Assembly: GCF_003966975.1 (NCBI RefSeq)
Contig: NZ_AP018437.1
Coordinates: forward strand, 806,001 to 870,000
Length of the DNA stretch: 64,000 nucleotides
Reading direction: 5' to 3'
From: Pelolinea submarina
GTDB lineage: Bacteria > Chloroflexota > Anaerolineae > Anaerolineales > Anaerolineaceae
Shown here one piece after another: positions 1 through 64,000 of the stretch (positions within the stretch are counted from its first letter, which is position 1; each line of letters begins with the position of its first letter). The position numbers and the translations under genes are program-made. The notes below the pieces were generated by a model. That model saw only the letters and a list, made by a program, of their open reading frames with translations, made no database searches and was not told where the DNA came from.

Positions 1-128
1 GCATGCAGCAGCTCGCGCTGGGTGGTCTGCGTGGCGGCCAGGGCCGGGTCGGGAGTGGGCGAGGCCAGGGGCAGTAGTTGGCAGGCGCTGAACAGCAGGG
101 GCAGCAGGCTGAGGGTCCATTTTTTCAT
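1..128 (-). CDS. Putative lipoprotein, N-terminal fragment (runs off left edge)
   Basis: Read from an ATG at 128 on the minus strand, the frame stays open to the window edge and gives 42 residues. It begins MKKWTLSLLPLLFSAC, a short basic N-region, a hydrophobic stretch and a lipobox-like FSAC, then a Pro/Ser/Thr linker. This is what a bacterial lipoprotein signal peptide looks like, so the product is probably exported and lipid-anchored on the outer face of the membrane. Nothing of the mature domain is visible, so no function can be given. The gene is divergent from the surface-protein gene starting at 561. Confidence 0.6.
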   Translation of the reverse strand, partial: MKKWTLSLLPLLFSACQLLPLASPTPDPALAATQTTQRELLH

Positions 129-345
129 TGGGTTCACGTCCGGATACAGGGATTGACTTGCTTGCAGATATTGTATCATCGCGCTGGGATGCCTGTTCAA
201 AAGACAGAAATTGACTGTTTTTATGCAAAAGTCTTTCCCCTTTTGCGATTTTATCATCAATAAAAATGAAAGAAAGGTTAGCTGTTATTAATATAACGTT
301 AATGAAGAATTTGTAATTTTTAAGGTTCGTAATATAAATTGCCTA

Positions 346-376
346 TTGACTTTTGTATATTTTTCATTAATATAAT
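346..376 (+). promoter_or_regulatory. Promoter of the first surface-protein gene
   Basis: TTGACT (346-351) and TATAAT (371-376) with a 19-base spacer, just upstream of the structured leader. The same arrangement (ATTGACTTT, AT-rich spacer, -10 box, then leader) recurs at 3188-3216, which supports it despite the long spacer. Confidence 0.6.
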
Positions 377-401
377 GTTTACAACTGAATATTTTCAAAT
401 G

Positions 402-520
402 AAAGCGATGAAACTGTGCACATAAATGGTCGCTGAAATGGGGTAAGCCGCCTAACCCATGGAGTGCGCAGTGGAGCGAGTAGCGAAACCGGTCATGTAC
501 GAAAATGGCCGGTAATTTGT
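402..520 (+). promoter_or_regulatory. Structured leader RNA, copy 1 (candidate riboswitch or attenuator)
   Basis: First of three related leaders (others at 3240-3362 and 4723-4832). Shared pieces in order: AGCGA (404-408), TCGCT (430-434), a variable stem region, AGCGA (482-486), then a hairpin ACCGGTCAT/ATGGCCGGT (488-496 with 505-513). TCGCT can pair with either the upstream or the downstream AGCGA, so two exclusive folds exist. Here the terminal hairpin is followed only by a weak T-rich stretch. It lies about 40 bases before the surface-protein start. The motif does not match the c-di-GMP-I, c-di-GMP-II, ydaO, cobalamin or glycine consensus that I know. Confidence 0.55.
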
Positions 521-560
521 TTAATATGTCTTAAAAATATTATAAAAATTGGAGGGAAGT

Positions 561-2981
561 ATGAGAAAGTCATTAATAATATTTAAGAGGATCACTTGCG
601 CTCTCGGAATCCTATTCATCGTTTTAGGAGTTGTCCCGGTTCCGGCAGTCAGTGTGATCAGTGAGGTAGCTGCCAGCTCCATCGATCAAGCTGAAGGCGC
701 ATCGTTGGCATTGCCGCAATTCAGCAGTGTCAATGTGGTGGATGAGCTGTCAACTGCCAAGGCGGAAAGCGTCATTATGTCACTGCCGCACTTCACAACC
801 ATCAGCCTGGTGGATGCCCTTTCGCAAGAAGGCGGCGAACCACCGGCGGGCGATGGCGGCGGTGATACCGGCGGCGGGGGTGGAGATACCGGCGGCGAGG
901 GCGGAGATACCGGCGGCGAAGGTGGAGATACCGGCGGCGAAGGTGGAGACACTGGCGGCGAAGGTGGAGACACCGGCGGCGAAGGTGGAGACATCGGCGG
1001 CGAAGGTGGAGACACTGGCGGCGAAGGTGGAGACACCGGCGACGAATGTGTAGGCGAAGAATGTATTCCAGTAACAGGCGAAACTTTTGGTGGTTGTGGA
1101 TATTCTCCCTGGGGCGAATGTTCTGTGACTTGTGGAACCGGTACGCAAACCAGAACGCTTTGGTGGGGCAATCCTGGCCAATGCAAAGACCTGACTCAAA
1201 CCTGCACGATGCCTCCCTGTTGTGCTGCTCGTGTAGAATGCTCAACAGCATGCGGACAAGCTGCGCAGGACCTACCGGATGGTTTATGTGGAACGCACCA
1301 TTGCGATGCTACCGCTGCTTGCTGTGTACCAGAAAATGGCCATTGTGATGCCAACGAAGAATGCTGTGGCGGCCTGACCTGCACCGGCAACAAATGCAAA
1401 GTGCCGGCGCCTGCCTGTAAGACCGAAGGCATGCCTTGCGGCGGCAGCAACACCTGCTGCGGCGATTTGGAATGCTACCAGAAACCCGGCCAGGAAAATG
1501 AAAAATGCTGGCCTCCCATGACCCCGGTGGACTGCCAATACCATTATGGAGATTGCACATGCGGAGCTTGGGGCTGCTGGCGGTACCTTGTAGTTGATCA
1601 GTATCCGCAAAATGGCGGGGCTGCCTGCCCAACGGCATGGTTTATCCCTTGCGGTGACCCGGTGGATTGCGAAGGGTCATGGAGTGAATGCTCCGGCCCG
1701 TGCGGCACGACTGGCACGATAACTTACACGATAACTACTCCGGCCGAAAATGGCGGCGCAGCCTGTGCTTACCCGGATGGGGCAACCCAATCCTGCCAGA
1801 ACGACGCCTGCGCACCTGAAGAAGAGTGCCCGACTTATTGTGATTATCCCGGCGGAACAGTACCGGACGGTCAGGGCGGACAAAAGACCTGCGCAGCTAC
1901 AGCGGCTTGCCCGGTGGACTGCGTGTTAGGCGATTTCGGTCCCTGCTCGGCCACTTGCGGCGGCGGTACTCAGACCCAGATTATTGAGGTACCCGCTCAG
2001 AACGGCGGTTCCTGCAACCCGATTACACAAGCTTGCAACACTGATCCCTGTCCGATTGATTGCGAAGGCGATTGGGGCGAATGTGAAGGCGAATGCGGTA
2101 CAACCGGCACGCAGACCTTCCATGTGACCCAAGCGGCCATGTACGGCGGCGCGGAATGTGGTTATGAAGACGGCGCAACACAAACCTGCGACACGGATCC
2201 CTGCCCTGAGGACTGCTACGGCGAATGGGGTGACTGTGTAGGCGAATGCGGCACGACCGGTGAAATGACCTTCACCGTTCTGCAAGTTGCCACCAATGGC
2301 GGCGAGGAATGCGAATATGAAGACGGCGCAACCCAAACCTGCGAAATGGATCCCTGCCCGATCGACTGCGAATGGAGCGAATGGAGCGAATGCTCGTCCG
2401 ACTGCGGCCCCGGCACGCAGACGCGCGAGATCCTAGTGGAAGCGCAGTATGGCGGTTTGGAATGCGAAGGCCTGGCTGAACAGGAATGCGATTCCGGCGA
2501 CTGCCCGGCACAAATGGTGCTCGATCCGCATTGTGTAACCGGCCATTTGGGCAATGCACGCTTAGCCTGGTCGTTTAGCAACCCGAGCGGCATGTCCGTA
2601 CCGGTCTCCTGGAGTCTGGATGGACAAACCGGTTCGGCCACGATTGGACCACATGCTACTATTAATGTGGGTCAAACCACCGATGGACCTGCGACCCATA
2701 CCCTGACAGTCTACTGGCCTGGTGGACATGGTTCACAATCCAGCAGCTATGACTGCGACGGCGGTATCGTCACAACCACAACCGGTGGCGGTGGCGGCGG
2801 CATCATCCCGGTGACGGGTGGAGCCGGCGGGCCGACTGAAGAATTACTGATCATCCCTGTGACGGGTGTGGACCTTAGCAGCGAATTCGCTGGATTCCAG
2901 AAACTGTTCCTGTACATGGGCTTGATGATGTTCGGTGTGACCTTATTCCTTGAAGGAATGACCAAGAAATATAAATTCTAG
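561..2981 (+). CDS. Secreted Cys-rich surface protein with thrombospondin type 1-like repeats and IPVTG C-terminus
   Basis: About 806 residues from ATG 561, chosen over an upstream TTG because GGAGGG ends five to six bases before it. Residues 1-35 form a signal peptide. A GGDTGGE-type low-complexity linker follows (about residues 100-160). The rest is Cys-rich: six modules of the form W.EC...CG.GTQT (around 1104, 1669, 1924, 2059, 2215 and 2365 nt) resemble TSP1 adhesion repeats, with a CC-rich block between the first and second. The C-terminus has two IPVTG motifs, a hydrophobic segment and the tail KKYKF, the layout of a sortase substrate. It is likely a surface adhesin or matrix protein. 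Both this gene and the next share leader RNA and C-terminal design. Confidence 0.75.
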   Translation: MRKSLIIFKRITCALGILFIVLGVVPVPAVSVISEVAASSIDQAEGASLALPQFSSVNVVDELSTAKAESVIMSLPHFTTISLVDALSQEGGEPPAGDGGGDTGGGGGDTGGEGGDTGGEGGDTGGEGGDTGGEGGDTGGEGGDIGGEGGDTGGEGGDTGDECVGEECIPVTGETFGGCGYSPWGECSVTCGTGTQTRTLWWGNPGQCKDLTQTCTMPPCCAARVECSTACGQAAQDLPDGLCGTHHCDATAACCVPENGHCDANEECCGGLTCTGNKCKVPAPACKTEGMPCGGSNTCCGDLECYQKPGQENEKCWPPMTPVDCQYHYGDCTCGAWGCWRYLVVDQYPQNGGAACPTAWFIPCGDPVDCEGSWSECSGPCGTTGTITYTITTPAENGGAACAYPDGATQSCQNDACAPEEECPTYCDYPGGTVPDGQGGQKTCAATAACPVDCVLGDFGPCSATCGGGTQTQIIEVPAQNGGSCNPITQACNTDPCPIDCEGDWGECEGECGTTGTQTFHVTQAAMYGGAECGYEDGATQTCDTDPCPEDCYGEWGDCVGECGTTGEMTFTVLQVATNGGEECEYEDGATQTCEMDPCPIDCEWSEWSECSSDCGPGTQTREILVEAQYGGLECEGLAEQECDSGDCPAQMVLDPHCVTGHLGNARLAWSFSNPSGMSVPVSWSLDGQTGSATIGPHATINVGQTTDGPATHTLTVYWPGGHGSQSSSYDCDGGIVTTTTGGGGGGIIPVTGGAGGPTEELLIIPVTGVDLSSEFAGFQKLFLYMGLMMFGVTLFLEGMTKKYKF
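864..1031 (+). repeat. Tandem 21-bp repeat, eight units, coding
   Basis: Eight consecutive 21-base units, each starting GAT or GAC at 864, 885, 906 and so on to 1011, encode DTGGEGG (first unit DTGGGGG, seventh DIGGEGG); a ninth, degenerate unit begins at 1032. It forms a flexible acidic linker in the surface protein and is a likely site of length variation by slippage. Confidence 0.9.
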
Positions 2982-3002
2982 GTTCATTTGGTCGCCTCGC
3001 TT

Positions 3003-3035
3003 ATTACCAGCTCACCCGCAAGGTGAGCTGGTAAT
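3003..3035 (+). terminator. Hairpin after the first surface-protein gene
   Basis: A perfect 14-bp stem (3003-3016 with 3022-3035) around the loop CGCAA, 21 bases after the stop codon. There is no clear T-run, so it may stabilise the mRNA 3' end rather than terminate efficiently. Confidence 0.55.
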
Positions 3036-3187
3036 GTTAACCAGGTTGTTCATACCGCCTCCTACTAAAAAGTCTCGATTTCCGTATTGCTTACCGTGCA
3101 GCCTTTCCTTTTTAAAATAGCCTATTCCACCCATTTTTATTTTTTATTAGCGATCTATTAACAAGTCCAGAATAGACGAGAGATCCA

Positions 3188-3216
3188 TTGACTTTGCATA
3201 CATATAATCGGATAAT
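3188..3216 (+). promoter_or_regulatory. Promoter of the second surface-protein gene
   Basis: TTGACT (3188-3193), a 17-base spacer and GATAAT (3211-3216), directly upstream of leader copy 2, as at 346-376. Confidence 0.6.
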
Positions 3217-3239
3217 GTATATCAAAATAGTACGAATAA

Positions 3240-3362
3240 CGGCGATGAAGCGGAGCTTTCATTTGGTCGCTTAAGCTAGGGCAGAGTTCGGGAGTACTCA
3301 GCAATAGCCAAAGGATCCGCAGAGCCAATAGCGAAACCGGTTATTACAACCGGTTTTTTTTA
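3240..3362 (+). promoter_or_regulatory. Structured leader RNA, copy 2, with intrinsic terminator
   Basis: Contains GGCGA (3241-3245), TCGCT (3267-3271) and AGCGA (3330-3334), the same mutually exclusive pairing set as copy 1. It ends in an 8-bp AACCGGTT stem (3335-3342 with 3348-3355) followed by a run of T, a textbook intrinsic terminator 18 bases before the ATG. Expression of the gene must therefore depend on reading through or refolding this leader. It shares GGATCCGCAG with copy 3. Confidence 0.65.
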
Positions 3363-3379
3363 ATTAAGAAAGGTAGAAA

Positions 3380-4570
3380 ATGAAGAAAGTTAAAGTTATG
3401 CGAAAAGTTAGTATGGTTCTAGCGGTGACAACCCTTTTGTTGGGTGTTTTATCGCTGCCCGGAACAATGCAAGTCCGCAATATTTACGCTGATTCATCCA
3501 GCGAAACAACGCCGCCCGCGGATGAAGGATCCAATGAGGAAAACTCTCAGGTTTTCCCCGTTGAAGAAAATACCAGCGATGAGAATTTACAGGATCCACT
3601 GGTTGAAGAGACGCCGGTTGAGGATCCTCAACCTGAAGAAGAATTGCAGGTTACGTCCTTCAGTGTTTCATCCATGACAGTCTCCAGCCCTATCGGTGAC
3701 GATCCCAATGTCCAGAACGAACTCCCGGACTTTGGCACCAATTACAACAACGGTGATTGTGTTACCAACACAGCCTGCGAAACAGCAGAGCCGGTCACCA
3801 ATCCCAATGATTATTCCGACCAGGGTTCCTATGGTGAAAAAGATTACGACCTCCCGGAGATCAACGGAAATGAAGCCAATATTGTCGCCATTAAAGAAGG
3901 GAATAGTTGGTATTTCTTCAAGAAAGGTTCAGGAGAGACCTGTGTGTCCTCCAGTTTCTGTGTGAATTACGACGATTCCGGCCACGTCAGTGTGTATTCT
4001 TACCAGACTCAGGGTCAGGGGTACAAAGGTTATAACATGATCAATTTCTGGTACGTCTCGGATCAAGAAGAGACCGTGAGAGGCTGTACCGATGCGTCCG
4101 CTCTGAACTTTAACCCCAGCGCAAATTCTGATGATGGCAGCTGCACCTACGACGAGACTGTCTATGGCTGCACCGACCCAACCGCGCTGAACTTCAATCC
4201 GAACGCGACATCCAATGACGAGAGCTGCACCTATGACGAAACCGTCTATGGCTGCACCGATCCGACTGCCCTGAACTTCAATGCGCTGGCTACTGTGGAT
4301 GATCAATCCTGCAATTATGAGGAAGACGATCCCGGCGACGGCGGTGGCGGTGGTGGTGGTGAAACGACCACAGTAACCACAGCTCTCATCCCGGTGACTG
4401 CGCAAACCGCGGCCGGCGGACCGACAGAAGAGTTGATCCTGATCCCGGTGACGGGTGTGGATAACACATTCCCGCTGACCAACTGGCAGCGCTTGCTCTT
4501 CTCCGCCAGTGCGATGTTATTCGGCCTCAACCTGTTAATGGAAGGCGTGTCCCGCAAAATCAAACGCTAA
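3380..4570 (+). CDS. Secreted surface protein with GCTDP..LNFN repeats and IPVTG C-terminus
   Basis: The product has 396 residues from ATG 3380, preceded by an AAGG-type ribosome site. A signal peptide (residues 1-38, MKKVKVMRKV start) is followed by an acidic, Pro/Glu-rich stretch, a middle domain of about 130 residues that I do not recognise, and three repeats of the pattern GCTDPTALNFNP..., ending DxSC (residues about 233-315). Such Cys/Asn/Asp repeats occur in secreted proteins of several phyla, where they may bind calcium. The C-terminus repeats the design of the neighbouring gene: a Gly linker, IPVTA, GGPTEEL, IPVTG, a membrane segment and SRKIKR. Probably surface-anchored by a sortase-like enzyme encoded outside this window. 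Confidence 0.7.
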   Translation: MKKVKVMRKVSMVLAVTTLLLGVLSLPGTMQVRNIYADSSSETTPPADEGSNEENSQVFPVEENTSDENLQDPLVEETPVEDPQPEEELQVTSFSVSSMTVSSPIGDDPNVQNELPDFGTNYNNGDCVTNTACETAEPVTNPNDYSDQGSYGEKDYDLPEINGNEANIVAIKEGNSWYFFKKGSGETCVSSSFCVNYDDSGHVSVYSYQTQGQGYKGYNMINFWYVSDQEETVRGCTDASALNFNPSANSDDGSCTYDETVYGCTDPTALNFNPNATSNDESCTYDETVYGCTDPTALNFNALATVDDQSCNYEEDDPGDGGGGGGGETTTVTTALIPVTAQTAAGGPTEELILIPVTGVDNTFPLTNWQRLLFSASAMLFGLNLLMEGVSRKIKR

Positions 4571-4593
4571 TACAATTTGATCGCCCCGCTTAT

Positions 4594-4633
4594 AGCCGGC
4601 TTTCCAGTCTGGGAAGCCGGCTTATTATTTGTT
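4594..4633 (+). terminator. Intrinsic terminator
   Basis: 12-bp stem (4594-4605 with 4611-4622, one G.U pair) followed by TATTATTTGTTT, after the second surface-protein gene. Confidence 0.8.
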
Positions 4634-4722
4634 TGACGCTGTATATTTATCGGATTTATATAAAAATATTCTAAAACTGATTGATATGGGAAGTATTTTG
4701 ATATAATGCAAAAACACTCGAG

Positions 4723-4832
4723 AGTAACGAAGCTGGACTTTTCTGATCGCTTTGATCCTGCGTTATACAGCGTGGATCCGCAGCTCATTAGCGCTATTAG
4801 CGAAACCGGTCGTTGATTCGATCGGTTTTTTA
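4723..4832 (+). promoter_or_regulatory. Structured leader RNA, copy 3, with intrinsic terminator, ahead of the exopolysaccharide operon
   Basis: AACGA (4726-4730), TCGCT (4747-4751), a GATCC/GGATC inner stem, AGCGA (4799-4803), then a 9-bp stem with one G.U pair (4804-4812 with 4819-4827) and T6. The order and the AGCGAAACCGGT junction are the same as in copies 1 and 2. A possible -10 box TATAAT lies at 4702-4707, with a poorly placed TTGATA at 4681. The terminator lies 117 bases before the BcsB-like start, so it would gate the whole operon. Confidence 0.65.
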
Positions 4833-4948
4833 AATTAATCAAGGCATTACAAACTTGCGAAAGTCGGGGACTAATTGTATATTCAATAAACACCGAACAA
4901 CTGTTTTCCAGATAAATTGGCTAACAATATAGCACAGGCGAGGGTTCT

Positions 4949-7114
4949 ATGACCACAAAAAAACAATCATCCAAGGGGAAAATAGTACTGACAGCACTGC
5001 TCATTAGCGCTTCCTTACTAATACAGACATACGCGTTCGCGCTGGCGGCGCCAACGGTTCAGACCACCCAGCGTACATTTACGCTGGAAGACTTCGGCCT
5101 GGCCGGTGATGATACTTACCAGGGCATTCTGGTCAGCCGTGATTACGGTATCAACCTGCCGGCCGGTTGGGTGTATGGCAGCCCGGCTGTACTTACTCTG
5201 AAATTCAGCCATTCGCCTACATTAAATGAAAAATCCACCCTGGCGGTAGATTGGAACGATGTGCGTTTGGGCAGCCAGGCGCTGACGGCAGAGAATGCCT
5301 CTGACGGCTCGCTGGAATTGCAAATTCCGGCAGATTACCTGGTAGCCGGTTACAACACCCTGCATGTAGAGTTCTACATGGGTATCTCGGATGAGTTCTG
5401 CAACGATGTGGATAATCCGGCTGTTTGGGCGGTAGTGCAGCGTGCCACTTCATTGAAATTGGAACCCACCACGGCAACGCCCAAAGCGGACTTAAGTGTC
5501 TTTCCGCTGCCTTTCATCGATGCCAGCCCGGTGGTAACCAATCACGTAACCCTGCTGGTACCCGCCCAACCCGGTAGCGGCGATCTGAACGCTTTGGCGG
5601 CGGTCAGCGCCAAATTGGGTAAGTTGTCCGGCGGGTGGCGGCCTTTGGAAGTAAACACCATGACCATCGAGGCGGCCCTGAAAAGCAAACCCCAGGGCAA
5701 TCTGATTGTGATTGCCGATTATGACAGGCTGAACCAGATCCTGCCCGGCAGTACGATGCAGCCGGGAAAATCCGGAGGCGGGGTGCTGTTTGAACAGGTA
5801 TCCCCGTTTGACAGCAGCGCGCTGCTGCTGGCAGTGACCGGCATGGAGCAGGCCGATGTGGAAAAGGCCGGACAAGCCCTGACCAGCACGGCCCTGATCC
5901 CGCGCCTTTCCGGAGACACAGCGTATATCCTGGATGTGCCGGAAAGCCGGAGCGAGGCGCGGGCCAACAGTGTCTCATACTCATTGAGCGATTTGGGTTA
6001 TACCGATACGGCTGTTTACGGTTCGCGCGAACAAAAAACCAGTTTTGCCATTCCGCTCAGCGCCTTATGGCAAAACAACAGCGCTGCCGTGCTCGACTTG
6101 CATTTCATTCACTCGGCGCTGCTGCAGGGCGACCGCTTTACCCTGACGGTCACCGTCAACGGCCTGCCGGTTGGCAGCGTGGTTATCAACGGCGGCGATT
6201 CCAGCGACCGCACCGAATCATTTCAATTACCGCTGAGTTTCTTTACCACCGGGGTCAATTACCTGGCCATCCAATCTTCCATTCAGCTTTCGGATGATTT
6301 CAGCAATGACCAAAATTATTGCACACAGGATAATTACAACCGTGCCTGGTTGACGGTGGTCAGCGATACACAAATCACTTTCCCAACCGCACCCGATCAG
6401 GTGACGGCTAACATTGCCGGATTCCCTTATACCTATATGGGCGCCGGCGATCTGTCGCAGCTGGCCTTTGTCCTGCCGGATGCGCCCGGTGCGGCCGACG
6501 CGGCTGCCATGAGCGCGCTGGCCGTGCGCCTGGGTGAAGTCGCTTCGGGCGACCAACTGATGCCCACGGTATTGAGCGCGGCGCAGGCGGATCAATACAG
6601 CGACAGTCTGCCTTATCGTATCTACATCGGCCTGCCGCTGAAGAACGGCGCTATCCTGGCCGTCAATGATCAGCTGCCGCAGTCTTTTGACCCTGTCAGC
6701 GGCGAAGCGCAGGCGGTGTCCGGACTGCCCACCATCGATACCAGCAAGATCGATACCGGCATAATCGAAGCTTTTGTCAACGAAAAACATGTACCCACAT
6801 TGGTGGTAAGCGGCAACACGGAAAAGGGCATGCTTTCAGCGGCAGCTCAGTTAGCCGACGCCGGCCAGTCGGTTTTATTAGTCGGTGACCTGGCGCTGAC
6901 GACTTCAGACACACAAGCGGTCAGTATTTGGGCGCAAGACTCGGCACAGGAATCAACCCGCCTCTCGCCTGCGGCGCAGAACGAGCAATCGCTGACAGTC
7001 TGGTTCCAACCTAACGGCGTGCTTTACGCAGCCCTGGCAATTTTATTGATCACATTGGTGATCCTGGTGCTGCATGTAGCGGTCACGTTCGGAAAGAATG
7101 GCAAAGACAGGTAG
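4949..7114 (+). CDS. BcsB-like exopolysaccharide synthase subunit
   Basis: 721 residues with a signal peptide (1-33), a large extracytoplasmic part and one C-terminal transmembrane helix (about 688-712) ending in a short basic tail. It follows the BcsB plan: two similar halves, each with a carbohydrate-binding-type beta domain (about 45-150 and 345-450; both contain a conserved YxxGISD-like or IQLSDDF stretch) and a flavodoxin-like region. BcsB is the partner of the BcsA glucan synthase that guides the nascent chain across the envelope. Its place ahead of a processive GT2 gene supports that role here. The polymer need not be cellulose. Confidence 0.75.
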   Translation: MTTKKQSSKGKIVLTALLISASLLIQTYAFALAAPTVQTTQRTFTLEDFGLAGDDTYQGILVSRDYGINLPAGWVYGSPAVLTLKFSHSPTLNEKSTLAVDWNDVRLGSQALTAENASDGSLELQIPADYLVAGYNTLHVEFYMGISDEFCNDVDNPAVWAVVQRATSLKLEPTTATPKADLSVFPLPFIDASPVVTNHVTLLVPAQPGSGDLNALAAVSAKLGKLSGGWRPLEVNTMTIEAALKSKPQGNLIVIADYDRLNQILPGSTMQPGKSGGGVLFEQVSPFDSSALLLAVTGMEQADVEKAGQALTSTALIPRLSGDTAYILDVPESRSEARANSVSYSLSDLGYTDTAVYGSREQKTSFAIPLSALWQNNSAAVLDLHFIHSALLQGDRFTLTVTVNGLPVGSVVINGGDSSDRTESFQLPLSFFTTGVNYLAIQSSIQLSDDFSNDQNYCTQDNYNRAWLTVVSDTQITFPTAPDQVTANIAGFPYTYMGAGDLSQLAFVLPDAPGAADAAAMSALAVRLGEVASGDQLMPTVLSAAQADQYSDSLPYRIYIGLPLKNGAILAVNDQLPQSFDPVSGEAQAVSGLPTIDTSKIDTGIIEAFVNEKHVPTLVVSGNTEKGMLSAAAQLADAGQSVLLVGDLALTTSDTQAVSIWAQDSAQESTRLSPAAQNEQSLTVWFQPNGVLYAALAILLITLVILVLHVAVTFGKNGKDR

Positions 7115-7122
7115 AGGTTCCC

Positions 7123-8304
7123 ATGAAAAAAACATTCTTAAATCTGCAAAAGACATCCATCTATACCGCCGTTGTTTTAATTTGGTGCATTCTTTCCGCG
7201 GTTGTTTTGGTTGCCATGAATCTCCAAACTTCCCTGGCAGCTATCGCTATATTGATTTTTATCGCGGTGCTTTCCATCATCCGCCCCTTCCCGTTGGCTT
7301 CCTGGCTTTCTCTGATAATCGGCAGCCTGGTTTACGCCTTGATCAGCTACAGCCTGTTCGGATTGAGCCGCAGTATGGCGCTTACCAGCGCGCTGGCTTT
7401 CGGCGTTTTTCTGGTGACTTCGCTGCTGGGCAATATGGTGGCGAACCAGATTGGCGGCCTGCGCGACTTGTTCCGGAAAGAGCAGAACCTGCTGGACGAC
7501 CTGGTCCAATACGACCAATCCACCGGTATTCTGCGATGGAAGTATGCCCGGCAGCGCATGAAAGCCGAAGTGCTGCGCAGTGTGCGCTATAAAAAAGATT
7601 TGTCGTTGATTCTGATTCAACTGCTCTTGCCGGAACAGGCGGATATTTCCGAAACCGAACTTACGAACCTGTACGGACAGATAATCGAGGTTGTTATCAA
7701 CAGCCTGCGTAAAGACATCGATATCCCCTTCATTGGCGAAAAGATCGGTGTCGTCCTGCCGGAAACCACTGCCGAAGGCGCGCAGATCCTGGCACTGCGT
7801 CTGGTGGATCGCATCTTCCGAAAGGTACGCGCGGAAGTGGTCATTGGCATAGCCGGTGTTCCGGGTGATGCGGTGACCGAAGAGGCGCTGCTCAACCAGG
7901 CCGAACTGGCGCTGAAATTCGCGGTTAGTTCCGAACAATCGGTTGTTCCGGCCGCGCGCTTGCGCAGTGCGGTTGAGAAGCGTACACCGGAAGAAGAGGA
8001 AAGCGCCGCGCCCGAAATGGAATCCACTGAACTTGTAGAGGAGCCTTTGGGGCCGGAGGAGTGGCGTGTGGAAGTGGGCGGTTTTACCAGCATGGATGAC
8101 CTGCCGAGCGTTGAAAAGTCATTCACCGAAAGCGGTGCGGCTGCCGATTTTCACCTGGTCCGGCTGGACGGCAATACTTTGGTCGCGCGTGTTACACCCG
8201 CCGGGGCCGACTTGCCGGGAACGCTGCGCACGCTGCCGCAATTTATACTAAAGAATGTCGATGAATCCAAGCGCAGTATGCAGATCGAGATTAAATTGGA
8301 TTGA
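7123..8304 (+). CDS. Membrane protein with degenerate GGDEF domain (exopolysaccharide operon)
   Basis: 393 residues. Residues 1-110 hold about four hydrophobic segments. A short coiled linker leads to a domain (about 125-285) with the GGDEF fold pattern: YDQSTGILRW at the start and LPETTAEGA after the active-site position. In place of GG[DE]EF the protein reads FIGEKIGVVLPET, so the catalytic signature is missing and diguanylate cyclase activity is unlikely; it may bind c-di-GMP or act as a scaffold. A C-terminal part (about 315-393) is unrecognised. It starts 8 bases after the BcsB-like stop. The domain recurs, about 70% identical, at the C-terminus of the STAND protein at 38335-41292. Confidence 0.75.
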   Translation: MKKTFLNLQKTSIYTAVVLIWCILSAVVLVAMNLQTSLAAIAILIFIAVLSIIRPFPLASWLSLIIGSLVYALISYSLFGLSRSMALTSALAFGVFLVTSLLGNMVANQIGGLRDLFRKEQNLLDDLVQYDQSTGILRWKYARQRMKAEVLRSVRYKKDLSLILIQLLLPEQADISETELTNLYGQIIEVVINSLRKDIDIPFIGEKIGVVLPETTAEGAQILALRLVDRIFRKVRAEVVIGIAGVPGDAVTEEALLNQAELALKFAVSSEQSVVPAARLRSAVEKRTPEEEESAAPEMESTELVEEPLGPEEWRVEVGGFTSMDDLPSVEKSFTESGAAADFHLVRLDGNTLVARVTPAGADLPGTLRTLPQFILKNVDESKRSMQIEIKLD

Positions 8305-8308
8305 AAAA

Positions 8309-8560
8309 GTGACCAACCAAACTGAAGATCATCAATTATGGGAACGGATCTGGAAGATTGTTTCGGTGAATGTCTCAGTGATATTTACCCTGATTATCTG
8401 GCTGGGTCTGTTCGTTAGCATGCTGGTGGGATATTTTTCCATCCCGCTGCTAATCGTGGTGGTCGTGGTGACGTACCTGGCTTTGCGCGAACGTATTATT
8501 AAAAGCGACGATGAGGACAGCGACGTTTATCGTGATTCGATCGATAAGAAAAAAGATTGA
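8309..8560 (+). CDS. Small membrane protein
   Basis: 83 residues from GTG 8309, four bases after the preceding stop; a longer reading frame back to 8255 would overlap the upstream gene and is less likely. Two adjacent hydrophobic segments (about 20-40 and 43-60) are followed by a highly charged Asp/Lys tail. No family recognised. Its position between the BcsB-like, GGDEF-like and GT2 genes suggests an accessory subunit of the synthase complex. Confidence 0.6.
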   Translation: MTNQTEDHQLWERIWKIVSVNVSVIFTLIIWLGLFVSMLVGYFSIPLLIVVVVVTYLALRERIIKSDDEDSDVYRDSIDKKKD

Positions 8561-8634
8561 TGATCAAATGCCCCTCTATCGGTAAATGGTAATTTTTTCC
8601 GAAACAGCGGCCTAATTTACACATAACGGAAAAC

Positions 8635-11600
8635 ATGACTGCTCAATCAACCCATCCGAATTACCAGATCAATGGTGCAGCAACGGGGGCTTACGTATCG
8701 CGCCTGGTTCCGCTTAAAATCGCCCGGGATTTTGAGCTAGTCCCATTGACCCTGTACGATAACCGCCTGCAGGCAGCTTGCGCATATCCGCTCACGCGCG
8801 CCGGTATTGCGGCATTGCAGCGAACACTGCGCTATCCCCTGGATATGGTGCAGGCTTCGCTGCCGGATGTGCGCACCGCACGCTGTTACCTCTATGAAGA
8901 AGCGGACGAATCTCCCAAAGCGTTCTCCATGCAGACAGCGCTGCGCTTGCTGGGGCTGCTGCGCGAAGACCAAATCCATGAGGCTGAAAAACAGCCAACT
9001 GGGAAGGCCGATTTAGGGCAGGTCGCGCTGGAAAAACGCTGGATCAATGCCGAACAATATGCCGAAACGCTGGGATTCTTTGTGAATCTGCCGCATTTGC
9101 GCACCAGCAGCGCCAGCCCGCTGGAAGGCATGAATTTATTCATGCCCTTTGAGCAGGCCGAAGCGCTGGGCGTCCTGCCGCTATGGTGGGTGGGCAGTAC
9201 ACTCTATCTGGCAGTCGATCCCGAAAGGGCCTTGAAGATTGACGCCGGACTGCGGGACCTGGACTTCAACTATCGTCTGGTGACCTGCGACCCGGCCACG
9301 TATGCGCAGCTGCGCAAGCAGATCTACCGGCCGCGTCCAATTGAATTTGAACCGCTCAACGAGTGCCGTACGGCGAACTGGCTGGTGACGGAAAAATTCC
9401 TGCGATCCGATGAGCTAGCTCTGGCGCAGGAGCTTCATGCGCGCAGCGGTATTTCCCTGGCGGTTATTTTACGAGAACAGTTTGATGTAAAAGCAGAGGA
9501 TTGGCTGGATGCGGCCGCCGAAGTCAGCGGGGTCATCCCGGTACACGCGCGCGATCTGCCGGCGGATATTGAAACACGCGTGAGCGCGCTGTGGAATGTA
9601 CTGCCGGAAAACTTGCTGCTGCAATTCGAGTTGCTGCCCTTGAACCGGGAAGACGGCACATTGGTATTGGGCATGGCGGCTGTCAATGAAGAAGCGCTGG
9701 CGATGGCACGCGCTTTCAGCGGCGGGCGGGTGGATGCGCGTCTGATGGAAGCGGGTTTAATCCGGCGTCTGCAGAAGTCCGCGCAGCAGGCCTTACGCAC
9801 CCGCGCAGGGCTTGGCGGACCGCAAATCAATACCGTAACTTTTGGTGAATTTTTGCTTAACACAGGATTGCTCCAGCGCGAACAGTTGGACGAACAGTAC
9901 GAAAAAGGCATCTCCGATCAGGACTTGCCAGCCGCGCTGCTGGAAGCAAATTTACTGAACGAGCTTGATCTGGCTGAAATCTACAGCCTGATCAGCGGCA
10001 TTCCCTTTATCTCCCTGGAATATTTCCAATTCGATGAGCGCCTGATGAAGCTGCTGCCTTCCGAACTGGCCCTGGAGCGAAAACTACTGCCGCTGTTTGA
10101 GAATCAGGGCGATCTTTGGGTGGCTGTGAGCGATTTGCGCAGCTGCGAAGCGCTGGGAGAAGCTGCCGAACGCAGCGGCAAGCGTATTTGGCCGCTGCTG
10201 GTACCGGAGACGGCCCTGCTTGCGGCTCTGAACCGTTTTTACCGTTTCAGCCGCAGCACGCCCCAGGCCGGAATTATCTTCAAATATACCGATGCATTGG
10301 TAAGCGCGGGCTTGCTCTCGCAATCCGACGCCCTGCAGGCGGCCGCGGCCGTGAGCGAACAGGGTAAGGCGCTCGACGAAACTCTGTTGGAGTTGAATAT
10401 CCCGGCTGACGCGCTCTATCCCATCCTGGCGTCTGTGCGGGGTGTTGAATTGGTGGACTTAGGCCTGACCGAAACGCTCGAAGAGAGCTACGACGCGCTG
10501 GGCCAGCTGCGAACTACACGGCGCTGGCAGGAAAAGCTGGACGCGGATGCCGCGCGCTTGCTGGATTTAAACACCGCCCGGCGCCTGACGGCCATCCCCA
10601 TCGCGCAGGCAGCCGACGGCCTTAAGGTGGCTTTCGCCAACCCGTTGTTTGAAGATACGCAGCAGGAATTGACTTTCCTGCTGGGACAGAATATCATCCC
10701 CTGCCTGGCTTCGCGCGCGGAAATCGAAGATGCCATCCAGCGCCTGCTGGGCCAGATGAACCTGGGCACTTCCCTGCTGCTGGCCGGGCGCATCACACTC
10801 AGCCAATTGAATAACGCGCTGGCGCTGGCACGCAGCAGCAATATCCGTTTGGGACGCGCGCTGGTGCACCGCGGTTATATCAGTGAAGCGGAATTGTACG
10901 CGTTCCTGGCGCATCAGGCGCACCTGCCGCTGTTCGACCTTTCCAGCGCAGCGCTGAGCGAAGAAGCCGCGCGCTTGTTGGACCCGGAGGAGGAACGCCG
11001 CGAGGGCCTGCTGCCGTTGGCTGTCAGCGATGATCAGGTCTACCTGGCCATGGTGGATCCGCTCAACGAATCCGGCAAGGGCAGCGTGGAACGGGCGCTG
11101 GGAAAAAAGGTCACGCCTATTCTGGTCAGCGAGAATGATTTCGATTTGGCCATGGAACGCCTTTACCAGGATGAATACCTGGACAAAAGCACGTCCGAAT
11201 TGCTCAAGCGCTCTCCCGAGGATTCGGCTTTCCGCGTTTTCAGCAGCGGGCAATTGATTGTTTTCTTCACTTTCCTGGCCATATCCATTATCTGGCTGGC
11301 GTGGGATTACGTCAGCTACCTGGTGATAACCAACTCGCTGATCAGCATCATCTACCTGCTGTTCTCGGGTTACAAGGCGATCATGATCACCAACGCCATC
11401 AGTAGCGATTTGGAAGTGGATGTGACCGATGAAGATGTGGCCGCGCTCAAAGACCGCGACCTGCCTATTTACACCATCCTGGTGCCGGTATATAAGGAAG
11501 CCCAGGTGCTGCCCAAGCTGCTTAAACGCCTGGGTGAACTGGATTACCCGACTGCTAAATTGGATATCAAGATCCTGATGGAAGCCGGGGATCAGGAAAC

Positions 11601-12597
11601 CATCGACGCGTATTATCTTTCCGAACCGCCGGATTTTATCCATGCGGTGGTGGTGCCGGACGCGCAGCCCAAGACCAAGCCCAAGGCGTGCAATTACGGA
11701 TTGATCCACGCGCGCGGCGAATACCTGGTGATCTACGATGCCGAGGACCTGCCTGAGCTCGATCAGCTCAAACGCGTGGTGGTGGCTTTTCGCAAGGTGC
11801 CGGCGGACGTGGTTTGCATCCAGGCCAAGTTGAACTATTACAACCGCTCTCAAAATGTGCTTACCCAGTGGTTTACCTCCGAGTATTCTATGTGGTTTGA
11901 CCTGCTGCTGCCGGGGTTGGATGACGCGCACGCGCCCATCCCGCTGGGCGGTACCTCCAACCATTTCAAGACCTTTTCGCTGATTGAAGTGGGCGCCTGG
12001 GATCCGTATAACGTAACCGAGGACGCCGACCTGGGCATCCGCTTGTACAAACGCGGCTACCGCACCCGCATTGTGGACAGCACCACCTACGAAGAAGCCA
12101 ACAGCCGCGTGGGCAACTGGATCCGCCAGCGTTCGCGCTGGATCAAGGGGTATATCCAGACCTGGCTGGTGCACATGCGTCACCCGTTCAGGTTACTGCG
12201 CGACATCGGTCCGCGGGCTTTCTTCAGCTTCCAGCTATTGATCGGCGGCACCTTTTTCTCGCTGCTGGTCAACCCGATCTACTGGCTGATGACCTCGGCC
12301 TGGTATTTCTTCCACTGGGACCTGATCCAGCTGCTCTTTCCCGGAGTGATCTTCTTTATCGGCGCCATCTGCTTGTATATCGGCAATTTCGTGTTCACCT
12401 ACGTCAATATTGCCGGCGCCATGCGGCGCAAGTACTATGACATGGTGCGTGTCACACTCTTCAGTCCGGCTTATTGGGCTCTGATGAGCGTTGGCGCCTG
12501 GAAGGGTTTTATCCAATTGCTGACCAAGCCGCATTTCTGGGAAAAAACCATTCACGGACTCAACGTTGAAGAGAATAAGGAGCAGAGCGAATCATGA
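8635..12597 (+). CDS. Giant MshEN-GT2 fusion: c-di-GMP-responsive processive glycosyltransferase
   Basis: 1320 residues. The first ~860 contain five or six successive modules of about 140 residues resembling MshEN/GspE N-terminal domains (for example the LG..L...G.I....L..AL pattern near 715-760). MshEN domains are known c-di-GMP receptors. Two transmembrane helices (about 877-925) lead to a family 2 glycosyltransferase (about 945-1190) with VPVYKE, DAED, TEDADLG and QRSRW, the D,D,TED,QxxRW set of BcsA-like synthases, followed by four membrane segments. It probably polymerises and exports a polysaccharide with the BcsB-like partner. A PilZ domain, usual in BcsA, is not visible; the MshEN array may replace it, as in NfrB. 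Confidence 0.8.
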   Translation: MTAQSTHPNYQINGAATGAYVSRLVPLKIARDFELVPLTLYDNRLQAACAYPLTRAGIAALQRTLRYPLDMVQASLPDVRTARCYLYEEADESPKAFSMQTALRLLGLLREDQIHEAEKQPTGKADLGQVALEKRWINAEQYAETLGFFVNLPHLRTSSASPLEGMNLFMPFEQAEALGVLPLWWVGSTLYLAVDPERALKIDAGLRDLDFNYRLVTCDPATYAQLRKQIYRPRPIEFEPLNECRTANWLVTEKFLRSDELALAQELHARSGISLAVILREQFDVKAEDWLDAAAEVSGVIPVHARDLPADIETRVSALWNVLPENLLLQFELLPLNREDGTLVLGMAAVNEEALAMARAFSGGRVDARLMEAGLIRRLQKSAQQALRTRAGLGGPQINTVTFGEFLLNTGLLQREQLDEQYEKGISDQDLPAALLEANLLNELDLAEIYSLISGIPFISLEYFQFDERLMKLLPSELALERKLLPLFENQGDLWVAVSDLRSCEALGEAAERSGKRIWPLLVPETALLAALNRFYRFSRSTPQAGIIFKYTDALVSAGLLSQSDALQAAAAVSEQGKALDETLLELNIPADALYPILASVRGVELVDLGLTETLEESYDALGQLRTTRRWQEKLDADAARLLDLNTARRLTAIPIAQAADGLKVAFANPLFEDTQQELTFLLGQNIIPCLASRAEIEDAIQRLLGQMNLGTSLLLAGRITLSQLNNALALARSSNIRLGRALVHRGYISEAELYAFLAHQAHLPLFDLSSAALSEEAARLLDPEEERREGLLPLAVSDDQVYLAMVDPLNESGKGSVERALGKKVTPILVSENDFDLAMERLYQDEYLDKSTSELLKRSPEDSAFRVFSSGQLIVFFTFLAISIIWLAWDYVSYLVITNSLISIIYLLFSGYKAIMITNAISSDLEVDVTDEDVAALKDRDLPIYTILVPVYKEAQVLPKLLKRLGELDYPTAKLDIKILMEAGDQETIDAYYLSEPPDFIHAVVVPDAQPKTKPKACNYGLIHARGEYLVIYDAEDLPELDQLKRVVVAFRKVPADVVCIQAKLNYYNRSQNVLTQWFTSEYSMWFDLLLPGLDDAHAPIPLGGTSNHFKTFSLIEVGAWDPYNVTEDADLGIRLYKRGYRTRIVDSTTYEEANSRVGNWIRQRSRWIKGYIQTWLVHMRHPFRLLRDIGPRAFFSFQLLIGGTFFSLLVNPIYWLMTSAWYFFHWDLIQLLFPGVIFFIGAICLYIGNFVFTYVNIAGAMRRKYYDMVRVTLFSPAYWALMSVGAWKGFIQLLTKPHFWEKTIHGLNVEENKEQSES

Positions 12598-14246
12598 ACC
12601 ACGGTGACATTCTCTCCCGGCTGCCGGCCACCTCCAAACTGCGCCCGCAAAAAGAACGGCGCAGCATAATGGAGCTTATCTATATCTCCAAAAAAGAGTC
12701 CCGCGTGGTATTTTGGACCAGCCTGATTTTTTACCTGGCTGTCGGCGCGTTATTCAACCTGTATATTTACCTGGGCAACGGCGACGCGCTCTCGCGCACA
12801 GCCAATGCTTATTACGTGTTGTATTCCCGCGACCCGCACCTGGCGGCCATCGGTTTTATTTGGCCGCCGCTACCGAGTTTGATGCAGCTGCCGCTCTTGC
12901 CCATCCTGAAACCGCTGGGGCTGACGGTCATGGCCGGGCCGATCATTTCGGCGCTGTTCGGCGCGGGATCATTGGTGATGCTGGATGTAGTCCTTGGGCG
13001 GCTGAAAGTTCCCGATAAAGTACGCTGGCTGCTGCTGGCGCTGACCATGCTGCATCCCAACTACGTTTTCCTGTGCGGCAGCGGTATGGCCGAACCCATC
13101 ATCCTGTTTTTTATCCTAGTGGTGATCTGGGGCTACATGCAGATGCCTTACGGCACGCGTTCCTGGGTGATCTGCGGTGCGGGCCTGGCGGCCGGTTTCA
13201 TGGTGCGCTACGAAGCACTGGCGCTCATACTGGGCGTAGCAATCGCGTTGGTGCTGGTGTACTGGCCGGAGTCGGGTGACTGGCGCGATGAGATGGAAGG
13301 GCGCCTGTTGGCCGTGATGGTCCCACCCGCTTACGCGGTAGCCATCTGGCTGTTCCTCAACTGGATGGTGATGGACAGCCCGTTGTATTTCCTGCAAAGT
13401 GAATACAGCCTGGCCAACGCTACCGATATTGCCAGCAATGCCGGCGTGACTCACCCGCTTTTCCTGGCCTGGAATAACATTTTCTATACCATTTCATATA
13501 CTTTCAAGCGCCTGGCGCAGCAGAACATTGCTTTCCTGATCGGTTCGGTGATTGTTTTATTGACCGCTTTTGTAAAGCGTAATCGCAAGATGATCGGCCT
13601 GCTGTTCATTCTGTTCAGCATTCCGGCTTTTACAGCCTATCAGGTGTTCAGCGGGTCGTTGGCTACCTGGCTGCGCTACTGGTTCTATGCCATTCCTTAT
13701 GGCGCGATTGAAATCGGCATGCTGTATCGCATTCTTCAGAGGCGCTGGCGCAACCTCTTTGTGGGGCTGCTGGTTTTCCTGTTCATTATCAGCATTCCAA
13801 TCTCCGTAAACACCATGTACTCGGACGAGAATACCGGCGGGGATATGCAGCGTTTGGGCGCTTATCTCATGCATCCGGCCAGCGAGCCGGAACGGCGTAC
13901 CAGCGACAGCTACTACATCTTCAGGCATGACGCGCCCATCCTGGCGGCTAAGGTGGACGAGGTATCGCGGGAAGGTCTGGTGATGGTGGATGCCAACAAG
14001 AGTTACTATGTCATCCTGGACGCGAAGCATCCTGAGCGTTTGATGATTACCAACGATACCGATTTTCCTGCCGCGCTGCAATATCCGCAGGGCAAGGTGG
14101 CTTATATCCTGATACCGGAAGAAGGTAACGTTTTCTCGCGCACCTATCCGGGTATTTACGACGGAGCTTATGATTGGGCGGTGATGGTGTACGATTTTCC
14201 GGATACTTTAACGAAATACCGCCTGTTCAAGATCTCGCCACAGTAA
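12594..14246 (+). CDS. GT39-like membrane glycosyltransferase
   Basis: 550 residues; the start ATG overlaps the upstream stop by 4 bases, so the two genes are translationally coupled. About ten hydrophobic helices begin near residue 40. An acidic-rich first loop (NGDALSRTANAYYV, about 60-75) and a WPP motif fit the GT39/PMT fold, in which a lipid-linked sugar is transferred on the outer face of the membrane. A C-terminal soluble part of about 130 residues follows the last helix. It may modify the polysaccharide made by the preceding genes or supply its lipid-linked precursor; substrate not deducible. Confidence 0.65.
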   Translation: MNHGDILSRLPATSKLRPQKERRSIMELIYISKKESRVVFWTSLIFYLAVGALFNLYIYLGNGDALSRTANAYYVLYSRDPHLAAIGFIWPPLPSLMQLPLLPILKPLGLTVMAGPIISALFGAGSLVMLDVVLGRLKVPDKVRWLLLALTMLHPNYVFLCGSGMAEPIILFFILVVIWGYMQMPYGTRSWVICGAGLAAGFMVRYEALALILGVAIALVLVYWPESGDWRDEMEGRLLAVMVPPAYAVAIWLFLNWMVMDSPLYFLQSEYSLANATDIASNAGVTHPLFLAWNNIFYTISYTFKRLAQQNIAFLIGSVIVLLTAFVKRNRKMIGLLFILFSIPAFTAYQVFSGSLATWLRYWFYAIPYGAIEIGMLYRILQRRWRNLFVGLLVFLFIISIPISVNTMYSDENTGGDMQRLGAYLMHPASEPERRTSDSYYIFRHDAPILAAKVDEVSREGLVMVDANKSYYVILDAKHPERLMITNDTDFPAALQYPQGKVAYILIPEEGNVFSRTYPGIYDGAYDWAVMVYDFPDTLTKYRLFKISPQ

Positions 14247-14267
14247 ATACCCCATCGACTTTAACAG

Positions 14268-14294
14268 AAACAGCTCACGAACCGTGAGCTGTTT
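14268..14294. terminator. Bidirectional terminator between convergent genes
   Basis: Perfect 12-bp stem (14268-14279 with 14283-14294), loop AAC, T-rich on both strands, between the exopolysaccharide operon and the converging gdhA. Confidence 0.75.
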
Positions 14295-14336
14295 CCTTGA
14301 AAAGGAGATATCCCGGGGGTTAATGTTTACATTAAT

Positions 14337-15617
14337 TTAGATCCAGCCGCGCAGCTGCATGGCTTTGACCACGCGCGCGATGGCGACCATGTAGGCCGCG
14401 TCGCGCATGTAGGCATTTTCGGATAAAGCCATGTCCAGCACAGCGTGGAACGCGCCTGTCAGAATGTGGTCTTCTTTTTCCAAGACCTCATTTTTCGGCC
14501 AGTAATAATTCATATCGTTCTGTACGGACTCAAAATAAGAGACAGTCACACCGCCGCTGTTGCACAGGAAATCGGGCAGCAAGAAGATGCCGCGTTCGCG
14601 GATGACCGTGTCGGCATCCGGGGTGGTGGGGCCGTTGGCGCCTTCGGCGATGATCTTGACGGTTTTGCTGATCTCCGCCACGTTCTGGGCGTTGATTTGT
14701 CCTTCTAATGCTGCCGGAATGAGCACATCCACATCCTTGCTCAGCCAGGCATCGGCGCTTTCAATTTGATATCCGGCTTCCACGGCTTTGGCTTTATTGA
14801 TGCTGCCGTATTGGTCGGTAATACTTTGCAGGAACTGCGGGTCAAAATCTTTTTCCTTGCTGACGGTATAAGAGGCGCGGTCGTCGCGATCCCAATAGGA
14901 AACGCATACCACGTTGCCGCCCAGGATTTGCTTGTAGCCGATGGCTGCATACTGGGCAACATTGCCAAAGCCCTGAATGGCGGCGCGTGTCTTGCCGCTT
15001 TCCAGCTTGAGGTGCTGCATAGCTTCGCGGATGGTATAGACTACGCCGAAGCCGGTGGCTTCCGTGCGGCCCAGTGAACCGCCGCCGCCTACCGGTTTAC
15101 CGGTAATAACGCCGGGGGTGTATTGGCCGGTCAGCTTGGAATATTCATCCATCATCCAGCCCATCATCTGCGGGGTGGTGCCCACATCCGGGGCGGGTAC
15201 GTCCTGCCGCGGCCCGATGTTCTTCCACATTTGCTGCACCCAGCCGCGCACCAGGCGCTCTTTTTCGCTGTTGGAGAGGGTGGAAGGGTCAACGATTACG
15301 CCGCCCTTTCCGCCGCCCAGCGGGATGTCAGCGACAGCGCATTTCCAGGTCATCCAGGTGGCCAGAGCGCGTACGGAATCGATGGTCTCGGATGGATGGA
15401 AGCGCAGTCCGCCTTTGTTTGGCCCGCGCGCGTCGTTATGTTGTACGCGGTAGCCCTGGAAGATGCGCACTTCTCCGGAATCCATACGCACCGGAATGTG
15501 GAAGTGGAACTCGCGCTGGGGCCAGCGCAGGAACTCGCGCACGGTCGGGCTTAATTTCAGCATGTCGGCGACATGGTCGAACTGTTGTTGTGCCATTTGG
15601 AACGGGTTTAAAGCCAT
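14337..15617 (-). CDS. gdhA: Glutamate dehydrogenase
   Basis: 426 residues, the usual length for hexameric bacterial/archaeal Glu/Leu/Phe/Val dehydrogenases. The dimerisation domain holds KGGLRFHP and PLGGGKGGV, which carries the catalytic lysine. PAPDVGT and the nucleotide-binding Rossmann glycine motif (GFGNVAQ, about 225-232) follow. It interconverts glutamate with 2-oxoglutarate and ammonia and sits in the cytoplasm. AGGTGGAG lies upstream of ATG 15617. It is probably the last gene of a minus-strand unit with HPr and the PRD regulator; for an amino-acid or peptide fermenter, glutamate deamination is a plausible role. Some family members prefer other amino acids. Confidence 0.9.
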   Translation of the reverse strand: MALNPFQMAQQQFDHVADMLKLSPTVREFLRWPQREFHFHIPVRMDSGEVRIFQGYRVQHNDARGPNKGGLRFHPSETIDSVRALATWMTWKCAVADIPLGGGKGGVIVDPSTLSNSEKERLVRGWVQQMWKNIGPRQDVPAPDVGTTPQMMGWMMDEYSKLTGQYTPGVITGKPVGGGGSLGRTEATGFGVVYTIREAMQHLKLESGKTRAAIQGFGNVAQYAAIGYKQILGGNVVCVSYWDRDDRASYTVSKEKDFDPQFLQSITDQYGSINKAKAVEAGYQIESADAWLSKDVDVLIPAALEGQINAQNVAEISKTVKIIAEGANGPTTPDADTVIRERGIFLLPDFLCNSGGVTVSYFESVQNDMNYYWPKNEVLEKEDHILTGAFHAVLDMALSENAYMRDAAYMVAIARVVKAMQLRGWI

Positions 15618-15666
15618 AGTTAGTATTTACTCCACCTGACAATATTTTTTCGCGATATTCGCGTTT

Positions 15667-15936
15667 CTATTCAAAGTTGTGGTTTACCAGGGTCACGATT
15701 TCTTCGATGGCCTGATTTTCGTCTTCACCGTTTGCCATGATCTGGATGGTGTGGCCGCTGTAAACTCCCAGAGAGAGGATACGTAGAATACTTTTAGCGT
15801 TGACATCGTTTGACCCGGTGGAGAGATTGCGGACGGTAATGTCGCTCTTAAACTTATTAGCTGTACGCACAAATAAATCAGCCGGCCGTGCGTGCAGTCC
15901 CTGATCGTTATTTAAAGTCAGTTCAGTTTCAACCAT
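15667..15936 (-). CDS. ptsH: Phosphocarrier protein HPr
   Basis: 89 residues, typical for HPr. GLHARPA carries the phosphorylatable histidine near residue 16, and AKSILRIL carries the regulatory serine region near 48. HPr passes phosphate from Enzyme I to sugar-specific EIIA proteins in the cytoplasm. The ATG at 15936 follows a GGAG site. Enzyme I and HPr kinase are not in the window. It can serve both PTS systems encoded here and the PRD regulator just upstream. Confidence 0.93.
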   Translation of the reverse strand: MVETELTLNNDQGLHARPADLFVRTANKFKSDITVRNLSTGSNDVNAKSILRILSLGVYSGHTIQIMANGEDENQAIEEIVTLVNHNFE

Positions 15937-16129
15937 TTATCGCTCCAGAAAGAATTCAATTTAACTGCCCAGTCTTTTACGGCGCGCGTTGAAGCACGGA
16001 GTAGGAGATTAGAACGATTAGATTATAGAATAGGGCTATGGATATTGTTTGTTTTGTTTTTGTAACAACTACTTGTGACAAAGATACTCTTTTTGGTGAA
16101 AAACTCGCAAAAGAGTGCCGTAAAAGGCT

Positions 16130-18196
16130 TTAAATTTTACCGGTTAGTTTTGGCAGCCATTCCCATAATAAATGAATAATCTCGGCGGATTTGCCCGCTT
16201 TGCGCAATTCACTCATAAATTCGGGAATTTGCACCAGCTCGTTCAGCTGGAACAGGGCGGTCAGGTGTGAATTATCGTCGGTGGCGCCTAAAACAAAGAC
16301 CAGATCCACATCCGGTATATGGCTGTTATCAAAATGGAATGGTTGTGACAAACGCATCATGCTCATGCACAATTCATTGACCCCATCTGTCGGTTTGGCA
16401 TGCAGCAGCAGCGTGCCTGAGCCCATGTACATATAAAAGCCGTGGTCTTCGATCAGGCTGATCATGGCGTCCACATAACGCGGTTGGATACATTGATTCT
16501 GAACTAATGGCTGACTGGCAAGTTCAACGAATTCCTGCCAGGAATCAGCTTTGGGTACCAGGCTAATATGGGACATCTTCACCAGATCGACCAGAGAATT
16601 TTGCTGTTCGAGGTAGGTAAGCCTGTGTTCCTGGTTGGTCTGGTTCTTTTCGGTGATCCAGCGCTGGATGTTCTTGATGTCCTCAACCTCGAGAAAAGGA
16701 CTGACTTCAATGACCGGTAAAGACACATCCTCAATTGGGATGGTGCTGATGATGGCCTCGGCGTTCTGGTTGGGTTCCTGCAAATCATCGAAGGTATTGA
16801 TAATTTGCGCGACTTTTAGGTTTGGAAATTCATATTCCAGGCGCGATTTCAGCAGTGAGCTTTTTGAACGGACGCCGTCGTTGGCAATGATGACGGAAAG
16901 ACGTGAATCTTCCACTGTCCGCAGCCGTTCAAGACCGGCCAACAGGTACATGGCGATAAAACCGATCTCTTCCGCCGGCACATCGTTCATCACTTCTTCC
17001 CGCAGAACCTGAATACTGCTCTCGGCAGCCTGATAAACCTGCGGGTATTTTTGTTGGATGATCGGCAGGCTGGCGTTGCGCAGTGGAACGTGATGTTTCA
17101 TCCTGAAAAGGGTGTAATCCAGGTGCAAGGCTAATTCGTGATTCAAAACCTCATCGATTTTAAGCATGGGATGCAGACGCATGGAGCAAATATCGATGAT
17201 TTTTGTGGCAATTTGTTCGCTTCTCTTGGTCGCAACCTGCTGCGGTGGGTTACTTTCATCGGAAAAATGGTAAATATTGTCCCACTTGGTGCTGATTATC
17301 AGCGAGGCGATGATTTCCAGTTCTTTTTCGCTGATTTTAATATCGTATTTCTTTTCAATTTGTGAACCGATCACTTGCGTGATGGAGAATTCATCTGTCT
17401 CGGTAATATCGGGATCGACATCTCCTTCGATAATATTGCCAATGCGCATGGCCATGATGGCAACGCCCAGGTACACCATGATGGTTGAACGTGAAATAAC
17501 CGACATATTCATGCCGATGTTTTCTTCAATGAAGTGTACGATTTGGCGGCAGAAAGGTAATTCAAGCTGGTTTATGAATAGCTCAAAACGACTGGAGATG
17601 CAGGAATTGCAGAATTTTGTCGAGTGCAGAAAGACGTTGGAAAGCAGATACCAGTTTTTGTCCCCCAATTCATAGCGCAGCAGCCTGACCATGGCGAAGC
17701 GGCGTGACACCTCCGGACCCTCGATCCACAATCCTTTTGCCGATTTGCGCTGGAGCTTCAGTCCAAAATTATTCAGCCAGGTCTCCACTTCGCAAATATC
17801 CTTAAAGAGCGTGGAGCGGGAAAAATCTTCCACCTCCACCAACTGTTTGGTGGAGATAGGCTCCTCTACCAGCAGCAGGTAAAGCAGGATAATCCGAACG
17901 CGCTCCTGCCGCGAGAGGACGATATCGCAGTCCTCCAGGTTGTTTATAATGTCCAGCAGCTTATTCTTTTTGTCTTGTGCGGCTACAACTTCGACGCCAT
18001 AGCCGGGCCGGTTGATAAAACTAACCTCGGCGCATTTCAACCAGGAACGTACAACTTCCATGTTATAGCGAATTACGCGAGGGCTCAAACCGGTCTGTTC
18101 GGAAAGTTCTGATAAAGTGGCCTTCCCATTGGCGGAGAGCAGGGCACGCAGGATGGATTGCTGGCGAATATTGATCTCAGGGGCGCGCGTTAACAT
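16130..18196 (-). CDS. PRD-containing transcriptional regulator with EIIA domain (BglG/MtlR type)
   Basis: 688 residues from ATG 18196; a TTG two codons earlier is possible, and no good ribosome site is visible for either. Order: DNA-binding winged helix-turn-helix (about 8-60, with LSEQTGLSPRVIRYN), Mga-like helical region (about 85-165), two PRD domains (about 180-400), an EIIB-like segment (about 405-495) and an EIIA domain (about 540-685, LLLHAKP with the likely phospho-histidine). Such proteins activate PTS operons when HPr and EII phosphorylation report substrate. Divergent from the PTS operon starting at 18372, which it probably controls. Confidence 0.85.
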   Translation of the reverse strand: MLTRAPEINIRQQSILRALLSANGKATLSELSEQTGLSPRVIRYNMEVVRSWLKCAEVSFINRPGYGVEVVAAQDKKNKLLDIINNLEDCDIVLSRQERVRIILLYLLLVEEPISTKQLVEVEDFSRSTLFKDICEVETWLNNFGLKLQRKSAKGLWIEGPEVSRRFAMVRLLRYELGDKNWYLLSNVFLHSTKFCNSCISSRFELFINQLELPFCRQIVHFIEENIGMNMSVISRSTIMVYLGVAIMAMRIGNIIEGDVDPDITETDEFSITQVIGSQIEKKYDIKISEKELEIIASLIISTKWDNIYHFSDESNPPQQVATKRSEQIATKIIDICSMRLHPMLKIDEVLNHELALHLDYTLFRMKHHVPLRNASLPIIQQKYPQVYQAAESSIQVLREEVMNDVPAEEIGFIAMYLLAGLERLRTVEDSRLSVIIANDGVRSKSSLLKSRLEYEFPNLKVAQIINTFDDLQEPNQNAEAIISTIPIEDVSLPVIEVSPFLEVEDIKNIQRWITEKNQTNQEHRLTYLEQQNSLVDLVKMSHISLVPKADSWQEFVELASQPLVQNQCIQPRYVDAMISLIEDHGFYMYMGSGTLLLHAKPTDGVNELCMSMMRLSQPFHFDNSHIPDVDLVFVLGATDDNSHLTALFQLNELVQIPEFMSELRKAGKSAEIIHLLWEWLPKLTGKI

Positions 18197-18371
18197 GCCC
18201 AAAATTTTATCACACAGTTTATATTTGTCACAAGAAATTATGGCAAGAAGCGCACATCTCGATTAAGCCTTCCGTTTGTATAATGCTTGAAGATATTTTT
18301 AATAATCAGAAAAATTTTTAAGTCATTATTTTTTAAAAGTAAAAATCTTTAACATAGAGGTGTCATCAAAC

Positions 18372-18830
18372 GTGGCGGCTGATCTATTATCAAATCTAAT
18401 TGTCATTAAAAGCACAAAAACCAGCAAAGAAGAAGTGCTGCAGGAGTTATCCGACGCAGCCATCGCGGCCGGATATGCCCGGCCCGGATATTGTCAAGCC
18501 ATTTTGGAACGGGAAGCAAAATATCCCACCGGCCTGCACACCCCTGAAATCGAAGTTGCAGTTCCGCATGCAGATGCGGAATGGACGATCAAACCCTCCC
18601 TTACAATCGCAATCCTTGATGAACCGGTAATCTTCGATCCCATGGGCGGTGAAGGTGGTTTGGTTAACGCAGAATTGGTTTTCATGTTGACCATCGAAGA
18701 TGCCTCAGAACACTTGGATTTCCTGCGTTCGTTTTCCAGTTTAATGGAAGTCCCCCAGGTATTGATCGATTTTAAAAATAGCGGTGACCCGGAAGAATTG
18801 ATTTCCATGATTCGTGAAAAGATGGGCTAA
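18372..18830 (+). CDS. PTS EIIA component, galactitol/fructose type
   Basis: 152 residues from GTG 18372, which has AGAGGTG nine to ten bases upstream; a GTG at 18360 overlaps that site and is less likely. The motif VPHADAEW near residue 60 carries the phospho-accepting histidine of the EIIA-Fru/Gat family. It receives phosphate from HPr and passes it to the EIIB encoded at 20020. First gene of an EIIA - aminotransferase - EIIB - EIIC operon. Confidence 0.85.
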   Translation: MAADLLSNLIVIKSTKTSKEEVLQELSDAAIAAGYARPGYCQAILEREAKYPTGLHTPEIEVAVPHADAEWTIKPSLTIAILDEPVIFDPMGGEGGLVNAELVFMLTIEDASEHLDFLRSFSSLMEVPQVLIDFKNSGDPEELISMIREKMG

Positions 18831-18861
18831 TTTATAAATAATATAAGGAGATTTTGTTTAA

Positions 18862-19968
18862 ATGAATTTCAAAGAAATTGTAAATCCTCGTTTATTTGAT
18901 ATTCCAGATTACGACCAGATCCATGTGACACAGTGCTGGCAGGATCCTTCCATCCGCCGTGAAATGTCCAACGAATCCAATTACGCGCCTATTCCGGCCG
19001 TTCAAGAAGCGATTCGCAACATTGCCGACAAGGCAAATTATTACGCTGAAGATGCCACATACGCGGTTTCCCTGCGGAAAAAACTGGCAGATTATTGTTC
19101 GGTAAAAACAGAAAATGTTGCCTTGGGTAACGGTTCCATTGAACTGCTTGATTTGCTTTTCCAGGTGCTCATGGCTGCACCAGATAAAGATGAAGCAATT
19201 TTGGTTCAACCCGATTATTCTGCGTATGTCCCGCGCTTGAAGTACTTCGGCTGGAAAATTAATTATGCTCAATTATCGGCCGGTTTGGATAAAGCTGCCG
19301 AACAGGTTATGGCTGCCATCTCGGAAAACACGAAATTCGTACTGCTCTCACGGCCGAATAATCCGATGGGCACCGTCATGCCGCGTGAAGAAATCGCCCG
19401 TATGCTGGAAACCGGCAAGCTGATCATCGTAGATGAAGCATATATCGAAATGGCCGACGCAGGCACTTCCGTGTCCGAATGGGTAAACAAATATGACAAC
19501 TTGATTGTCATGCGCACTTTCAGTAAAGGCTTCTGCCTGGCAGGTATCCGTTTGGGGTACATGCTGGCCAATCCGGAATTGATCCGTTTCATCAACCGCT
19601 CCCGCCACATTTTCAACGTAAACCTGGCTGCCATGGCGGCCGGTGAAGCTTGCATGGACAATCTGAACGATTGCCGCAAGATCTTCAAAAAACTGGTGGA
19701 CACGCGCGAATGGCTCACCGCTGAATTAGCCAAGATCCCCGGTTTCCGCCCGATCCCCTCGCAGGCCAACTTCGTGATGGTGGACGTGAAAGAATCCGGA
19801 AAGACAGCCACGCAATGTGTGGATTATTTGTTGGAAATGGGCTTTTTTGTACGCAGTTTCGCCAAGAAGGCCGGGCTTGAACCCGATACCCACTTCCGAA
19901 TTTCTGTTGGTTTACAGGAAGATATGGAAGAACTTGTTGCGCACTTAAAAGATTTTGTCGAGAAATAA
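18862..19968 (+). CDS. HisC-like class I/II aminotransferase
   Basis: 368 residues, PLP fold type I. The motifs SRPNNPMGT, IIVDEAY and RTFSKGFCLAGIRLGY are those of histidinol-phosphate aminotransferase-like enzymes; the lysine in FSKG holds PLP. An AAGGAG site precedes ATG 18862. It is encoded between EIIA and EIIB of a PTS, not near his genes, so a role in transaminating a phosphorylated amino sugar or a product of the imported substrate is more likely than histidine synthesis. That role is inferred from position only. Confidence 0.8.
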   Translation: MNFKEIVNPRLFDIPDYDQIHVTQCWQDPSIRREMSNESNYAPIPAVQEAIRNIADKANYYAEDATYAVSLRKKLADYCSVKTENVALGNGSIELLDLLFQVLMAAPDKDEAILVQPDYSAYVPRLKYFGWKINYAQLSAGLDKAAEQVMAAISENTKFVLLSRPNNPMGTVMPREEIARMLETGKLIIVDEAYIEMADAGTSVSEWVNKYDNLIVMRTFSKGFCLAGIRLGYMLANPELIRFINRSRHIFNVNLAAMAAGEACMDNLNDCRKIFKKLVDTREWLTAELAKIPGFRPIPSQANFVMVDVKESGKTATQCVDYLLEMGFFVRSFAKKAGLEPDTHFRISVGLQEDMEELVAHLKDFVEK

Positions 19969-20019
19969 TGGCGCTGTTATTACAACGCCTATTTTTATAA
20001 GAAAAGGAGATTTTTAGAA

Positions 20020-20328
20020 ATGGGTAGACCAGCAGTAATTTTAGTAATGTGCGGTTCTTCAATTGCCACCTCCAATCTCGCCGCTGTGAAGTTGGAAAAT
20101 GAAGCTAAGCGCCGCAAAGTGAAAGTTGTCACCAAAAAAGGCAAGATTGCAGATATCAACATGTTAGTTGAAAGCATGCATCCCGATGTAATTGTGGCTA
20201 CTGCTCAGACAGGCGTACGCGAGGATGTAAGAGTCTTCAGTGGTGTACCTCTGATCAGCACGGTTGGCCAGGAAAAGTTGTACGACGACATTTTTGCATA
20301 TATCGCCGAGTTAGGTTTAGGGCAATAG
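20020..20328 (+). CDS. PTS EIIB component, galactitol type
   Basis: 102 residues. The N-terminal strand leads into MCGSSIATS, with the phospho-cysteine at residue 11, the standard EIIB-Gat active site. Transfers phosphate from EIIA to the sugar bound by EIIC. Good AAGGAG site upstream of the ATG; 118 bases separate it from the EIIC gene. Confidence 0.88.
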   Translation: MGRPAVILVMCGSSIATSNLAAVKLENEAKRRKVKVVTKKGKIADINMLVESMHPDVIVATAQTGVREDVRVFSGVPLISTVGQEKLYDDIFAYIAELGLGQ

Positions 20329-20446
20329 TACTGCCATTTTTATATTGGATTATTTAAAAGAAAAGAGAGGAGGTGGAGGGTAATCGGAGCTTTTATCGGT
20401 ACGAAATGTTTTATCAGGAGTTAAATCAAATAATAGGAGAGAAACA

Positions 20447-21820
20447 ATGGATTTAGGATTTGTAAATGCTATTCTCGATCCTGTCATGAACGCGGGTCCG
20501 CTTTTTATGATCTTCATCGTGTTCACCGTGATTGGATTAGTTGTGCGCTTGGGTTTTATGAAGGCCGTACGCAATGGTCTGATGATCGCCGTAGGCTTCA
20601 ACGGTGTCTACATCGTAGTTGATTACTTCCTCGGCGCAGTGGCCCCGGCAGCTGAAGCTTTGGCGACCCGCTTCGGTGGCGTGTTCACATACACCGACAT
20701 TGGTTGGGCTGCTTTCGCTTCATTTGCATGGAGTTCACCGTGGGCATACGTGGTTGTTTTGCTCAGCTTGGGTGTCAACCTGGTAATGATCTTCACCAGC
20801 ATGACCGACACCCTGAACTTGAACATCTGGGACTTCTGGGAAGCCATCATTGCCTGCTTGATCGTCTATGGCTTGACCAACAATATCATCGCCGGCTTGG
20901 TTTTCGCAACCTTCTTGGCGTGGTTTAACCTGATGATGTCCGATTTCAATGCCCAGCGTGGTTACTGCTCGGATCTGGGTTTTGAGGGCTTATCCTTCTA
21001 CCAAGGCACGAATGTAGTCTGGGGCGCTTTCGGCCACTATCTTGGCAAATTGCTTGACAAGACTGGTTTGGAAGCGAAAATTACTCCTGATTACATTCAG
21101 GAAAAATTTGGCGTGATTGGCGAACCGGCCGTCTTGGGCGGTGTTATCGGTTTGCTCATGGGTATTGGTGCGGGTTACTTCTGGGTAGATATCGTTATGC
21201 TGATGATCGCCCTGGCGACCTCTCTGGTCCTCATCCCCATGATGTCCGGCATCGTTATGCAGGCGCTGGTGCCCGTTTCCGAGGCAGCTGCTGGATTTAT
21301 GAAGAATTCCGCCAGTGGCAAGCAGATTTACATCGGTGTAGATCCCGCTATCGCGGTTGGCAACACCACCGTTCTGGCGACCACCGTTTTAATGGTCCCG
21401 ATCCTGTTGGTCATGGCCTTCGTCATCCCCGGTTCGGTCAACCATCCTCTGGCTGACCTGCCCTCCCTGCTGTTCTTCTGGGTCTTCGTGGTTGCTCCTA
21501 ACAAATTCGACCTGATCCGCACGCTGATCACCACCACCCTGATGGGTGTCTATGGCACCATCGCTGCTATGCTCGGTGTGGCCAAGTGGTCCACCATGGT
21601 TGCCGTGGCGACCGGTGGCGTTACAGTTGCCGAAGGAACCGGAGTTACCTCTTGGTTCAACCACCTCTGCCCTGAAATGTTGGTGGCTGGTTTATTAGGC
21701 GAGAATTATGGCAAAATCGGCATGCCTGGTTTGATCGCTTTCTGTGCGATTGTCACCGTCATTACGATTGTCTTCCGCCTGCGCTACTTGAAGAATACCA
21801 AAGCTGCCGTTGCAGCATAA
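20447..21820 (+). CDS. PTS EIIC permease, galactitol (GatC/SgcC) family
   Basis: 457 residues with about ten to twelve hydrophobic segments. The N-terminal region (MDLGFVNAILDPVMNAGPLFM) and the conserved LGFEGLSFYQGTN-like and IYIGVDPAIAVG-like segments fit the EIIC-Gat family, inner-membrane sugar permeases that couple transport to phosphorylation by EIIB. Substrate cannot be read from sequence; the family covers galactitol and several unassigned polyols or sugars. It ends the operon ahead of a strong terminator. Confidence 0.85.
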   Translation: MDLGFVNAILDPVMNAGPLFMIFIVFTVIGLVVRLGFMKAVRNGLMIAVGFNGVYIVVDYFLGAVAPAAEALATRFGGVFTYTDIGWAAFASFAWSSPWAYVVVLLSLGVNLVMIFTSMTDTLNLNIWDFWEAIIACLIVYGLTNNIIAGLVFATFLAWFNLMMSDFNAQRGYCSDLGFEGLSFYQGTNVVWGAFGHYLGKLLDKTGLEAKITPDYIQEKFGVIGEPAVLGGVIGLLMGIGAGYFWVDIVMLMIALATSLVLIPMMSGIVMQALVPVSEAAAGFMKNSASGKQIYIGVDPAIAVGNTTVLATTVLMVPILLVMAFVIPGSVNHPLADLPSLLFFWVFVVAPNKFDLIRTLITTTLMGVYGTIAAMLGVAKWSTMVAVATGGVTVAEGTGVTSWFNHLCPEMLVAGLLGENYGKIGMPGLIAFCAIVTVITIVFRLRYLKNTKAAVAA

Positions 21821-21835
21821 TAACGAAATGTAAAA

Positions 21836-21864
21836 AAGGATGAGCCGTTATGCGGCTCATCCTT
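21836..21864 (+). terminator. Intrinsic terminator of the first PTS operon
   Basis: 12-bp stem (21836-21847 with 21853-21864) and loop TTATG, then GCTTATTATT, 15 bases after the EIIC stop. Confidence 0.8.
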
Positions 21865-21953
21865 GCTTATTATTCCCCGTAATTATCCCCAATTGAATTT
21901 ATTGCTATTATCTATGATTATAATTATCGGGAAAATACCAGGAGCAAAAAATA

Positions 21954-22724
21954 ATGCGTTTTATCCGCAATGAGATTCAAAAACCAAAATATATTGTCCC
22001 TCCAGAGAAGCGCAAGACCTTACCATTTATTGTTCTGCTGATTGGTGTAGGAATTTTGATTGTAGGTGTGGCTGGCTTTTTTTCCGCCTTTTTCTTCAAT
22101 GAAATGATCGAAGCCCGCTGGCCGATACGATATCGCGATGTGCAAACCTACTCGCTTGCAGTAGGCGGTACAGGCATTCTGTTATATATCTTTATGGGAT
22201 TAATATTAAAGATTCCCTTACGGAAAACCACTTATTACAAAGTAACAACAATTGTTAAGGGCGAGCCTTTTGACCCGCCGCGCAAAGGGGATTTTACCAA
22301 GGCAATTTACGCGCGCTTATATGACCTGAGCGATGAATGGGCTTATTTCACAGAAGTTAAGCCGCCCGATACCGATTTTGTCATTCCCCAGGTCCTGGTG
22401 GGGCCGGGCGGTGTCTTTACCACCCAACCCATCGCTGAGAATCCGGAACGCAAAGCTTTTAAAGACCCCGGACCCGAATTTGAACGCGCCAGCAAGAAAT
22501 TGGGTAATGCCATCGGGCAGTCTGTCCTGCCGGTAACAATATTTTCCAATCCGAAACTGGTGGTGATGTATAAAACTCATTGCAAACCAAAAACCCGGAT
22601 TATGAACATCCGCGACATTTACGATTTCTTCAATGACCATAAGCGAAAATATTCCGAAGCAGTTCAGAAAGAGCTTGAACAAAAAGTCTATGATCTGATC
22701 GCGGGTACGGAGCCGGGAAAATAA
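21954..22724 (+). CDS. Two-TM membrane protein with NERD-like domain
   Basis: 256 residues. Two transmembrane helices (about 24-48 and 66-88) precede a cytoplasmic domain in which VLVGPGGVFTT, a conserved-looking tail with Ala/Gln helices and VLPVTIFSN follow the pattern of NERD (nuclease-related) domains. The catalytic D...ExK set of nucleases is not clearly present, so nuclease activity should not be assumed. Single gene followed by a strong terminator; no functional link to neighbours visible. Confidence 0.5.
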   Translation: MRFIRNEIQKPKYIVPPEKRKTLPFIVLLIGVGILIVGVAGFFSAFFFNEMIEARWPIRYRDVQTYSLAVGGTGILLYIFMGLILKIPLRKTTYYKVTTIVKGEPFDPPRKGDFTKAIYARLYDLSDEWAYFTEVKPPDTDFVIPQVLVGPGGVFTTQPIAENPERKAFKDPGPEFERASKKLGNAIGQSVLPVTIFSNPKLVVMYKTHCKPKTRIMNIRDIYDFFNDHKRKYSEAVQKELEQKVYDLIAGTEPGK

Positions 22725-22746
22725 CCGGACTCTGAAAGATTGACAT

Positions 22747-22780
22747 AAAAAGTGCCGGGATTACCCATCCGGCACTTTTT
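22747..22780 (+). terminator. Intrinsic terminator
   Basis: 12-bp stem AAAAAGTGCCGG/CCGGCACTTTTT (22747-22758 with 22769-22780). Confidence 0.85.
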
Positions 22781-22903
22781 GGTTTAAACCGGCGGTTTTT
22801 TTTTATTGAAAATACTGTGTGGAAATTTCACTTATCATTAAGGCAATGATAAGATTAGTCTGATTAAGCTCTGAATGAAAACTTTACATAATAGTGAAAG
22901 AAT

Positions 22904-25105
22904 ATGTGGATAATTGTTTATTTTGTTCTAACCACGCTTGAAACGATCAGTTTGTTTATCTATAACCTGCTGCAGGTTTCCAGCCCCCAGGAACAGGTTT
23001 GGATGCAATATTCAACGGAACGGTTGGGCATATTGGCGGTGCTGCTGCTGGTGTGCGTCATCTTTATCTTCCTGACCATACAGGCTTTCCGTTCGAAACC
23101 AGCAAAGCATATTTACATGGAAAAGGCGCTGGCCAGCCAGAACTGCTTGTGGTTGATGATGAGCCTCAGCCTTTTCGCATCCATTGCCCTCAGTTATTTA
23201 CTGATTCAGTCGGATGCTTTCTTTGGGGATTATCTGGCGATTTACCGGAACTTGCGGCCGGTTATATTCTGGTTGTTATTGGTGTGCTTGCAGACCTTCT
23301 TTTTTGTTTTCACCTGGTATTGTGTCCATTTTTCGGAAAAACCGCAGGCGGATGTACCGGCTTTGCAGATCTCTGAGATGAGTATTGTCCTGGCTGTTTT
23401 CGCGGCCGGTTTATTATTGAAATTCATATTCGTTTTACCGAATGGTTACGGCATGCTAAAGGATGTGGGAGAAACGAAATATCTCTACATGCTGCAGTAC
23501 TTCAACGAAGGCATATTTCTACATTCAGCCACGACGTTTACCACCCATTACCCGCCGCTCTATCCTTTGTCTTTAATGGCGGTGTATTCCGTTCGAGATT
23601 ACGCTTATGAATCTATCAAGCTGATAAACGCTCTGGCGGCTTCCAGTCTGGTGTTCCCGGTTTATTTTCTGGCGCGGCGGTTCTTTGAGCGGAAAACCAG
23701 CCTGGCGGTCATCATCGTCACCAGCCTGATCCCCTTCCAGTTTCTGCTCCCCATTCGCCTTTTAAGCGAGAATTTGTATTTCCCGCTGCTGCTGTTGGCC
23801 GTCTATCTGGTTTTCACCCAACCGGAGGACATACATTTTCGTTTCCCCTGGGACTGTTTGACGGGTTTTGTGCTGGGGCTGCTTTACCTGACACGCTATA
23901 TCAGCCTGGCGTTGATACCCTTTCTGATGCTGGTCTGGTGGCTAAAACCATTCAATGGGCAGCACGCTGTTTTTCGGATTAGCGGACAAAAGGTTCTTTA
24001 CGCTTTGCTGGTGCTTTTCCTGGCAGGCATTACATTCCTGCCCTGGGTGAACATCGGCCTGGAGAATAACCTGCCGATTTCTCAAATGCTTGGATTTGGC
24101 ATTGCGGCCAATACCAACCCAGCCCAACTTACCTTAGTAAATCTAGTTAAATGGGTCGCCTTTTATGGGGCATACTTTATCCTGTTAGCCGCACCGGTCC
24201 TGAATCTGCTTGGTATTGCATTGGGTTCATTCCGCTTGAAAGATTTGGCAGACGAAAAAAACCGCTGGATCCTGACGGTAATGATTCTAGTGCTGGCCTT
24301 TGGGTTGGCTATTGTGCGCCACTCATGGCGCGCGGATTATAACCTGGAGCTGCCCAAACGCTTGATGGGGCGCTATGTTATCTATTTTGTTCCTGTATTT
24401 ATCCTGACCGCTTTTCTTGCCAGGGGAAGCTTTCTAAAAGGCAAGTATCGGAATCTGGCTGATTTTCTGTTGCGCTTTGAACTATTTCCATTTTTGCTGA
24501 TTGTGATAAGTTATCTGCTGGTGATAAAGGGCAGCCTGCTGCCGGTCAACAGCGATTTTATCCACCCGCTTATATCCATTGACGGGTATTACATCAAGCT
24601 TTTAGGACCGTATTTCTTCCTTTTATTAGCGGTATTGTATACCGGGAGCAATTTACTGCTTTGGTTCGGAAAGCAGGGATTTCTGAAGTTTACCCTGGCC
24701 GGACTGGTGGTGTATTACCTGGTTGGACAGCCGGCGTACATGCAGCTGATGGCATCAGAACAAAGCGCCCAACAAATGGGTAAAATCGCTTTGGACGCCA
24801 TGCTGGAGAAAAACAGTGATGCCGGTGAGCCATTAAGCTATGAAATCCTGCTGCCGGCGGAACTGAGCCGTGATGAGTTGGACGATGCGGCTTGGACGAT
24901 TTTCATCCGCCATCCGCTCAGCCAGTGGGAAGTAGGGCGTTATCTGCCCGAGAAAATTGACAAGCTGTCTGCGGACGTTGGGATTATCCTGCTGCCGTTA
25001 TCGGATGCGCAGAATAGTCTGAAGGGTGATTTTGACCAGGTAACAATTAATAGTGATTATTATGCGCTGCAGTTTATAGACTCATCTGTGCAGCAGAAAG
25101 ATTAA
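22904..25105 (+). CDS. Large polytopic membrane protein, GT39-like glycosyltransferase
   Basis: 733 residues with more than twelve hydrophobic helices. After three or four N-terminal helices, a loop with THYPPLYPL (about 208-218) and an RLLSENLYFPLLL segment resemble GT39/ArnT-type transferases that use polyprenyl-phosphate sugars on the outer membrane face. The C-terminal 120 residues are largely soluble. The ATG at 22904 lies after AAAGAAT, not a strong ribosome site. It is monocistronic and converges on the EAL gene. Could glycosylate a surface protein or polysaccharide; no substrate is indicated. Confidence 0.6.
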   Translation: MWIIVYFVLTTLETISLFIYNLLQVSSPQEQVWMQYSTERLGILAVLLLVCVIFIFLTIQAFRSKPAKHIYMEKALASQNCLWLMMSLSLFASIALSYLLIQSDAFFGDYLAIYRNLRPVIFWLLLVCLQTFFFVFTWYCVHFSEKPQADVPALQISEMSIVLAVFAAGLLLKFIFVLPNGYGMLKDVGETKYLYMLQYFNEGIFLHSATTFTTHYPPLYPLSLMAVYSVRDYAYESIKLINALAASSLVFPVYFLARRFFERKTSLAVIIVTSLIPFQFLLPIRLLSENLYFPLLLLAVYLVFTQPEDIHFRFPWDCLTGFVLGLLYLTRYISLALIPFLMLVWWLKPFNGQHAVFRISGQKVLYALLVLFLAGITFLPWVNIGLENNLPISQMLGFGIAANTNPAQLTLVNLVKWVAFYGAYFILLAAPVLNLLGIALGSFRLKDLADEKNRWILTVMILVLAFGLAIVRHSWRADYNLELPKRLMGRYVIYFVPVFILTAFLARGSFLKGKYRNLADFLLRFELFPFLLIVISYLLVIKGSLLPVNSDFIHPLISIDGYYIKLLGPYFFLLLAVLYTGSNLLLWFGKQGFLKFTLAGLVVYYLVGQPAYMQLMASEQSAQQMGKIALDAMLEKNSDAGEPLSYEILLPAELSRDELDDAAWTIFIRHPLSQWEVGRYLPEKIDKLSADVGIILLPLSDAQNSLKGDFDQVTINSDYYALQFIDSSVQQKD

Positions 25106-25116
25106 ATAATCCGACT

Positions 25117-25135
25117 GGAATATTACCAATATTCC
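25117..25135. terminator. Small hairpin between convergent genes
   Basis: 8-bp stem GGAATATT/AATATTCC with loop ACC between the stops of the GT39-like and EAL genes; A/T-rich stem, weak terminator at best. Confidence 0.4.
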
Positions 25136-25148
25136 CAACCTGGCGTAT

Positions 25149-26801
25149 TCACTTTTTGGTTTGCGGATAAGTGCTGCTTTGTTTTGATAACCACTTTAAG
25201 ATCGTTTTAAAGTCAAGCGGCTTGGAAATGTAATACCCTTGCAGGCAGTCCACACCCAACTCCAGAAGTTTCTCTTTTTCCAGTTTCTTTTCGATGCCTT
25301 CGGCTATTACGGCGATATGTGAGGATTTGGCGATAGCAATGATGCCTTCGATAATGGTTTGGTTGTTTTTATTGATATGAATATCGTCCACAAAGGATTT
25401 ATCGATTTTGATTGCACTGATATCCTTGTTTTGGAAGTTACTGATACTGGTGAAACCAACGCCAAAATCGTCAATCGAAATCTTAACCCCTTCACGTATT
25501 AAGGTTTGCAGGTTTTTTATGCACTGAAGATCATTTGCCAGAAATCCTCTTTCTGTAATTTCAAGTTCCAAATGATGGGCAGGAAAATGATGTTTGTGGA
25601 TCAAATCGATTACACGGTCGGCAAAATCCACCTGGAATAGATTGGTGATGGAAATATTTATGGCAATGTCTAAATTGAATCCTGTTCGATAGATTTTTTC
25701 CATACGCCCGATGTTAGTTTCAAGCGAATAATATGTCAGGATATTGGCAATGCGCGTGAATTCAAGATCGGTGATGAAGTGATCGGGTGGAATCAGCCCT
25801 TTCACAGGGTGATTCCAGCGCACCAAGGCCTCCAGCGAACATACCTCACCATTCGCATGAACGATTGGCTGGTAATGAAAATCGACTTCGTTGTTACGGA
25901 TAGCATTCTGGAATTGCCCCAGCAATACCGGGATTTCAGCATTTGAAAGCCCGGAGTGGTATTGCTGGTAAGGTTTTTGGTGTTTCTTGGCTTCATTCAG
26001 TGCCAGAAAGCCGTTTTTTAGTATTTCTTCGGTTGACTGGCCCCCTTCGGGATAGGAAGCTTCTCCCATAGAGATTTCACAATAAAGAGGGATGCCATTG
26101 ATAATAATAGGTTCTTCAAGGAGAGTAGATAACTTTTTGATATCCTGGCGGATTTCGAATAAAACCAGCCCGAAGGTGTTTAAACGGATTTGCAATAATT
26201 GATAATTCTTGAAGTTGCGGCGAACAGTCAGGATGATTTCATCATTCAATTTTTTGATACTGTCCATACCAAAAGATGCCAGCAAGTCATTTTGATTGCT
26301 AACTTCAATCAGGATAAACCGAAATTTCATAATCTGGTTGGAGTTCAGGTCATTCATCACCTGTTCACAAAAATCTTCCCAGGAAGAGAGTGAATAATTT
26401 TTGGAAATAGGTGTGGATTCGGCTTCGTGGTTGGTTTTTGGGGCAATAATGTTTTTTAATAAACCAATAACCAACCCCGCGCTGCTGAAGTAGATTGCGC
26501 GTAAAAGGCTGGCCTGAATTTGATGTGTCTCTGTCAACCCAAAGGGGGAGGGGTTGAACACATCGATGAGGAGTTCCGCAATAATTCCGCTTAAAATACC
26601 AATACGGTAATCAAAAACGAGAGCCGCCGTGAATATTGGCAAGTACATAAAATGGGTTAATACATTATCTGGAATATTTAATTTTGAAATTATGAAGGCA
26701 AAAATAACTTGTGCGCATAATGTACCAACTAGAACACTGATGGGTTTTTCTCTACTGAATCTCTGATTGAAATTCTCTGCCTTCAATTTCCACTCCACCA
26801 T
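25149..26801 (-). CDS. Membrane-bound c-di-GMP phosphodiesterase (degenerate GGDEF + EAL)
   Basis: Up to 550 residues. N-terminal hydrophobic helices (about 20-115) form a membrane sensor. The GGDEF domain (about 140-275) has lost its signature (RLNTFGLVLFEI). The EAL domain (about 290-540) keeps EALVRW, ELEITE, IDDFGVG, KIDKSF and AEGIE, the metal and catalytic residues, so it should hydrolyse c-di-GMP to pGpG. The start is uncertain: ATG 26801 directly abuts a terminator T-run, whereas TTG 26786 has GGTGGAG six bases upstream. Preceded by a c-di-GMP-I riboswitch, so its own substrate controls its expression. Confidence 0.88.
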   Translation of the reverse strand: MVEWKLKAENFNQRFSREKPISVLVGTLCAQVIFAFIISKLNIPDNVLTHFMYLPIFTAALVFDYRIGILSGIIAELLIDVFNPSPFGLTETHQIQASLLRAIYFSSAGLVIGLLKNIIAPKTNHEAESTPISKNYSLSSWEDFCEQVMNDLNSNQIMKFRFILIEVSNQNDLLASFGMDSIKKLNDEIILTVRRNFKNYQLLQIRLNTFGLVLFEIRQDIKKLSTLLEEPIIINGIPLYCEISMGEASYPEGGQSTEEILKNGFLALNEAKKHQKPYQQYHSGLSNAEIPVLLGQFQNAIRNNEVDFHYQPIVHANGEVCSLEALVRWNHPVKGLIPPDHFITDLEFTRIANILTYYSLETNIGRMEKIYRTGFNLDIAINISITNLFQVDFADRVIDLIHKHHFPAHHLELEITERGFLANDLQCIKNLQTLIREGVKISIDDFGVGFTSISNFQNKDISAIKIDKSFVDDIHINKNNQTIIEGIIAIAKSSHIAVIAEGIEKKLEKEKLLELGVDCLQGYYISKPLDFKTILKWLSKQSSTYPQTKK

Positions 26802-26802
26802 T

Positions 26803-26835
26803 AAAAGAAAAAACCGGATTTGTAAAAAGTCCGGT
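26803..26835 (-). terminator. Riboswitch expression platform: terminator ahead of the EAL gene
   Basis: On the minus strand, ACCGGA/TCCGGT stem arms (26813-26818 with 26830-26835) are followed by T6CT4 ending at 26803, one base before the ATG of the EAL gene. It immediately follows the c-di-GMP-I aptamer, so ligand binding would decide termination versus read-through. Confidence 0.75.
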
Positions 26836-26837
26836 CT

Positions 26838-26935
26838 GATGCCGGCAGCTTGGCGGCCCTGTCTAATAATTGAATAGATTTAGGTCCATTGCTTTGCGTC
26901 CCCGCTTTTCAACGAGTTTGCCTTTTACAACATTT
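26838..26935 (-). promoter_or_regulatory. Cyclic di-GMP-I (GEMM) riboswitch
   Basis: Minus-strand sequence holds the conserved GEMM elements in order: AAAGGCAAAC (GGCAAAC at 26922-26916), a hairpin with GAAAA loop, GGGACGCAAAGC (26902-26891), GGACCTAAAT, and the closing GCCGCCAAGCTGCCGGC (26857-26841). These match the c-di-GMP-I aptamer core (GGCAAACC, GGACGCAAAGCC, CCTAA, GCCGGGTTGCC-like 3' arm). It regulates the EAL phosphodiesterase through the adjacent terminator. Confidence 0.9.
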
Positions 26936-27160
26936 ATATTTTGATTGTGTTGAATTATAATGTTAAATGGTCGGCTATAAAAAGTTTACACATCCTCCAT
27001 AATACAAGAATAATAACAGATAATTTTATAATAAATTGTATTTAATGAATCCTTAAGATTCATGTGTATTTGGCTATATTTTTATATAATTAGTCCCTTA
27101 CTGTTTGATATAAACAGGTTTATTTTAATAAGTGTGCTTTCATGAAAGGAAATATTATCA

Positions 27161-27841
27161 ATGCTAATTCAGATTTATGCTTTCACTGATACGAAGACTG
27201 CGGTGAAAGCGGTTGAGATGGGTGTGAATCACGTGGGCTTCGTAGCCGGAAAATATGACGTTGTGCCGGCTGAATTGACCTTCAATGAGGCGCGTGAAAT
27301 TGTCACCGCGCTGCCGCCGCAGGCAACAGCAGTTGCGTTGACTATGGCTGAGGATGTGGATGAGATTATGCGTATGGTGGATGCCGTGCAGCCGAATATC
27401 GTGCATATATCTTCGGATGTGGATCTGGTGAATGTGGAAATGATGCGTGAATTGCATGAGCGGTTGGCGGGGCAGGCGCGCTTGATGAAGGCTATTCCGG
27501 TGGAAAACGAGGGCAGCATTGCCGTGGCTAAAGCATACGCCGCGGTAAGTGATGTGCTGTTGCTGGATACCAAGCACGCTGATTTTCCGGGCGTGGGTGC
27601 TACCGGCTTGACACATGATTGGAGCGTCAGCCGCCGCATAGTCGAAACGGCCGGAATCCCGGTTATTATGGCGGGCGGCCTGACACCGCAAAATGTGGGC
27701 GCGGCTATGCGCGAAATCAAGCCTTGGGCTGTGGATAGCAATACTTCCACAAACCGGGAAAGCAGCAATGTGGAGAAGGATCTAACCCGTATCCGCGCAT
27801 TTGTGGATGCGGTTCACGCGGCCGAGAAAGCACAGGCTTAA
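27161..27841 (+). CDS. TrpF-like (phosphoribosylanthranilate isomerase family) TIM-barrel protein
   Basis: 226 residues with the pattern of the TrpF family: an N-terminal strand, GVNHVGFVAG, a central LLLDTKH and a phosphate-binding PVIMAGGLTPQNV. True TrpF starts with a KxCG motif whose cysteine is the general base; here the matching positions read IQIYAFTD, so the cysteine is missing. No other trp genes are near. It is probably a paralogue acting on another sugar phosphate, and its gene overlaps in spacing (5 bases) with a PfkB kinase gene, suggesting one catabolic step pair. Confidence 0.65.
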   Translation: MLIQIYAFTDTKTAVKAVEMGVNHVGFVAGKYDVVPAELTFNEAREIVTALPPQATAVALTMAEDVDEIMRMVDAVQPNIVHISSDVDLVNVEMMRELHERLAGQARLMKAIPVENEGSIAVAKAYAAVSDVLLLDTKHADFPGVGATGLTHDWSVSRRIVETAGIPVIMAGGLTPQNVGAAMREIKPWAVDSNTSTNRESSNVEKDLTRIRAFVDAVHAAEKAQA

Positions 27842-27846
27842 ACAAG

Positions 27847-28848
27847 ATGCGCAGCGGGGAAGTGCTTATGCTGGGCGATATTAACATCGATACCGTTTGG
27901 CCGGTGGATAAATTGCCTGGCGCCGGGCACGACGCGTATGCGCGGTCGGTGAATGTCGGTTTGGGCGGCGCGGTGTTGAATACAGCCATTGTGCTGGACC
28001 GCTTGGGTCAGCCGGCGGCTATGCTGAGCTGTGTTGGACAGGACCTGTGGGGGACGCAGGCGCTGGATCTGCTGCGCCAAACTGGAGTCAACCCAGGTTA
28101 TATCCGTATACGTCCCGAATTAGCCAGCGGGCTGATATTCTTGGCGGTCACGCCGGATGGCGAACGAACTATGTTCTCTTTCCGCGGCGCCAATACCCAT
28201 CTTGCCCCGGAGGATATCCCTGAGAAAATATTTGAGCAAGCTTCCATCCTGCATATATCCGGCTATTCCTTGCTGGAAGATCCCCAACAGGCCGCGGTCT
28301 GGCGCGCGGTGGAATTGGCAAAATCGAAGGGTGTGGCCGTCAGCCTCGACACCGGCCTGGAGCCGGCTTTGCTGACCCGCGCGGAACTGTGCCGTCTGAT
28401 CGAGATGACGGATATTTGCGTGACCGGCCCCAAGGAAATGAAAGAACTTTACGCTGTTACCAGCCCGGAGGATGCTATTGCCAAGCTGCTGTCGCTGGGT
28501 GTGCGCCTGGCGGCAGTCAAGTTAGGCGAGGGCGGATCGTTGGTGGCGGATGTGCAGGGCAGCGTTTTTTGCCCGGCTTTTTCCGTCGAGGTGGTGGACA
28601 CCACCGGCGCGGGTGATTCCTTCAGCGCCGGGCTGTTATTTGGATGGACACATGGGTTGAGCCTGGAGGCTTCCGCGGTGCTGGCCAGCGCCCTGGGCGC
28701 TCTGGCGACCACTGTGTTTGGCGCGGGCCTCAGTTTACCGGGTAAGCAGGATGCATTAACCCTACTTAAGGCTCAGCGGGAAAATATCCCCGCGAATTTA
28801 TACAAAGGCATTGACGAGCTGATTACGCAATTCGGAAAAGAACCATAA
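27847..28848 (+). CDS. PfkB-family carbohydrate kinase
   Basis: 333 residues, usual for ribokinase/PfkB enzymes. The N-terminal GDINIDTVWPVDKLP and GLGGAVLNTAIVLDRLG are PfkB signature 1 features; DTTGAGDSFSAGLL near residue 260 is signature 2, with the catalytic Asp. It phosphorylates a sugar or nucleoside with ATP in the cytoplasm. Five bases follow the TrpF-like gene, so the two are co-transcribed. Specific substrate not deducible. Confidence 0.85.
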   Translation: MRSGEVLMLGDINIDTVWPVDKLPGAGHDAYARSVNVGLGGAVLNTAIVLDRLGQPAAMLSCVGQDLWGTQALDLLRQTGVNPGYIRIRPELASGLIFLAVTPDGERTMFSFRGANTHLAPEDIPEKIFEQASILHISGYSLLEDPQQAAVWRAVELAKSKGVAVSLDTGLEPALLTRAELCRLIEMTDICVTGPKEMKELYAVTSPEDAIAKLLSLGVRLAAVKLGEGGSLVADVQGSVFCPAFSVEVVDTTGAGDSFSAGLLFGWTHGLSLEASAVLASALGALATTVFGAGLSLPGKQDALTLLKAQRENIPANLYKGIDELITQFGKEP

Positions 28849-28951
28849 TATTCTTTTTATCAATATTGAATGCAGATTGCAGTTTTGTAATTAATTAGAT
28901 TTTCCCTCAAGAAAACGTAAATAAAATGATAAACTGGCATAAAGGAAATTT

Positions 28952-29809
28952 ATGCCTAAAATTTGCGTGATTACAGACACCGATTCAAGTTTGCCTGAAG
29001 AAATGGCCGCAGCATATCATATATTGCAGGTGCCTATTTCAATCCATCTGGATGATGAGCTTTCCGGAACGGACCATACTATTAACAATGCCGCTTTATT
29101 TAGGAAGATTGACGCGGTTGGAAAATTACCGACCACGGCGGCACCCAATCCCGCGATATTCGTTGATTATTTTGAAAAAGTGTTTAGGGAAGAAAAACCG
29201 GACACATTGGTCTATTTTGCCATCAGCGGCGAAATGAGCGCAACCATTAAATCCGCGCAAACCGCTGCGGAAGAACTGAACGAATTGGATATACGCGTCA
29301 TTGATTCCAACACCCTTTCCATGGCACAGGGGTATATGGTGCTGGCAGCGGCTGAGGCCGCAGAGAATGGCGCTTCGGTTGAAGCGGTTATTCAAGCGGC
29401 CGAGAAAGTCCGTGAGCGCACGTACCTGTATGGCGCTTTATCCACACTAAAATACCTTTCCATGAGCGGGCGGGTAAGCCATATCGCCGCCGGAATGGCG
29501 GGGATGCTGGCAATCAAACCCATCCTTTCCGTCCAAAATGGGAAATTGGCTATGCTGGAGAAAGTACGCACAAGCAGTAAGTCCTGGCAGCGCATGATCG
29601 AACTGGCCGAGGCGGATGTGGATGGTCATCTGATTGAAAAGGTATCTATCCTGCATGTCAACAATATCGCCGGCGCTCAGGCCTTTGAGAAGCTGCTGCG
29701 AGAACGTCTGGATTGCCCTGCATTCATTCCCATGGTGGATATCAATCCGGGCCTGTCCGTGCATACCGGCGCCGGTTTGGTGGGTATTTGCCTGGTGGTC
29801 GACAAGTAA
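28952..29809 (+). CDS. DegV family fatty-acid-binding protein
   Basis: 285 residues, normal for DegV proteins, which bind fatty acids and present them to the FakA kinase. Seen: N-terminal VITDTDSSLPEEMAA, the TSQPNP-like TTAAPNPAIF, SMSGRVSHI and IKPILSVQNGKL. AAAGGAAAT precedes ATG 28952. No FakA is nearby. Two decayed copies of its C-terminal VDINPGLSVHTGAGLVG region lie at 37923-38138 and 41321-41401. Confidence 0.88.
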   Translation: MPKICVITDTDSSLPEEMAAAYHILQVPISIHLDDELSGTDHTINNAALFRKIDAVGKLPTTAAPNPAIFVDYFEKVFREEKPDTLVYFAISGEMSATIKSAQTAAEELNELDIRVIDSNTLSMAQGYMVLAAAEAAENGASVEAVIQAAEKVRERTYLYGALSTLKYLSMSGRVSHIAAGMAGMLAIKPILSVQNGKLAMLEKVRTSSKSWQRMIELAEADVDGHLIEKVSILHVNNIAGAQAFEKLLRERLDCPAFIPMVDINPGLSVHTGAGLVGICLVVDK

Positions 29810-29923
29810 CCTCAATACTTCTAAATATATCCTCTGCGTGTTAATTAAATGGAAATAACGAACGCTTTTGACGTGCGCATGAGAAAGTAATCGAGGTAAA
29901 TAAACACTGATAATTTAAAACGT

Positions 29924-29971
29924 AAACAGGTCATCGCTGGGCTTTCAGTCTCTTCAAGCGACGATCTGTTT
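29924..29971. terminator. Terminator-like hairpin between degV and the deoR-type gene
   Basis: Imperfect 17-base arms (29924-29940 with 29955-29971) with 14-base loop, followed by TATTT on the plus strand, between convergent genes. Confidence 0.55.
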
Positions 29972-29998
29972 TATTTAACTTAAAGATTGGTCTGCTAA

Positions 29999-30775
29999 TT
30001 AAGCTTTGGCGATTTGCAGATCTTTTGACTGGTTTTCTAAATCTTTAATAACATTTTCCGGGACATCGCTATCGATGATGACATGATCAAATTCGCTGAT
30101 TTTTGCCAAGAGATAGAGCGTGGTTTGCTTGAATTTAGAGTTATCCATTAGGACCATGCTTTTTTCTGAGTTTTCAAGCATAGCCCTTTTGGCTGAAATT
30201 ACATCCTGTTCGTACTCAAAAATGGAACCGGTTTTGTATGAATGGGGGGAAAGTATGGTCATGTCGGCGTGGATCTTGTTGATCGCGCTGACACTGAAAT
30301 ACCCGTAGCTTGAACGATATTTATGCTTATAGATGCCCCCTAAAACGATCAGGTTGACCTCCGGAATTTGTGTGATTTCTATTATTGCGGGCAAACATGA
30401 AGTGACAACAGTAAGCGATTTAAACTTGCGCAGGTGTGGAATTAAAGGAATTACTGTCGTTGAATCGTCAAGAAATATCGACATCCCATCATGCAGGAAA
30501 GTAGTCGCTAATTTACAGATTTCTTCTTTTTGGTGAATATTTACTCTCTCGCGATATGCGAAATCACTCTCGAAGATGTTGGATGGCTGAGCAGATGCTC
30601 CGTTTCTGACTTTCTGGATTAATTGCGCACGTTCCAGGTAATCCAAATCGCGATGAACGGTCATACGGCTGATATTAAATTTTTCTATCAATTCATCGAC
30701 GGTAACAAAGCCGTTGGCGAGAATATAATCAGCAATATTTGTTTGTCTTTCCTTTACATCAATAGCTCTGCCCAT
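29999..30775 (-). CDS. DeoR-family transcriptional regulator
   Basis: 258 residues. An N-terminal helix-turn-helix (about 10-60; ILANGFVTVDELIEKFNISRMTVHRDL style) is followed by a sugar-phosphate sensor domain of the DeoR C-terminal type (about 78-235) with DDSTTV and HSYKTG-like positions. These proteins repress sugar catabolic operons and release DNA on binding a phosphosugar. Divergent from the second PTS operon at 31078, its likely target. AAGGGA lies upstream of ATG 30775. Confidence 0.85.
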   Translation of the reverse strand: MGRAIDVKERQTNIADYILANGFVTVDELIEKFNISRMTVHRDLDYLERAQLIQKVRNGASAQPSNIFESDFAYRERVNIHQKEEICKLATTFLHDGMSIFLDDSTTVIPLIPHLRKFKSLTVVTSCLPAIIEITQIPEVNLIVLGGIYKHKYRSSYGYFSVSAINKIHADMTILSPHSYKTGSIFEYEQDVISAKRAMLENSEKSMVLMDNSKFKQTTLYLLAKISEFDHVIIDSDVPENVIKDLENQSKDLQIAKA

Positions 30776-30879
30776 TAGAAAAATCCCTTTATTTTGATAA
30801 TTATAAGGTATTTTCCTCAGTTAAATTCCCTATAATCGCACTTAATAATGATAAATACAACAATATATAACATAAAAGG

Positions 30880-30909
30880 TTGACATATTACCAAAATTAA
30901 TGATATATT
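30880..30909 (+). promoter_or_regulatory. Promoter of the second PTS operon
   Basis: TTGACA (30880-30885), an 18-base spacer and TATATT (30904-30909) in the 302-base divergent region between the DeoR-type regulator and EIIC. The region is AT-rich; no clear operator repeat was identified. Confidence 0.6.
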
Positions 30910-31077
30910 TACAATCATCACAACAAAAAGATAGTTGCTGCACTTTATATTTCAATTAGAAGAATACCCAGTTATTTTATTTGAACAAATTCCTACTACT
31001 TAAAAGGAGGTGTTTCTCGATAAACTTATTGTTAGAAAATTAGGTAGAAAGAAAAAATAAATATTGGAGAGGAAAAT

Positions 31078-32490
31078 ATGACATCAGCACTAGATTTAAT
31101 ATTGCAGGGCTTGAGCCAGGTTGTAAATACCTTTGGTTCAATTATTGTCATTCCCATCATATTGTTCTTTATCTCGTTAGCCTTCGGGATCAAGGCAAAT
31201 AAAGCAGTTCAGACTGCATTGTATGCTGGGATTGGTTTAACCGGTTATTCGTTCTTGGTAGGCGCGTATCTGCCTGTGGTAACTCCAGTAGTTGAAAATA
31301 TGGTTAAAGAAGCTGGAATTAATTTGCCAATCGTTGATATGGGTTGGCAGGTTACCGCAATCGTTGCTTACTCAACCAAAGCCGGTATGATTTATTTGGC
31401 ACTCGGTTTAGTCTTCCAATTAATCCTTTTCATCACCGGATGGACGAACGTTTTCCAACCCTCAGGGTTGTGGGACCTCTACAGTTACGCTTTGTGGGGT
31501 TCTCTCATTTATTTTGTTACCAATGACATGTTCCTGTCCATCGCTTTAATGTTGGTTTTGAACCTGTGGGCAACGACCTTCTACGAAGTACTTGCCAAAC
31601 GCTGGTCAAAATACTACCAGTATCCCAACTGCACCATCGTTCAACTGCACAATGTTGATCCCGTTCCCTTTGCAATCTTCAGTAACTGGTTGTTGAACAA
31701 GTGCGGCGCATATAAGATCCATTGGAAACCGGACGACCTGCGTGAAAAACTCGGCTTCATGGGTGATCCTATCGCGCTTGGCTTCATTCTGGGTTTCATG
31801 CTCGGCGTATTGGGCAACATTAAAGACCTGGGTACATTGGCTGCCTGGGGCCAGATTGCAACAGTTGCCATGGGCACTGCCGCAGTTATGGCTATCTTCC
31901 CCCGCGTGGCTGCGATTTTCGCGCAAGCCTTCACACACCTGTCGGCGGCTTCACGTAAATTCGCGGTGGACAAGGGCCGTGAAGAAATTTACGTCGGTGT
32001 CGATGATGCCTCCGGTTACGGCGAATCCGCCACTCTGATTACCGGTATTGTATTGATCCCGATCATGCTGCTGATCGCCGCAGTGTTACCCGGAAACAGG
32101 GTTTTGCCTTTGGTTGACCTCGTTGCAATTCCCTTCGCAATTCAATCTTTCATCGCTTTTTCAAATGGCAATATCTTCAAATCGATCATCTCCGCCGCTG
32201 TATGGTTCGCGGGCGGCCTTTTGATCGCGACCGCAACTTCCCCGATTTTCTCGCAGGTATACAATTCGGTTGCGGCAAACGCTACACCAGGATCGTTAGT
32301 GACCAGCTTTATCATCATGAATAAACCCTTCTGGGGTGGGTTCACCATGTTCACGATGAACAGCGGTTGGTTGGCTGTTGCGGTTCTGTTCGTAATCTAT
32401 GTCGTAATGACCCTGTGGTACAAGAAGAACAAGGTCAAGGTCACCGATTGGCTTGAGAAACAGGCCGAATTGGATGTTGAATCTGATTAG
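31078..32490 (+). CDS. PTS EIIC permease, galactitol family (second system)
   Basis: 470 residues with about ten hydrophobic segments, aligned in layout with the EIIC at 20447 but clearly divergent. Shared landmarks are EEIYVGVDDASGYGESAT near residue 303 and the N-terminal LILQGLSQVVNTFGS. GGAGAGG precedes the ATG. It imports an unknown sugar, polyol or sugar acid as the phosphate with the EIIA and EIIB downstream. Its gene heads an operon containing an aminotransferase, aldolase, RpiB and RuBisCO-like protein. Confidence 0.85.
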   Translation: MTSALDLILQGLSQVVNTFGSIIVIPIILFFISLAFGIKANKAVQTALYAGIGLTGYSFLVGAYLPVVTPVVENMVKEAGINLPIVDMGWQVTAIVAYSTKAGMIYLALGLVFQLILFITGWTNVFQPSGLWDLYSYALWGSLIYFVTNDMFLSIALMLVLNLWATTFYEVLAKRWSKYYQYPNCTIVQLHNVDPVPFAIFSNWLLNKCGAYKIHWKPDDLREKLGFMGDPIALGFILGFMLGVLGNIKDLGTLAAWGQIATVAMGTAAVMAIFPRVAAIFAQAFTHLSAASRKFAVDKGREEIYVGVDDASGYGESATLITGIVLIPIMLLIAAVLPGNRVLPLVDLVAIPFAIQSFIAFSNGNIFKSIISAAVWFAGGLLIATATSPIFSQVYNSVAANATPGSLVTSFIIMNKPFWGGFTMFTMNSGWLAVAVLFVIYVVMTLWYKKNKVKVTDWLEKQAELDVESD

Positions 32491-32521
32491 TATATATTCC
32501 GCAAATTAACGGTAGTACAAA

Positions 32522-32559
32522 TAATGAGGGCGTTGCCTGTCTCTGGAATGCCCTCATTA
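32522..32559 (+). promoter_or_regulatory. Intercistronic hairpin between EIIC and EIIA
   Basis: 10-bp perfect stem TAATGAGGGC/GCCCTCATTA (32522-32531 with 32550-32559), loop of 18, no T-run. Likely an mRNA stability or partial attenuation element that sets the EIIC to EIIA ratio. Confidence 0.5.
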
Positions 32560-32585
32560 GAAGCTTGAATTATAAGGAATTATTC

Positions 32586-33056
32586 ATGATTGATTTGATC
32601 ATAAACGAGCAATTAGTAGAAGTTGATATTGAAGTAGGCAGTCAAGAAGAAGTTATCCGGAATCTTTCCGGCAAGTTGGACAAATGCGGATACGTGGAAA
32701 ATGGATTCGCGGAAGCGGTACTGGCACGCGAGAAACAATACCCCACGGGCTTACCCACCAAAATTCCGGTTGCCCTCTGTCATGTGGAAGCTGAATATGT
32801 AAAACAAACAGCCATGGCAGTGGCCACCCTGAAACATCCGGTTGAGTTCCATGATATGGGAAACCCCGAGAATGTTCTGAATGTGGAAATTGTGTTTCTT
32901 CTTACGATTTTGGATCCCAAAAAGCAGGTTTTTTACTTGAGAAAAATGATGGATCTATTTAAAGATGAAACTTTACCAGGTTTAAAAAATGCGAAGACAA
33001 AACAAGAAGTAGTTTCACTACTTGGCGAAAAATTCAACAAAATGGAAGAAAGGTAA
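32586..33056 (+). CDS. PTS EIIA component, galactitol type (second system)
   Basis: 156 residues from ATG 32586, which has AAGGA at 32573; an upstream frame to 32565 is less likely. CHVEAEY near residue 62 carries the phospho-histidine. Similar to the EIIA at 18372 (shared REKQYPTGLPT-like segment). Phosphate donor to the EIIB at 33069. Confidence 0.85.
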   Translation: MIDLIINEQLVEVDIEVGSQEEVIRNLSGKLDKCGYVENGFAEAVLAREKQYPTGLPTKIPVALCHVEAEYVKQTAMAVATLKHPVEFHDMGNPENVLNVEIVFLLTILDPKKQVFYLRKMMDLFKDETLPGLKNAKTKQEVVSLLGEKFNKMEER

Positions 33057-33068
33057 CCATATAGAACT

Positions 33069-33410
33069 ATGAAAGCAATATCAAGAAAAGTGATTCGAGT
33101 TTTAGGAGTATGTGGAGCCGGAACGGTTACTTCAACCATGCTGGCGATGCGGGTTGAGGAAGTGTTGGAAGAGGAAGGTATTCGCTGCCGTATCGATGAG
33201 ATCAGGCCAACGCAGGTTCATTCAACACTCGATACCGCGCCGGTTGATTTAATTATCACCTCGTCCCCAATTCCCGATGTGGAAAAGATAACCGTGCCGG
33301 TGATAAACGGCCACCCGCTTTTAAGCGGTTTCGGTGAGGCGGAAACAATTGAAGAAATTCGTAAAACCGCTTTGAAAATTATCGCGGATTACGAGGCTAA
33401 GCAAAAGTAA
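33069..33410 (+). CDS. PTS EIIB component, galactitol type (second system)
   Basis: 113 residues; VCGAGTVTSTM near residue 14 contains the phospho-cysteine of EIIB-Gat proteins. Twelve bases separate it from EIIA. A small hairpin with T-run follows, then 145 bases to the aminotransferase gene. Confidence 0.87.
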   Translation: MKAISRKVIRVLGVCGAGTVTSTMLAMRVEEVLEEEGIRCRIDEIRPTQVHSTLDTAPVDLIITSSPIPDVEKITVPVINGHPLLSGFGEAETIEEIRKTALKIIADYEAKQK

Positions 33411-33413
33411 TTG

Positions 33414-33433
33414 ACCGGTTGTCGGCCGGTTTT
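33414..33433 (+). terminator. Weak terminator after EIIB
   Basis: 5-bp stem ACCGG/CCGGT (33414-33418 with 33426-33430) followed by TTTT; too short to be strong, so downstream genes may be reached by read-through or have their own promoter. Confidence 0.45.
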
Positions 33434-33577
33434 GAATAGCTTCGGTTGAGAGCTGCATTTCAACCATTTGCACAGGACATTCTTCTATCTACAAGAACTT
33501 GTTTAACCGCAAGATGGATTAATGCTCCTTAAATTAAGTTTTGAATAGTGATAACTATGTTTTTTAGAGGAGAATAA

Positions 33578-34996
33578 ATGGACTACCAGGAAATCATCGA
33601 TCGAAAGAAGAAAATTCTAGCAACAGCTACCAAATCCATTCCGGAATCAGTCGTCGCAGATGTTAAGAAAGAATACGCGCAAAAATGCAAAGGTTCGATT
33701 GCGTCATATGAGCGCGCCAAGAAAGTCATCCCTGCGGGATTGGAACACAATCTGGGTTTATTGAATCCATATCCTTTGACGATGAAAACCGCCAAAAACG
33801 CCAGTATTTGGGATGTTGACGGCAATGAATACGTTGATTATCTAATGGGCGGCGGACCGATCATCTTGGGCCACAAGGTTAAAGAAGTCGACGATAAAGT
33901 GATTTCCTTTTTGGAAAATTACGGACCTTCCACAGGATTGACGTGCGAAAGTGAAATCCTCTGCGCTGAAGAAATTGCCAAGCATGTACCCAGCGTGGAA
34001 ATGGTGCGCTTTTTAGCTTCGGGAACTGAATCCGACTTACTGGCGATCCGATTAGCCAGAACGTTTACCGGTAAGACGAAGATTATCAAGATTATGGGTT
34101 CGTACCATGGTTGGTCCGACCAGATGCTTCTTTCACCTGACCGGCCCGGAACAGGCAATGGCCATACCAGCGGTATTCCCAAAGAATGCTACATGCACAC
34201 CATTGAGGTTATGCCGAATGATTTCGATGGCTTGCAGAGAATTTTTAACGAAAATAAGGGCGATATTGCGGCAGTGTTGGCCGAACCGACCGGTGGTCAC
34301 GCGGGAACATTCCCCAATCACCCTGATTGGAATAAAACGCTGAGAAAGATTTGCAACGATAACGGCGCAATGCTGATTTTCGATGAGGTTGTAACCGGGT
34401 TCAGGCTGGGCATGGGCGGCGGGCAGGAGTATTACAACACGATGCCCGACATCACTGTGATGGGTAAAATCATCACGCACGGTTATCCTTCCTGCGGCGC
34501 TGTGGGCGGAAGACGCGAAATCATGTCGCTTTGCCATCCCGGCGGATTAAATGGCAAGTCCGCTTACACAGGTGGAACGCTATCGGCGAACCCGATATCC
34601 ACCACTGCCGGATACCACTCGTTGAAATGCATTGAAAAATACCACGCAATTGACAAAGCTTCAGACTACGGCGATTTGTTAACTGCCAAACTCAACGAGC
34701 TTTTTGCGACGCGCGGAGATTTACCGTTCTTTGCGTATAACATTCGCTCCATTGTCCACGTCGAGACTGCCTGCCCATCCGGTACATTCCTCGTAAAGGA
34801 CAGCCGCAATGTCAGCGACGACGAACAGAAACTGCGTTCAAAAGCGGCGGAAGACATTTACATCGCCCTGATGAACGAAGGCGTGCTGCTGTTGGGAGAT
34901 TGCAAACGAATGTACACATGCATGCAGCATGATGAAACCACCATGAATAAGACACTGGCCGCCTGGGAAAAAGTCATCTCAATGATTCCTGCGTAA
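33578..34996 (+). CDS. Class III aminotransferase (glutamate-1-semialdehyde aminomutase-like)
   Basis: 472 residues, PLP fold type I, class III. Seen: LASGTESDLLAIRLAR, GSYHGWSDQ, IFDEVVTGFR and MGKIITHGYP, where the lysine binds PLP. The family includes GSA aminomutases (HemL) and sugar or amino-acid aminotransferases. No heme genes are near, and the gene sits inside a PTS operon, so it more likely acts on an amino sugar, amino polyol or sugar-acid derivative from the imported substrate. GAGGAG precedes ATG 33578. Confidence 0.8.
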   Translation: MDYQEIIDRKKKILATATKSIPESVVADVKKEYAQKCKGSIASYERAKKVIPAGLEHNLGLLNPYPLTMKTAKNASIWDVDGNEYVDYLMGGGPIILGHKVKEVDDKVISFLENYGPSTGLTCESEILCAEEIAKHVPSVEMVRFLASGTESDLLAIRLARTFTGKTKIIKIMGSYHGWSDQMLLSPDRPGTGNGHTSGIPKECYMHTIEVMPNDFDGLQRIFNENKGDIAAVLAEPTGGHAGTFPNHPDWNKTLRKICNDNGAMLIFDEVVTGFRLGMGGGQEYYNTMPDITVMGKIITHGYPSCGAVGGRREIMSLCHPGGLNGKSAYTGGTLSANPISTTAGYHSLKCIEKYHAIDKASDYGDLLTAKLNELFATRGDLPFFAYNIRSIVHVETACPSGTFLVKDSRNVSDDEQKLRSKAAEDIYIALMNEGVLLLGDCKRMYTCMQHDETTMNKTLAAWEKVISMIPA

Positions 34997-35000
34997 AAAA

Positions 35001-35651
35001 ATGAAATACACAGAATATCAAAAAGAAATTTTCGCAACAGCGCAGAAGCTTGTTAAAGCCGGATTAATCCGGATCTCATCCGGTAATGTCTCCATGCGAA
35101 CGGATGACGGCAACGTAGCGATCACGCCCTCGTCGATACCCTATGACGAAATGGAGTATTCCCAGATTGTCATTCTCGACATGGAAGGGAACGCAGTGGA
35201 AGGAAAACTGAAGCCGTCCGTTGAGAAGATGCTTCATATCAACACATACAAAGCGAGAGAAGATGCGAAAGCGGTGATCCATACCCATTCCGTTTTTGCC
35301 ATAACGCTGTCTTTGTTTGGGTCGGTTATTCCTCCGCTGAGTATCGAAATGATCAACCTGGGAGCGCCTATTCAGACAATTCCGTACTCATTACCCGGGT
35401 CGCTCAAGTTCGCGGATAAAGTAGCCAATTACTTTCACGATCATCCCGAGAAAAAAGCCGCTTTGCTGGAAAACCACGGTGCGATTGTCGTTGGTTCGGG
35501 CGTGAAAGACGCCTTCCAAAATGCGTACAATTTCGAAACGGGCGCCAATATTTATTACAACTCACTGCTGCTGGGCAAAGAATTCCGAATCTTGTCCCAG
35601 GCTGAAATCGACGAATTACACGGTACTTACATCCCCTCAACAAAGAAATAA
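35001..35651 (+). CDS. Class II aldolase/epimerase-family protein (FucA/AraD/OtnC fold)
   Basis: 216 residues, standard for the family. Zinc ligands appear as IHTHS (about residues 92-96) and LENHGAI (about 155); a catalytic Glu sits in KPSVEKMLH. Members cleave sugar phosphates, epimerise pentulose phosphates or decarboxylate 3-oxo-tetronate phosphates. It starts four bases after the aminotransferase stop with no independent ribosome site, so translation is probably coupled. With an RpiB and a RuBisCO-like protein next door, a C4/C5 sugar-acid phosphate pathway is plausible. Confidence 0.82.
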   Translation: MKYTEYQKEIFATAQKLVKAGLIRISSGNVSMRTDDGNVAITPSSIPYDEMEYSQIVILDMEGNAVEGKLKPSVEKMLHINTYKAREDAKAVIHTHSVFAITLSLFGSVIPPLSIEMINLGAPIQTIPYSLPGSLKFADKVANYFHDHPEKKAALLENHGAIVVGSGVKDAFQNAYNFETGANIYYNSLLLGKEFRILSQAEIDELHGTYIPSTKK

Positions 35652-35659
35652 CAGAAAAA

Positions 35660-35694
35660 GGATAAATCAAAGGCCAACGGCCTTTGATTTATCC
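35660..35694 (+). promoter_or_regulatory. Perfect 16-bp intercistronic hairpin
   Basis: Arms 35660-35675 and 35679-35694 pair perfectly around AAC; no T-run follows. It sits between the aldolase stop and the RpiB ribosome site and may be a processing or stability element dividing the operon. Confidence 0.6.
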
Positions 35695-35745
35695 ATAGAT
35701 TTTCCGAACATCTCAAACCAGAAACCACAATACTTTGGAGGTTGT

Positions 35746-36219
35746 ATGACTGAACATAAAAACGCAATCATCATGGGCGCGGATAATTTAGGGTTGCCGC
35801 TCAAAAACACCCTGCGTGATTATTTAATTGAATTGGGCTATCCGGTCACCGATATTGGTGTGAATGACGATAAGCCCGTGAATTATCCCGAGATTGCCGT
35901 GAAGTTGGCGGAGCGTGTTGCTGCGGGAGAATTCTCGCGCGGCATTCTGGTTTGCGGGACGGGGATTGGAATGGCAATCACGGCTAACAAAATAGCCGGT
36001 GTACGGGCTGCCGTAATTCATGATCCCTATTCCGCAGAACGGGCGCGTGCCAGCAACGACGCGCAGATAGCTGCTTTTGGCGCTTTAGTGATTGGCCCCA
36101 GCGCGGCCAAAAAGATGCTGGATATATGGCTGGCAAGCGAATTTGTGCCCGGCAGCCGATCACAGCCCAAGGTGGACCTGATCAATGCGCTGGATAAAAA
36201 GCGCCTGTTAAACGATTAA
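35746..36219 (+). CDS. RpiB/LacAB-family sugar-phosphate isomerase
   Basis: 157 residues from ATG 35746, with GGAGG five to six bases upstream (an open frame extends to 35521 but overlaps the aldolase gene). CGTGIGMAITANK keeps the active-site cysteine and the phosphate-binding region of RpiB. It isomerises aldose and ketose phosphates such as ribose-5-P/ribulose-5-P or, in erythritol and apionate-type pathways, erythrulose-4-P/erythrose-4-P. Its neighbour is a RuBisCO-like protein, as in those tetrose routes. The second RpiB in the BMC locus lacks this cysteine. Confidence 0.85.
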   Translation: MTEHKNAIIMGADNLGLPLKNTLRDYLIELGYPVTDIGVNDDKPVNYPEIAVKLAERVAAGEFSRGILVCGTGIGMAITANKIAGVRAAVIHDPYSAERARASNDAQIAAFGALVIGPSAAKKMLDIWLASEFVPGSRSQPKVDLINALDKKRLLND

Positions 36220-36271
36220 AGAAGTTATCAACTGAATAAAAAAATATACAGATATTTAATGGTATTGATTG

Positions 36272-37579
36272 ATGAAAAAAGCGGATATTGATGCATTTTA
36301 CGCAGACCGGGTCAGCCTCGATCGGCAGAAATATATTGTTCTGGAATATTACCTGGAGACGTTGATTGAACCGCGTGAGGCGGCCGCTCATCTGTGCCAG
36401 GAGATGTCCACGGCGCAATGGAGCCGCGTGGGGGTGGATGAGGATTTTCGGCCTGAATTTGGCGCCAAGGTGGTTGAATTGACCGTTCTGGACGACCAGG
36501 CTCGGCCGAGCAGCCCGTACCTGGTCTCAACCATGGGAAGTACCGCGGAGCGGGTTGCCAGAGTCAACGTAACGATTTGGTACCCCTACCATAACTTCGG
36601 GACCAAGATCCCGAACCTTTTAACCGTGGTATGCGGCGAGGGTGTGTTTCACGCGCCGAATATCTGCGCCATACGGCTGGTGGATATCGATTTCCCGGAA
36701 AGCTTCCTGGCGGATTTTCAGGGGCCGCAGTTTGGGGTGGCGGGCTTGCGGGATATGCTGGGCGTTTACGACAGGCCGTTGTTATTTGGCGTGATCAAGC
36801 CGAACGTGGGCCTGCCGCCTGAGCCTTTTGCGCAGCTTGGTTTTGAGGCCTGGTCGGGCGGGCTGGATATTGCCAAGGACGATGAACAACTGGGCGATGT
36901 GGACTGGTCTTCGGTTGAGGAACGCTCCAGGCGTCTGGGAGCGCTGCGCAAGCGCGCCGAGGAATTGACCGGTGAGAAGAAGATTTATCTATGCAATATC
37001 ACCGACGAAGTTGACCGCTTATTAGAACTGCACGATATCGCCGTCAAGAATGGCGCGAACGCGGTCATGGTCAACGGCATGACAACCGGCTTCAGCGCGG
37101 TGCGCATGCTGCGCAAGCATGCGCAGGTTCCGATCGTATCGCACTTCGATTTGATGGGCCCCTTCATCCAATTGCCCTGGTTTGGCGTCAAGGACCAGGT
37201 ATTCACCAAGATCCAGCGTATGGCCGGTTTTGACGTGCTGATTTACCCGGGTTTCGATCACCGGCTGAAAACCAGCAAGGAAGACGTGCTGGCTAACGCC
37301 AAAGCCTGCCTGCAGCCGATGGGCAGCCTGAAGCCAACGCTGCCGGTACCGGCGGGCAGCCAATGGGCGGGTTCGCTGCAACCGCTTTACGAGACGTTGG
37401 GATCGGTCGATTTTGGCATCGTACCCGGCCGGGCAGTTTTTGGGCACCCCCAGGGCCCGCGTGGCGGCGCTGCCAGCCTGCGCCAGGGTTGGGAGGCAGT
37501 CGAGAAGGGTATCGACTTGAAGGAATACAGCTGGACGCACAGGGAGCTTCAACAGGCGATTGAGATGCATACAAGCTAA
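36272..37579 (+). CDS. RuBisCO-like protein (type IV RLP) with retained metal-carbamate motif
   Basis: 435 residues from ATG 36272 (TTG 36269 also possible; weak ribosome site). The RuBisCO large-subunit fold shows in GVIKPNVGL (K175 equivalent kept, K177 replaced by Asn), GGLDIAKDDE (carbamylated Lys, Asp and Glu metal ligands kept) and VSHFDLMG (H294 equivalent kept, Arg replaced). N123, H327, K334 and S379 equivalents are replaced, so CO2 fixation on RuBP is not expected. Type IV proteins with the KDDE motif catalyse enolisation, isomerisation or decarboxylation, for example in isoapionate or methylthioribulose metabolism. Last gene of the PTS operon. Confidence 0.85.
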   Translation: MKKADIDAFYADRVSLDRQKYIVLEYYLETLIEPREAAAHLCQEMSTAQWSRVGVDEDFRPEFGAKVVELTVLDDQARPSSPYLVSTMGSTAERVARVNVTIWYPYHNFGTKIPNLLTVVCGEGVFHAPNICAIRLVDIDFPESFLADFQGPQFGVAGLRDMLGVYDRPLLFGVIKPNVGLPPEPFAQLGFEAWSGGLDIAKDDEQLGDVDWSSVEERSRRLGALRKRAEELTGEKKIYLCNITDEVDRLLELHDIAVKNGANAVMVNGMTTGFSAVRMLRKHAQVPIVSHFDLMGPFIQLPWFGVKDQVFTKIQRMAGFDVLIYPGFDHRLKTSKEDVLANAKACLQPMGSLKPTLPVPAGSQWAGSLQPLYETLGSVDFGIVPGRAVFGHPQGPRGGAASLRQGWEAVEKGIDLKEYSWTHRELQQAIEMHTS

Positions 37580-37922
37580 TTAAAAGCTTCTGTGTTATAT
37601 CGTTTATAGTGATCAAGCTTTGTACAAGTTAATTCTTATAGAGAGAAGCAATGTGATATTTATGCACATTGCTTTTTAATTATCAAAAAAATGTCTGTAT
37701 TAAGGATAACAACAAGAAAAGAATAGCCAATTCTTTATTTATAAATAAAATGGCAGTAATATAAAAATTCCCATTCAAAGAAAAAGTATTGCTGACATCG
37801 ATTTAAATCTATTCATAGAAATGGTCCCAGTGTGTTATATCCTACAAGGACCCATTTGTATTTATTTAGCGAAAAAAAATAGAATAGATATGACAATTAA
37901 CAAAACGTTGGAATTCGAGTAG
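37580..37922. other. AT-rich gene-free stretch
   Basis: Contains the RLP terminator (37646-37678) and an imperfect inverted repeat AAATGGTCC/GGACCCATTT near 37818-37858. No open frame with a ribosome site was seen. It borders the DegV remnant and the STAND island. Confidence 0.5.
37646..37678 (+). terminator. Intrinsic terminator of the second PTS/RLP operon
   Basis: 10-bp stem AAGCAATGTG/CACATTGCTT (37646-37655 with 37665-37674), then TTTAATT. Confidence 0.8.
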
Positions 37923-38138
37923 TGCGTGATTGATCTGGAATAAGCAGACATTGGGGAGCATGTTATCCGAAAGGTTTGCGTCTTCTACGTCAACGATGCA
38001 AAAAGCGCCGAAGTATTTGAGAAACTTCTGCGTGACAGCCTGGTCTGCCTGGCCGAGCTGCCCCTGGTGGATATCAACCCGGGCTTATCGGTGCACACCG
38101 GCGCTGGTCTGGTGGGGGTGTGTCCGGCAACAGATTGA
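37923..38138 (+). pseudogene. DegV C-terminal remnant 1
   Basis: Conceptual translation of 37923-38138 aligns without gaps to the last ~70 residues of the intact DegV at 28952 (IEKVSILHVNN versus IRKVCVFYVND; then VDINPGLSVHTGAGLVG identical over 17 residues). An in-frame TAA replaces a Glu codon near 37941, no start codon or N-terminal part exists upstream, and the last residues diverge (CPATD). It is therefore a decayed gene fragment, left of the STAND gene. Confidence 0.85.
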
Positions 38139-38160
38139 TTGAAAGATAACGAAAATACAA

Positions 38161-38182
38161 AAACCACCTTTGAAGGTGGTTT
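38161..38182 (+). terminator. Terminator after DegV remnant 1
   Basis: 10-bp stem AAACCACCTT/AAGGTGGTTT (38161-38170 with 38173-38182) with a TG loop; probably the surviving terminator of the lost degV copy. Confidence 0.7.
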
Positions 38183-38334
38183 CATAAAAAATGGGTTGCC
38201 TGACCACCTGTCCAAAGCGAATTGTAGGGTGTCGAGGGGAACTTTTTTATTTAATTTGCCATTTAAATAGCTATAAATATAATGATATACAAGGGGATGA
38301 TCAACTGTCTTCTTAGAAAAAGGAGAATTTAATA

Positions 38335-41292
38335 TTGAATCATCAAGATAATTTCGATTTTGCTATAATGACAGCAGTTGATGATGAACATGAAGCTGTT
38401 CTGAAGGCGTTTAAATTTTGCCATAAAGATAAGGTTCTAATCGAAAATAGAATTTATTGGCAGAAGAATATACAAACAAAATTAGGAAATAATTATTCTT
38501 TAGTTGTTGCGCAATCACTGGATATGGCGAATGTCTCGTCAGCGATATTGGCAAACAATATAATTCATCACTTTCATCCAAAAGTGATTTTCTTGGTTGG
38601 TGTGTGTGCAGGCCGAGAAAACAAAGTAGAAAAAGGAGATATTCTCCTTGCTGAGGAAGTGTATTATTACGAGAGGGGAAAGCAAACTGAAAAAGGCTTT
38701 GAACCTGAACCTAAAATGCATTCCGCAGATGCTGGATTGATTGATTTTATTCGTAACCTTCCAAAAACGACTATCCCAAATTGCAAAACTCATGATGGAA
38801 GTATGAAAAGACCAAAAATGGTTAGGGGTGTTATTGGATGTGGCGAGAAGGTCATTGAAGATCCTGAATCATGGAATCAATTATTACAGCATCATCGGAA
38901 AATCGTTGCGATTGAGATGGAAAGTCACGGCTTAGCTTCTGCCATTTGGGAATACTCACAAGACTCAAAATTTATCGTGATCAAAGCTGTAATGGATTAT
39001 GGTGTTCCACCAAAAGACGATAGGTGGAAACCATTTGCCGCGAAAGCAGCTGCTCTTTACATAAAAAACATTATTAATAACGATCCTTTTTATTCACAAA
39101 ATGGAATTGCACAAAAAATAGAAGAAAATAAATTGCCTCCAAAAGGGAAATTGGCCAATCATGGTAATCTTCCCTTGGGTTCAAGGTTAGAATTTATACG
39201 CAATTCAAATTTTACAGGGCGAGAATCTGATTTAATGGAGTTGGCGAACCACTTTCTTTATCGGCCCAAAGAAGAAAACAATTCGGAAGTCTCAAGCATT
39301 TTTCTAACTTCTGGAATAGGGGGAATTGGAAAGACACAATTGGCGATTGAATTCTGTTTCAGGTACGGTCGATTTTTTCAAGGCATTCATTGGATCCAGG
39401 CTGATCAGGATGTAGAACCACAAATTGCTGATTGCGGGTACCGAATGGGGCTTACTCCTTGGCCAGAGAAATTATCCGACCAAGTAAATTCAACTATTAG
39501 AACCTGGGAAGCAGATAATAATCGATTAATTATTTTCGACAATCTTGAATCGTCTGAAGTACTTCAAAAATGGATACCAAGAATGCGAGGGATAATGGTT
39601 CTGGCTACATCCAGGCGCGACCAATGGCCCTCGGAAATGAATATCAGAACTTTGCCTATTAATGTATTAAATAACGTAGAAAGTAGAGAATTTCTACGAA
39701 ATATCGCGCCTCGCTTAAATAAAGTAGACGATCAAGTTGTTGATATTCTTTCAGATAGATTAGGTTATCTTCCTTTAGCTCTTTATATAGCGGCAAATTA
39801 TCTAAATGAGCGGAAAACATTTTCCGTTGAACAATTTCTAAAAGAATTGGATGAAAGAGGAAAAGGAATTTCACACACGGCACTATCAAACTGGCAGCAG
39901 AAAATTGGCCCCACTCATCATGTGCAAAATATCATTGCCACTTTTGATATGAGCTGGGCTCTACTCGGGGAATCGATAGAAGATAAAGCAGCAAAAATAA
40001 TAGCTGTCGCGGCTGGATATTGTGCTCCAAATATTCCGATACCACCTTCTATTTTTTATGGATTAGAGGAGGAAGGAAATAAAGAAATTATTGAAAAAGC
40101 GCTGAATCGATTATACCAAGTTGGTTTGTTAATTTTAGGATCTCAATCGTTTCCTTATATTCATTCTTTGATTACTGAATATACTCGATTACAAATTGGA
40201 TCAAGTAAGGACCTCAAGAAAATAATTAGTGTATTTGTGGTTCTCTCACACAACGCTCTTTCAACGAAATTGCCAGAATTGATGTATCCATATCTTGAGC
40301 ATATGAAACAAATTATATTCTGGACAGATAATGGCGATTTTCCGGAAATAGGTATTGTGTGTGGAAATTTGGGTATATTTTTTCGCCAACTCACACAATT
40401 TAAGGATTCATTATTTTATTTAGAGGATAGCCTAGAAATCACCACAAACAATTACGGTGAAGATCACCCGATAGTTGCTATTTGTCTGAAGAATTTAGCA
40501 GCAGTACTTCAAGACATAGGCGATCCGGTGGGTGCCAAACAACGTATTGAACGCGCCCTGGAAATTGACATCAATGCTTATGGTAAGGATCACCCAGAAG
40601 TCGCTACTGACTTGAATATCTTGGTTGGTATCTCACGACAACTAGGTGATTTGGTTGGGGCAATGCAGCATTTTGAACGTGCCTTGGAAATTACAAACAA
40701 ATCCTATGGAAATTATAACTTAACAGATGACATTGGTCGAAATAACTATTTAGCTGATGTTCATAAGGATCTGAGCGATCTACGCGAAATTGTCAAGGAT
40801 GAGCAGAGTCTATTGATTAACCTGGTGCAGTATGATCAGTCCACTGGAGTGTTGCGCTGGAAGGATGTTCATCAGCGTTTAAAATCTGAGGTACTACGCA
40901 GTGTGCGCTATAAAAGAGATCTCTCACTTATACTTATGGTACTAATGTTACCTAACAATAAGGACATTTCAGGAAGGAAATTAACCACTCTAGAGGGCCA
41001 GATTATCGAAGTGATCCTTAACAATTTGCGCAAGGACTTAGATATTCTTTTCATCGGAGAAAAGATCGGTATCATCCTCCCTGAAACGACCGAAACAAGT
41101 GCACAAATCCTGGCTTTACGCCTCATAGATAAAATATTCCGCGGACTCCGCGCTGAAGTTGCCGTTGGTATTGCAAGTGTACCCAAAGATGCGGTTACTG
41201 AAGATAAATTGTTTGATCAGGCTGAATTAGCATTGAGGTTCGCAATAAGCTCTGACCAATCGGTTATTCCGGCAAGCCGTTTGTGCGCTTAA
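38335..41292 (+). CDS. STAND protein: nucleoside phosphorylase - NB-ARC - TPR - degenerate GGDEF
   Basis: 985 residues from TTG 38335, with AAGGAG nine bases upstream. Residues 5-250 form a nucleoside phosphorylase/MTA-nucleosidase domain (VGVCAG, IEMES, MDYGVPPKDDRW followed by an AAKAA helix). An NB-ARC NTPase follows: Walker A GIGGIGKTQ near 325, Walker B LIIFDN near 398, LATSRR and LGYLPLAL. About three TPRs occupy 660-800. Residues 820-983 are a GGDEF-like domain lacking the catalytic signature (FIGEKIGIILPET), about 70% identical to the exopolysaccharide-operon protein at 7123. Phosphorylase effectors on STAND sensors are known in anti-phage defence, where some cleave ATP; that role is likely but inferred. 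AT-rich up to ~40780, then host-like. Confidence 0.85.
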   Translation: MNHQDNFDFAIMTAVDDEHEAVLKAFKFCHKDKVLIENRIYWQKNIQTKLGNNYSLVVAQSLDMANVSSAILANNIIHHFHPKVIFLVGVCAGRENKVEKGDILLAEEVYYYERGKQTEKGFEPEPKMHSADAGLIDFIRNLPKTTIPNCKTHDGSMKRPKMVRGVIGCGEKVIEDPESWNQLLQHHRKIVAIEMESHGLASAIWEYSQDSKFIVIKAVMDYGVPPKDDRWKPFAAKAAALYIKNIINNDPFYSQNGIAQKIEENKLPPKGKLANHGNLPLGSRLEFIRNSNFTGRESDLMELANHFLYRPKEENNSEVSSIFLTSGIGGIGKTQLAIEFCFRYGRFFQGIHWIQADQDVEPQIADCGYRMGLTPWPEKLSDQVNSTIRTWEADNNRLIIFDNLESSEVLQKWIPRMRGIMVLATSRRDQWPSEMNIRTLPINVLNNVESREFLRNIAPRLNKVDDQVVDILSDRLGYLPLALYIAANYLNERKTFSVEQFLKELDERGKGISHTALSNWQQKIGPTHHVQNIIATFDMSWALLGESIEDKAAKIIAVAAGYCAPNIPIPPSIFYGLEEEGNKEIIEKALNRLYQVGLLILGSQSFPYIHSLITEYTRLQIGSSKDLKKIISVFVVLSHNALSTKLPELMYPYLEHMKQIIFWTDNGDFPEIGIVCGNLGIFFRQLTQFKDSLFYLEDSLEITTNNYGEDHPIVAICLKNLAAVLQDIGDPVGAKQRIERALEIDINAYGKDHPEVATDLNILVGISRQLGDLVGAMQHFERALEITNKSYGNYNLTDDIGRNNYLADVHKDLSDLREIVKDEQSLLINLVQYDQSTGVLRWKDVHQRLKSEVLRSVRYKRDLSLILMVLMLPNNKDISGRKLTTLEGQIIEVILNNLRKDLDILFIGEKIGIILPETTETSAQILALRLIDKIFRGLRAEVAVGIASVPKDAVTEDKLFDQAELALRFAISSDQSVIPASRLCA

Positions 41293-41320
41293 TAACCCTT
41301 TAAGTAGCCCAGCGGAGTCG

Positions 41321-41401
41321 TCATTGATTGATAACTATCTTAGTCGTCCAATGCATACTGGTGTTGGCTTGGTGTGGGATGTACTTGGTGACGGTTTATA
41401 A
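41321..41401 (+). pseudogene. DegV C-terminal remnant 2 (very short, divergent)
   Basis: 26 codons ending in TAA; LIDNYLSRPMHTGVGLV aligns without gaps to MVDINPGLSVHTGAGLV of the intact DegV (Asp and HTG.GLV kept). It immediately follows the STAND gene and, like remnant 1, is followed by a terminator hairpin. Short, so chance similarity cannot be fully excluded. Confidence 0.5.
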
Positions 41402-41425
41402 AAACCGTCTCTAAAGGCGGTTTTT
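41400..41425 (+). terminator. Intrinsic terminator after the STAND gene
   Basis: 10-bp stem AAAAACCGTC/GGCGGTTTTT (one G.U; 41400-41409 with 41416-41425). Confidence 0.75.
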
Positions 41426-41444
41426 GATATAAAAACAACAAAAA

Positions 41445-41516
41445 TGAGCGCGAAGGGGCTCGAACCCTTAACCAATGGCTTAAAAGGCCACTGCTCTACC
41501 ATTGAGCTACGCGCCC
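41445..41516 (-). tRNA. tRNA-Lys (anticodon TTT)
   Basis: The minus strand from 41516 to 41445 folds as a 72-base tRNA. The acceptor stem GGGCGCG/CGCGCTC has one G.U pair. The D arm reads AGCTCAATGGTAGAGC, the anticodon loop CTTTTAA gives TTT, and the T arm reads GGGTTCGAGCCCC-like. The discriminator base is A and CCA is not encoded. It directly follows the STAND island, a common location for acquired DNA. Confidence 0.93.
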
Positions 41517-41557
41517 ATGAGAGACACTATTTTAACACGCACTGATTTTAACGTCAA

Positions 41558-41581
41558 CGCGGGTTTCTTTCGAAACCCGCG
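41558..41581 (-). terminator. Hairpin terminating the YgiT-type gene
   Basis: 10-bp perfect stem CGCGGGTTTC/GAAACCCGCG (41558-41567 with 41572-41581), downstream of the minus-strand zinc-finger gene. Confidence 0.6.
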
Positions 41582-41607
41582 AATTTATCTTAAAAAAGGC
41601 TCCGAAC

Positions 41608-41946
41608 CTATTCCGGCGAGGGCGGCTGGGCGCTGGCTTGGGGGCTGTCGCTCTTGGCGGGCGCCTTCTTGGGTTTTGAGGTTTGCATCTTGGGGGGCAG
41701 GGGGCTGAGCAGCAGGGCCAGGCGGTTGAGCGCTTCCACGTCGTATTCACGCTTGCCGCATACGTCGCAAATCCACGCCGGAAAATCCGGCACGGTGATA
41801 AGCTCGTCGGCCAACCAGGTGAAATAAGTCACCTGGGTCTTATGCATCATCCCAATGCTGCAATCGCTGCATGGAAGCATGCTCTGTGGTTCGTTATACT
41901 TTCTCAACTTTGGGCCCTCTCGTTCTATACCCTTTGTTAAGGCCAT
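41608..41946 (-). CDS. YgiT-type zinc-finger protein
   Basis: 112 residues from ATG 41946 (a TTG six codons earlier is possible). CSDC near residue 26 and CDVC near 60 form the two CxxC knuckles of the YgiT/MqsA N-terminal zinc finger; the sequence around them (ITVPDFPAWICDVCG) is characteristic. The C-terminus is a Lys/Pro/Ser-rich tail. MqsA-type antitoxins have this finger plus a helix-turn-helix, which is absent here, and no toxin gene is adjacent, so toxin-antitoxin function is not supported. Confidence 0.75.
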   Translation of the reverse strand: MALTKGIEREGPKLRKYNEPQSMLPCSDCSIGMMHKTQVTYFTWLADELITVPDFPAWICDVCGKREYDVEALNRLALLLSPLPPKMQTSKPKKAPAKSDSPQASAQPPSPE

Positions 41947-41962
41947 TATACACCCACAAAAC

Positions 41963-41983
41963 AAAAAATCCGCTTGCGCGGAT
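41963..41983 (-). terminator. Terminator of the microcompartment operon
   Basis: Minus-strand ATCCGC/GCGGAT stem (41978-41983 with 41968-41973) followed by T6, 29 bases after the last shell-protein gene. Confidence 0.8.
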
Positions 41984-42011
41984 CCTTTGAAACTGACAGA
42001 GAAAGAGCTGT

Positions 42012-42284
42012 TTATTCAGCGATATAAACCGAATCAATGATACCCACGATAACGGAAATAACGCAGGCGTCCTTATTGTTCATTACCTGACGCGCGCCGC
42101 TGCCCTCGCGGATGACCAGCACGGTATCGCCGATACCGGCCTGGCTGTTATCCAGCGCGACGAAATCGCCGCTGTTGTCCTCTTCTTCCAGGCTGAGCGG
42201 CTGCACCACCAGCAAACGGCGGTTTTTGAAAGCCGCGTGGCTGACGGTGGTGACAACGGTTCCGACTACTTTGGCAATGATCAT
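42012..42284 (-). CDS. BMC pentameric vertex shell protein (EutN/CcmL family), copy 3
   Basis: 90 residues from ATG 42284 (MIIAKVVGTVV), AGGA upstream. The pattern LLVVQPL, ALDNSQAGIGDTVLV and REGSGAR is typical of EutN/CcmL/PduN proteins, which form pentamers capping the vertices of polyhedral microcompartments. Last gene of the BMC operon, nine bases after another EutN-type gene. Three vertex proteins in one operon is common in sugar-phosphate-type BMC loci. Confidence 0.9.
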   Translation of the reverse strand: MIIAKVVGTVVTTVSHAAFKNRRLLVVQPLSLEEEDNSGDFVALDNSQAGIGDTVLVIREGSGARQVMNNKDACVISVIVGIIDSVYIAE

Positions 42285-42292
42285 ATGGATTC

Positions 42293-42613
42293 CTATGTGA
42301 ACGGATTGCGGCCTTTTTTCAGGACGGTGGAGAATTCGCCGTCGGGGCGGACATTCAGCTCGTCTACGATGCCCACCAGAGCCAGGTCGATGGGTACGAA
42401 CTTGATCTCCGGCATGGCCAACGCGGCCTCGCGCGAACGTACCATCACGCATAAGTCGCCCGGACCGGCCTGAACCACGTCCGCGGCCACCTGCAGGCCG
42501 CCCAGCGGGTTGAGGTGCTTGTCCAGCGGTTGTACCACCAGCAGCTTCAAGCCCTCGGTGCCGGGGTACTTGATGGTGCAGATGGCTGTGCCTGTGACGC
42601 GCCCGAATAGCAT
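42293..42613 (-). CDS. BMC vertex shell protein (EutN/CcmL family), copy 2
   Basis: 106 residues: MLFGRVTGTAICT start, KLLVVQPLD, AGPGDLCVMVRSREA. Same fold as the two other EutN-type proteins here, with a longer C-terminal extension (LNVRPDGEFSTVLKKG). Two bases separate it from the upstream gene. Confidence 0.9.
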   Translation of the reverse strand: MLFGRVTGTAICTIKYPGTEGLKLLVVQPLDKHLNPLGGLQVAADVVQAGPGDLCVMVRSREAALAMPEIKFVPIDLALVGIVDELNVRPDGEFSTVLKKGRNPFT

Positions 42614-42614
42614 C

Positions 42615-42998
42615 TTACTTTAACCCCAGATCGGCCGCGACGCGATCGATGATGCGTTCCAAGGTTGCATCGTCCACCTGATTGCCCAATTGGGTTTTCA
42701 CGGCGCTTTTCACGCGCGCTTTGATGGCGTCCAGGCGCGCACTTGAATTGCCGCTGCCGCTATTGGAAGAAGCAGGGGTAACCTGTGGAGCGGGCTGGCT
42801 GACCGCGGGCTTGCTCAGGTAAGGGCGCACAGGCGCCGCCGGCGGTTTCTCGTTGGGTTCCACCAGCTGCATACCCAGCCTGCGCGCTTTTTCGTAAGCC
42901 AGATCGGTCAGCACCACATTTTCGTTGACAACCAGGCTGCGTTCGCCGCGGTTGACCATATCTTCAATGTCGTGTTCCGTGTAAAAGACTTTTGCCAT
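42615..42998 (-). CDS. BMC-associated protein with probable encapsulation helix
   Basis: 127 residues. The N-terminal ~50 (TEHDIEDMVNRGERSL, then VVLTDLAYEKARRLGM) is a small domain recurrent in BMC-locus proteins, also seen fused to other BMC enzymes. A Pro/Ala/Ser-rich linker (about 50-85) leads to a C-terminal amphipathic stretch (ARLDAIKARVKSAV, then LERIIDRVAADLG), which resembles encapsulation peptides. No catalytic motif seen. It could tether or adapt cargo to the shell. Confidence 0.6.
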   Translation of the reverse strand: MAKVFYTEHDIEDMVNRGERSLVVNENVVLTDLAYEKARRLGMQLVEPNEKPPAAPVRPYLSKPAVSQPAPQVTPASSNSGSGNSSARLDAIKARVKSAVKTQLGNQVDDATLERIIDRVAADLGLK

Positions 42999-43049
42999 AT
43001 GTTTTTCCCTTCACAGGTTCATGTGCAAACCTGCTGCTAAACGGTGCGA

Positions 43050-43676
43050 TTAGCCCCGTATGCCTTCCAAACCTTCCAATGCGCGCGTGGCCGCGTCGCG
43101 GGCGGAGATGATCTCGGCTTCCGAACCGGCCAGCCACATACGGCCGAAGCGGCCGACGCTGGAAACGTGCACGATATTAATGCTGGCTTTCTTTTCGGCC
43201 TCGTTGCAGGCATAGTTGATGTAGGCTGCGGGAGCGCATTCAAGCACCAGCATAGTCTCACCGGGGACGATCATGGAGCCGCGGCGGAAGCGGTTGAGCA
43301 GCTGCGCCTGGTAGGGATCTATGTTGGTGATGACCTGGGTGGAGGCGATTTGCGGTTTGATACGGTCTTCGACTTTGAGCCCCAAACGGTTCAACACTAC
43401 CTCGCCGGCTTCGATTACGGCAGCCTGGTTGTGGGAGTGCACTTCGAACATGCCGAACTCGCGTTCAACAATCTGCGCGCCGGGCCTGGCCTCGGTAGCT
43501 TTGACGGCGATATCGACCACGCGGAAAACTTCGTTGCCGGGGGCCATTTCCACGTACAGGGAGGCCATACCCTCGGTGGACAGGTCGCCCTGGGTCACCG
43601 TGCCGATGAAGGCGGCGTATTGGGCCTGCATACGGTCAAGCATGCAATAACAGCGGAGTTGGAATTCATTTGCCAT
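43050..43676 (-). CDS. BMC trimeric (tandem-domain) shell protein
   Basis: 208 residues, twice a BMC domain. The first half (about 1-100) and second half (about 105-205) share the alternating beta-alpha pattern, with AEAEIISARDAATRALEGLE at the end, as in BMC-T shell proteins of the PduT/EtuB class. BMC-T trimers occupy hexagonal shell positions and often form a gated pore. Located between the EutJ-like chaperone and the small linker protein. Confidence 0.7.
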   Translation of the reverse strand: MANEFQLRCYCMLDRMQAQYAAFIGTVTQGDLSTEGMASLYVEMAPGNEVFRVVDIAVKATEARPGAQIVEREFGMFEVHSHNQAAVIEAGEVVLNRLGLKVEDRIKPQIASTQVITNIDPYQAQLLNRFRRGSMIVPGETMLVLECAPAAYINYACNEAEKKASINIVHVSSVGRFGRMWLAGSEAEIISARDAATRALEGLEGIRG

Positions 43677-43681
43677 ACTTT

Positions 43682-44551
43682 TTACTCGCTTTCACTATTC
43701 ATTTCATAAGCCTGCTGCAGTGCGATGCCGATGGGTGTAACGAACAGCGGATCGGCTGGGATGGAGGTGGGGATGCCGGTGTACTGCTGCACCACGCGAT
43801 CCATGCCCTGTGCGCAGGCGCTGCCGCCTACCAGGGTAATGTGTTCCACCTTGCGTCCCGCCAGGTTCCGGGCGGTGATGCTGGCCACTTTTTCCATGAC
43901 CGGGCGCAGAACGGGGAAGAGTTCCCGCTGGCGACTGGGATCTTTCTTGTATTCCTCAGCTTCCTCGAAGCTCAAGTCCTTGGCACCGGCGATCACCAGG
44001 GTGAAATGCGTTCCGCCGGTGGCCTCGTCCGCGGTGTAAACCACTTGCCCGTTCTCGATGACGGCGATACCGGTGGTGCCGCCGCCGATATCCACGATGG
44101 CGCCATTGTCGACGCCCAGCAGATAGTTGGCAGCGCTGGGTTCATCCACCAGCCCGCTGCAGGTAAATCCGGCCGCTTCCACCACGTTGACGGTGGCGCG
44201 CACTTCCGCCAACGGCACGCCGGGCGGGTATGCGCTGGCGGCGCTGGTCAATTCGCGCCCCAAAAGGGCTTCCAGGCGGCTTTTCATGGCGCTCAGTTTG
44301 TCCACCGCGCCCATGTAATCCACCACCAGGCCGTCCTTGACCACCTGGGCGAATTGGTATTCACCCGCCACAACCTGCCGGTCCGCGTCCAGCACAACCA
44401 GCACCAAGTAAGCAGTGCCCAGATCGGCGCCCACATACAGCGGTCCCTGTGGAGGTTCAGCCAATGGGGCTGCTTCTTCCAGACTGGGCAAGATGGTTTG
44501 GCGGGCGCGCTGCAGGTAGCTGCCGAGATCGAAATGCTCTCGCATTATCAT
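43682..44551 (-). CDS. eutJ: EutJ-family actin-fold protein of the BMC locus
   Basis: 289 residues with the Hsp70/actin ATPase pattern: VGADLGTAYLVLVVLD (phosphate 1), VDIGGGTTGIAVIE (phosphate 2) and VGGSACAQGMD (adenosine). EutJ proteins accompany ethanolamine and related BMC operons and are thought to act as chaperones in assembly or cargo maturation. ATG 44551 used; an ATG at 44545 is also possible. Confidence 0.88.
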   Translation of the reverse strand: MIMREHFDLGSYLQRARQTILPSLEEAAPLAEPPQGPLYVGADLGTAYLVLVVLDADRQVVAGEYQFAQVVKDGLVVDYMGAVDKLSAMKSRLEALLGRELTSAASAYPPGVPLAEVRATVNVVEAAGFTCSGLVDEPSAANYLLGVDNGAIVDIGGGTTGIAVIENGQVVYTADEATGGTHFTLVIAGAKDLSFEEAEEYKKDPSRQRELFPVLRPVMEKVASITARNLAGRKVEHITLVGGSACAQGMDRVVQQYTGIPTSIPADPLFVTPIGIALQQAYEMNSESE

Positions 44552-44610
44552 CGCACGCCTGCCGGCAGAATTCTGCCGGCTTTCAAGCGTATTGCGTCTT
44601 TAGGTCCGGC

Positions 44611-44916
44611 TTAGCCGATGCTGCCCTTGGACTTCTGCGGCAGGATCATTTCGACTTCGCTGTGCGGTCTCGGGATGACGTGGACGGAAACCAGTTCACC
44701 GACCCGTTTGGCCGCGGCTGCGCCGGCGTCTGTGGCGGCTTTCACCGCGCCCACATCACCGCGCACCATAACGGTCACATAACCACCGCCTACGTATTCC
44801 GAACCGATCAGAACCACGTTCGCGGCTTTGACCATGGCATCGGCGGCTTCGATGGAACCCACCAGACCTTTGGTCTCGACCATGCCAAGAGCGATTAATT
44901 CAGGATTTGTTGCCAT
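44611..44916 (-). CDS. BMC hexameric shell protein (BMC-H)
   Basis: 101 residues: [40 protein letters not shown], then [15 protein letters not shown], the canonical PduA/EutM/CcmK fold. It forms hexamers that tile the facets of the shell. The only BMC-H in the operon, so it must be the main facet protein unless others are encoded elsewhere. Confidence 0.96.
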
Positions 44917-44944
44917 ATCTTTATTCCTTTCTATTTACTGCAAT

Positions 44945-46414
44945 TTATTTTTGTTGGATGATTTCTTGAACAACTTTACGTACCAGTGCTTCTATATCCT
45001 GCGCGTCGGAAGGGTTGGATCCGGCAGCGGCCGTTGAGGGCCCGCGCAAGGCTGCTTCAGGGGGAGGGGTCAATTCGTAGGCCAGGCGTTTGACGTTGTA
45101 CAGGTGATGGACGGAAATGTTATCGCCTGTGATGGCGCCGCCTTCGCCGCCGGAGCCCAGCGTGAGCGAGGGCATCAGTCCGGTGGTCAGGCCTACGGCG
45201 CCCAGGGTGCCCATGGTGTTGACCAGGATGCGGAAGACGGGTTTCTCCAGTCCAAAGGCCATGATGACTTTTTCATCGCGGGCGTGGATGATTTGCGTGT
45301 GGCCGCGCCCGCCGAACATGATCAATTCAATGGAGCGCTCACAGCCGGCTTCCCAGCCATCTTCTTCATACCAGCCCAGCACGGTGGTCAGTTTTTCGCG
45401 CGAGAGCGGTTCGCTCGTTCCGGTTGTGGTCAATTTTGTCACCAGCACGCGGGCCGATTGCGGGATGCTGAAACCGGCCATACCGGCTAGGGTTTGAGCA
45501 GGCTTGCCGACGGTTTGCGTGTTGATGCTGCCGTCCGGTTTGAACAGCAGCTTGCGCAGCTTGTCGGTTTGTTCCGCGTCGGTAAAAAACGCGCCCTGGG
45601 CTGCCATGAGCTGTTCCAGCTGGCGCGCGATTGGTTTGTCGGCCACCACGGCTTGCTCGGAAGCGCAGATGGTGGAGCAATCGAAGGCTTTGCTGGCTAC
45701 GATGTAGCGGGCTGCCTTTTCCAGGTCCGCGCTGCGATCCACGTAAACAGGCACGTTGCCGGGGCCGACGCCGTAGGCCGGTTTGCCGACCGAATGGGCG
45801 GCGCGTACCATGGGGGTTCCGCCGGTGGCCAGGATCAGGCGCACGTATTTATGGCGCAGCAGTTCGTTGGTGCCCGGCAGGGAGATGTTTTGCATGCAGT
45901 TGACCAGATTATGCGGCGCGCCGGCTTTCTGGGCGGCTTCCTGCATAATCTGGCAGGTTTCGGTTGTGCAGCGGGCAGCGGAAGGGTGGGGCGCGATGAT
46001 GATCGCGTTGCGCGCTTTAACCGCTGAAATGGACTTGAACATGGCTGTGGAAGTCGGGTTGGTGCTGGGGGTCAGGGCGGCAATAACACCCATCGGCCAG
46101 GCAATCTCGTAGATGCGCCGTTCGGTGTCGTGGCGGATGACGCCCACGGTGGGCGCATCCTTGATGCTGTTCCAGACGCCCATGGAAGCCAGTTCATTCT
46201 TGAGCTTTTTATGCGCAGGAATACCGTAGCCGGTCTCTTCATGCGCCATCTGCCCCAAGCGGGCAGAGGCCTGAAAAGCCGCTTCGGCCATGGCGGCGCA
46301 CACGCGGTCGACTTCCTGCTGAGTGGCATGACCCCAGATCAGCTGGGCCTTATAGGCCGCTTCGGCTAAATCACGCGCTTCCTGCATGGATTGCAGGTCT
46401 AAGTCCAGAGCCAT
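44945..46414 (-). CDS. CoA-acylating aldehyde dehydrogenase (EutE/PduP type)
   Basis: 489 residues. The NAD-binding and catalytic domains include TPSTNPTSTAMFK, ATGGTPMV and FDCSTICASEQAV with the catalytic cysteine. Oxidises acetaldehyde to acetyl-CoA with NAD+ and CoA. After a Pro/Ala-rich linker the C-terminus (DIEALVRKVVQEIIQQK) is an amphipathic helix like a BMC encapsulation peptide; in most EutE/PduP proteins this peptide is N-terminal. It would use acetaldehyde from the DeoC encoded in the same operon. Confidence 0.93.
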   Translation of the reverse strand: MALDLDLQSMQEARDLAEAAYKAQLIWGHATQQEVDRVCAAMAEAAFQASARLGQMAHEETGYGIPAHKKLKNELASMGVWNSIKDAPTVGVIRHDTERRIYEIAWPMGVIAALTPSTNPTSTAMFKSISAVKARNAIIIAPHPSAARCTTETCQIMQEAAQKAGAPHNLVNCMQNISLPGTNELLRHKYVRLILATGGTPMVRAAHSVGKPAYGVGPGNVPVYVDRSADLEKAARYIVASKAFDCSTICASEQAVVADKPIARQLEQLMAAQGAFFTDAEQTDKLRKLLFKPDGSINTQTVGKPAQTLAGMAGFSIPQSARVLVTKLTTTGTSEPLSREKLTTVLGWYEEDGWEAGCERSIELIMFGGRGHTQIIHARDEKVIMAFGLEKPVFRILVNTMGTLGAVGLTTGLMPSLTLGSGGEGGAITGDNISVHHLYNVKRLAYELTPPPEAALRGPSTAAAGSNPSDAQDIEALVRKVVQEIIQQK

Positions 46415-46429
46415 CCCAAATCCTTTCGT

Positions 46430-46720
46430 TTAACTTTTCCGGAAGGTCGATTTCCCTTCCACTTCCAAAGAATCAATCACTGCCATAATGACCGCGTCCA
46501 CCGGACGATCCTTGGTGACGGTGGTTTGGCGCGCGCTGGAACCCGCTGCGGTCAGCACCAGGTCGCCCACGCCGGCATCCACAGAATCAATCGCCACAAA
46601 GGGCTTTCCGCTGGCTTTGCCGTACTCATCGGTCTGCTGGACGACCAGTAATTTGCGTCCTTCCAGCTTTTCATCTTTCATGGTGGAAACTGCTGTACCA
46701 ATCACTCGGGCAATCAGCAT
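46430..46720 (-). CDS. BMC vertex shell protein (EutN/CcmL family), copy 1
   Basis: 96 residues: MLIARVIGTAVST, KLLVVQQTDEYG, AIDSVDAGVGDLVLTAAGSSAR. Third EutN-type protein of the operon, between the aldehyde dehydrogenase and DeoC genes. Confidence 0.92.
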   Translation of the reverse strand: MLIARVIGTAVSTMKDEKLEGRKLLVVQQTDEYGKASGKPFVAIDSVDAGVGDLVLTAAGSSARQTTVTKDRPVDAVIMAVIDSLEVEGKSTFRKS

Positions 46721-46737
46721 ACTCTTTTCCTCTTTCT

Positions 46738-47646
46738 TTAATAGCCTTTGGGGGTATCCGAGGGCGCTTTATCGCCCTGTACGATGCGCACACCGGCGCT
46801 GGCACCGATGCGGGTGGCCCCGGCTTTAATCATCTTTTCGAAATCGTCCAGAGTGCGGATGCCGCCGGCGGCTTTCACACCGATCAGCGGGCCGACTGTG
46901 CGGCGCATAAGGGCGACGTCTTCGACGGTTGCTCCGCCAATGGAGAAACCGGTGGAGGTTTTGACATAATCTGCCCCGGCTTCTTTGGCCAGCAGGCAGG
47001 CGATTTGCTTTTCTTCATCGGTCAACAGCGCGGCTTCGATGATCACTTTCATCAGGATGTTGCCGTCGTGCGCGGCCTGTACTACCGCCAGGATATCGCG
47101 CGCTACCAGTTCCAGGTTGCGGTCTTTCAGCGCACCGATATTGATGACCATATCCACCTCGCCGGCGCCGTTGGCAACGGCCTGGCGGGTTTCAAAGGCT
47201 TTCACTTCGGGTGTGTTGGCTCCTAAAGGAAACCCGACTGTGCAGCCTGTCTTCACGCCGGAACCGCGCAGCAATTCGGCGCACAGTCTGACGTGGGTGG
47301 GGTTGACGCACACGGATGCGAAATGATTTTCACGCGCTTCTTTGCAGAGCTGCGTGATTTGTTCGGTGGTGGCTTCCGGCTTGAGCATGGTGTGGTCGAT
47401 GTAGCTGGCCTTGCTCAGGTCGTCCGGTATGCTGCCGAGCGTGCTGCTGATGCGTTCCGCGCCGGCGCTGATGACATGTCCCACTTCATCGAAGCAGGTT
47501 TTTACGCAGATATTATCCACGCATTCGACTTTGCACTGCTGCCCCTGCGAGGTTTCGGTCTGGTTGGATTCCTCCACCAGTGCGCTTAAAATCTCGCGGG
47601 TGACAATTTCAGCGATGTTTTCAATGTTTTTGGGATCAGTTATCAT
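46738..47646 (-). CDS. deoC: Deoxyribose-phosphate aldolase, BMC-targeted
   Basis: 302 residues, longer than ordinary DeoC (~220-260) because of an ~80-residue N-terminal extension whose first part ([20 protein letters not shown]) is an amphipathic encapsulation-type helix, followed by a Cys-rich segment. The core has [32 protein letters not shown] with the Schiff-base lysine, and GVKAAGGIR. It cleaves 2-deoxyribose-5-phosphate to acetaldehyde and glyceraldehyde-3-phosphate; the acetaldehyde feeds the dehydrogenase. This enzyme defines the locus as a sugar-phosphate (SPU-like) BMC. Confidence 0.93.
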
Positions 47647-47650
47647 TTCT

Positions 47651-48229
47651 TTATCCCTCTTTCGTAAATTTTTTTTCGATGTCGGTGATTTTGTCCACTC
47701 GGCGGGCGTGTCTGCCGCCGCCGAAGTCGGTTTCCAAAAAGGTCTTGATGATCAGCTTAACCTGGTTGACGCCCAGCAAACCGGCGCCCAACGACAACAC
47801 ATTGGCGTTGTTATGTTCGCGGCTGTTGGAGGCAGTGGCGTAGTCCACGCACATGGCGGCGCGCACGCCCGGTACCTTGTTGGCGGCCATGCAGCTGCCG
47901 ATACCGGCGGCGTCGATCACGATGCCGCGGCAGGCAATGCCCTGGCGGACCTTGTCGGCTACCGCGAAAGCAAAATCGGGATAATCTACCGCTTCTTTGC
48001 TGTGGGTGCCGCAGTCGATCACGGTGTGGCCCATTTCCTGTAAATAAGCAATGACGATGGTTTTCAGGTCGTAACCGCCGTGATCGCTGCCTACTGCGAT
48101 GGTGCGCTTTTTTCCGGACGCACAGGGCTGATCGGCAGGTCGGGCAACGGCGGTTTGACCAGGAGTAGAAGTCTGAGCCATCACTTTTTGGACGATATTA
48201 CGGATGTCTGTTTCGGATATATAATTCAT
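47651..48229 (-). CDS. BMC-targeted RpiB-family protein with altered active site
   Basis: 192 residues from ATG 48229 (an open frame extends further upstream but has no support). The N-terminal [19 protein letters not shown] is an encapsulation-type helix, followed by a Pro/Ala linker and an RpiB/LacAB fold (about 45-185; [20 protein letters not shown]). Where active RpiB has CGTGIG, this reads IDAAGIGSC, so the usual catalytic cysteine is Asp. It may isomerise a different sugar phosphate or be regulatory. First gene of the BMC operon. Confidence 0.85.
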
Positions 48230-48281
48230 TTTGTACCTTATCTTTTGAGTTTGACAAAAGCAGGTTGAGGATGTTAAAATG

Positions 48282-48297
48282 ACTGGTAAAGACCACT
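48282..48297. promoter_or_regulatory. Operator for the GntR/UTRA regulator (DasR dre-like)
   Basis: ACTGGTAAAGACCACT between the divergent BMC operon and the GntR gene. It matches 14 of 16 positions of the DasR-type site ACTGGTCTAGACCACT known for GntR/HutC-family regulators. Position is right to control both transcription units. Confidence 0.7.
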
Positions 48298-48337
48298 TAA
48301 CATCTTGTCGAGTTAATCTTAGCACGGGAAAAACAGT

Positions 48338-49084
48338 ATGTCAAGTATGATTGATCCAGCCAATATCGTTCCGAAGTATTACCAGCTCGCAAACATTTTG
48401 CGCGAGCGGATCCTCAACGGCGAGTTCTCCGCCGGGGATGTTATCCCATCGGAACGCCAGTTGGAAGAACAATATAACCTCAGCCGCCCGACTATCCGCC
48501 AGGCCATTGACCTGTTGGAACGCCAGGGCTACCTGTACCGCGTGCACGGCAAGGGCACCTTCGTATCACCACCCAAATTACAGAAGGGTATGCTGGAATT
48601 GACCAGTTTCTCGGAAGATATGCGCAGCCGTGGCTTGGAACCCGGCCAGCGCATTCTGGAATTCGGTTATGTCGTCCCCAGCCCCAAGATTGCGCACCAG
48701 TTAGGGCTGAATGCTGCGGATGCGCGCGTGCTGCGCATCAAACGCTTGCGCACCGGCAACGATGAACCCATTGGCTTGCAGGATTCTTTCCTGGCATTGG
48801 AAGATAACCAGTCCATCACCCGTGAGGAAATCGAAAACAAGGGCTCCATTTATGCCATGCTCGAACAGAAATATGGCATTTACCCAACCGAAGCGGACGA
48901 AACACTGGAAGTTACGCTGGCGACGCCTGAAGAAGCAGATATGCTGCAAGTTCCGGTCGGCAGCCCATTGTTATTAAATGAAAGGACCTTGTGGTCGCAG
49001 GACCGCAAGGCCATTGAATTTGTTACCATTCTTTACCGCGGCGACCGCTACAAATATTTTGCGCGCTTGACGCGGAAGTGGTAA
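48338..49084 (+). CDS. GntR-family (HutC/UTRA) transcriptional regulator
   Basis: 248 residues. A winged helix-turn-helix (about 13-76; SERQLEEQYNLSRPTIRQAI, then YRVHGKGTFV) is followed by a UTRA ligand-binding domain (about 95-240). UTRA domains bind small effectors, often sugar phosphates. Divergent from the BMC operon, with a dre-like site between, it probably represses that operon until a phosphosugar (perhaps deoxyribose-5-P) accumulates. Confidence 0.9.
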   Translation: MSSMIDPANIVPKYYQLANILRERILNGEFSAGDVIPSERQLEEQYNLSRPTIRQAIDLLERQGYLYRVHGKGTFVSPPKLQKGMLELTSFSEDMRSRGLEPGQRILEFGYVVPSPKIAHQLGLNAADARVLRIKRLRTGNDEPIGLQDSFLALEDNQSITREEIENKGSIYAMLEQKYGIYPTEADETLEVTLATPEEADMLQVPVGSPLLLNERTLWSQDRKAIEFVTILYRGDRYKYFARLTRKW

Positions 49085-49092
49085 TAAGCCAC

Positions 49093-49677
49093 TCAGTGCG
49101 CAAAAATATCGGGGGCTTTAAGCGTCCGAATTTTATCCACCGGCCAGTAAACTAAAAAGGCTTTACCGATCACGTTTTCTTCCGGTACAAAACCCCACAC
49201 GTGCGAATCCGCGGAAGGATTGCGGTTATCTCCCAATACAAACAATTCATCCGGCGGTACATCCCAGACGCCTTCGTATTCCGGAGCTGCGGAAATGTAC
49301 GGTTCGTATAAAAGCTGGCCGTTGACATAGACCTGCCCGCCGGTCACTTCAACCTCGTCGCCTGGCAGTCCAATGACGCGTTTAACGTAAGCCAGATCGG
49401 GATCCAGAGGGTACTTAAACGTGATGATCTCGCCGTATTGCGGTTCATTGAACTTATAAGCCATCTTATTAACCATCAGGATTTCCCCCTGCACCAGGGT
49501 GGGTTCCATGCTGATCTTCTGCACCATCTCGCGCCCGACAACGGCGTCGATTAAAAAGTAGAAAACCGCTGCTAGCAGCAGCGTCTGGAAGATCTCCAGC
49601 AGTGTGCGCATCGTCTTTCTGGTTTCCAGAGGGTCATCGTCTACTTCAATGGGTAAATTATCGGGTCGATTTTCCAA
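49093..49677 (-). CDS. lepB: Signal peptidase I
   Basis: 194 residues, one N-terminal transmembrane helix (about 25-45). Box B SMEPTL carries the nucleophile serine, box D KRVIGLPGD the lysine, and box E GDNRNPSADSHVWG is intact. Removes signal peptides from exported proteins at the outer face of the membrane. Last gene of the coaE-cdaA-ybbR-der-lepB series. Confidence 0.95.
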   Translation of the reverse strand: MENRPDNLPIEVDDDPLETRKTMRTLLEIFQTLLLAAVFYFLIDAVVGREMVQKISMEPTLVQGEILMVNKMAYKFNEPQYGEIITFKYPLDPDLAYVKRVIGLPGDEVEVTGGQVYVNGQLLYEPYISAAPEYEGVWDVPPDELFVLGDNRNPSADSHVWGFVPEENVIGKAFLVYWPVDKIRTLKAPDIFAH

Positions 49678-49720
49678 AAGTATGCCTCAAAAGTTAAGGA
49701 TGGGGGGATTATACCCCGGC

Positions 49721-51085
49721 TTAGCCGCGGCCTTTCAGAACCAGACGGATGGGCGTGCCGGTATAAGGGTATTCCTTACGGATACAGTTCTCCAGATAGC
49801 GTAAATAGGTGAAATGCGCCAGCTTGGGTTCGTTCACGTATAAGATGAAGGTGGGCGGGTCGCTGCGCACCTGGGTACCGTAATAGATTTTCAGGATGCG
49901 GCCGGTCTTGGAGGCCGGGGAGTGGGCGTCCTGCGCGCGCATCAGGATGCGGTTGAAAGCGGAAGTGCCCAGGCGCACCATGCGCTCTTCCTGCACTTCC
50001 AGCGCCAGCGGCAGGACTTTCTCAACGCGCTGACCGGTCAGTGCCGAGATAAACTGGATCGGCACGTAGTCCATGAAGTTCAGCGCGCGGCGGATATTCG
50101 TTTTGAAATCTTCAATTGTGAAGGTGTCTTTTTCGATGGCGTCCCATTTGTTGACCAGCACCACGGCACTTTTTCCAGCTTCCTGAATGAAACCGGCGAT
50201 ATGGGTGTCCTGAGCACTGATTTCCTTGGTGGCATCGATCATCAGCAAAGCGACATCGCAGCGTTCGATGGCGTGCATGCTGCGCAGCACGCTGTACTGT
50301 TCCACCCCGTGTTCCACCTTGCCGCGTCGCCGAATACCGGCCGTATCGATCAGGGTGATGGGTATATCGTTGAACATCATGGGTGTATCCACTGCGTCGC
50401 GCGTGGTGCCGGCAATAGAGCTGACAATAGCCCGGTCTTCACCCACCAGGCGGTTGAGCAGGCTGGATTTACCGGCGTTCGGGATACCCACAATGGCGAT
50501 TTTAACGGAATTGTCATCTTCGGCATCTTTCGTATTTGGGAAAGTTGCCACCAGCGCGTCCAGTAAATCGCCGGTGCCGGTACCGTGTACCGCCGAGATG
50601 GGATATGGTTCGCCCAAGCCCAGTTGATAGAATTCCACCGCATTCTCGCGGAATTTTTGATTGTCGGCTTTGTTGACCACCAACAGGATGGGCGGCCAGG
50701 GTTGGCCTTCGCGCTTCAATTGCCGGGCGCGCAGCAGCTCGGTCACTTCCAGGTCGGCAGGCGTGATGCCGCTGATGGCATCCACCAGTAAGAGAATCGC
50801 ATCCGCTTCCTGAACGGCTGCCATGGCTTGATTGCGGATTTCCTGAATGTATTCCTTTGAGGAAATACTGAGCGGTGATTTGGAACTGCCGCTGGTGGGG
50901 TCGATGCCGCCGGTATCCACGATGTGAAACCGGCGTCCATTCCAATCCGATTCAGCGAATAACCGGTCGCGGGTCGTCCCGGGGGTGTCGTCCACAATCG
51001 CCAGGCGTTCGCCCGCCAGACGATTAAAAAGGGTACTTTTGCCCACATTAGGGCGGCCAACAATGGCAACGATCGGTAGGTTCAT
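49721..51085 (-). CDS. der: GTPase Der (EngA), ribosome assembly
   Basis: 454 residues with two tandem GTPase domains (G1 motifs GRPNVGKST near 9 and GIPNAGKSS near 186; DTGG and DTAG G3; NKAD and NKWD G4) and a C-terminal KH-like domain. Acts in 50S subunit maturation. Length and layout are standard. Confidence 0.97.
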   Translation of the reverse strand: MNLPIVAIVGRPNVGKSTLFNRLAGERLAIVDDTPGTTRDRLFAESDWNGRRFHIVDTGGIDPTSGSSKSPLSISSKEYIQEIRNQAMAAVQEADAILLLVDAISGITPADLEVTELLRARQLKREGQPWPPILLVVNKADNQKFRENAVEFYQLGLGEPYPISAVHGTGTGDLLDALVATFPNTKDAEDDNSVKIAIVGIPNAGKSSLLNRLVGEDRAIVSSIAGTTRDAVDTPMMFNDIPITLIDTAGIRRRGKVEHGVEQYSVLRSMHAIERCDVALLMIDATKEISAQDTHIAGFIQEAGKSAVVLVNKWDAIEKDTFTIEDFKTNIRRALNFMDYVPIQFISALTGQRVEKVLPLALEVQEERMVRLGTSAFNRILMRAQDAHSPASKTGRILKIYYGTQVRSDPPTFILYVNEPKLAHFTYLRYLENCIRKEYPYTGTPIRLVLKGRG

Positions 51086-51118
51086 CTAATTCTCTCTAAT
51101 AAAATAATTTATAGTCTG

Positions 51119-52366
51119 TTATGGAGCGGCAGTCGGTTTAACCACAGGCATTATTTCTACTTCAATGGAAGCAGGCAGTTTGGACTCCACCAAAATTCCG
51201 GTAACATCCAGCTCCACCAACGGTTCCAATTGATAGACGCCTTCGGTGTAATCCGAAAGATTGATCAAGACGCGTACGTCGCTGGAACTCAATTGATCCA
51301 GGGTGGGTATTGGCCCGGAAAGGATTACGTCCACGCGGTCCGGGGAGAGAGTCACATTGTAATCCGGCAGCAAATCAACAATTTCCACCGGCAGACTGGT
51401 AAGTGTAACACTTCCCTGGATGGGTGAGATGGATACTGTCACCTTGATAGTGGATTCGCCCACCACAGAAATACCGCTGGGAACCGCCAACGGCAGAGAA
51501 ACTTGTAAGTCCTCCTGCGCATCGGTGAGGTTGAGCGGCTGGGTTTCAATGTAACCGGGCAGGTTATTAACCAGTTCCGGATCGGACGAATAAACCGTTA
51601 CCACCAGTGGATTCGACGAGATATTGGTCAAGCGATAACCGCTGGCGATTTGCCCGCTGGTGAGCACTTTGACGGAAACGTTGCGGTAACCGCCGCGCTG
51701 GCTGATGGGCATGGTGACATTCACCTTTTCCGGGCTGATGGTCACGTTATCGACAGGCAGGCCGTTTTCATCCAGGGCTAACAGCTCCAAGTCACGGTCG
51801 ATATCCTCTTTGGCCTGGCTGATGTCCAGCGTGGCACGGATTTCCGCGACTTTTTCCACCTGGGAGGACGGGCCGCTGACTGTGGCCGTATCGGTGCTCA
51901 GCTTGGGCGCACCGGCTTCGTAGCCGACCGCCGGGCTGGAAGGCTGTACCAGGGTGATGGACAGGTCTTTGGTGTAAAGTTGTTCCAGGCGGACTTCCAC
52001 TTCTTTGGGTGAGTAATTGTCCACCTTGACCGGTTGCGCGTCGATTTGCAGATCAATTGGCAGGGTGTAGTTCCCGGCTTCCAATCCGCTCAGATCCAGG
52101 AAGGCCCTGATCACATTCGCGTTGCTTAATTCCGAGGTCCAAATTGAGCTGGGCGCGCTGAGTGTCAGAGATACTTGTTCAGGCAGTTCGCTGGTGACGA
52201 TTAAATTCGTGTTGAGGCCGGACACTTCCAGTTCGACCGGACGAGAATAATTGCGTTTTTCCACCGGATCGGTGGTGGTCACTGCCAGCACCCAAACCGC
52301 AACGGCCAATGCCAGGGCAGTCAATAAGATGGGCAGATTTATGGTTATGCGTTTAAGGGGGTTCAT
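51119..52366 (-). CDS. YbbR-domain protein (CdaR-type regulator of CdaA)
   Basis: 415 residues from ATG 52366, two bases after the cdaA stop and within reach of GGGGAAGGAC; an upstream frame into cdaA is not needed. One N-terminal membrane helix (about 12-32) anchors an extracytoplasmic part with four YbbR domains (pattern P..V.V.GP...V). In Firmicutes the CdaR partner modulates diadenylate cyclase CdaA; gene order here is the same. Confidence 0.88.
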   Translation of the reverse strand: MNPLKRITINLPILLTALALAVAVWVLAVTTTDPVEKRNYSRPVELEVSGLNTNLIVTSELPEQVSLTLSAPSSIWTSELSNANVIRAFLDLSGLEAGNYTLPIDLQIDAQPVKVDNYSPKEVEVRLEQLYTKDLSITLVQPSSPAVGYEAGAPKLSTDTATVSGPSSQVEKVAEIRATLDISQAKEDIDRDLELLALDENGLPVDNVTISPEKVNVTMPISQRGGYRNVSVKVLTSGQIASGYRLTNISSNPLVVTVYSSDPELVNNLPGYIETQPLNLTDAQEDLQVSLPLAVPSGISVVGESTIKVTVSISPIQGSVTLTSLPVEIVDLLPDYNVTLSPDRVDVILSGPIPTLDQLSSSDVRVLINLSDYTEGVYQLEPLVELDVTGILVESKLPASIEVEIMPVVKPTAAP

Positions 52367-52367
52367 G

Positions 52368-53252
52368 TTAGTCCTTCCCCTGTTTGTTGGATTTGAATAT
52401 CGCCAGGATAAATTGCCTGAGGTTGAATTTTTCCTGCTCTCCAATTTGCTGCTGGTAAAAAGCCATCAGTACGTTTTCGAGTTTATCCGCACTGATACGC
52501 CGCAGGATGCGTCCGCGGTGAGCCAGTGATATTGAGCCGGTTTCCTCGGAGACGACCACGGCGATGGCATCGGTAGCTTCCGAGATACCCAGGGCCGCGC
52601 GGTGGCGCAGGCCCATCTGGCGCTCAGGGGAGCTGTTAAGTACACCGCTGGATGAGAGCGGCATCACGCAAGCCGCCGCGCTGACGCGGTCGCCGACTAG
52701 AATAGCAGCGCCGTCGTGCAGCGGGGTGTTGGGATAGAAGATTTGCAGCAGGAGTTCAGGGGAAACCAGCGCTCCCATTTTCACACCGGTGTCTTCGTAT
52801 TCACGCAGGCTGTCCTTGCGCTGCAGGACAATCAAAGCGCCCTGGCGAAAGACGGACAAACGCGAAGAAGCGCTGACCACTGCCTTGACCATGCGCCGAA
52901 TCTTTTCCATATCCGTGTTTTCATGTTCGAAGAGAAAAGTGCTTGAACCGGCGCGCCCCAGACGTTCCAATGCCCGGCGCAACTCTGGCATGAAGATGAC
53001 CGGAATGGTGAAAAGTAATGAGGGCAGGGTATTGCTGATCAACCAGGAGAAAGCCGGCAGGTTGATCAGAGTAGTTACCAGGCTAATGGCGATCACGAGA
53101 AAAATAACACCGCGCAGCAAAGTCTGCGCTTGTGTATCCTTGAACAGGAGCAGTAAGGCATAGAAGATCGCACTGACCAGAATAATGTCCAACAAACTGA
53201 GCCAGTCGAAACGCTGAATCAGGAATGCGATTTCAGAAAATAGGTTTGCCAT
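52368..53252 (-). CDS. cdaA: Diadenylate cyclase CdaA
   Basis: 294 residues: three membrane helices (about 15-95), then the DAC domain with HDGAAILVGD and LRHRAALGIS, the DGA and RHR catalytic motifs, and TGSISLAHRG. Makes c-di-AMP from two ATP at the membrane. A DAC plus YbbR pair is typical of essential c-di-AMP signalling in envelope and potassium control. Start ATG at 53252. Confidence 0.95.
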   Translation of the reverse strand: MANLFSEIAFLIQRFDWLSLLDIILVSAIFYALLLLFKDTQAQTLLRGVIFLVIAISLVTTLINLPAFSWLISNTLPSLLFTIPVIFMPELRRALERLGRAGSSTFLFEHENTDMEKIRRMVKAVVSASSRLSVFRQGALIVLQRKDSLREYEDTGVKMGALVSPELLLQIFYPNTPLHDGAAILVGDRVSAAACVMPLSSSGVLNSSPERQMGLRHRAALGISEATDAIAVVVSEETGSISLAHRGRILRRISADKLENVLMAFYQQQIGEQEKFNLRQFILAIFKSNKQGKD

Positions 53253-53269
53253 ATCGATTCAATAATCTC

Positions 53270-54397
53270 TTAAAACAATCTTAATAAATCCGGATTTGAT
53301 TTGCTATATAGATTGTACCCTGCCTTTAATGCCGGGTTGGAGCGGTCTTCCATGCTCTTGCGTATATCATAACCCAGGCGTGCCAGCATGGATGCATCCT
53401 CGTTACGCGCGGGTAGGCTCAGTTTTCCGCAAAGGTAATAGGCATTTAAGGCTTCTATTCCTTTAATAAGGGTCTCCAGCTTTTCGCTGCTGTGCTCTGC
53501 CGTAAATTGATAACCTTCCAGACGGCAGGTAAACCCATCACGATTCCAAATGGCCAATTCATTTTCCTGCGCTGCGCTGAAGTAGAAACGCAGCATATCC
53601 CGCAGCAGCAAATCCTGTTGATCGTTTATTTTCGGGTCAACTAACCGCTGCGATTCCAGGAAGCGCGCCGGCAGACTGTCCGGATTTTCCCGCATAAATG
53701 TATGCGCTTGCTTCAGCCCGACCATATCTACGGGCAGCAGGTGGGCTTGCTGTTGGAGCGCCGAAAAGGATGCGGCGTCCCAGGTGGGGAGGGGCAGGGC
53801 CTGCCAGGCTGAGCTAACCTGTTCCCAGGCCGAGGCGATGCTTGTGTTGTTGTTGATAACCACATCCGCCTTTTCCTCCATTTGGGCAGCGGGTGTTTGT
53901 TGGGCCAGGCGGGCGCGCGCATCCGTAGGCGACATGCCGCGGGTGCGTTCCAGCCTTTCGTAAACGCTGCGCTCGTCCGCTTCCACCACCCAAATACTCT
54001 GGCATTGGCCGGCCAGGTCGCTTTCCAGTACTTTGATGGCTTCCACAACGACTACCGGCAAAGGCGATTGCGCAATAATCCGCCGGGTGGCAAGGGAGGC
54101 CAACGGATGCAGAATTTCTTCCAAATCCTCCAAAGCTTTGCGGCCGGAAAAAACCTGCAAGCCCAACTGTTTTCGGTTAATCTCCCCGTTTTTATCCAGG
54201 ATTCCTTTGCCGAAGCGGGTGACGATGGAATCGTACGCCGGTCCGCCTATTTGAGATGCCTGGCGGGTAACCCAATCGGCATCCACGCCCAGCGCGCCTA
54301 AATGTTCCAGCATCTTGCGCACCAAACTTTTGCCGCTGCCGATATTGCCGGTCAGGCCGATTACGAAATGATTGTCTGCAGGTTTGATTTTATCCAT
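53270..54397 (-). CDS. coaE: Dephospho-CoA kinase with long C-terminal extension
   Basis: 375 residues against ~200 for usual CoaE. The kinase (about 10-200) has GLTGNIGSGKS (P-loop), GVDADWVTRQ and the lid region ERLERTRGM. It phosphorylates dephospho-CoA as the last step of CoA synthesis. Residues 200-375, predicted helical, are an extension I do not recognise; it contains a repeated-looking aromatic and acidic pattern but no known motif. First gene of the minus-strand housekeeping series. Confidence 0.88.
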   Translation of the reverse strand: MDKIKPADNHFVIGLTGNIGSGKSLVRKMLEHLGALGVDADWVTRQASQIGGPAYDSIVTRFGKGILDKNGEINRKQLGLQVFSGRKALEDLEEILHPLASLATRRIIAQSPLPVVVVEAIKVLESDLAGQCQSIWVVEADERSVYERLERTRGMSPTDARARLAQQTPAAQMEEKADVVINNNTSIASAWEQVSSAWQALPLPTWDAASFSALQQQAHLLPVDMVGLKQAHTFMRENPDSLPARFLESQRLVDPKINDQQDLLLRDMLRFYFSAAQENELAIWNRDGFTCRLEGYQFTAEHSSEKLETLIKGIEALNAYYLCGKLSLPARNEDASMLARLGYDIRKSMEDRSNPALKAGYNLYSKSNPDLLRLF

Positions 54398-54646
54398 GTT
54401 AAATTCATTTTAGCTGTGGCGGTTTTGACTGTCAAATTCATACGTTCGGGTTTGTAAAAATCCGGCAGCTTCCCTAGAAAAAACTATTTAATAAGGAAAG
54501 GAGTAGCTTTATTCAGGGAAAACCAGGTTTAACAACGCAATTATGTCTGAATATTTAGCTGGATAATTAAATATTAATCTTAAAATGCAAAAAATACCGA
54601 AAAATCAAAATAGTAGTGAAATATAATCAATAAATATGATAATATA
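54398..54646. other. Non-coding divergent region, AT-rich
   Basis: The interval between divergent coaE and the Lrp-type gene is 312 bases. Apart from the promoter at 54647-54674, no ribosome-bound open frame, repeat or known RNA motif was found. Confidence 0.5.
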
Positions 54647-54674
54647 TTGACAATAATTTATTAATATATATAAT
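54647..54674 (+). promoter_or_regulatory. Strong promoter of the Lrp/peptide operon
   Basis: TTGACA (54647-54652), 16-base spacer, TATAAT (54669-54674), both consensus matches, 36 bases before the Lrp-type start. Confidence 0.75.
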
Positions 54675-54709
54675 TGGCTGAAATATTTTCAAGTCAATAG
54701 AAGGAAAAT

Positions 54710-55213
54710 ATGACTGAATTGGACGACCTCGATTATCAGATTCTAAAAGTGCTCATGAAGGACGGGCAGATAACGAACGTTGACCTGAGTAAATTGTTGG
54801 GGACATCGGTCAATACGGTGCGCAACCGCATCCAACGTATGATCGACAATAACGTCTTGCGCATTGTGGGGATAACCAACCCGCTGTTGATCGGATTTGA
54901 TGTGCACGTCATTATGGGGGTGGACGTTGAATTCAACCACCTGGCTTCAGCTGCAAAAGGCTTTGCGGAGATTAACGCAGTACGCTACGTGGCCTATGCC
55001 AGCGGGGAACATAATCTGGTTGTTATGGCGTTTTTCCAAAACATGGAGCAATACTTCCACTTCCTGATGGAACAAGTGGCAAAAATGGAAGGCATTCTCT
55101 CTATCAAGGTGATGTTCGTGGGCGATGAGATCAAGCGTAATTATGATTATGTTGCTCACATAGAAGAAATCAAACAATTAAACCAATCAAAGGAGCTCCC
55201 GAATGATCATTGA
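54710..55213 (+). CDS. Lrp/AsnC-family transcriptional regulator
   Basis: 167 residues. An N-terminal AsnC-type helix-turn-helix (about 5-55; LDDLDYQILKVLMKDG, NTVRNRIQRM) is followed by a RAM domain (about 70-150) that binds amino acids or small ligands. First gene of an apparent operon; the next gene overlaps it by 11 bases, so a regulatory link to amide and peptide catabolism is likely. Confidence 0.9.
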   Translation: MTELDDLDYQILKVLMKDGQITNVDLSKLLGTSVNTVRNRIQRMIDNNVLRIVGITNPLLIGFDVHVIMGVDVEFNHLASAAKGFAEINAVRYVAYASGEHNLVVMAFFQNMEQYFHFLMEQVAKMEGILSIKVMFVGDEIKRNYDYVAHIEEIKQLNQSKELPNDH

Positions 55214-55964
55214 TTTTCACACGCATGCACCTGAACGGGGAGAATTCAAGGATTACCTTGATAGCATGGACGAAAACAAAATTGATATGGCGGTGATTCA
55301 TCCCCTCGGCGAAAGCGTAGAAGAGATTTGCCGCTCAAATGACTATGTATATTCACTGGTAAAACAACACCCGGACCGTTTAATGGGTTTCGCATCCGTG
55401 ATGCCGCGCGAACCCGGCGCTGAAAAACTGCTGGAGCGTTATATCAAGGATTACGGTTTCAAAGGTCTGAAACTGCATCCGCCCATGCAAAATTTCTCAC
55501 CGGTGGACCCGCTCATCACGCCCGTCTTGGAAAAGGCTATTGAATTGGATATTCCGATTCTATTCCATACCGGCCCGATCTATGCGCAAAAAGCTACGGT
55601 AGCTTTCGGCGACCCGCTGTTGTTTGACGAGCTGGCCATCCGCCACCCCAACCTGACCTTTGTGATGGCGCACGGCAACCCGCTGGGATATGACCCCTGC
55701 ATCGCAGCCAAACACCCCAAAGTGTACCTGGATACCACTTTGCGCCTGGCGGAAATCACACGGGTGATGCCCAACATCGGCGAGTTATATCTGGATTTGC
55801 TGCGCGGAGATGATAAATTGATCTTCGGTACGGATTCCAACCCAAGCCGCACGTGGCGCTTCAAATACAATCTGGAAGCTATCGAAAAGATGAACGTGCC
55901 CCAGGAGAGCAAGGAAAAGATTCTGTGGAAGACTGCGGCTAAATTGTTGAAATTGAATTTATAG
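55203..55964 (+). CDS. Amidohydrolase-family metal-dependent hydrolase
   Basis: 253 residues, TIM-barrel of the Amidohydro_2 (amidohydrolase 2) type. Metal-site candidates: FHTHAPE near residue 5, LHPPMQ near 97, FHTGP near 121, MAHGNP near 157 and TDSNPSR near 216. It hydrolyses or decarboxylates a small substrate; family members act on amides, lactones or ring carboxylates. GGAG lies inside the overlapping regulator gene, six bases before ATG 55203. Confidence 0.82.
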   Translation: MIIDFHTHAPERGEFKDYLDSMDENKIDMAVIHPLGESVEEICRSNDYVYSLVKQHPDRLMGFASVMPREPGAEKLLERYIKDYGFKGLKLHPPMQNFSPVDPLITPVLEKAIELDIPILFHTGPIYAQKATVAFGDPLLFDELAIRHPNLTFVMAHGNPLGYDPCIAAKHPKVYLDTTLRLAEITRVMPNIGELYLDLLRGDDKLIFGTDSNPSRTWRFKYNLEAIEKMNVPQESKEKILWKTAAKLLKLNL

Positions 55965-55987
55965 GTTTTTTTAATAAGAAGGGATTT

Positions 55988-57010
55988 ATGGGTGTTTTTA
56001 TGGGTATAAGAAAGTTTTTGAATGTTGAAGCAAAACCGGGGGAAAAGCAGTTCGGACAGGTTCCGGTGGGTTTGCTGCCGGATGGCAATATGCTGCAAAT
56101 TCCGGTGCATTTGGCTGCCGGTACTGAAGACGGCCCAACCATCCTGATCACGAATGCGCTGCACGGTGATGCTTTATCGGTTGCGGCAACCTTGATGCAG
56201 TTCTATACCGGCTTGAACACAGACGGTTTGAAGGGTTCTGTGGCAGTCATCCCGGTTTGCAATCCGTTGGCAGCGGCGGCCAACCGGCGCCACACACCGC
56301 AGGACGGTTGGAATATGAACCGAGTTTTCCCGGCACGATTTGATAACCCGTACAACCCCGGTTGGGTAACTCAGCAAATGGCTGTAGTAATCACTGAAGC
56401 CGTAGATCAATGCGACCTGGTCATGGATTTTCACAGTGGTTCTGATACGGTGATTCATTATATTTATGCGCGCACAACCGACCCGGATGCGCATGATGCG
56501 GAATTGGAATTAGCCAGTATGTACGGCTTCAAGTGTATTTATGCCGGCACCCCGGCCTTCTCCGGCACGGTCACCGATTACGCCGCGTCGCAGGGCAAAG
56601 GCGCGTTGTTGGTAGAACACGGCGGCATCGAAATTCCGCAAGAGAAAAAAGCCGAAGCCATTCGCGGAATATACAACATCATGAAATATAAGGGCATGCT
56701 GCCGGGCAAACCGGAAATTCCGGCTGAACAATTAGTGATTCGCGATAAGCAGCGTCCGCTGCTGCGCGCTCGTAACGGCGGTTTCTTCGTACCGGATTTG
56801 GGTATCGAACATCTCAATCAACCTGTTCCCAAAGGTACAGCCTTGGGTAAGATCATCAATCCATACACCTTTGAAGTTGTCGAATCACTGTGCGCACCTT
56901 GCGAAGAGACCATTCCGTTGATGATGAAGACACTGCCGAGTGTCATGTACCCGGGAGATTACACCTACATCGTAGGAGAAGGAGCGACGGCGCTGCGGTT
57001 AAAAAACTAA
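55988..57010 (+). CDS. Succinylglutamate desuccinylase/aspartoacylase-family deacylase
   Basis: 340 residues, M14-type zinc hydrolase fold. Likely zinc and catalytic positions: LHGDALSVAAT (about 58-68), MDFHSG (about 141) and VEHGG near 215. The family deacylates N-acyl amino acids; the usual HGxE reads HGDA here, so the second metal ligand may be provided differently. Followed after 237 bases by a peptide transporter. Substrate unknown. Confidence 0.72.
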   Translation: MGVFMGIRKFLNVEAKPGEKQFGQVPVGLLPDGNMLQIPVHLAAGTEDGPTILITNALHGDALSVAATLMQFYTGLNTDGLKGSVAVIPVCNPLAAAANRRHTPQDGWNMNRVFPARFDNPYNPGWVTQQMAVVITEAVDQCDLVMDFHSGSDTVIHYIYARTTDPDAHDAELELASMYGFKCIYAGTPAFSGTVTDYAASQGKGALLVEHGGIEIPQEKKAEAIRGIYNIMKYKGMLPGKPEIPAEQLVIRDKQRPLLRARNGGFFVPDLGIEHLNQPVPKGTALGKIINPYTFEVVESLCAPCEETIPLMMKTLPSVMYPGDYTYIVGEGATALRLKN

Positions 57011-57247
57011 CCATCCAGCCAAATAAATGAAAATATTGGTAAGCGAACGTTACAGTTATTGTCTGGGAAGGGCGCGCTCGGCTGATTTATAGGTATGCGT
57101 TGATTGGGTGCAGGAGGGCGCCCTTCTCAAAGGCTGGTCGATTTTCCGGCCACAAGAATGAGTACGAAATGAGCATTGCGGGTGACCTGTTCTATCTGGA
57201 GAGGAAGTTAGTAGATAGGGCGGGATTATGTCAAAGGAGAAGAAGTA

Positions 57248-58825
57248 ATGAATGTAAATAAGGGTAAACCTCGTATTAGCCTGTTAATCAGTCTGGTAAT
57301 GGTAGGCGCATTGTTATTGAGCGCTTGCGGTTCCGCCGCCAGTGAAACTGAGGCCGCAGCCACCACAGAGGATGTCAGCCAGGTGATTGTTGTGCAAAGT
57401 GCCGATCCCTCGACACTGGATCCGCAGAAAGCCGGTGGATCTGCAGGCGGCAACATTTCCTTCAATATTTTTGAAGGGTTGACCAAGCAATCCGAGGATA
57501 TGAAAGAAGTTCTGCCCGCGCTGGCCACGGAATGGACCGCAGTGGATGATACCACTTGGGAATTCAAGCTGCGCGAAGGCGTAAAGTTCCAAAATGGCGA
57601 AGATTTCAACGCAGAAGCGGTGAAATATACAGTTGATAGAATGTTGGATCCGGATGAGGCCAATGACAGCTCGTCCTTCAAGACTTTGCAGGAAGCGGTA
57701 GTTGTGGATGATTACACAGTTCAACTGGTCACCACCCAACCCGATCCGCTTATTCCCGCCAAAGTTTTTGGCTTGCTGATCCTGCCTCCTCAATATACCG
57801 AAGAAGCCGGTACTGAAGAATTCGGCCAGCATCCGATTGGAACCGGCCCATACAAATTGGCAGAATTCACCCCCAACCAGCGCATCGTACTGGAAGCGAA
57901 TGATGAATATTGGAACGGCCGTCCCGCAATCGATACGCTCATTTTCCGCCCAGTTGCGGAAGCTTCCACCCGTCTGGCTGAACTGCTGACCGGCGAAGCG
58001 GATATTGTTCTGGACATTTCTCCCGAAGATATCCCCACCGTTGAAGAAGACAAAAATGTGCACATTGAAGCTGTTGACAGCAAACGCGTTCCTTATATCG
58101 GTATGGACTTGTTGGAAGACGGCCCTGATTTTCTAAAGGATGTGCGCGTGCGCCAGGCTCTGAACTACGCTGTGGACGTGGATGGCATCATCGAAACCAT
58201 TCTGTCTGGTTATGCCACCCGTTTGGCTACCATTTATCGTGAAGATTTCGTTGGTTTTGATGAGACGCTTCAACCCTATGCCTATGACCCCGATAAAGCC
58301 AAAGAATTGTTGGCTGACGCAGGTTACGGCGACGGTGATATTTCCCTGAAAATCACTTCCAACGGTGAAATCATCACCAAGGGAGATGAAGTTGCTGAAG
58401 CGATCGCCGGCATGCTCCAGGAAGTCGGCATCAACGCGGAAGTCAACCCGCAGTCATACCAGGGTATCCGCGATATGTATATTGGCGGCCAGGAAGCCCA
58501 TGTGGGCGACGCTTTATGGGTGTGGAACTGGGGTTCTCGCGAACCGGATGCCAATTCTCCGTTATCCGGAACCATGCAGTCTACCGGTATCACTTCCTAC
58601 CTTCGCGATGAAACGCTGGATGCCATGATTCAAGATGCCAGCAGTACGGTGAATACCGATGAGCGCATTGCCAAGCACAAGGCCATTCAGGTTTATATTT
58701 ACGAGCAAGCGCCGGCTATTTTCCTGTACGATGCCATGGATATTTATGGCGTCAGCAATAAAATCAACTGGACACCCCGCCGGGATCAATATATCCTGGG
58801 CAGCGAAATGTCCGCTGCTGAGTAA
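57248..58825 (+). CDS. Peptide/oligopeptide ABC transporter substrate-binding lipoprotein
   Basis: 525 residues. The signal peptide ends in the lipobox LLLSACGSA, so the protein is lipid-anchored outside. Family 5 SBP pattern follows: STLDPQKAGG, NIFEGLTKQ, LREGVKFQNGEDFNAEAVKYT, PIGTGPYKL and RQALNYAVD. AAGGAG precedes the ATG. Captures di- or oligopeptides for the permease encoded downstream. Confidence 0.92.
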   Translation: MNVNKGKPRISLLISLVMVGALLLSACGSAASETEAAATTEDVSQVIVVQSADPSTLDPQKAGGSAGGNISFNIFEGLTKQSEDMKEVLPALATEWTAVDDTTWEFKLREGVKFQNGEDFNAEAVKYTVDRMLDPDEANDSSSFKTLQEAVVVDDYTVQLVTTQPDPLIPAKVFGLLILPPQYTEEAGTEEFGQHPIGTGPYKLAEFTPNQRIVLEANDEYWNGRPAIDTLIFRPVAEASTRLAELLTGEADIVLDISPEDIPTVEEDKNVHIEAVDSKRVPYIGMDLLEDGPDFLKDVRVRQALNYAVDVDGIIETILSGYATRLATIYREDFVGFDETLQPYAYDPDKAKELLADAGYGDGDISLKITSNGEIITKGDEVAEAIAGMLQEVGINAEVNPQSYQGIRDMYIGGQEAHVGDALWVWNWGSREPDANSPLSGTMQSTGITSYLRDETLDAMIQDASSTVNTDERIAKHKAIQVYIYEQAPAIFLYDAMDIYGVSNKINWTPRRDQYILGSEMSAAE

Positions 58826-58993
58826 TTCGGCTCGCAATTTTTCGCCGAATAAACCTGTCCTGGTTTAGGAATGCGATTGAGGGCTTGAAGTCCGGTCCTC
58901 AATCGCTTCATAATAATTATCAGTTGAAGGGTAGGTGCATATGAGTCAACAAGGCGCTTTGATTGTGAACCAGGGGGCGGAGAAGGGAGTGTT

Positions 58994-59911
58994 ATGGGAA
59001 GATATGTCGTCAAACGGTTAATCCAGACAGTTTTTGTACTGTTCATAATCAGTACTTTTGTTTTTCTTCTGCTTAGGGCAGTGGGTGACCCGGCGCGGCT
59101 GATGGTCAGCCCGGAAAGCACTTTGGAAAGCATTGATGATCTTCGCCGAAAGCTTGGGCTTGATCGCCCGTTGATTGAACAATATGGCTCCTATATGTAC
59201 GGGATAATACGCGGGGATTTTGGCAATTCTTATACGTATGACCGGCCTGCTTTGGAATTGATCAAAATGCACATTGGCCCCACGCTGCAATTGACTCTGG
59301 TTTCATTGTTAATTTCACTCCCAATGGGATTGATCCTGGGTTGTATTTCCGCCATCAAGCGCTATTCGATTTTTGATAATATTGCCACGGTTTTGGCTGT
59401 TTTTTCACGCGCAATCCCCAGCTTCTGGTTGGGTATCATGATGATCCTGGTGTTCAGCATCCGCCTGAAACTGCTGCCGCCTTCCGGGTATGGCAGTCCC
59501 AGGCAAATCCTGATGCCGGCTTTGGCTTTGGGAACCAGCATGGCGGCGGTGGTGGCCCGGCTAACTCGCTCCAGCATGCTGGAAGTATTGGGTTCCGATT
59601 TTATCCGCACTGCCCGTGGTAAAGGATTAAAGGAAAGGGTAGTGATCATCCGGCATGCGCTGCATAATGCCCTGATCCCGGTGGTTACTATTGTCGGGCT
59701 GCAAATGGGAAATTTGCTTGGCGGCTCGATCATAATTGAAACTATTTTTGCCTGGCCGGGCATCGGCAATTTATTGGTGGAATCCATCAACGAGTTTGAT
59801 TTTCCGGTGATCCAGGCGACCGTTTTCATTATCGCCGTATTTTTTGTCATTATTAATTTGATTACCGATTTCACCTACGTAGTAATCGATCGCAGGATAC
59901 GATTGGAATAG
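58994..59911 (+). CDS. dppB: Peptide ABC transporter permease (DppB type)
   Basis: 305 residues, six membrane helices. N-terminal GRYVVKRLIQTVFVLF and the EAA loop RTARGKGL near residue 214 identify a DppB/OppB-class permease. Pairs with the DppC-type protein whose gene starts eight bases after its stop. Confidence 0.93.
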   Translation: MGRYVVKRLIQTVFVLFIISTFVFLLLRAVGDPARLMVSPESTLESIDDLRRKLGLDRPLIEQYGSYMYGIIRGDFGNSYTYDRPALELIKMHIGPTLQLTLVSLLISLPMGLILGCISAIKRYSIFDNIATVLAVFSRAIPSFWLGIMMILVFSIRLKLLPPSGYGSPRQILMPALALGTSMAAVVARLTRSSMLEVLGSDFIRTARGKGLKERVVIIRHALHNALIPVVTIVGLQMGNLLGGSIIIETIFAWPGIGNLLVESINEFDFPVIQATVFIIAVFFVIINLITDFTYVVIDRRIRLE

Positions 59912-59919
59912 GTTTTATT

Positions 59920-60837
59920 ATGGAACAATCGCTTAATTATCAACCGGGGCTGCCGGAACCCGCGGCCGCAAAAACTTCAGGGATCAAGCGCTATTTAACC
60001 CTGCTATTGAGAAGCCGCACCGCAACATTCGGGTTTATTGTTATCGTGGCGTTGCTGCTGATTGCGGTTTTTCAAAGCCAGTTTGCGACGCATGACCCCA
60101 CGGCGCAAAGTATCCGGGTACGGTTGACTCCACCAGCCTGGATGGAAGGCGGAGACCCGCAATATCTGCTGGGGACCGATCAACTCGGCCGTGATATTTT
60201 CAGCCGTTTGATCTATGGAATTCGGATTTCTTTGCTGGTCGGTGTGGCCGGCGTCGCCATCAGCTGCCTAATCGGATCCACGCTGGGATTGATTGCCGGA
60301 TATTTTGGCGGCTGGGTGGATACGGTCATCATGCGGTTGGTAGATGTTTTCCTGGCTTTCCCGTTCTTATTATTGGCCATTACTTTTTCGGTCACCCTGG
60401 GTTCCAGCCTGCGCAATATCATCATTGTACTGGGCATCACCGGCTGGGCTTCTTACGCTCGACTGGTACGCGGCCAAACATTGTCAATCCGCGAACAGGA
60501 ATATATTCAGGCGTCTTTCACCATTGGTTCGAACGATTTCCACAATATCGTGCGGCATATCCTGCCCAACCTGGTTACGCCTATCATTATTTATTCCAGC
60601 CTGGAAATCGGCGTATACATTATTGCCGAAGCATCTCTGACCTTTCTGGGTATGGGTGTGCCACCGTCCATTGCGACTTGGGGTAATATGCTGGCGACCG
60701 GCCGGGATTACCTGTCCAATGCCTGGTGGCTGGCAACCTTCCCGGGCATCGCGATTGTGATCACGGTGTTGGCTTTCAACTTTGTGGGCGACTGGCTGCG
60801 GGACGTGCTGGACCCCAAAACAACTTACGACATTTAA
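59920..60837 (+). CDS. dppC: Peptide ABC transporter permease (DppC type)
   Basis: 305 residues, N-terminal cytoplasmic segment then six helices. LLGTDQLGRDIFSRLIYG near 85 and the EAA-type loop around 180-210 (VRGQTLSIREQEYI) are typical for DppC/OppC. C-terminus GDWLRDVLDPK is standard. Confidence 0.93.
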   Translation: MEQSLNYQPGLPEPAAAKTSGIKRYLTLLLRSRTATFGFIVIVALLLIAVFQSQFATHDPTAQSIRVRLTPPAWMEGGDPQYLLGTDQLGRDIFSRLIYGIRISLLVGVAGVAISCLIGSTLGLIAGYFGGWVDTVIMRLVDVFLAFPFLLLAITFSVTLGSSLRNIIIVLGITGWASYARLVRGQTLSIREQEYIQASFTIGSNDFHNIVRHILPNLVTPIIIYSSLEIGVYIIAEASLTFLGMGVPPSIATWGNMLATGRDYLSNAWWLATFPGIAIVITVLAFNFVGDWLRDVLDPKTTYDI

Positions 60838-60895
60838 ATTGAATTCTTCGGGAGGGTGATTACCCGACCGAAGTTTTACGAAAAGGAGAGCAACC

Positions 60896-62341
60896 ATGTT
60901 TAACGCAGAAGAATTGAAGAAACAAGTCGATCAGGATATTGAAAAGAACTTTTCACAATATATGGAAGAGGCACGCGAACTGGTACGCCAGCCCAGTATT
61001 GCTTCGCAGAACATTGGCATCCATGAGTGCGCCAAGATGGTAGCTGAACACATCCGCCGCCTGGGTTCCAGCGATGTACGCCTGGTGGAGTATGAGGAAG
61101 GCAGCCCGGTAGTGTATGGGTCTGTCCGCAGCAAGAACCCCAAAGCCAAAACGCTGATCATCTATTGTCTGTACGATGTGCAGCCGCCAGAACCACTGGA
61201 AGAATGGAAAGTGGAACCTTTCAGCGCGGATATCGTGGACTTGCCTGGCTTTGGCCCCAGCATCGTGGGCCGCGGTATCACCAATTCCAAAGGCCCGCTG
61301 GTGGCTTCATTCAAAGCCATCGAATCCATGCAGCGGGTGATGGGTGATGTGCCGCTCAACTTCGTATTTGTGATTGAGGGCGAAGAAGAAGCCGGCAGCC
61401 TCAACCTTAAACGTTTCGTCAATGAATATGCTGAAGAATTATCGCATGCCGATGGTGTCTTCCTGCCCGGTACGCGCGAAGATGAGAACCACAAGCCCAA
61501 AGTCCTGCTGGGTAATAAAGGCATGATGTATTTTGAGCTGGAAGTCAAGGGCGGTGAGTGGGGCGGCCCCTGTAGTACCGATATCCATTCCATGAACGGC
61601 GCCTGGGTAGAAAACCCCATCTGGCGGCTGGCCTGGGCGCTGAATTCCATGCGCAGCCCGGACGGAAAGATACTGGTGGATGGTTTTTACGACGACGTGG
61701 CGCCCATCAGCGAGGTGGATGCGAAGTTCGTGGAAGAACTTGCCAAAACTTTCGATGAAGAGATGTTCAAAGAGGCGCTGGATGTAAAGAAATTCAAGGG
61801 TACGGCGCATGGTAAAGAGCTGTTGACTCAGTTCCTGTATTCACCCACCATGAATATCCCCGGTGTTTACGGCGGTTACACCGGCGCGGGCACCAAGACG
61901 ATTGTGCCTTACCGCGTGCGCATCAAGTTCGACTGCCGCCTGGTGCCCAATCAGGATCCAGACGACATTCTGGAAAAGATCCTGGCACATCTTAAGAAGC
62001 ACGGTTTTGAAGATATCTCGGTGGTCTTTGCCGAGGGTACTTACTGGTCCAAGACAGACCCCGAAAACGACCTGGCGGAAGCGGCCATCCGCGCCATGCA
62101 CGGCAGCGGACGCAAAGAAACCGAAGTATGGCCGCTGCTGCCCGGCACCGGCCCGGCCTATCTGTTTACCATACGCCCGCTGCATCTGCCCTTCGTTGCT
62201 TATGGCTTGGGGCACGGCGCGCGCATCCATGCCCCCAATGAGTATCTCGTGATTGAGGGATTGAAAGATAATATCAAATCCGATGCGGCCGTGTTCCTGG
62301 AATATATCCAAATCGCGGCGGATAAAGGCGCGATAGATTAG
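60896..62341 (+). CDS. M20-family peptidase-like protein with altered metal ligands
   Basis: 481 residues, M20 dipeptidase (CNDP) layout with catalytic and dimerisation domains. The catalytic EGEEEAGS is intact, as are DIHS and the late HGARIHAPNEY. But the first metal-ligand motif, normally GHxDVQP, reads CLYDVQPPEP (His lost), and the bridging GRGxxDDKG reads GRGITNSKG (Asp to Asn). The binuclear zinc site should be weakened or absent, so activity is uncertain. Encoded inside a peptide transport operon, between dppC and dppD. Confidence 0.8.
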   Translation: MFNAEELKKQVDQDIEKNFSQYMEEARELVRQPSIASQNIGIHECAKMVAEHIRRLGSSDVRLVEYEEGSPVVYGSVRSKNPKAKTLIIYCLYDVQPPEPLEEWKVEPFSADIVDLPGFGPSIVGRGITNSKGPLVASFKAIESMQRVMGDVPLNFVFVIEGEEEAGSLNLKRFVNEYAEELSHADGVFLPGTREDENHKPKVLLGNKGMMYFELEVKGGEWGGPCSTDIHSMNGAWVENPIWRLAWALNSMRSPDGKILVDGFYDDVAPISEVDAKFVEELAKTFDEEMFKEALDVKKFKGTAHGKELLTQFLYSPTMNIPGVYGGYTGAGTKTIVPYRVRIKFDCRLVPNQDPDDILEKILAHLKKHGFEDISVVFAEGTYWSKTDPENDLAEAAIRAMHGSGRKETEVWPLLPGTGPAYLFTIRPLHLPFVAYGLGHGARIHAPNEYLVIEGLKDNIKSDAAVFLEYIQIAADKGAID

Positions 62342-62347
62342 GCTGCC

Positions 62348-63334
62348 GTGGAAAAACTACTGAGTGTTCAAGGGCTTGAAACCGAGTTCCGCTCACGCGA
62401 AGGCGTGGTGCACGCGGTCAACGGCGTTTCGCTCAATCTGGATCAGGGTGAAACGCTGGGCATCGTGGGCGAGAGCGGGTCGGGCAAAAGCGTGACGGTC
62501 ATGTCGATGCTGCGGCTTATCCCCACGCCTCCGGGAAAGATCGCGGCCGGTTCGGCTTGCTTCCAGGGGAAGGATCTGCTCAAGATGTCTGATGAAGAGA
62601 TCCGGCAGGTGCGCGGAACGCATATCAACATGGTTTTTCAAGATCCGATGACCTCGTTGAACCCCGTGCTGACCATTGGCCGGCAGGTGACAGAGCCGCT
62701 CGAGAAGATCGGCGTGGGCCAGCGCGAGGCGCAGGAACAGGCCGTGAAAATGCTCGAAATGGTGGGTATCTCCAACGCGCGCGACCATCTCAATTCCTAC
62801 CCGCACCAATTTTCCGGTGGCATGCGACAGCGTGTGATGATTGCCATGGCGCTGATCACCTCGCCGAAAATACTGGTTGCGGACGAACCTACCACGGCGC
62901 TGGATGTTACCATTCAGGCGCAAATTATCGAGCTGGTCAGGCAATTGCGTGATGAGTTGGGTATGGCCATGATTTGGATTACGCACGACCTGGGTATTAT
63001 TGCTGAGTTGGCTGACCGCGTGGCGGTCATGTACGGCGGTCTGATTGTGGAAGAAGCAGCGGTTGAGGAACTCTTCGCCAATCCACGCCACCCCTATACC
63101 ATTGGACTGTTGGGCAGTCTGCCGCGCCTGGATAGTGCCGGCAATCGCCGTCTGACAGCCATTGATGGCCTGCCGCCGGTGTTGCTGCAAAAACCGCAGG
63201 CTTGTCCCTTCGCACCGCGCTGCACTTATGTTCAGGAGCGCTGTTTCAAGGAAAACCCACTGCTGGCGGAAGTGAAGGCGGGCCATCGCACGGCTTGTTG
63301 GGTGAATCCACTACCCGGAAAGGATGTACTATGA
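62348..63334 (+). CDS. dppD: Peptide ABC transporter ATPase (DppD type)
   Basis: 328 residues from GTG 62348. Walker A GESGSGKS, signature FSGGMRQR, Walker [12 protein letters not shown], and a C-terminal oligopeptide-HPY domain with [14 protein letters not shown] that may bind an Fe-S cluster. Powers the DppBC permease; gene overlaps the next ATPase by 4 bases. Confidence 0.94.
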
Positions 63335-64000
63335 ACCCGGATCAACCCATCTTGCAGGTAAAAAACTTGGCGAAGTATTTCCCCATCCGCAAGGGTATCA
63401 TTCTGCAGCGCACCAGCGGGTACGTGCATGCGGTGGATGATATCAGCTTCGATATGCGCCGCGGTGAGACATTGGGGTTGGTGGGAGAGTCGGGCTGCGG
63501 AAAATCTACAGCCGGACGCACCATCATCCAGCTTTATCGCCCTACCAGCGGGAATGTCATCTTCGAAGGTACCGACCTGACCGGCGTGAGCGGCAGCGCG
63601 CTGCGCCAGACGCGCCGCAAGATCCAAATGATTTTTCAGGATCCTTATGCCAGCCTTGACCCGCGCATGACTGTTGGGCAGATCATTGCCGAACCGATGC
63701 TGATCCATCATACCCATCAGGGTGAACAAGCCAAACGGCGCGTGCAGGAATTGTTGGATATGGTTGGACTGGCGACTAATTATGCCAACCGTTACCCGCA
63801 CGAATTTTCCGGCGGACAGCGCCAGCGCATCGGCATTGCCCGCGCGTTGGCTTTGGATCCATCATTGATCATCTGTGATGAACCGATTTCCGCGCTGGAC
63901 GTCTCCATTCAGGCGCAGGTGGTCAATTTGCTGGAAGACCTGCAGCGCCGGATGAACCTGACCTATCTGTTCATCGCGCATGATCTTTCCATGGTGCGCC
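63331..64000 (+). CDS. dppF: Peptide ABC transporter ATPase (DppF type), truncated by window edge
   Basis: First 223 residues, starting at ATG 63331 inside the dppD stop (ATGA overlap). Walker A GESGCGKS, Q-loop MIFQDPYASLDPRM, signature FSGGQRQR and Walker B ICDEPISALD. Rest lies outside the window. Confidence 0.93.
   Translation, partial: MNPDQPILQVKNLAKYFPIRKGIILQRTSGYVHAVDDISFDMRRGETLGLVGESGCGKSTAGRTIIQLYRPTSGNVIFEGTDLTGVSGSALRQTRRKIQMIFQDPYASLDPRMTVGQIIAEPMLIHHTHQGEQAKRRVQELLDMVGLATNYANRYPHEFSGGQRQRIGIARALALDPSLIICDEPISALDVSIQAQVVNLLEDLQRRMNLTYLFIAHDLSMVR

Follow-up and report, generated by a model that had tools for sequence, protein, structure and literature searches.

Class II c-di-GMP riboswitches (c-di-GMP-II) are represented in Rfam by RF01786 and RF03169 (c-di-GMP-II-GAG), both of which belong to clan CL00127. 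GAG and GCG variants of c-di-GMP-II have reportedly been described in one study. In the structure 3Q3Z, the contacts to c-di-GMP include C68, A69, A70, C71, C72, and G73 (PMC7288161). In C. difficile, the class II riboswitches all act as ON switches, and their targets are sortase-dependent surface proteins and type IV pili (PMC6200980, PMC6366702).

The window analyzed here, a stretch of 64,000 nucleotides from Pelolinea submarina, carries three related leader RNAs (Table 1). As judged by sequence comparison, copies 1 and 2 look intact and are with high confidence c-di-GMP-II riboswitches of a form common in Anaerolineae, which would act as ON switches; copy 3 is probably impaired in sensing but keeps its terminator.

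Table 1. Features of the locus and of a second c-di-GMP-related gene in the window
Feature	Position	Strand	Basis
Copy 1 aptamer, c-di-GMP-II type (P1, P2, kink-turn, P3, pseudoknot P4)	392..503	+	RF03169, RF01786, R1
Copy 1 terminator-like hairpin, 5′ arm ACCGG (3′ part of the aptamer core), weak U-tract	~488-513	+	-14.9 kcal/mol
Gene 1, secreted, thrombospondin type 1 repeats, C-terminal IPVTG, membrane helix, and basic tail	561..2981	+	Pfam TSP_1/TSP1_spondin
Copy 2 aptamer, c-di-GMP-II type, long extra hairpin arm	3229..3351	+	RF01786, R1
Copy 2 terminator hairpin GAAACCGGTT...AACCGGTTTT and T-run, 5′ arm within the aptamer core	~3333-3357	+	-12.1 kcal/mol
Gene 2, secreted, C-terminal TEELILIPVTG, membrane helix, and basic tail as in gene 1	3380..4570	+	C-terminus comparison
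Copy 3, related to copies 1 and 2 but divergent	4711..4820	+	R1, column comparison
Copy 3 terminator hairpin AAACCGGTCG...CGATCGGTTT and T-run, intact	~4802-4826	+	-15.0 kcal/mol
Promoter-like TTGCGA-17-TATATT, 3′ of the copy 3 terminator	4855..4883	+	consensus match only
Gene 3, BcsB-like exopolysaccharide subunit	4949..7114	+	Pfam BcsB, E 5.9e-76
Membrane protein, weak degenerate GGDEF-like domain	7123..8304	+	Pfam GGDEF, 15.4 bits, below cut-off
Family 2 glycosyltransferase, five MshEN domains (c-di-GMP-binding type)	8635..12597	+	Pfam MshEN x5, E 3e-61; Glyco_trans_2_3
GGDEF-EAL gene	25149-26801	-	EAL domain, E 6.5e-63
c-di-GMP-I riboswitch upstream of the GGDEF-EAL gene	26841..26932	-	RF01051, 72.1 bits

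Class assignment and structure of the leaders

Copy 1 scores 44.0 bits against RF03169 (cmscan), over the gathering score of 40, and at relaxed thresholds 46.4 bits against RF01786 (E 4e-8 for 4.7 kb; cut-off 53.5). For copy 2, relaxed thresholds give a match to RF01786 with 42.8 bits (E 4.3e-7 for 4.7 kb), under the gathering score of 53.5. For copy 3, Rfam yields nothing at E ≤ 10, and its link to the class is only through R1, a covariance model trained on 61 aptamers from other genera, with the own genome and the own genus left out. In a search of the window, R1 finds copy 1 with 70.1 bits (E 3.3e-18), copy 2 with 68.5 bits (E 1e-17), and copy 3 with 27.9 bits (E 7.8e-6); in the 3.5 Mb genome, copy 3 has E 4.3e-4. 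Searches of the whole genome, among them the one with R1, gave no convincing fourth class II copy.

The initial annotation had regarded the leaders as unclassified, matching no riboswitch class it knew, and had named a match to an Rfam family as a finding that would refute this; copy 1 has such a match. Because of the Rfam matches of copies 1 and 2, the leaders are assigned to a known class. An unclassified riboswitch or attenuator is hardly tenable: the lack of any Rfam match for copy 3, and of one above the gathering score for copy 2, would fit it, but copy 1 exceeds the RF03169 cut-off, RF01786 finds copy 2 at E 4e-7, and the structure, the kink-turn, the pseudoknot, and the core are all those of c-di-GMP-II. 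For the leaders, we infer c-di-GMP as the ligand.

All three leaders carry the shared elements in the order first described, except that the 5′ element of copy 3 reads AACGA instead of being GCGA-like. The original start positions of the leaders lie too late and exclude the 5′ strand of P1. The reading of three copies holds in that all are homologous. Copy 3 as an equal third copy was rejected—its score is about 40 bits lower, an invariant base is gone, and it is probably impaired.

All helices covary among the 61 relatives: 26 of 31 pairs are changed on both sides, and the helix covariation score is 0.482, while shuffles give 0.191 and slid partners no more than 0.158. Within Anaerolineae, the pseudoknot P4 (UCGCU with AGCGA) hardly varies, and phylum-wide aptamers were therefore added to its test. 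Across Chloroflexota, P4 occurs as UCGC/GCGA, UCAC/GUGA, ACGC/GCGU, GCAC/GUGC, and others; 98.2% of the cells are paired, four of five pairs covary, and the score is 0.467 versus 0.207 for shuffles. Of the two pairings first proposed for TCGCT, the one with the 3′ AGCGA is thereby supported, whereas the one with the 5′ GCGA was rejected because its covariation stays at shuffle level (0.127 versus 0.120). The 5′ GCGA is a piece of the P2 strand and the kink-turn bulge and is variable in relatives. The G.A/A.G pairs of the kink-turn (GA/GA) are kept in the relatives and in copies 1 and 2.

Single-sequence folds of the leaders are mildly stable, with z-scores of -1.3 to -2.1, as would be expected if the similarity were due to chance and the hairpins were plain terminators. 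The probability of this reading is negligible, since it is already refuted by the E-values of an independent model (down to 3e-18) and by the strong covariation.

Ligand pocket and terminator overlap

The numbering of 3Q3Z was transferred via the conserved GUGCAACCG, a mapping of our own. All 61 relatives have A69, C71, C72, and G73, and 59 of 61 have A70; the three window copies keep all five. Position 68, a C in 3Q3Z, is an A in 61 of 61 aligned relatives and in the three window copies, and is paired with U rather than G. The ligand-adjacent pair 32-68 is U-A in most Anaerolineae aptamers, compared with G-C in the Rfam class II consensus. Within Chloroflexota this pair is U-A, A-U, or G-C, and the U-A and A-U forms occur even in one genome. 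Because all three forms occur while A69 and C71-G73 stay fixed in the aligned relatives, the change is read as neutral, and it looks like a pair exchange rather than a new specificity. In a few aptamers (L028, L070, L252, and L254), the sequence is GCGAACCCG or GCGCACCCG and C takes the place of the ligand-contacting A70; these are possibly non-functional or altered variants.

An A at position 68, paired with U, in place of the ligand-contacting C could alter affinity or specificity. It is very improbable that the exchange from G-C to U-A makes the Anaerolineae form, or copy 3 alone, sense another cyclic dinucleotide such as 3′,3′-cGAMP or c-di-AMP. In class I riboswitches, few substitutions can change ligand specificity, which speaks for such a change. 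The class I mutant G20A/C92U binds c-di-AMP (PMC7288161), and position 68 touches the ligand in 3Q3Z (PMC7288161), yet is A throughout the aligned relatives. Against it stand the variation of the pair even within one genome, the fixed A69, C71, C72, and G73, and a genome rich in GGDEF domains and c-di-GMP-I riboswitches. Likewise improbable is a broader version, in which the U-A form, or copy 3, whose kink-turn region is rebuilt, would be changed in ligand or affinity, so that one locus would hold related aptamers tuned to different signals. A pair exchange with c-di-GMP as the ligand is the preferred reading.

A riboswitch or attenuator whose last conserved element abuts the terminator had been proposed at the outset; this is borne out, and the two even overlap. 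The 5′ arm of a terminator-like hairpin starts inside GCGAAACCGG in each of the three window copies and in 77 of the 91 relatives. In these 77 aptamers, the arm reuses the ligand-binding GAAACCGG, as opposed to about three (1-8 per shuffle) with shuffled downstream sequence. The terminators of copies 2 and 3, which have T-runs, had been described at the outset as strong; the U-tract of copy 1 is weak, as also first noted. Since aptamer and terminator compete for the same bases, ligand binding is expected to allow read-through and should turn the downstream genes ON. At low c-di-GMP, the 3′ core GAAACCGG would pair with downstream bases and form the terminator, and transcription would stop. With c-di-GMP bound, the kink-turn, P1, and P4 would keep GAAACCGG inside the aptamer; the terminator would be blocked and the surface-protein genes transcribed. 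This polarity agrees with that of the C. difficile class II switches (PMC6200980, PMC6366702).

Downstream genes and the divergent copy 3

The initial assignment of the downstream genes to surface and exopolysaccharide functions is in line with the secreted genes 1 and 2, the BcsB-like gene 3, and the MshEN glycosyltransferase, which also matches the NCBIfam models c-di-GMP_motif and NfrB. Gene 1 starts with the ATG at 561, preceded by GGAGG, and contains a tandem glycine-rich repeat of the GGDTGGEG type (window 830-1060). No Pfam domain was found in gene 2. The tail of IPVTG, membrane helix, and basic residues occurs in genes 1 and 2 and also in relatives, where at least eight complete proteins under class II control carry it; it has no NCBIfam match and looks like a putative sorting signal. 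In the form IPVTG[G/A/V]D, with membrane helix and basic tail, it recurs across several genera behind these riboswitches (window ~2840-2981 and ~4420-4570). Class II riboswitches would place c-di-GMP over a surface-protein and exopolysaccharide locus of Anaerolineae, probably together with a c-di-GMP-binding synthase at the protein level.

The genome as a whole has about 20 GGDEF domains and 10 c-di-GMP-I riboswitches, one of which is that at 26841-26932 of the window. At the GGDEF-EAL gene of the window (Table 1), c-di-GMP may control its own turnover. At G000:C1:2141988-2143000 (minus strand; L261/L262), a tandem c-di-GMP-I pair lies about 66 bases before a gene for a putative sortase, which scores 248 bits with NCBIfam sortase_YLP. 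The IPVTG-tailed surface proteins, for their part, stand under c-di-GMP-II leaders.

In the kink-turn of copy 3, column comparison shows a C where all 61 relatives have A, and the G.A/A.G pairs are not kept. In addition, its P1 is weak, with about three good pairs, and the loop carries G41→A—a change that alone is not telling because a few relatives in the phylum share it. Beside the core lies a short repeat, ATTAGCG...ATTAGCG. Copy 3 retains P4, A69-G73, and a strong terminator. Given P4 and A69-G73, it may still bind some ligand. It is probably an impaired riboswitch of the same RNA ancestry that lost sensing and kept the terminator.

In the sister genome G003 of the same genus, copies 1 and 2 are found at syntenic places before orthologous genes, and no copy 3-like leader precedes the BcsB orthologue (63% identical). 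Where copy 3 stands here, between gene 2 and the BcsB gene, G003 has an arsenic methyltransferase-like gene (L041, G003:C17), next to which lies what appears to be a reading frame of ArsR type.

Alternatively, copy 3 could be an undamaged, functional attenuator rearranged into a new fold, as its intact terminator, P4, and A69-G73 and its own upstream promoter-like region, kept as judged by eye, would allow. This is possible but unlikely: the A→C exchange hits a kink-turn base invariant in 61 relatives, P1 has few good pairs, the sister species has no counterpart, and the folding energy is not unusual (z -1.29). For an impaired copy 3, the BcsB and glycosyltransferase genes may be transcribed from the promoter-like site behind it and thereby bypass the leader; such sites number ten in the region, with 4.6 expected. 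Their control by c-di-GMP would then act mainly via the MshEN domains of the enzyme. Since the operon behind copy 3 encodes BcsB and this glycosyltransferase, putative c-di-GMP control at the protein level may render the RNA sensor dispensable. Copy 3 would be a natural case of a riboswitch that is seemingly losing its sensor and not its terminator.

Distribution and comparison with known systems

Class II matches occur in 32 of 61 genomes (the own genome and 60 relatives); a single genome has as many as ten, and some are in tandem. Two or three aptamers in succession, each with its own core, stand before one gene in L062 (601-931), L053 (4001-5815), and L074 (601-823). The 61 genomes contain about 94 c-di-GMP-II type aptamers, only about 41 of which reach any Rfam gathering score; the threshold of RF03169 is passed by about 41 matches and that of RF01786 by 3. 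Copy 2 and about half of the Anaerolineae relatives lie under the gathering scores. Those that pass are mostly labelled GAG though their sequence is GAA, and the remainder would be picked up by a model made for the lineage, such as R1—an annotation gap. Among named species genomes, the strict UCGC/GCGAAACCG pattern is almost confined to Chloroflexota; the few other matches are near chance expectation by a rough estimate. A plasmid search found nothing, and within the paper library searched, none of the papers that mention both Anaerolineae and riboswitches appeared to deal with the subject. In a crude sorting by hydropathy and motif, 58 of the 85 distinct target genes of the relatives code for a hydrophobic segment at the N-terminus, 20 are of response-regulator type, and 7 are others; most targets thus appear to be secreted proteins, surface proteins, or response regulators.

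With the c-di-GMP-I riboswitch RF01051, the leaders share the presumed ligand, but its structure is unrelated and it gives no match to any of the three. The C. difficile riboswitches Cdi-2-1 and Cdi-2-3 (CD630_32460, CD630_28310) are alike in being class II riboswitches before surface adhesin genes. They belong to another phylum and their proteins use sortase anchoring, whereas the proteins here have IPVTG tails and thrombospondin repeats, and their anchoring is putative.

RF01786 (structure 3Q3Z) features the same order of P1, P2, kink-turn, and P3, the pseudoknot P4, and the GGAGC and ACCGG core; the overlap with the terminator, the ON architecture, and the surface-protein targets are alike as well. 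Its consensus P4 is GCAC/GUGC, compared with UCGCU/AGCGA and a U-A ligand-adjacent pair here. Moreover, the P3 loop here contains an additional hairpin, and the scores lie mostly under the gathering threshold of this family.

RF03169 shares the UCGC/GCGA pseudoknot, and its threshold is exceeded by copy 1 and by about 40 relatives. However, its consensus is GCGAGACCG, with G at position 69, compared with GCGAAACCG and A at 69 in these RNAs. Under a GAG criterion at positions 67-69, derived from the name and consensus of RF03169, neither the three copies nor any of the 61 aligned relatives pass the subtype test, as all of them read GAA; a true GAG example from the phylum (L255) scores 73.5 bits. 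By these letters, the leaders are best described as intermediates of GAA type, for which the RF03169 label is the nearest model rather than an exact fit. The class is a known one, and its unusual traits here are the U-A ligand-adjacent pair, the position of about half of the aptamers under the Rfam cut-offs, and a copy 3 that lacks the kink-turn A yet keeps its terminator.
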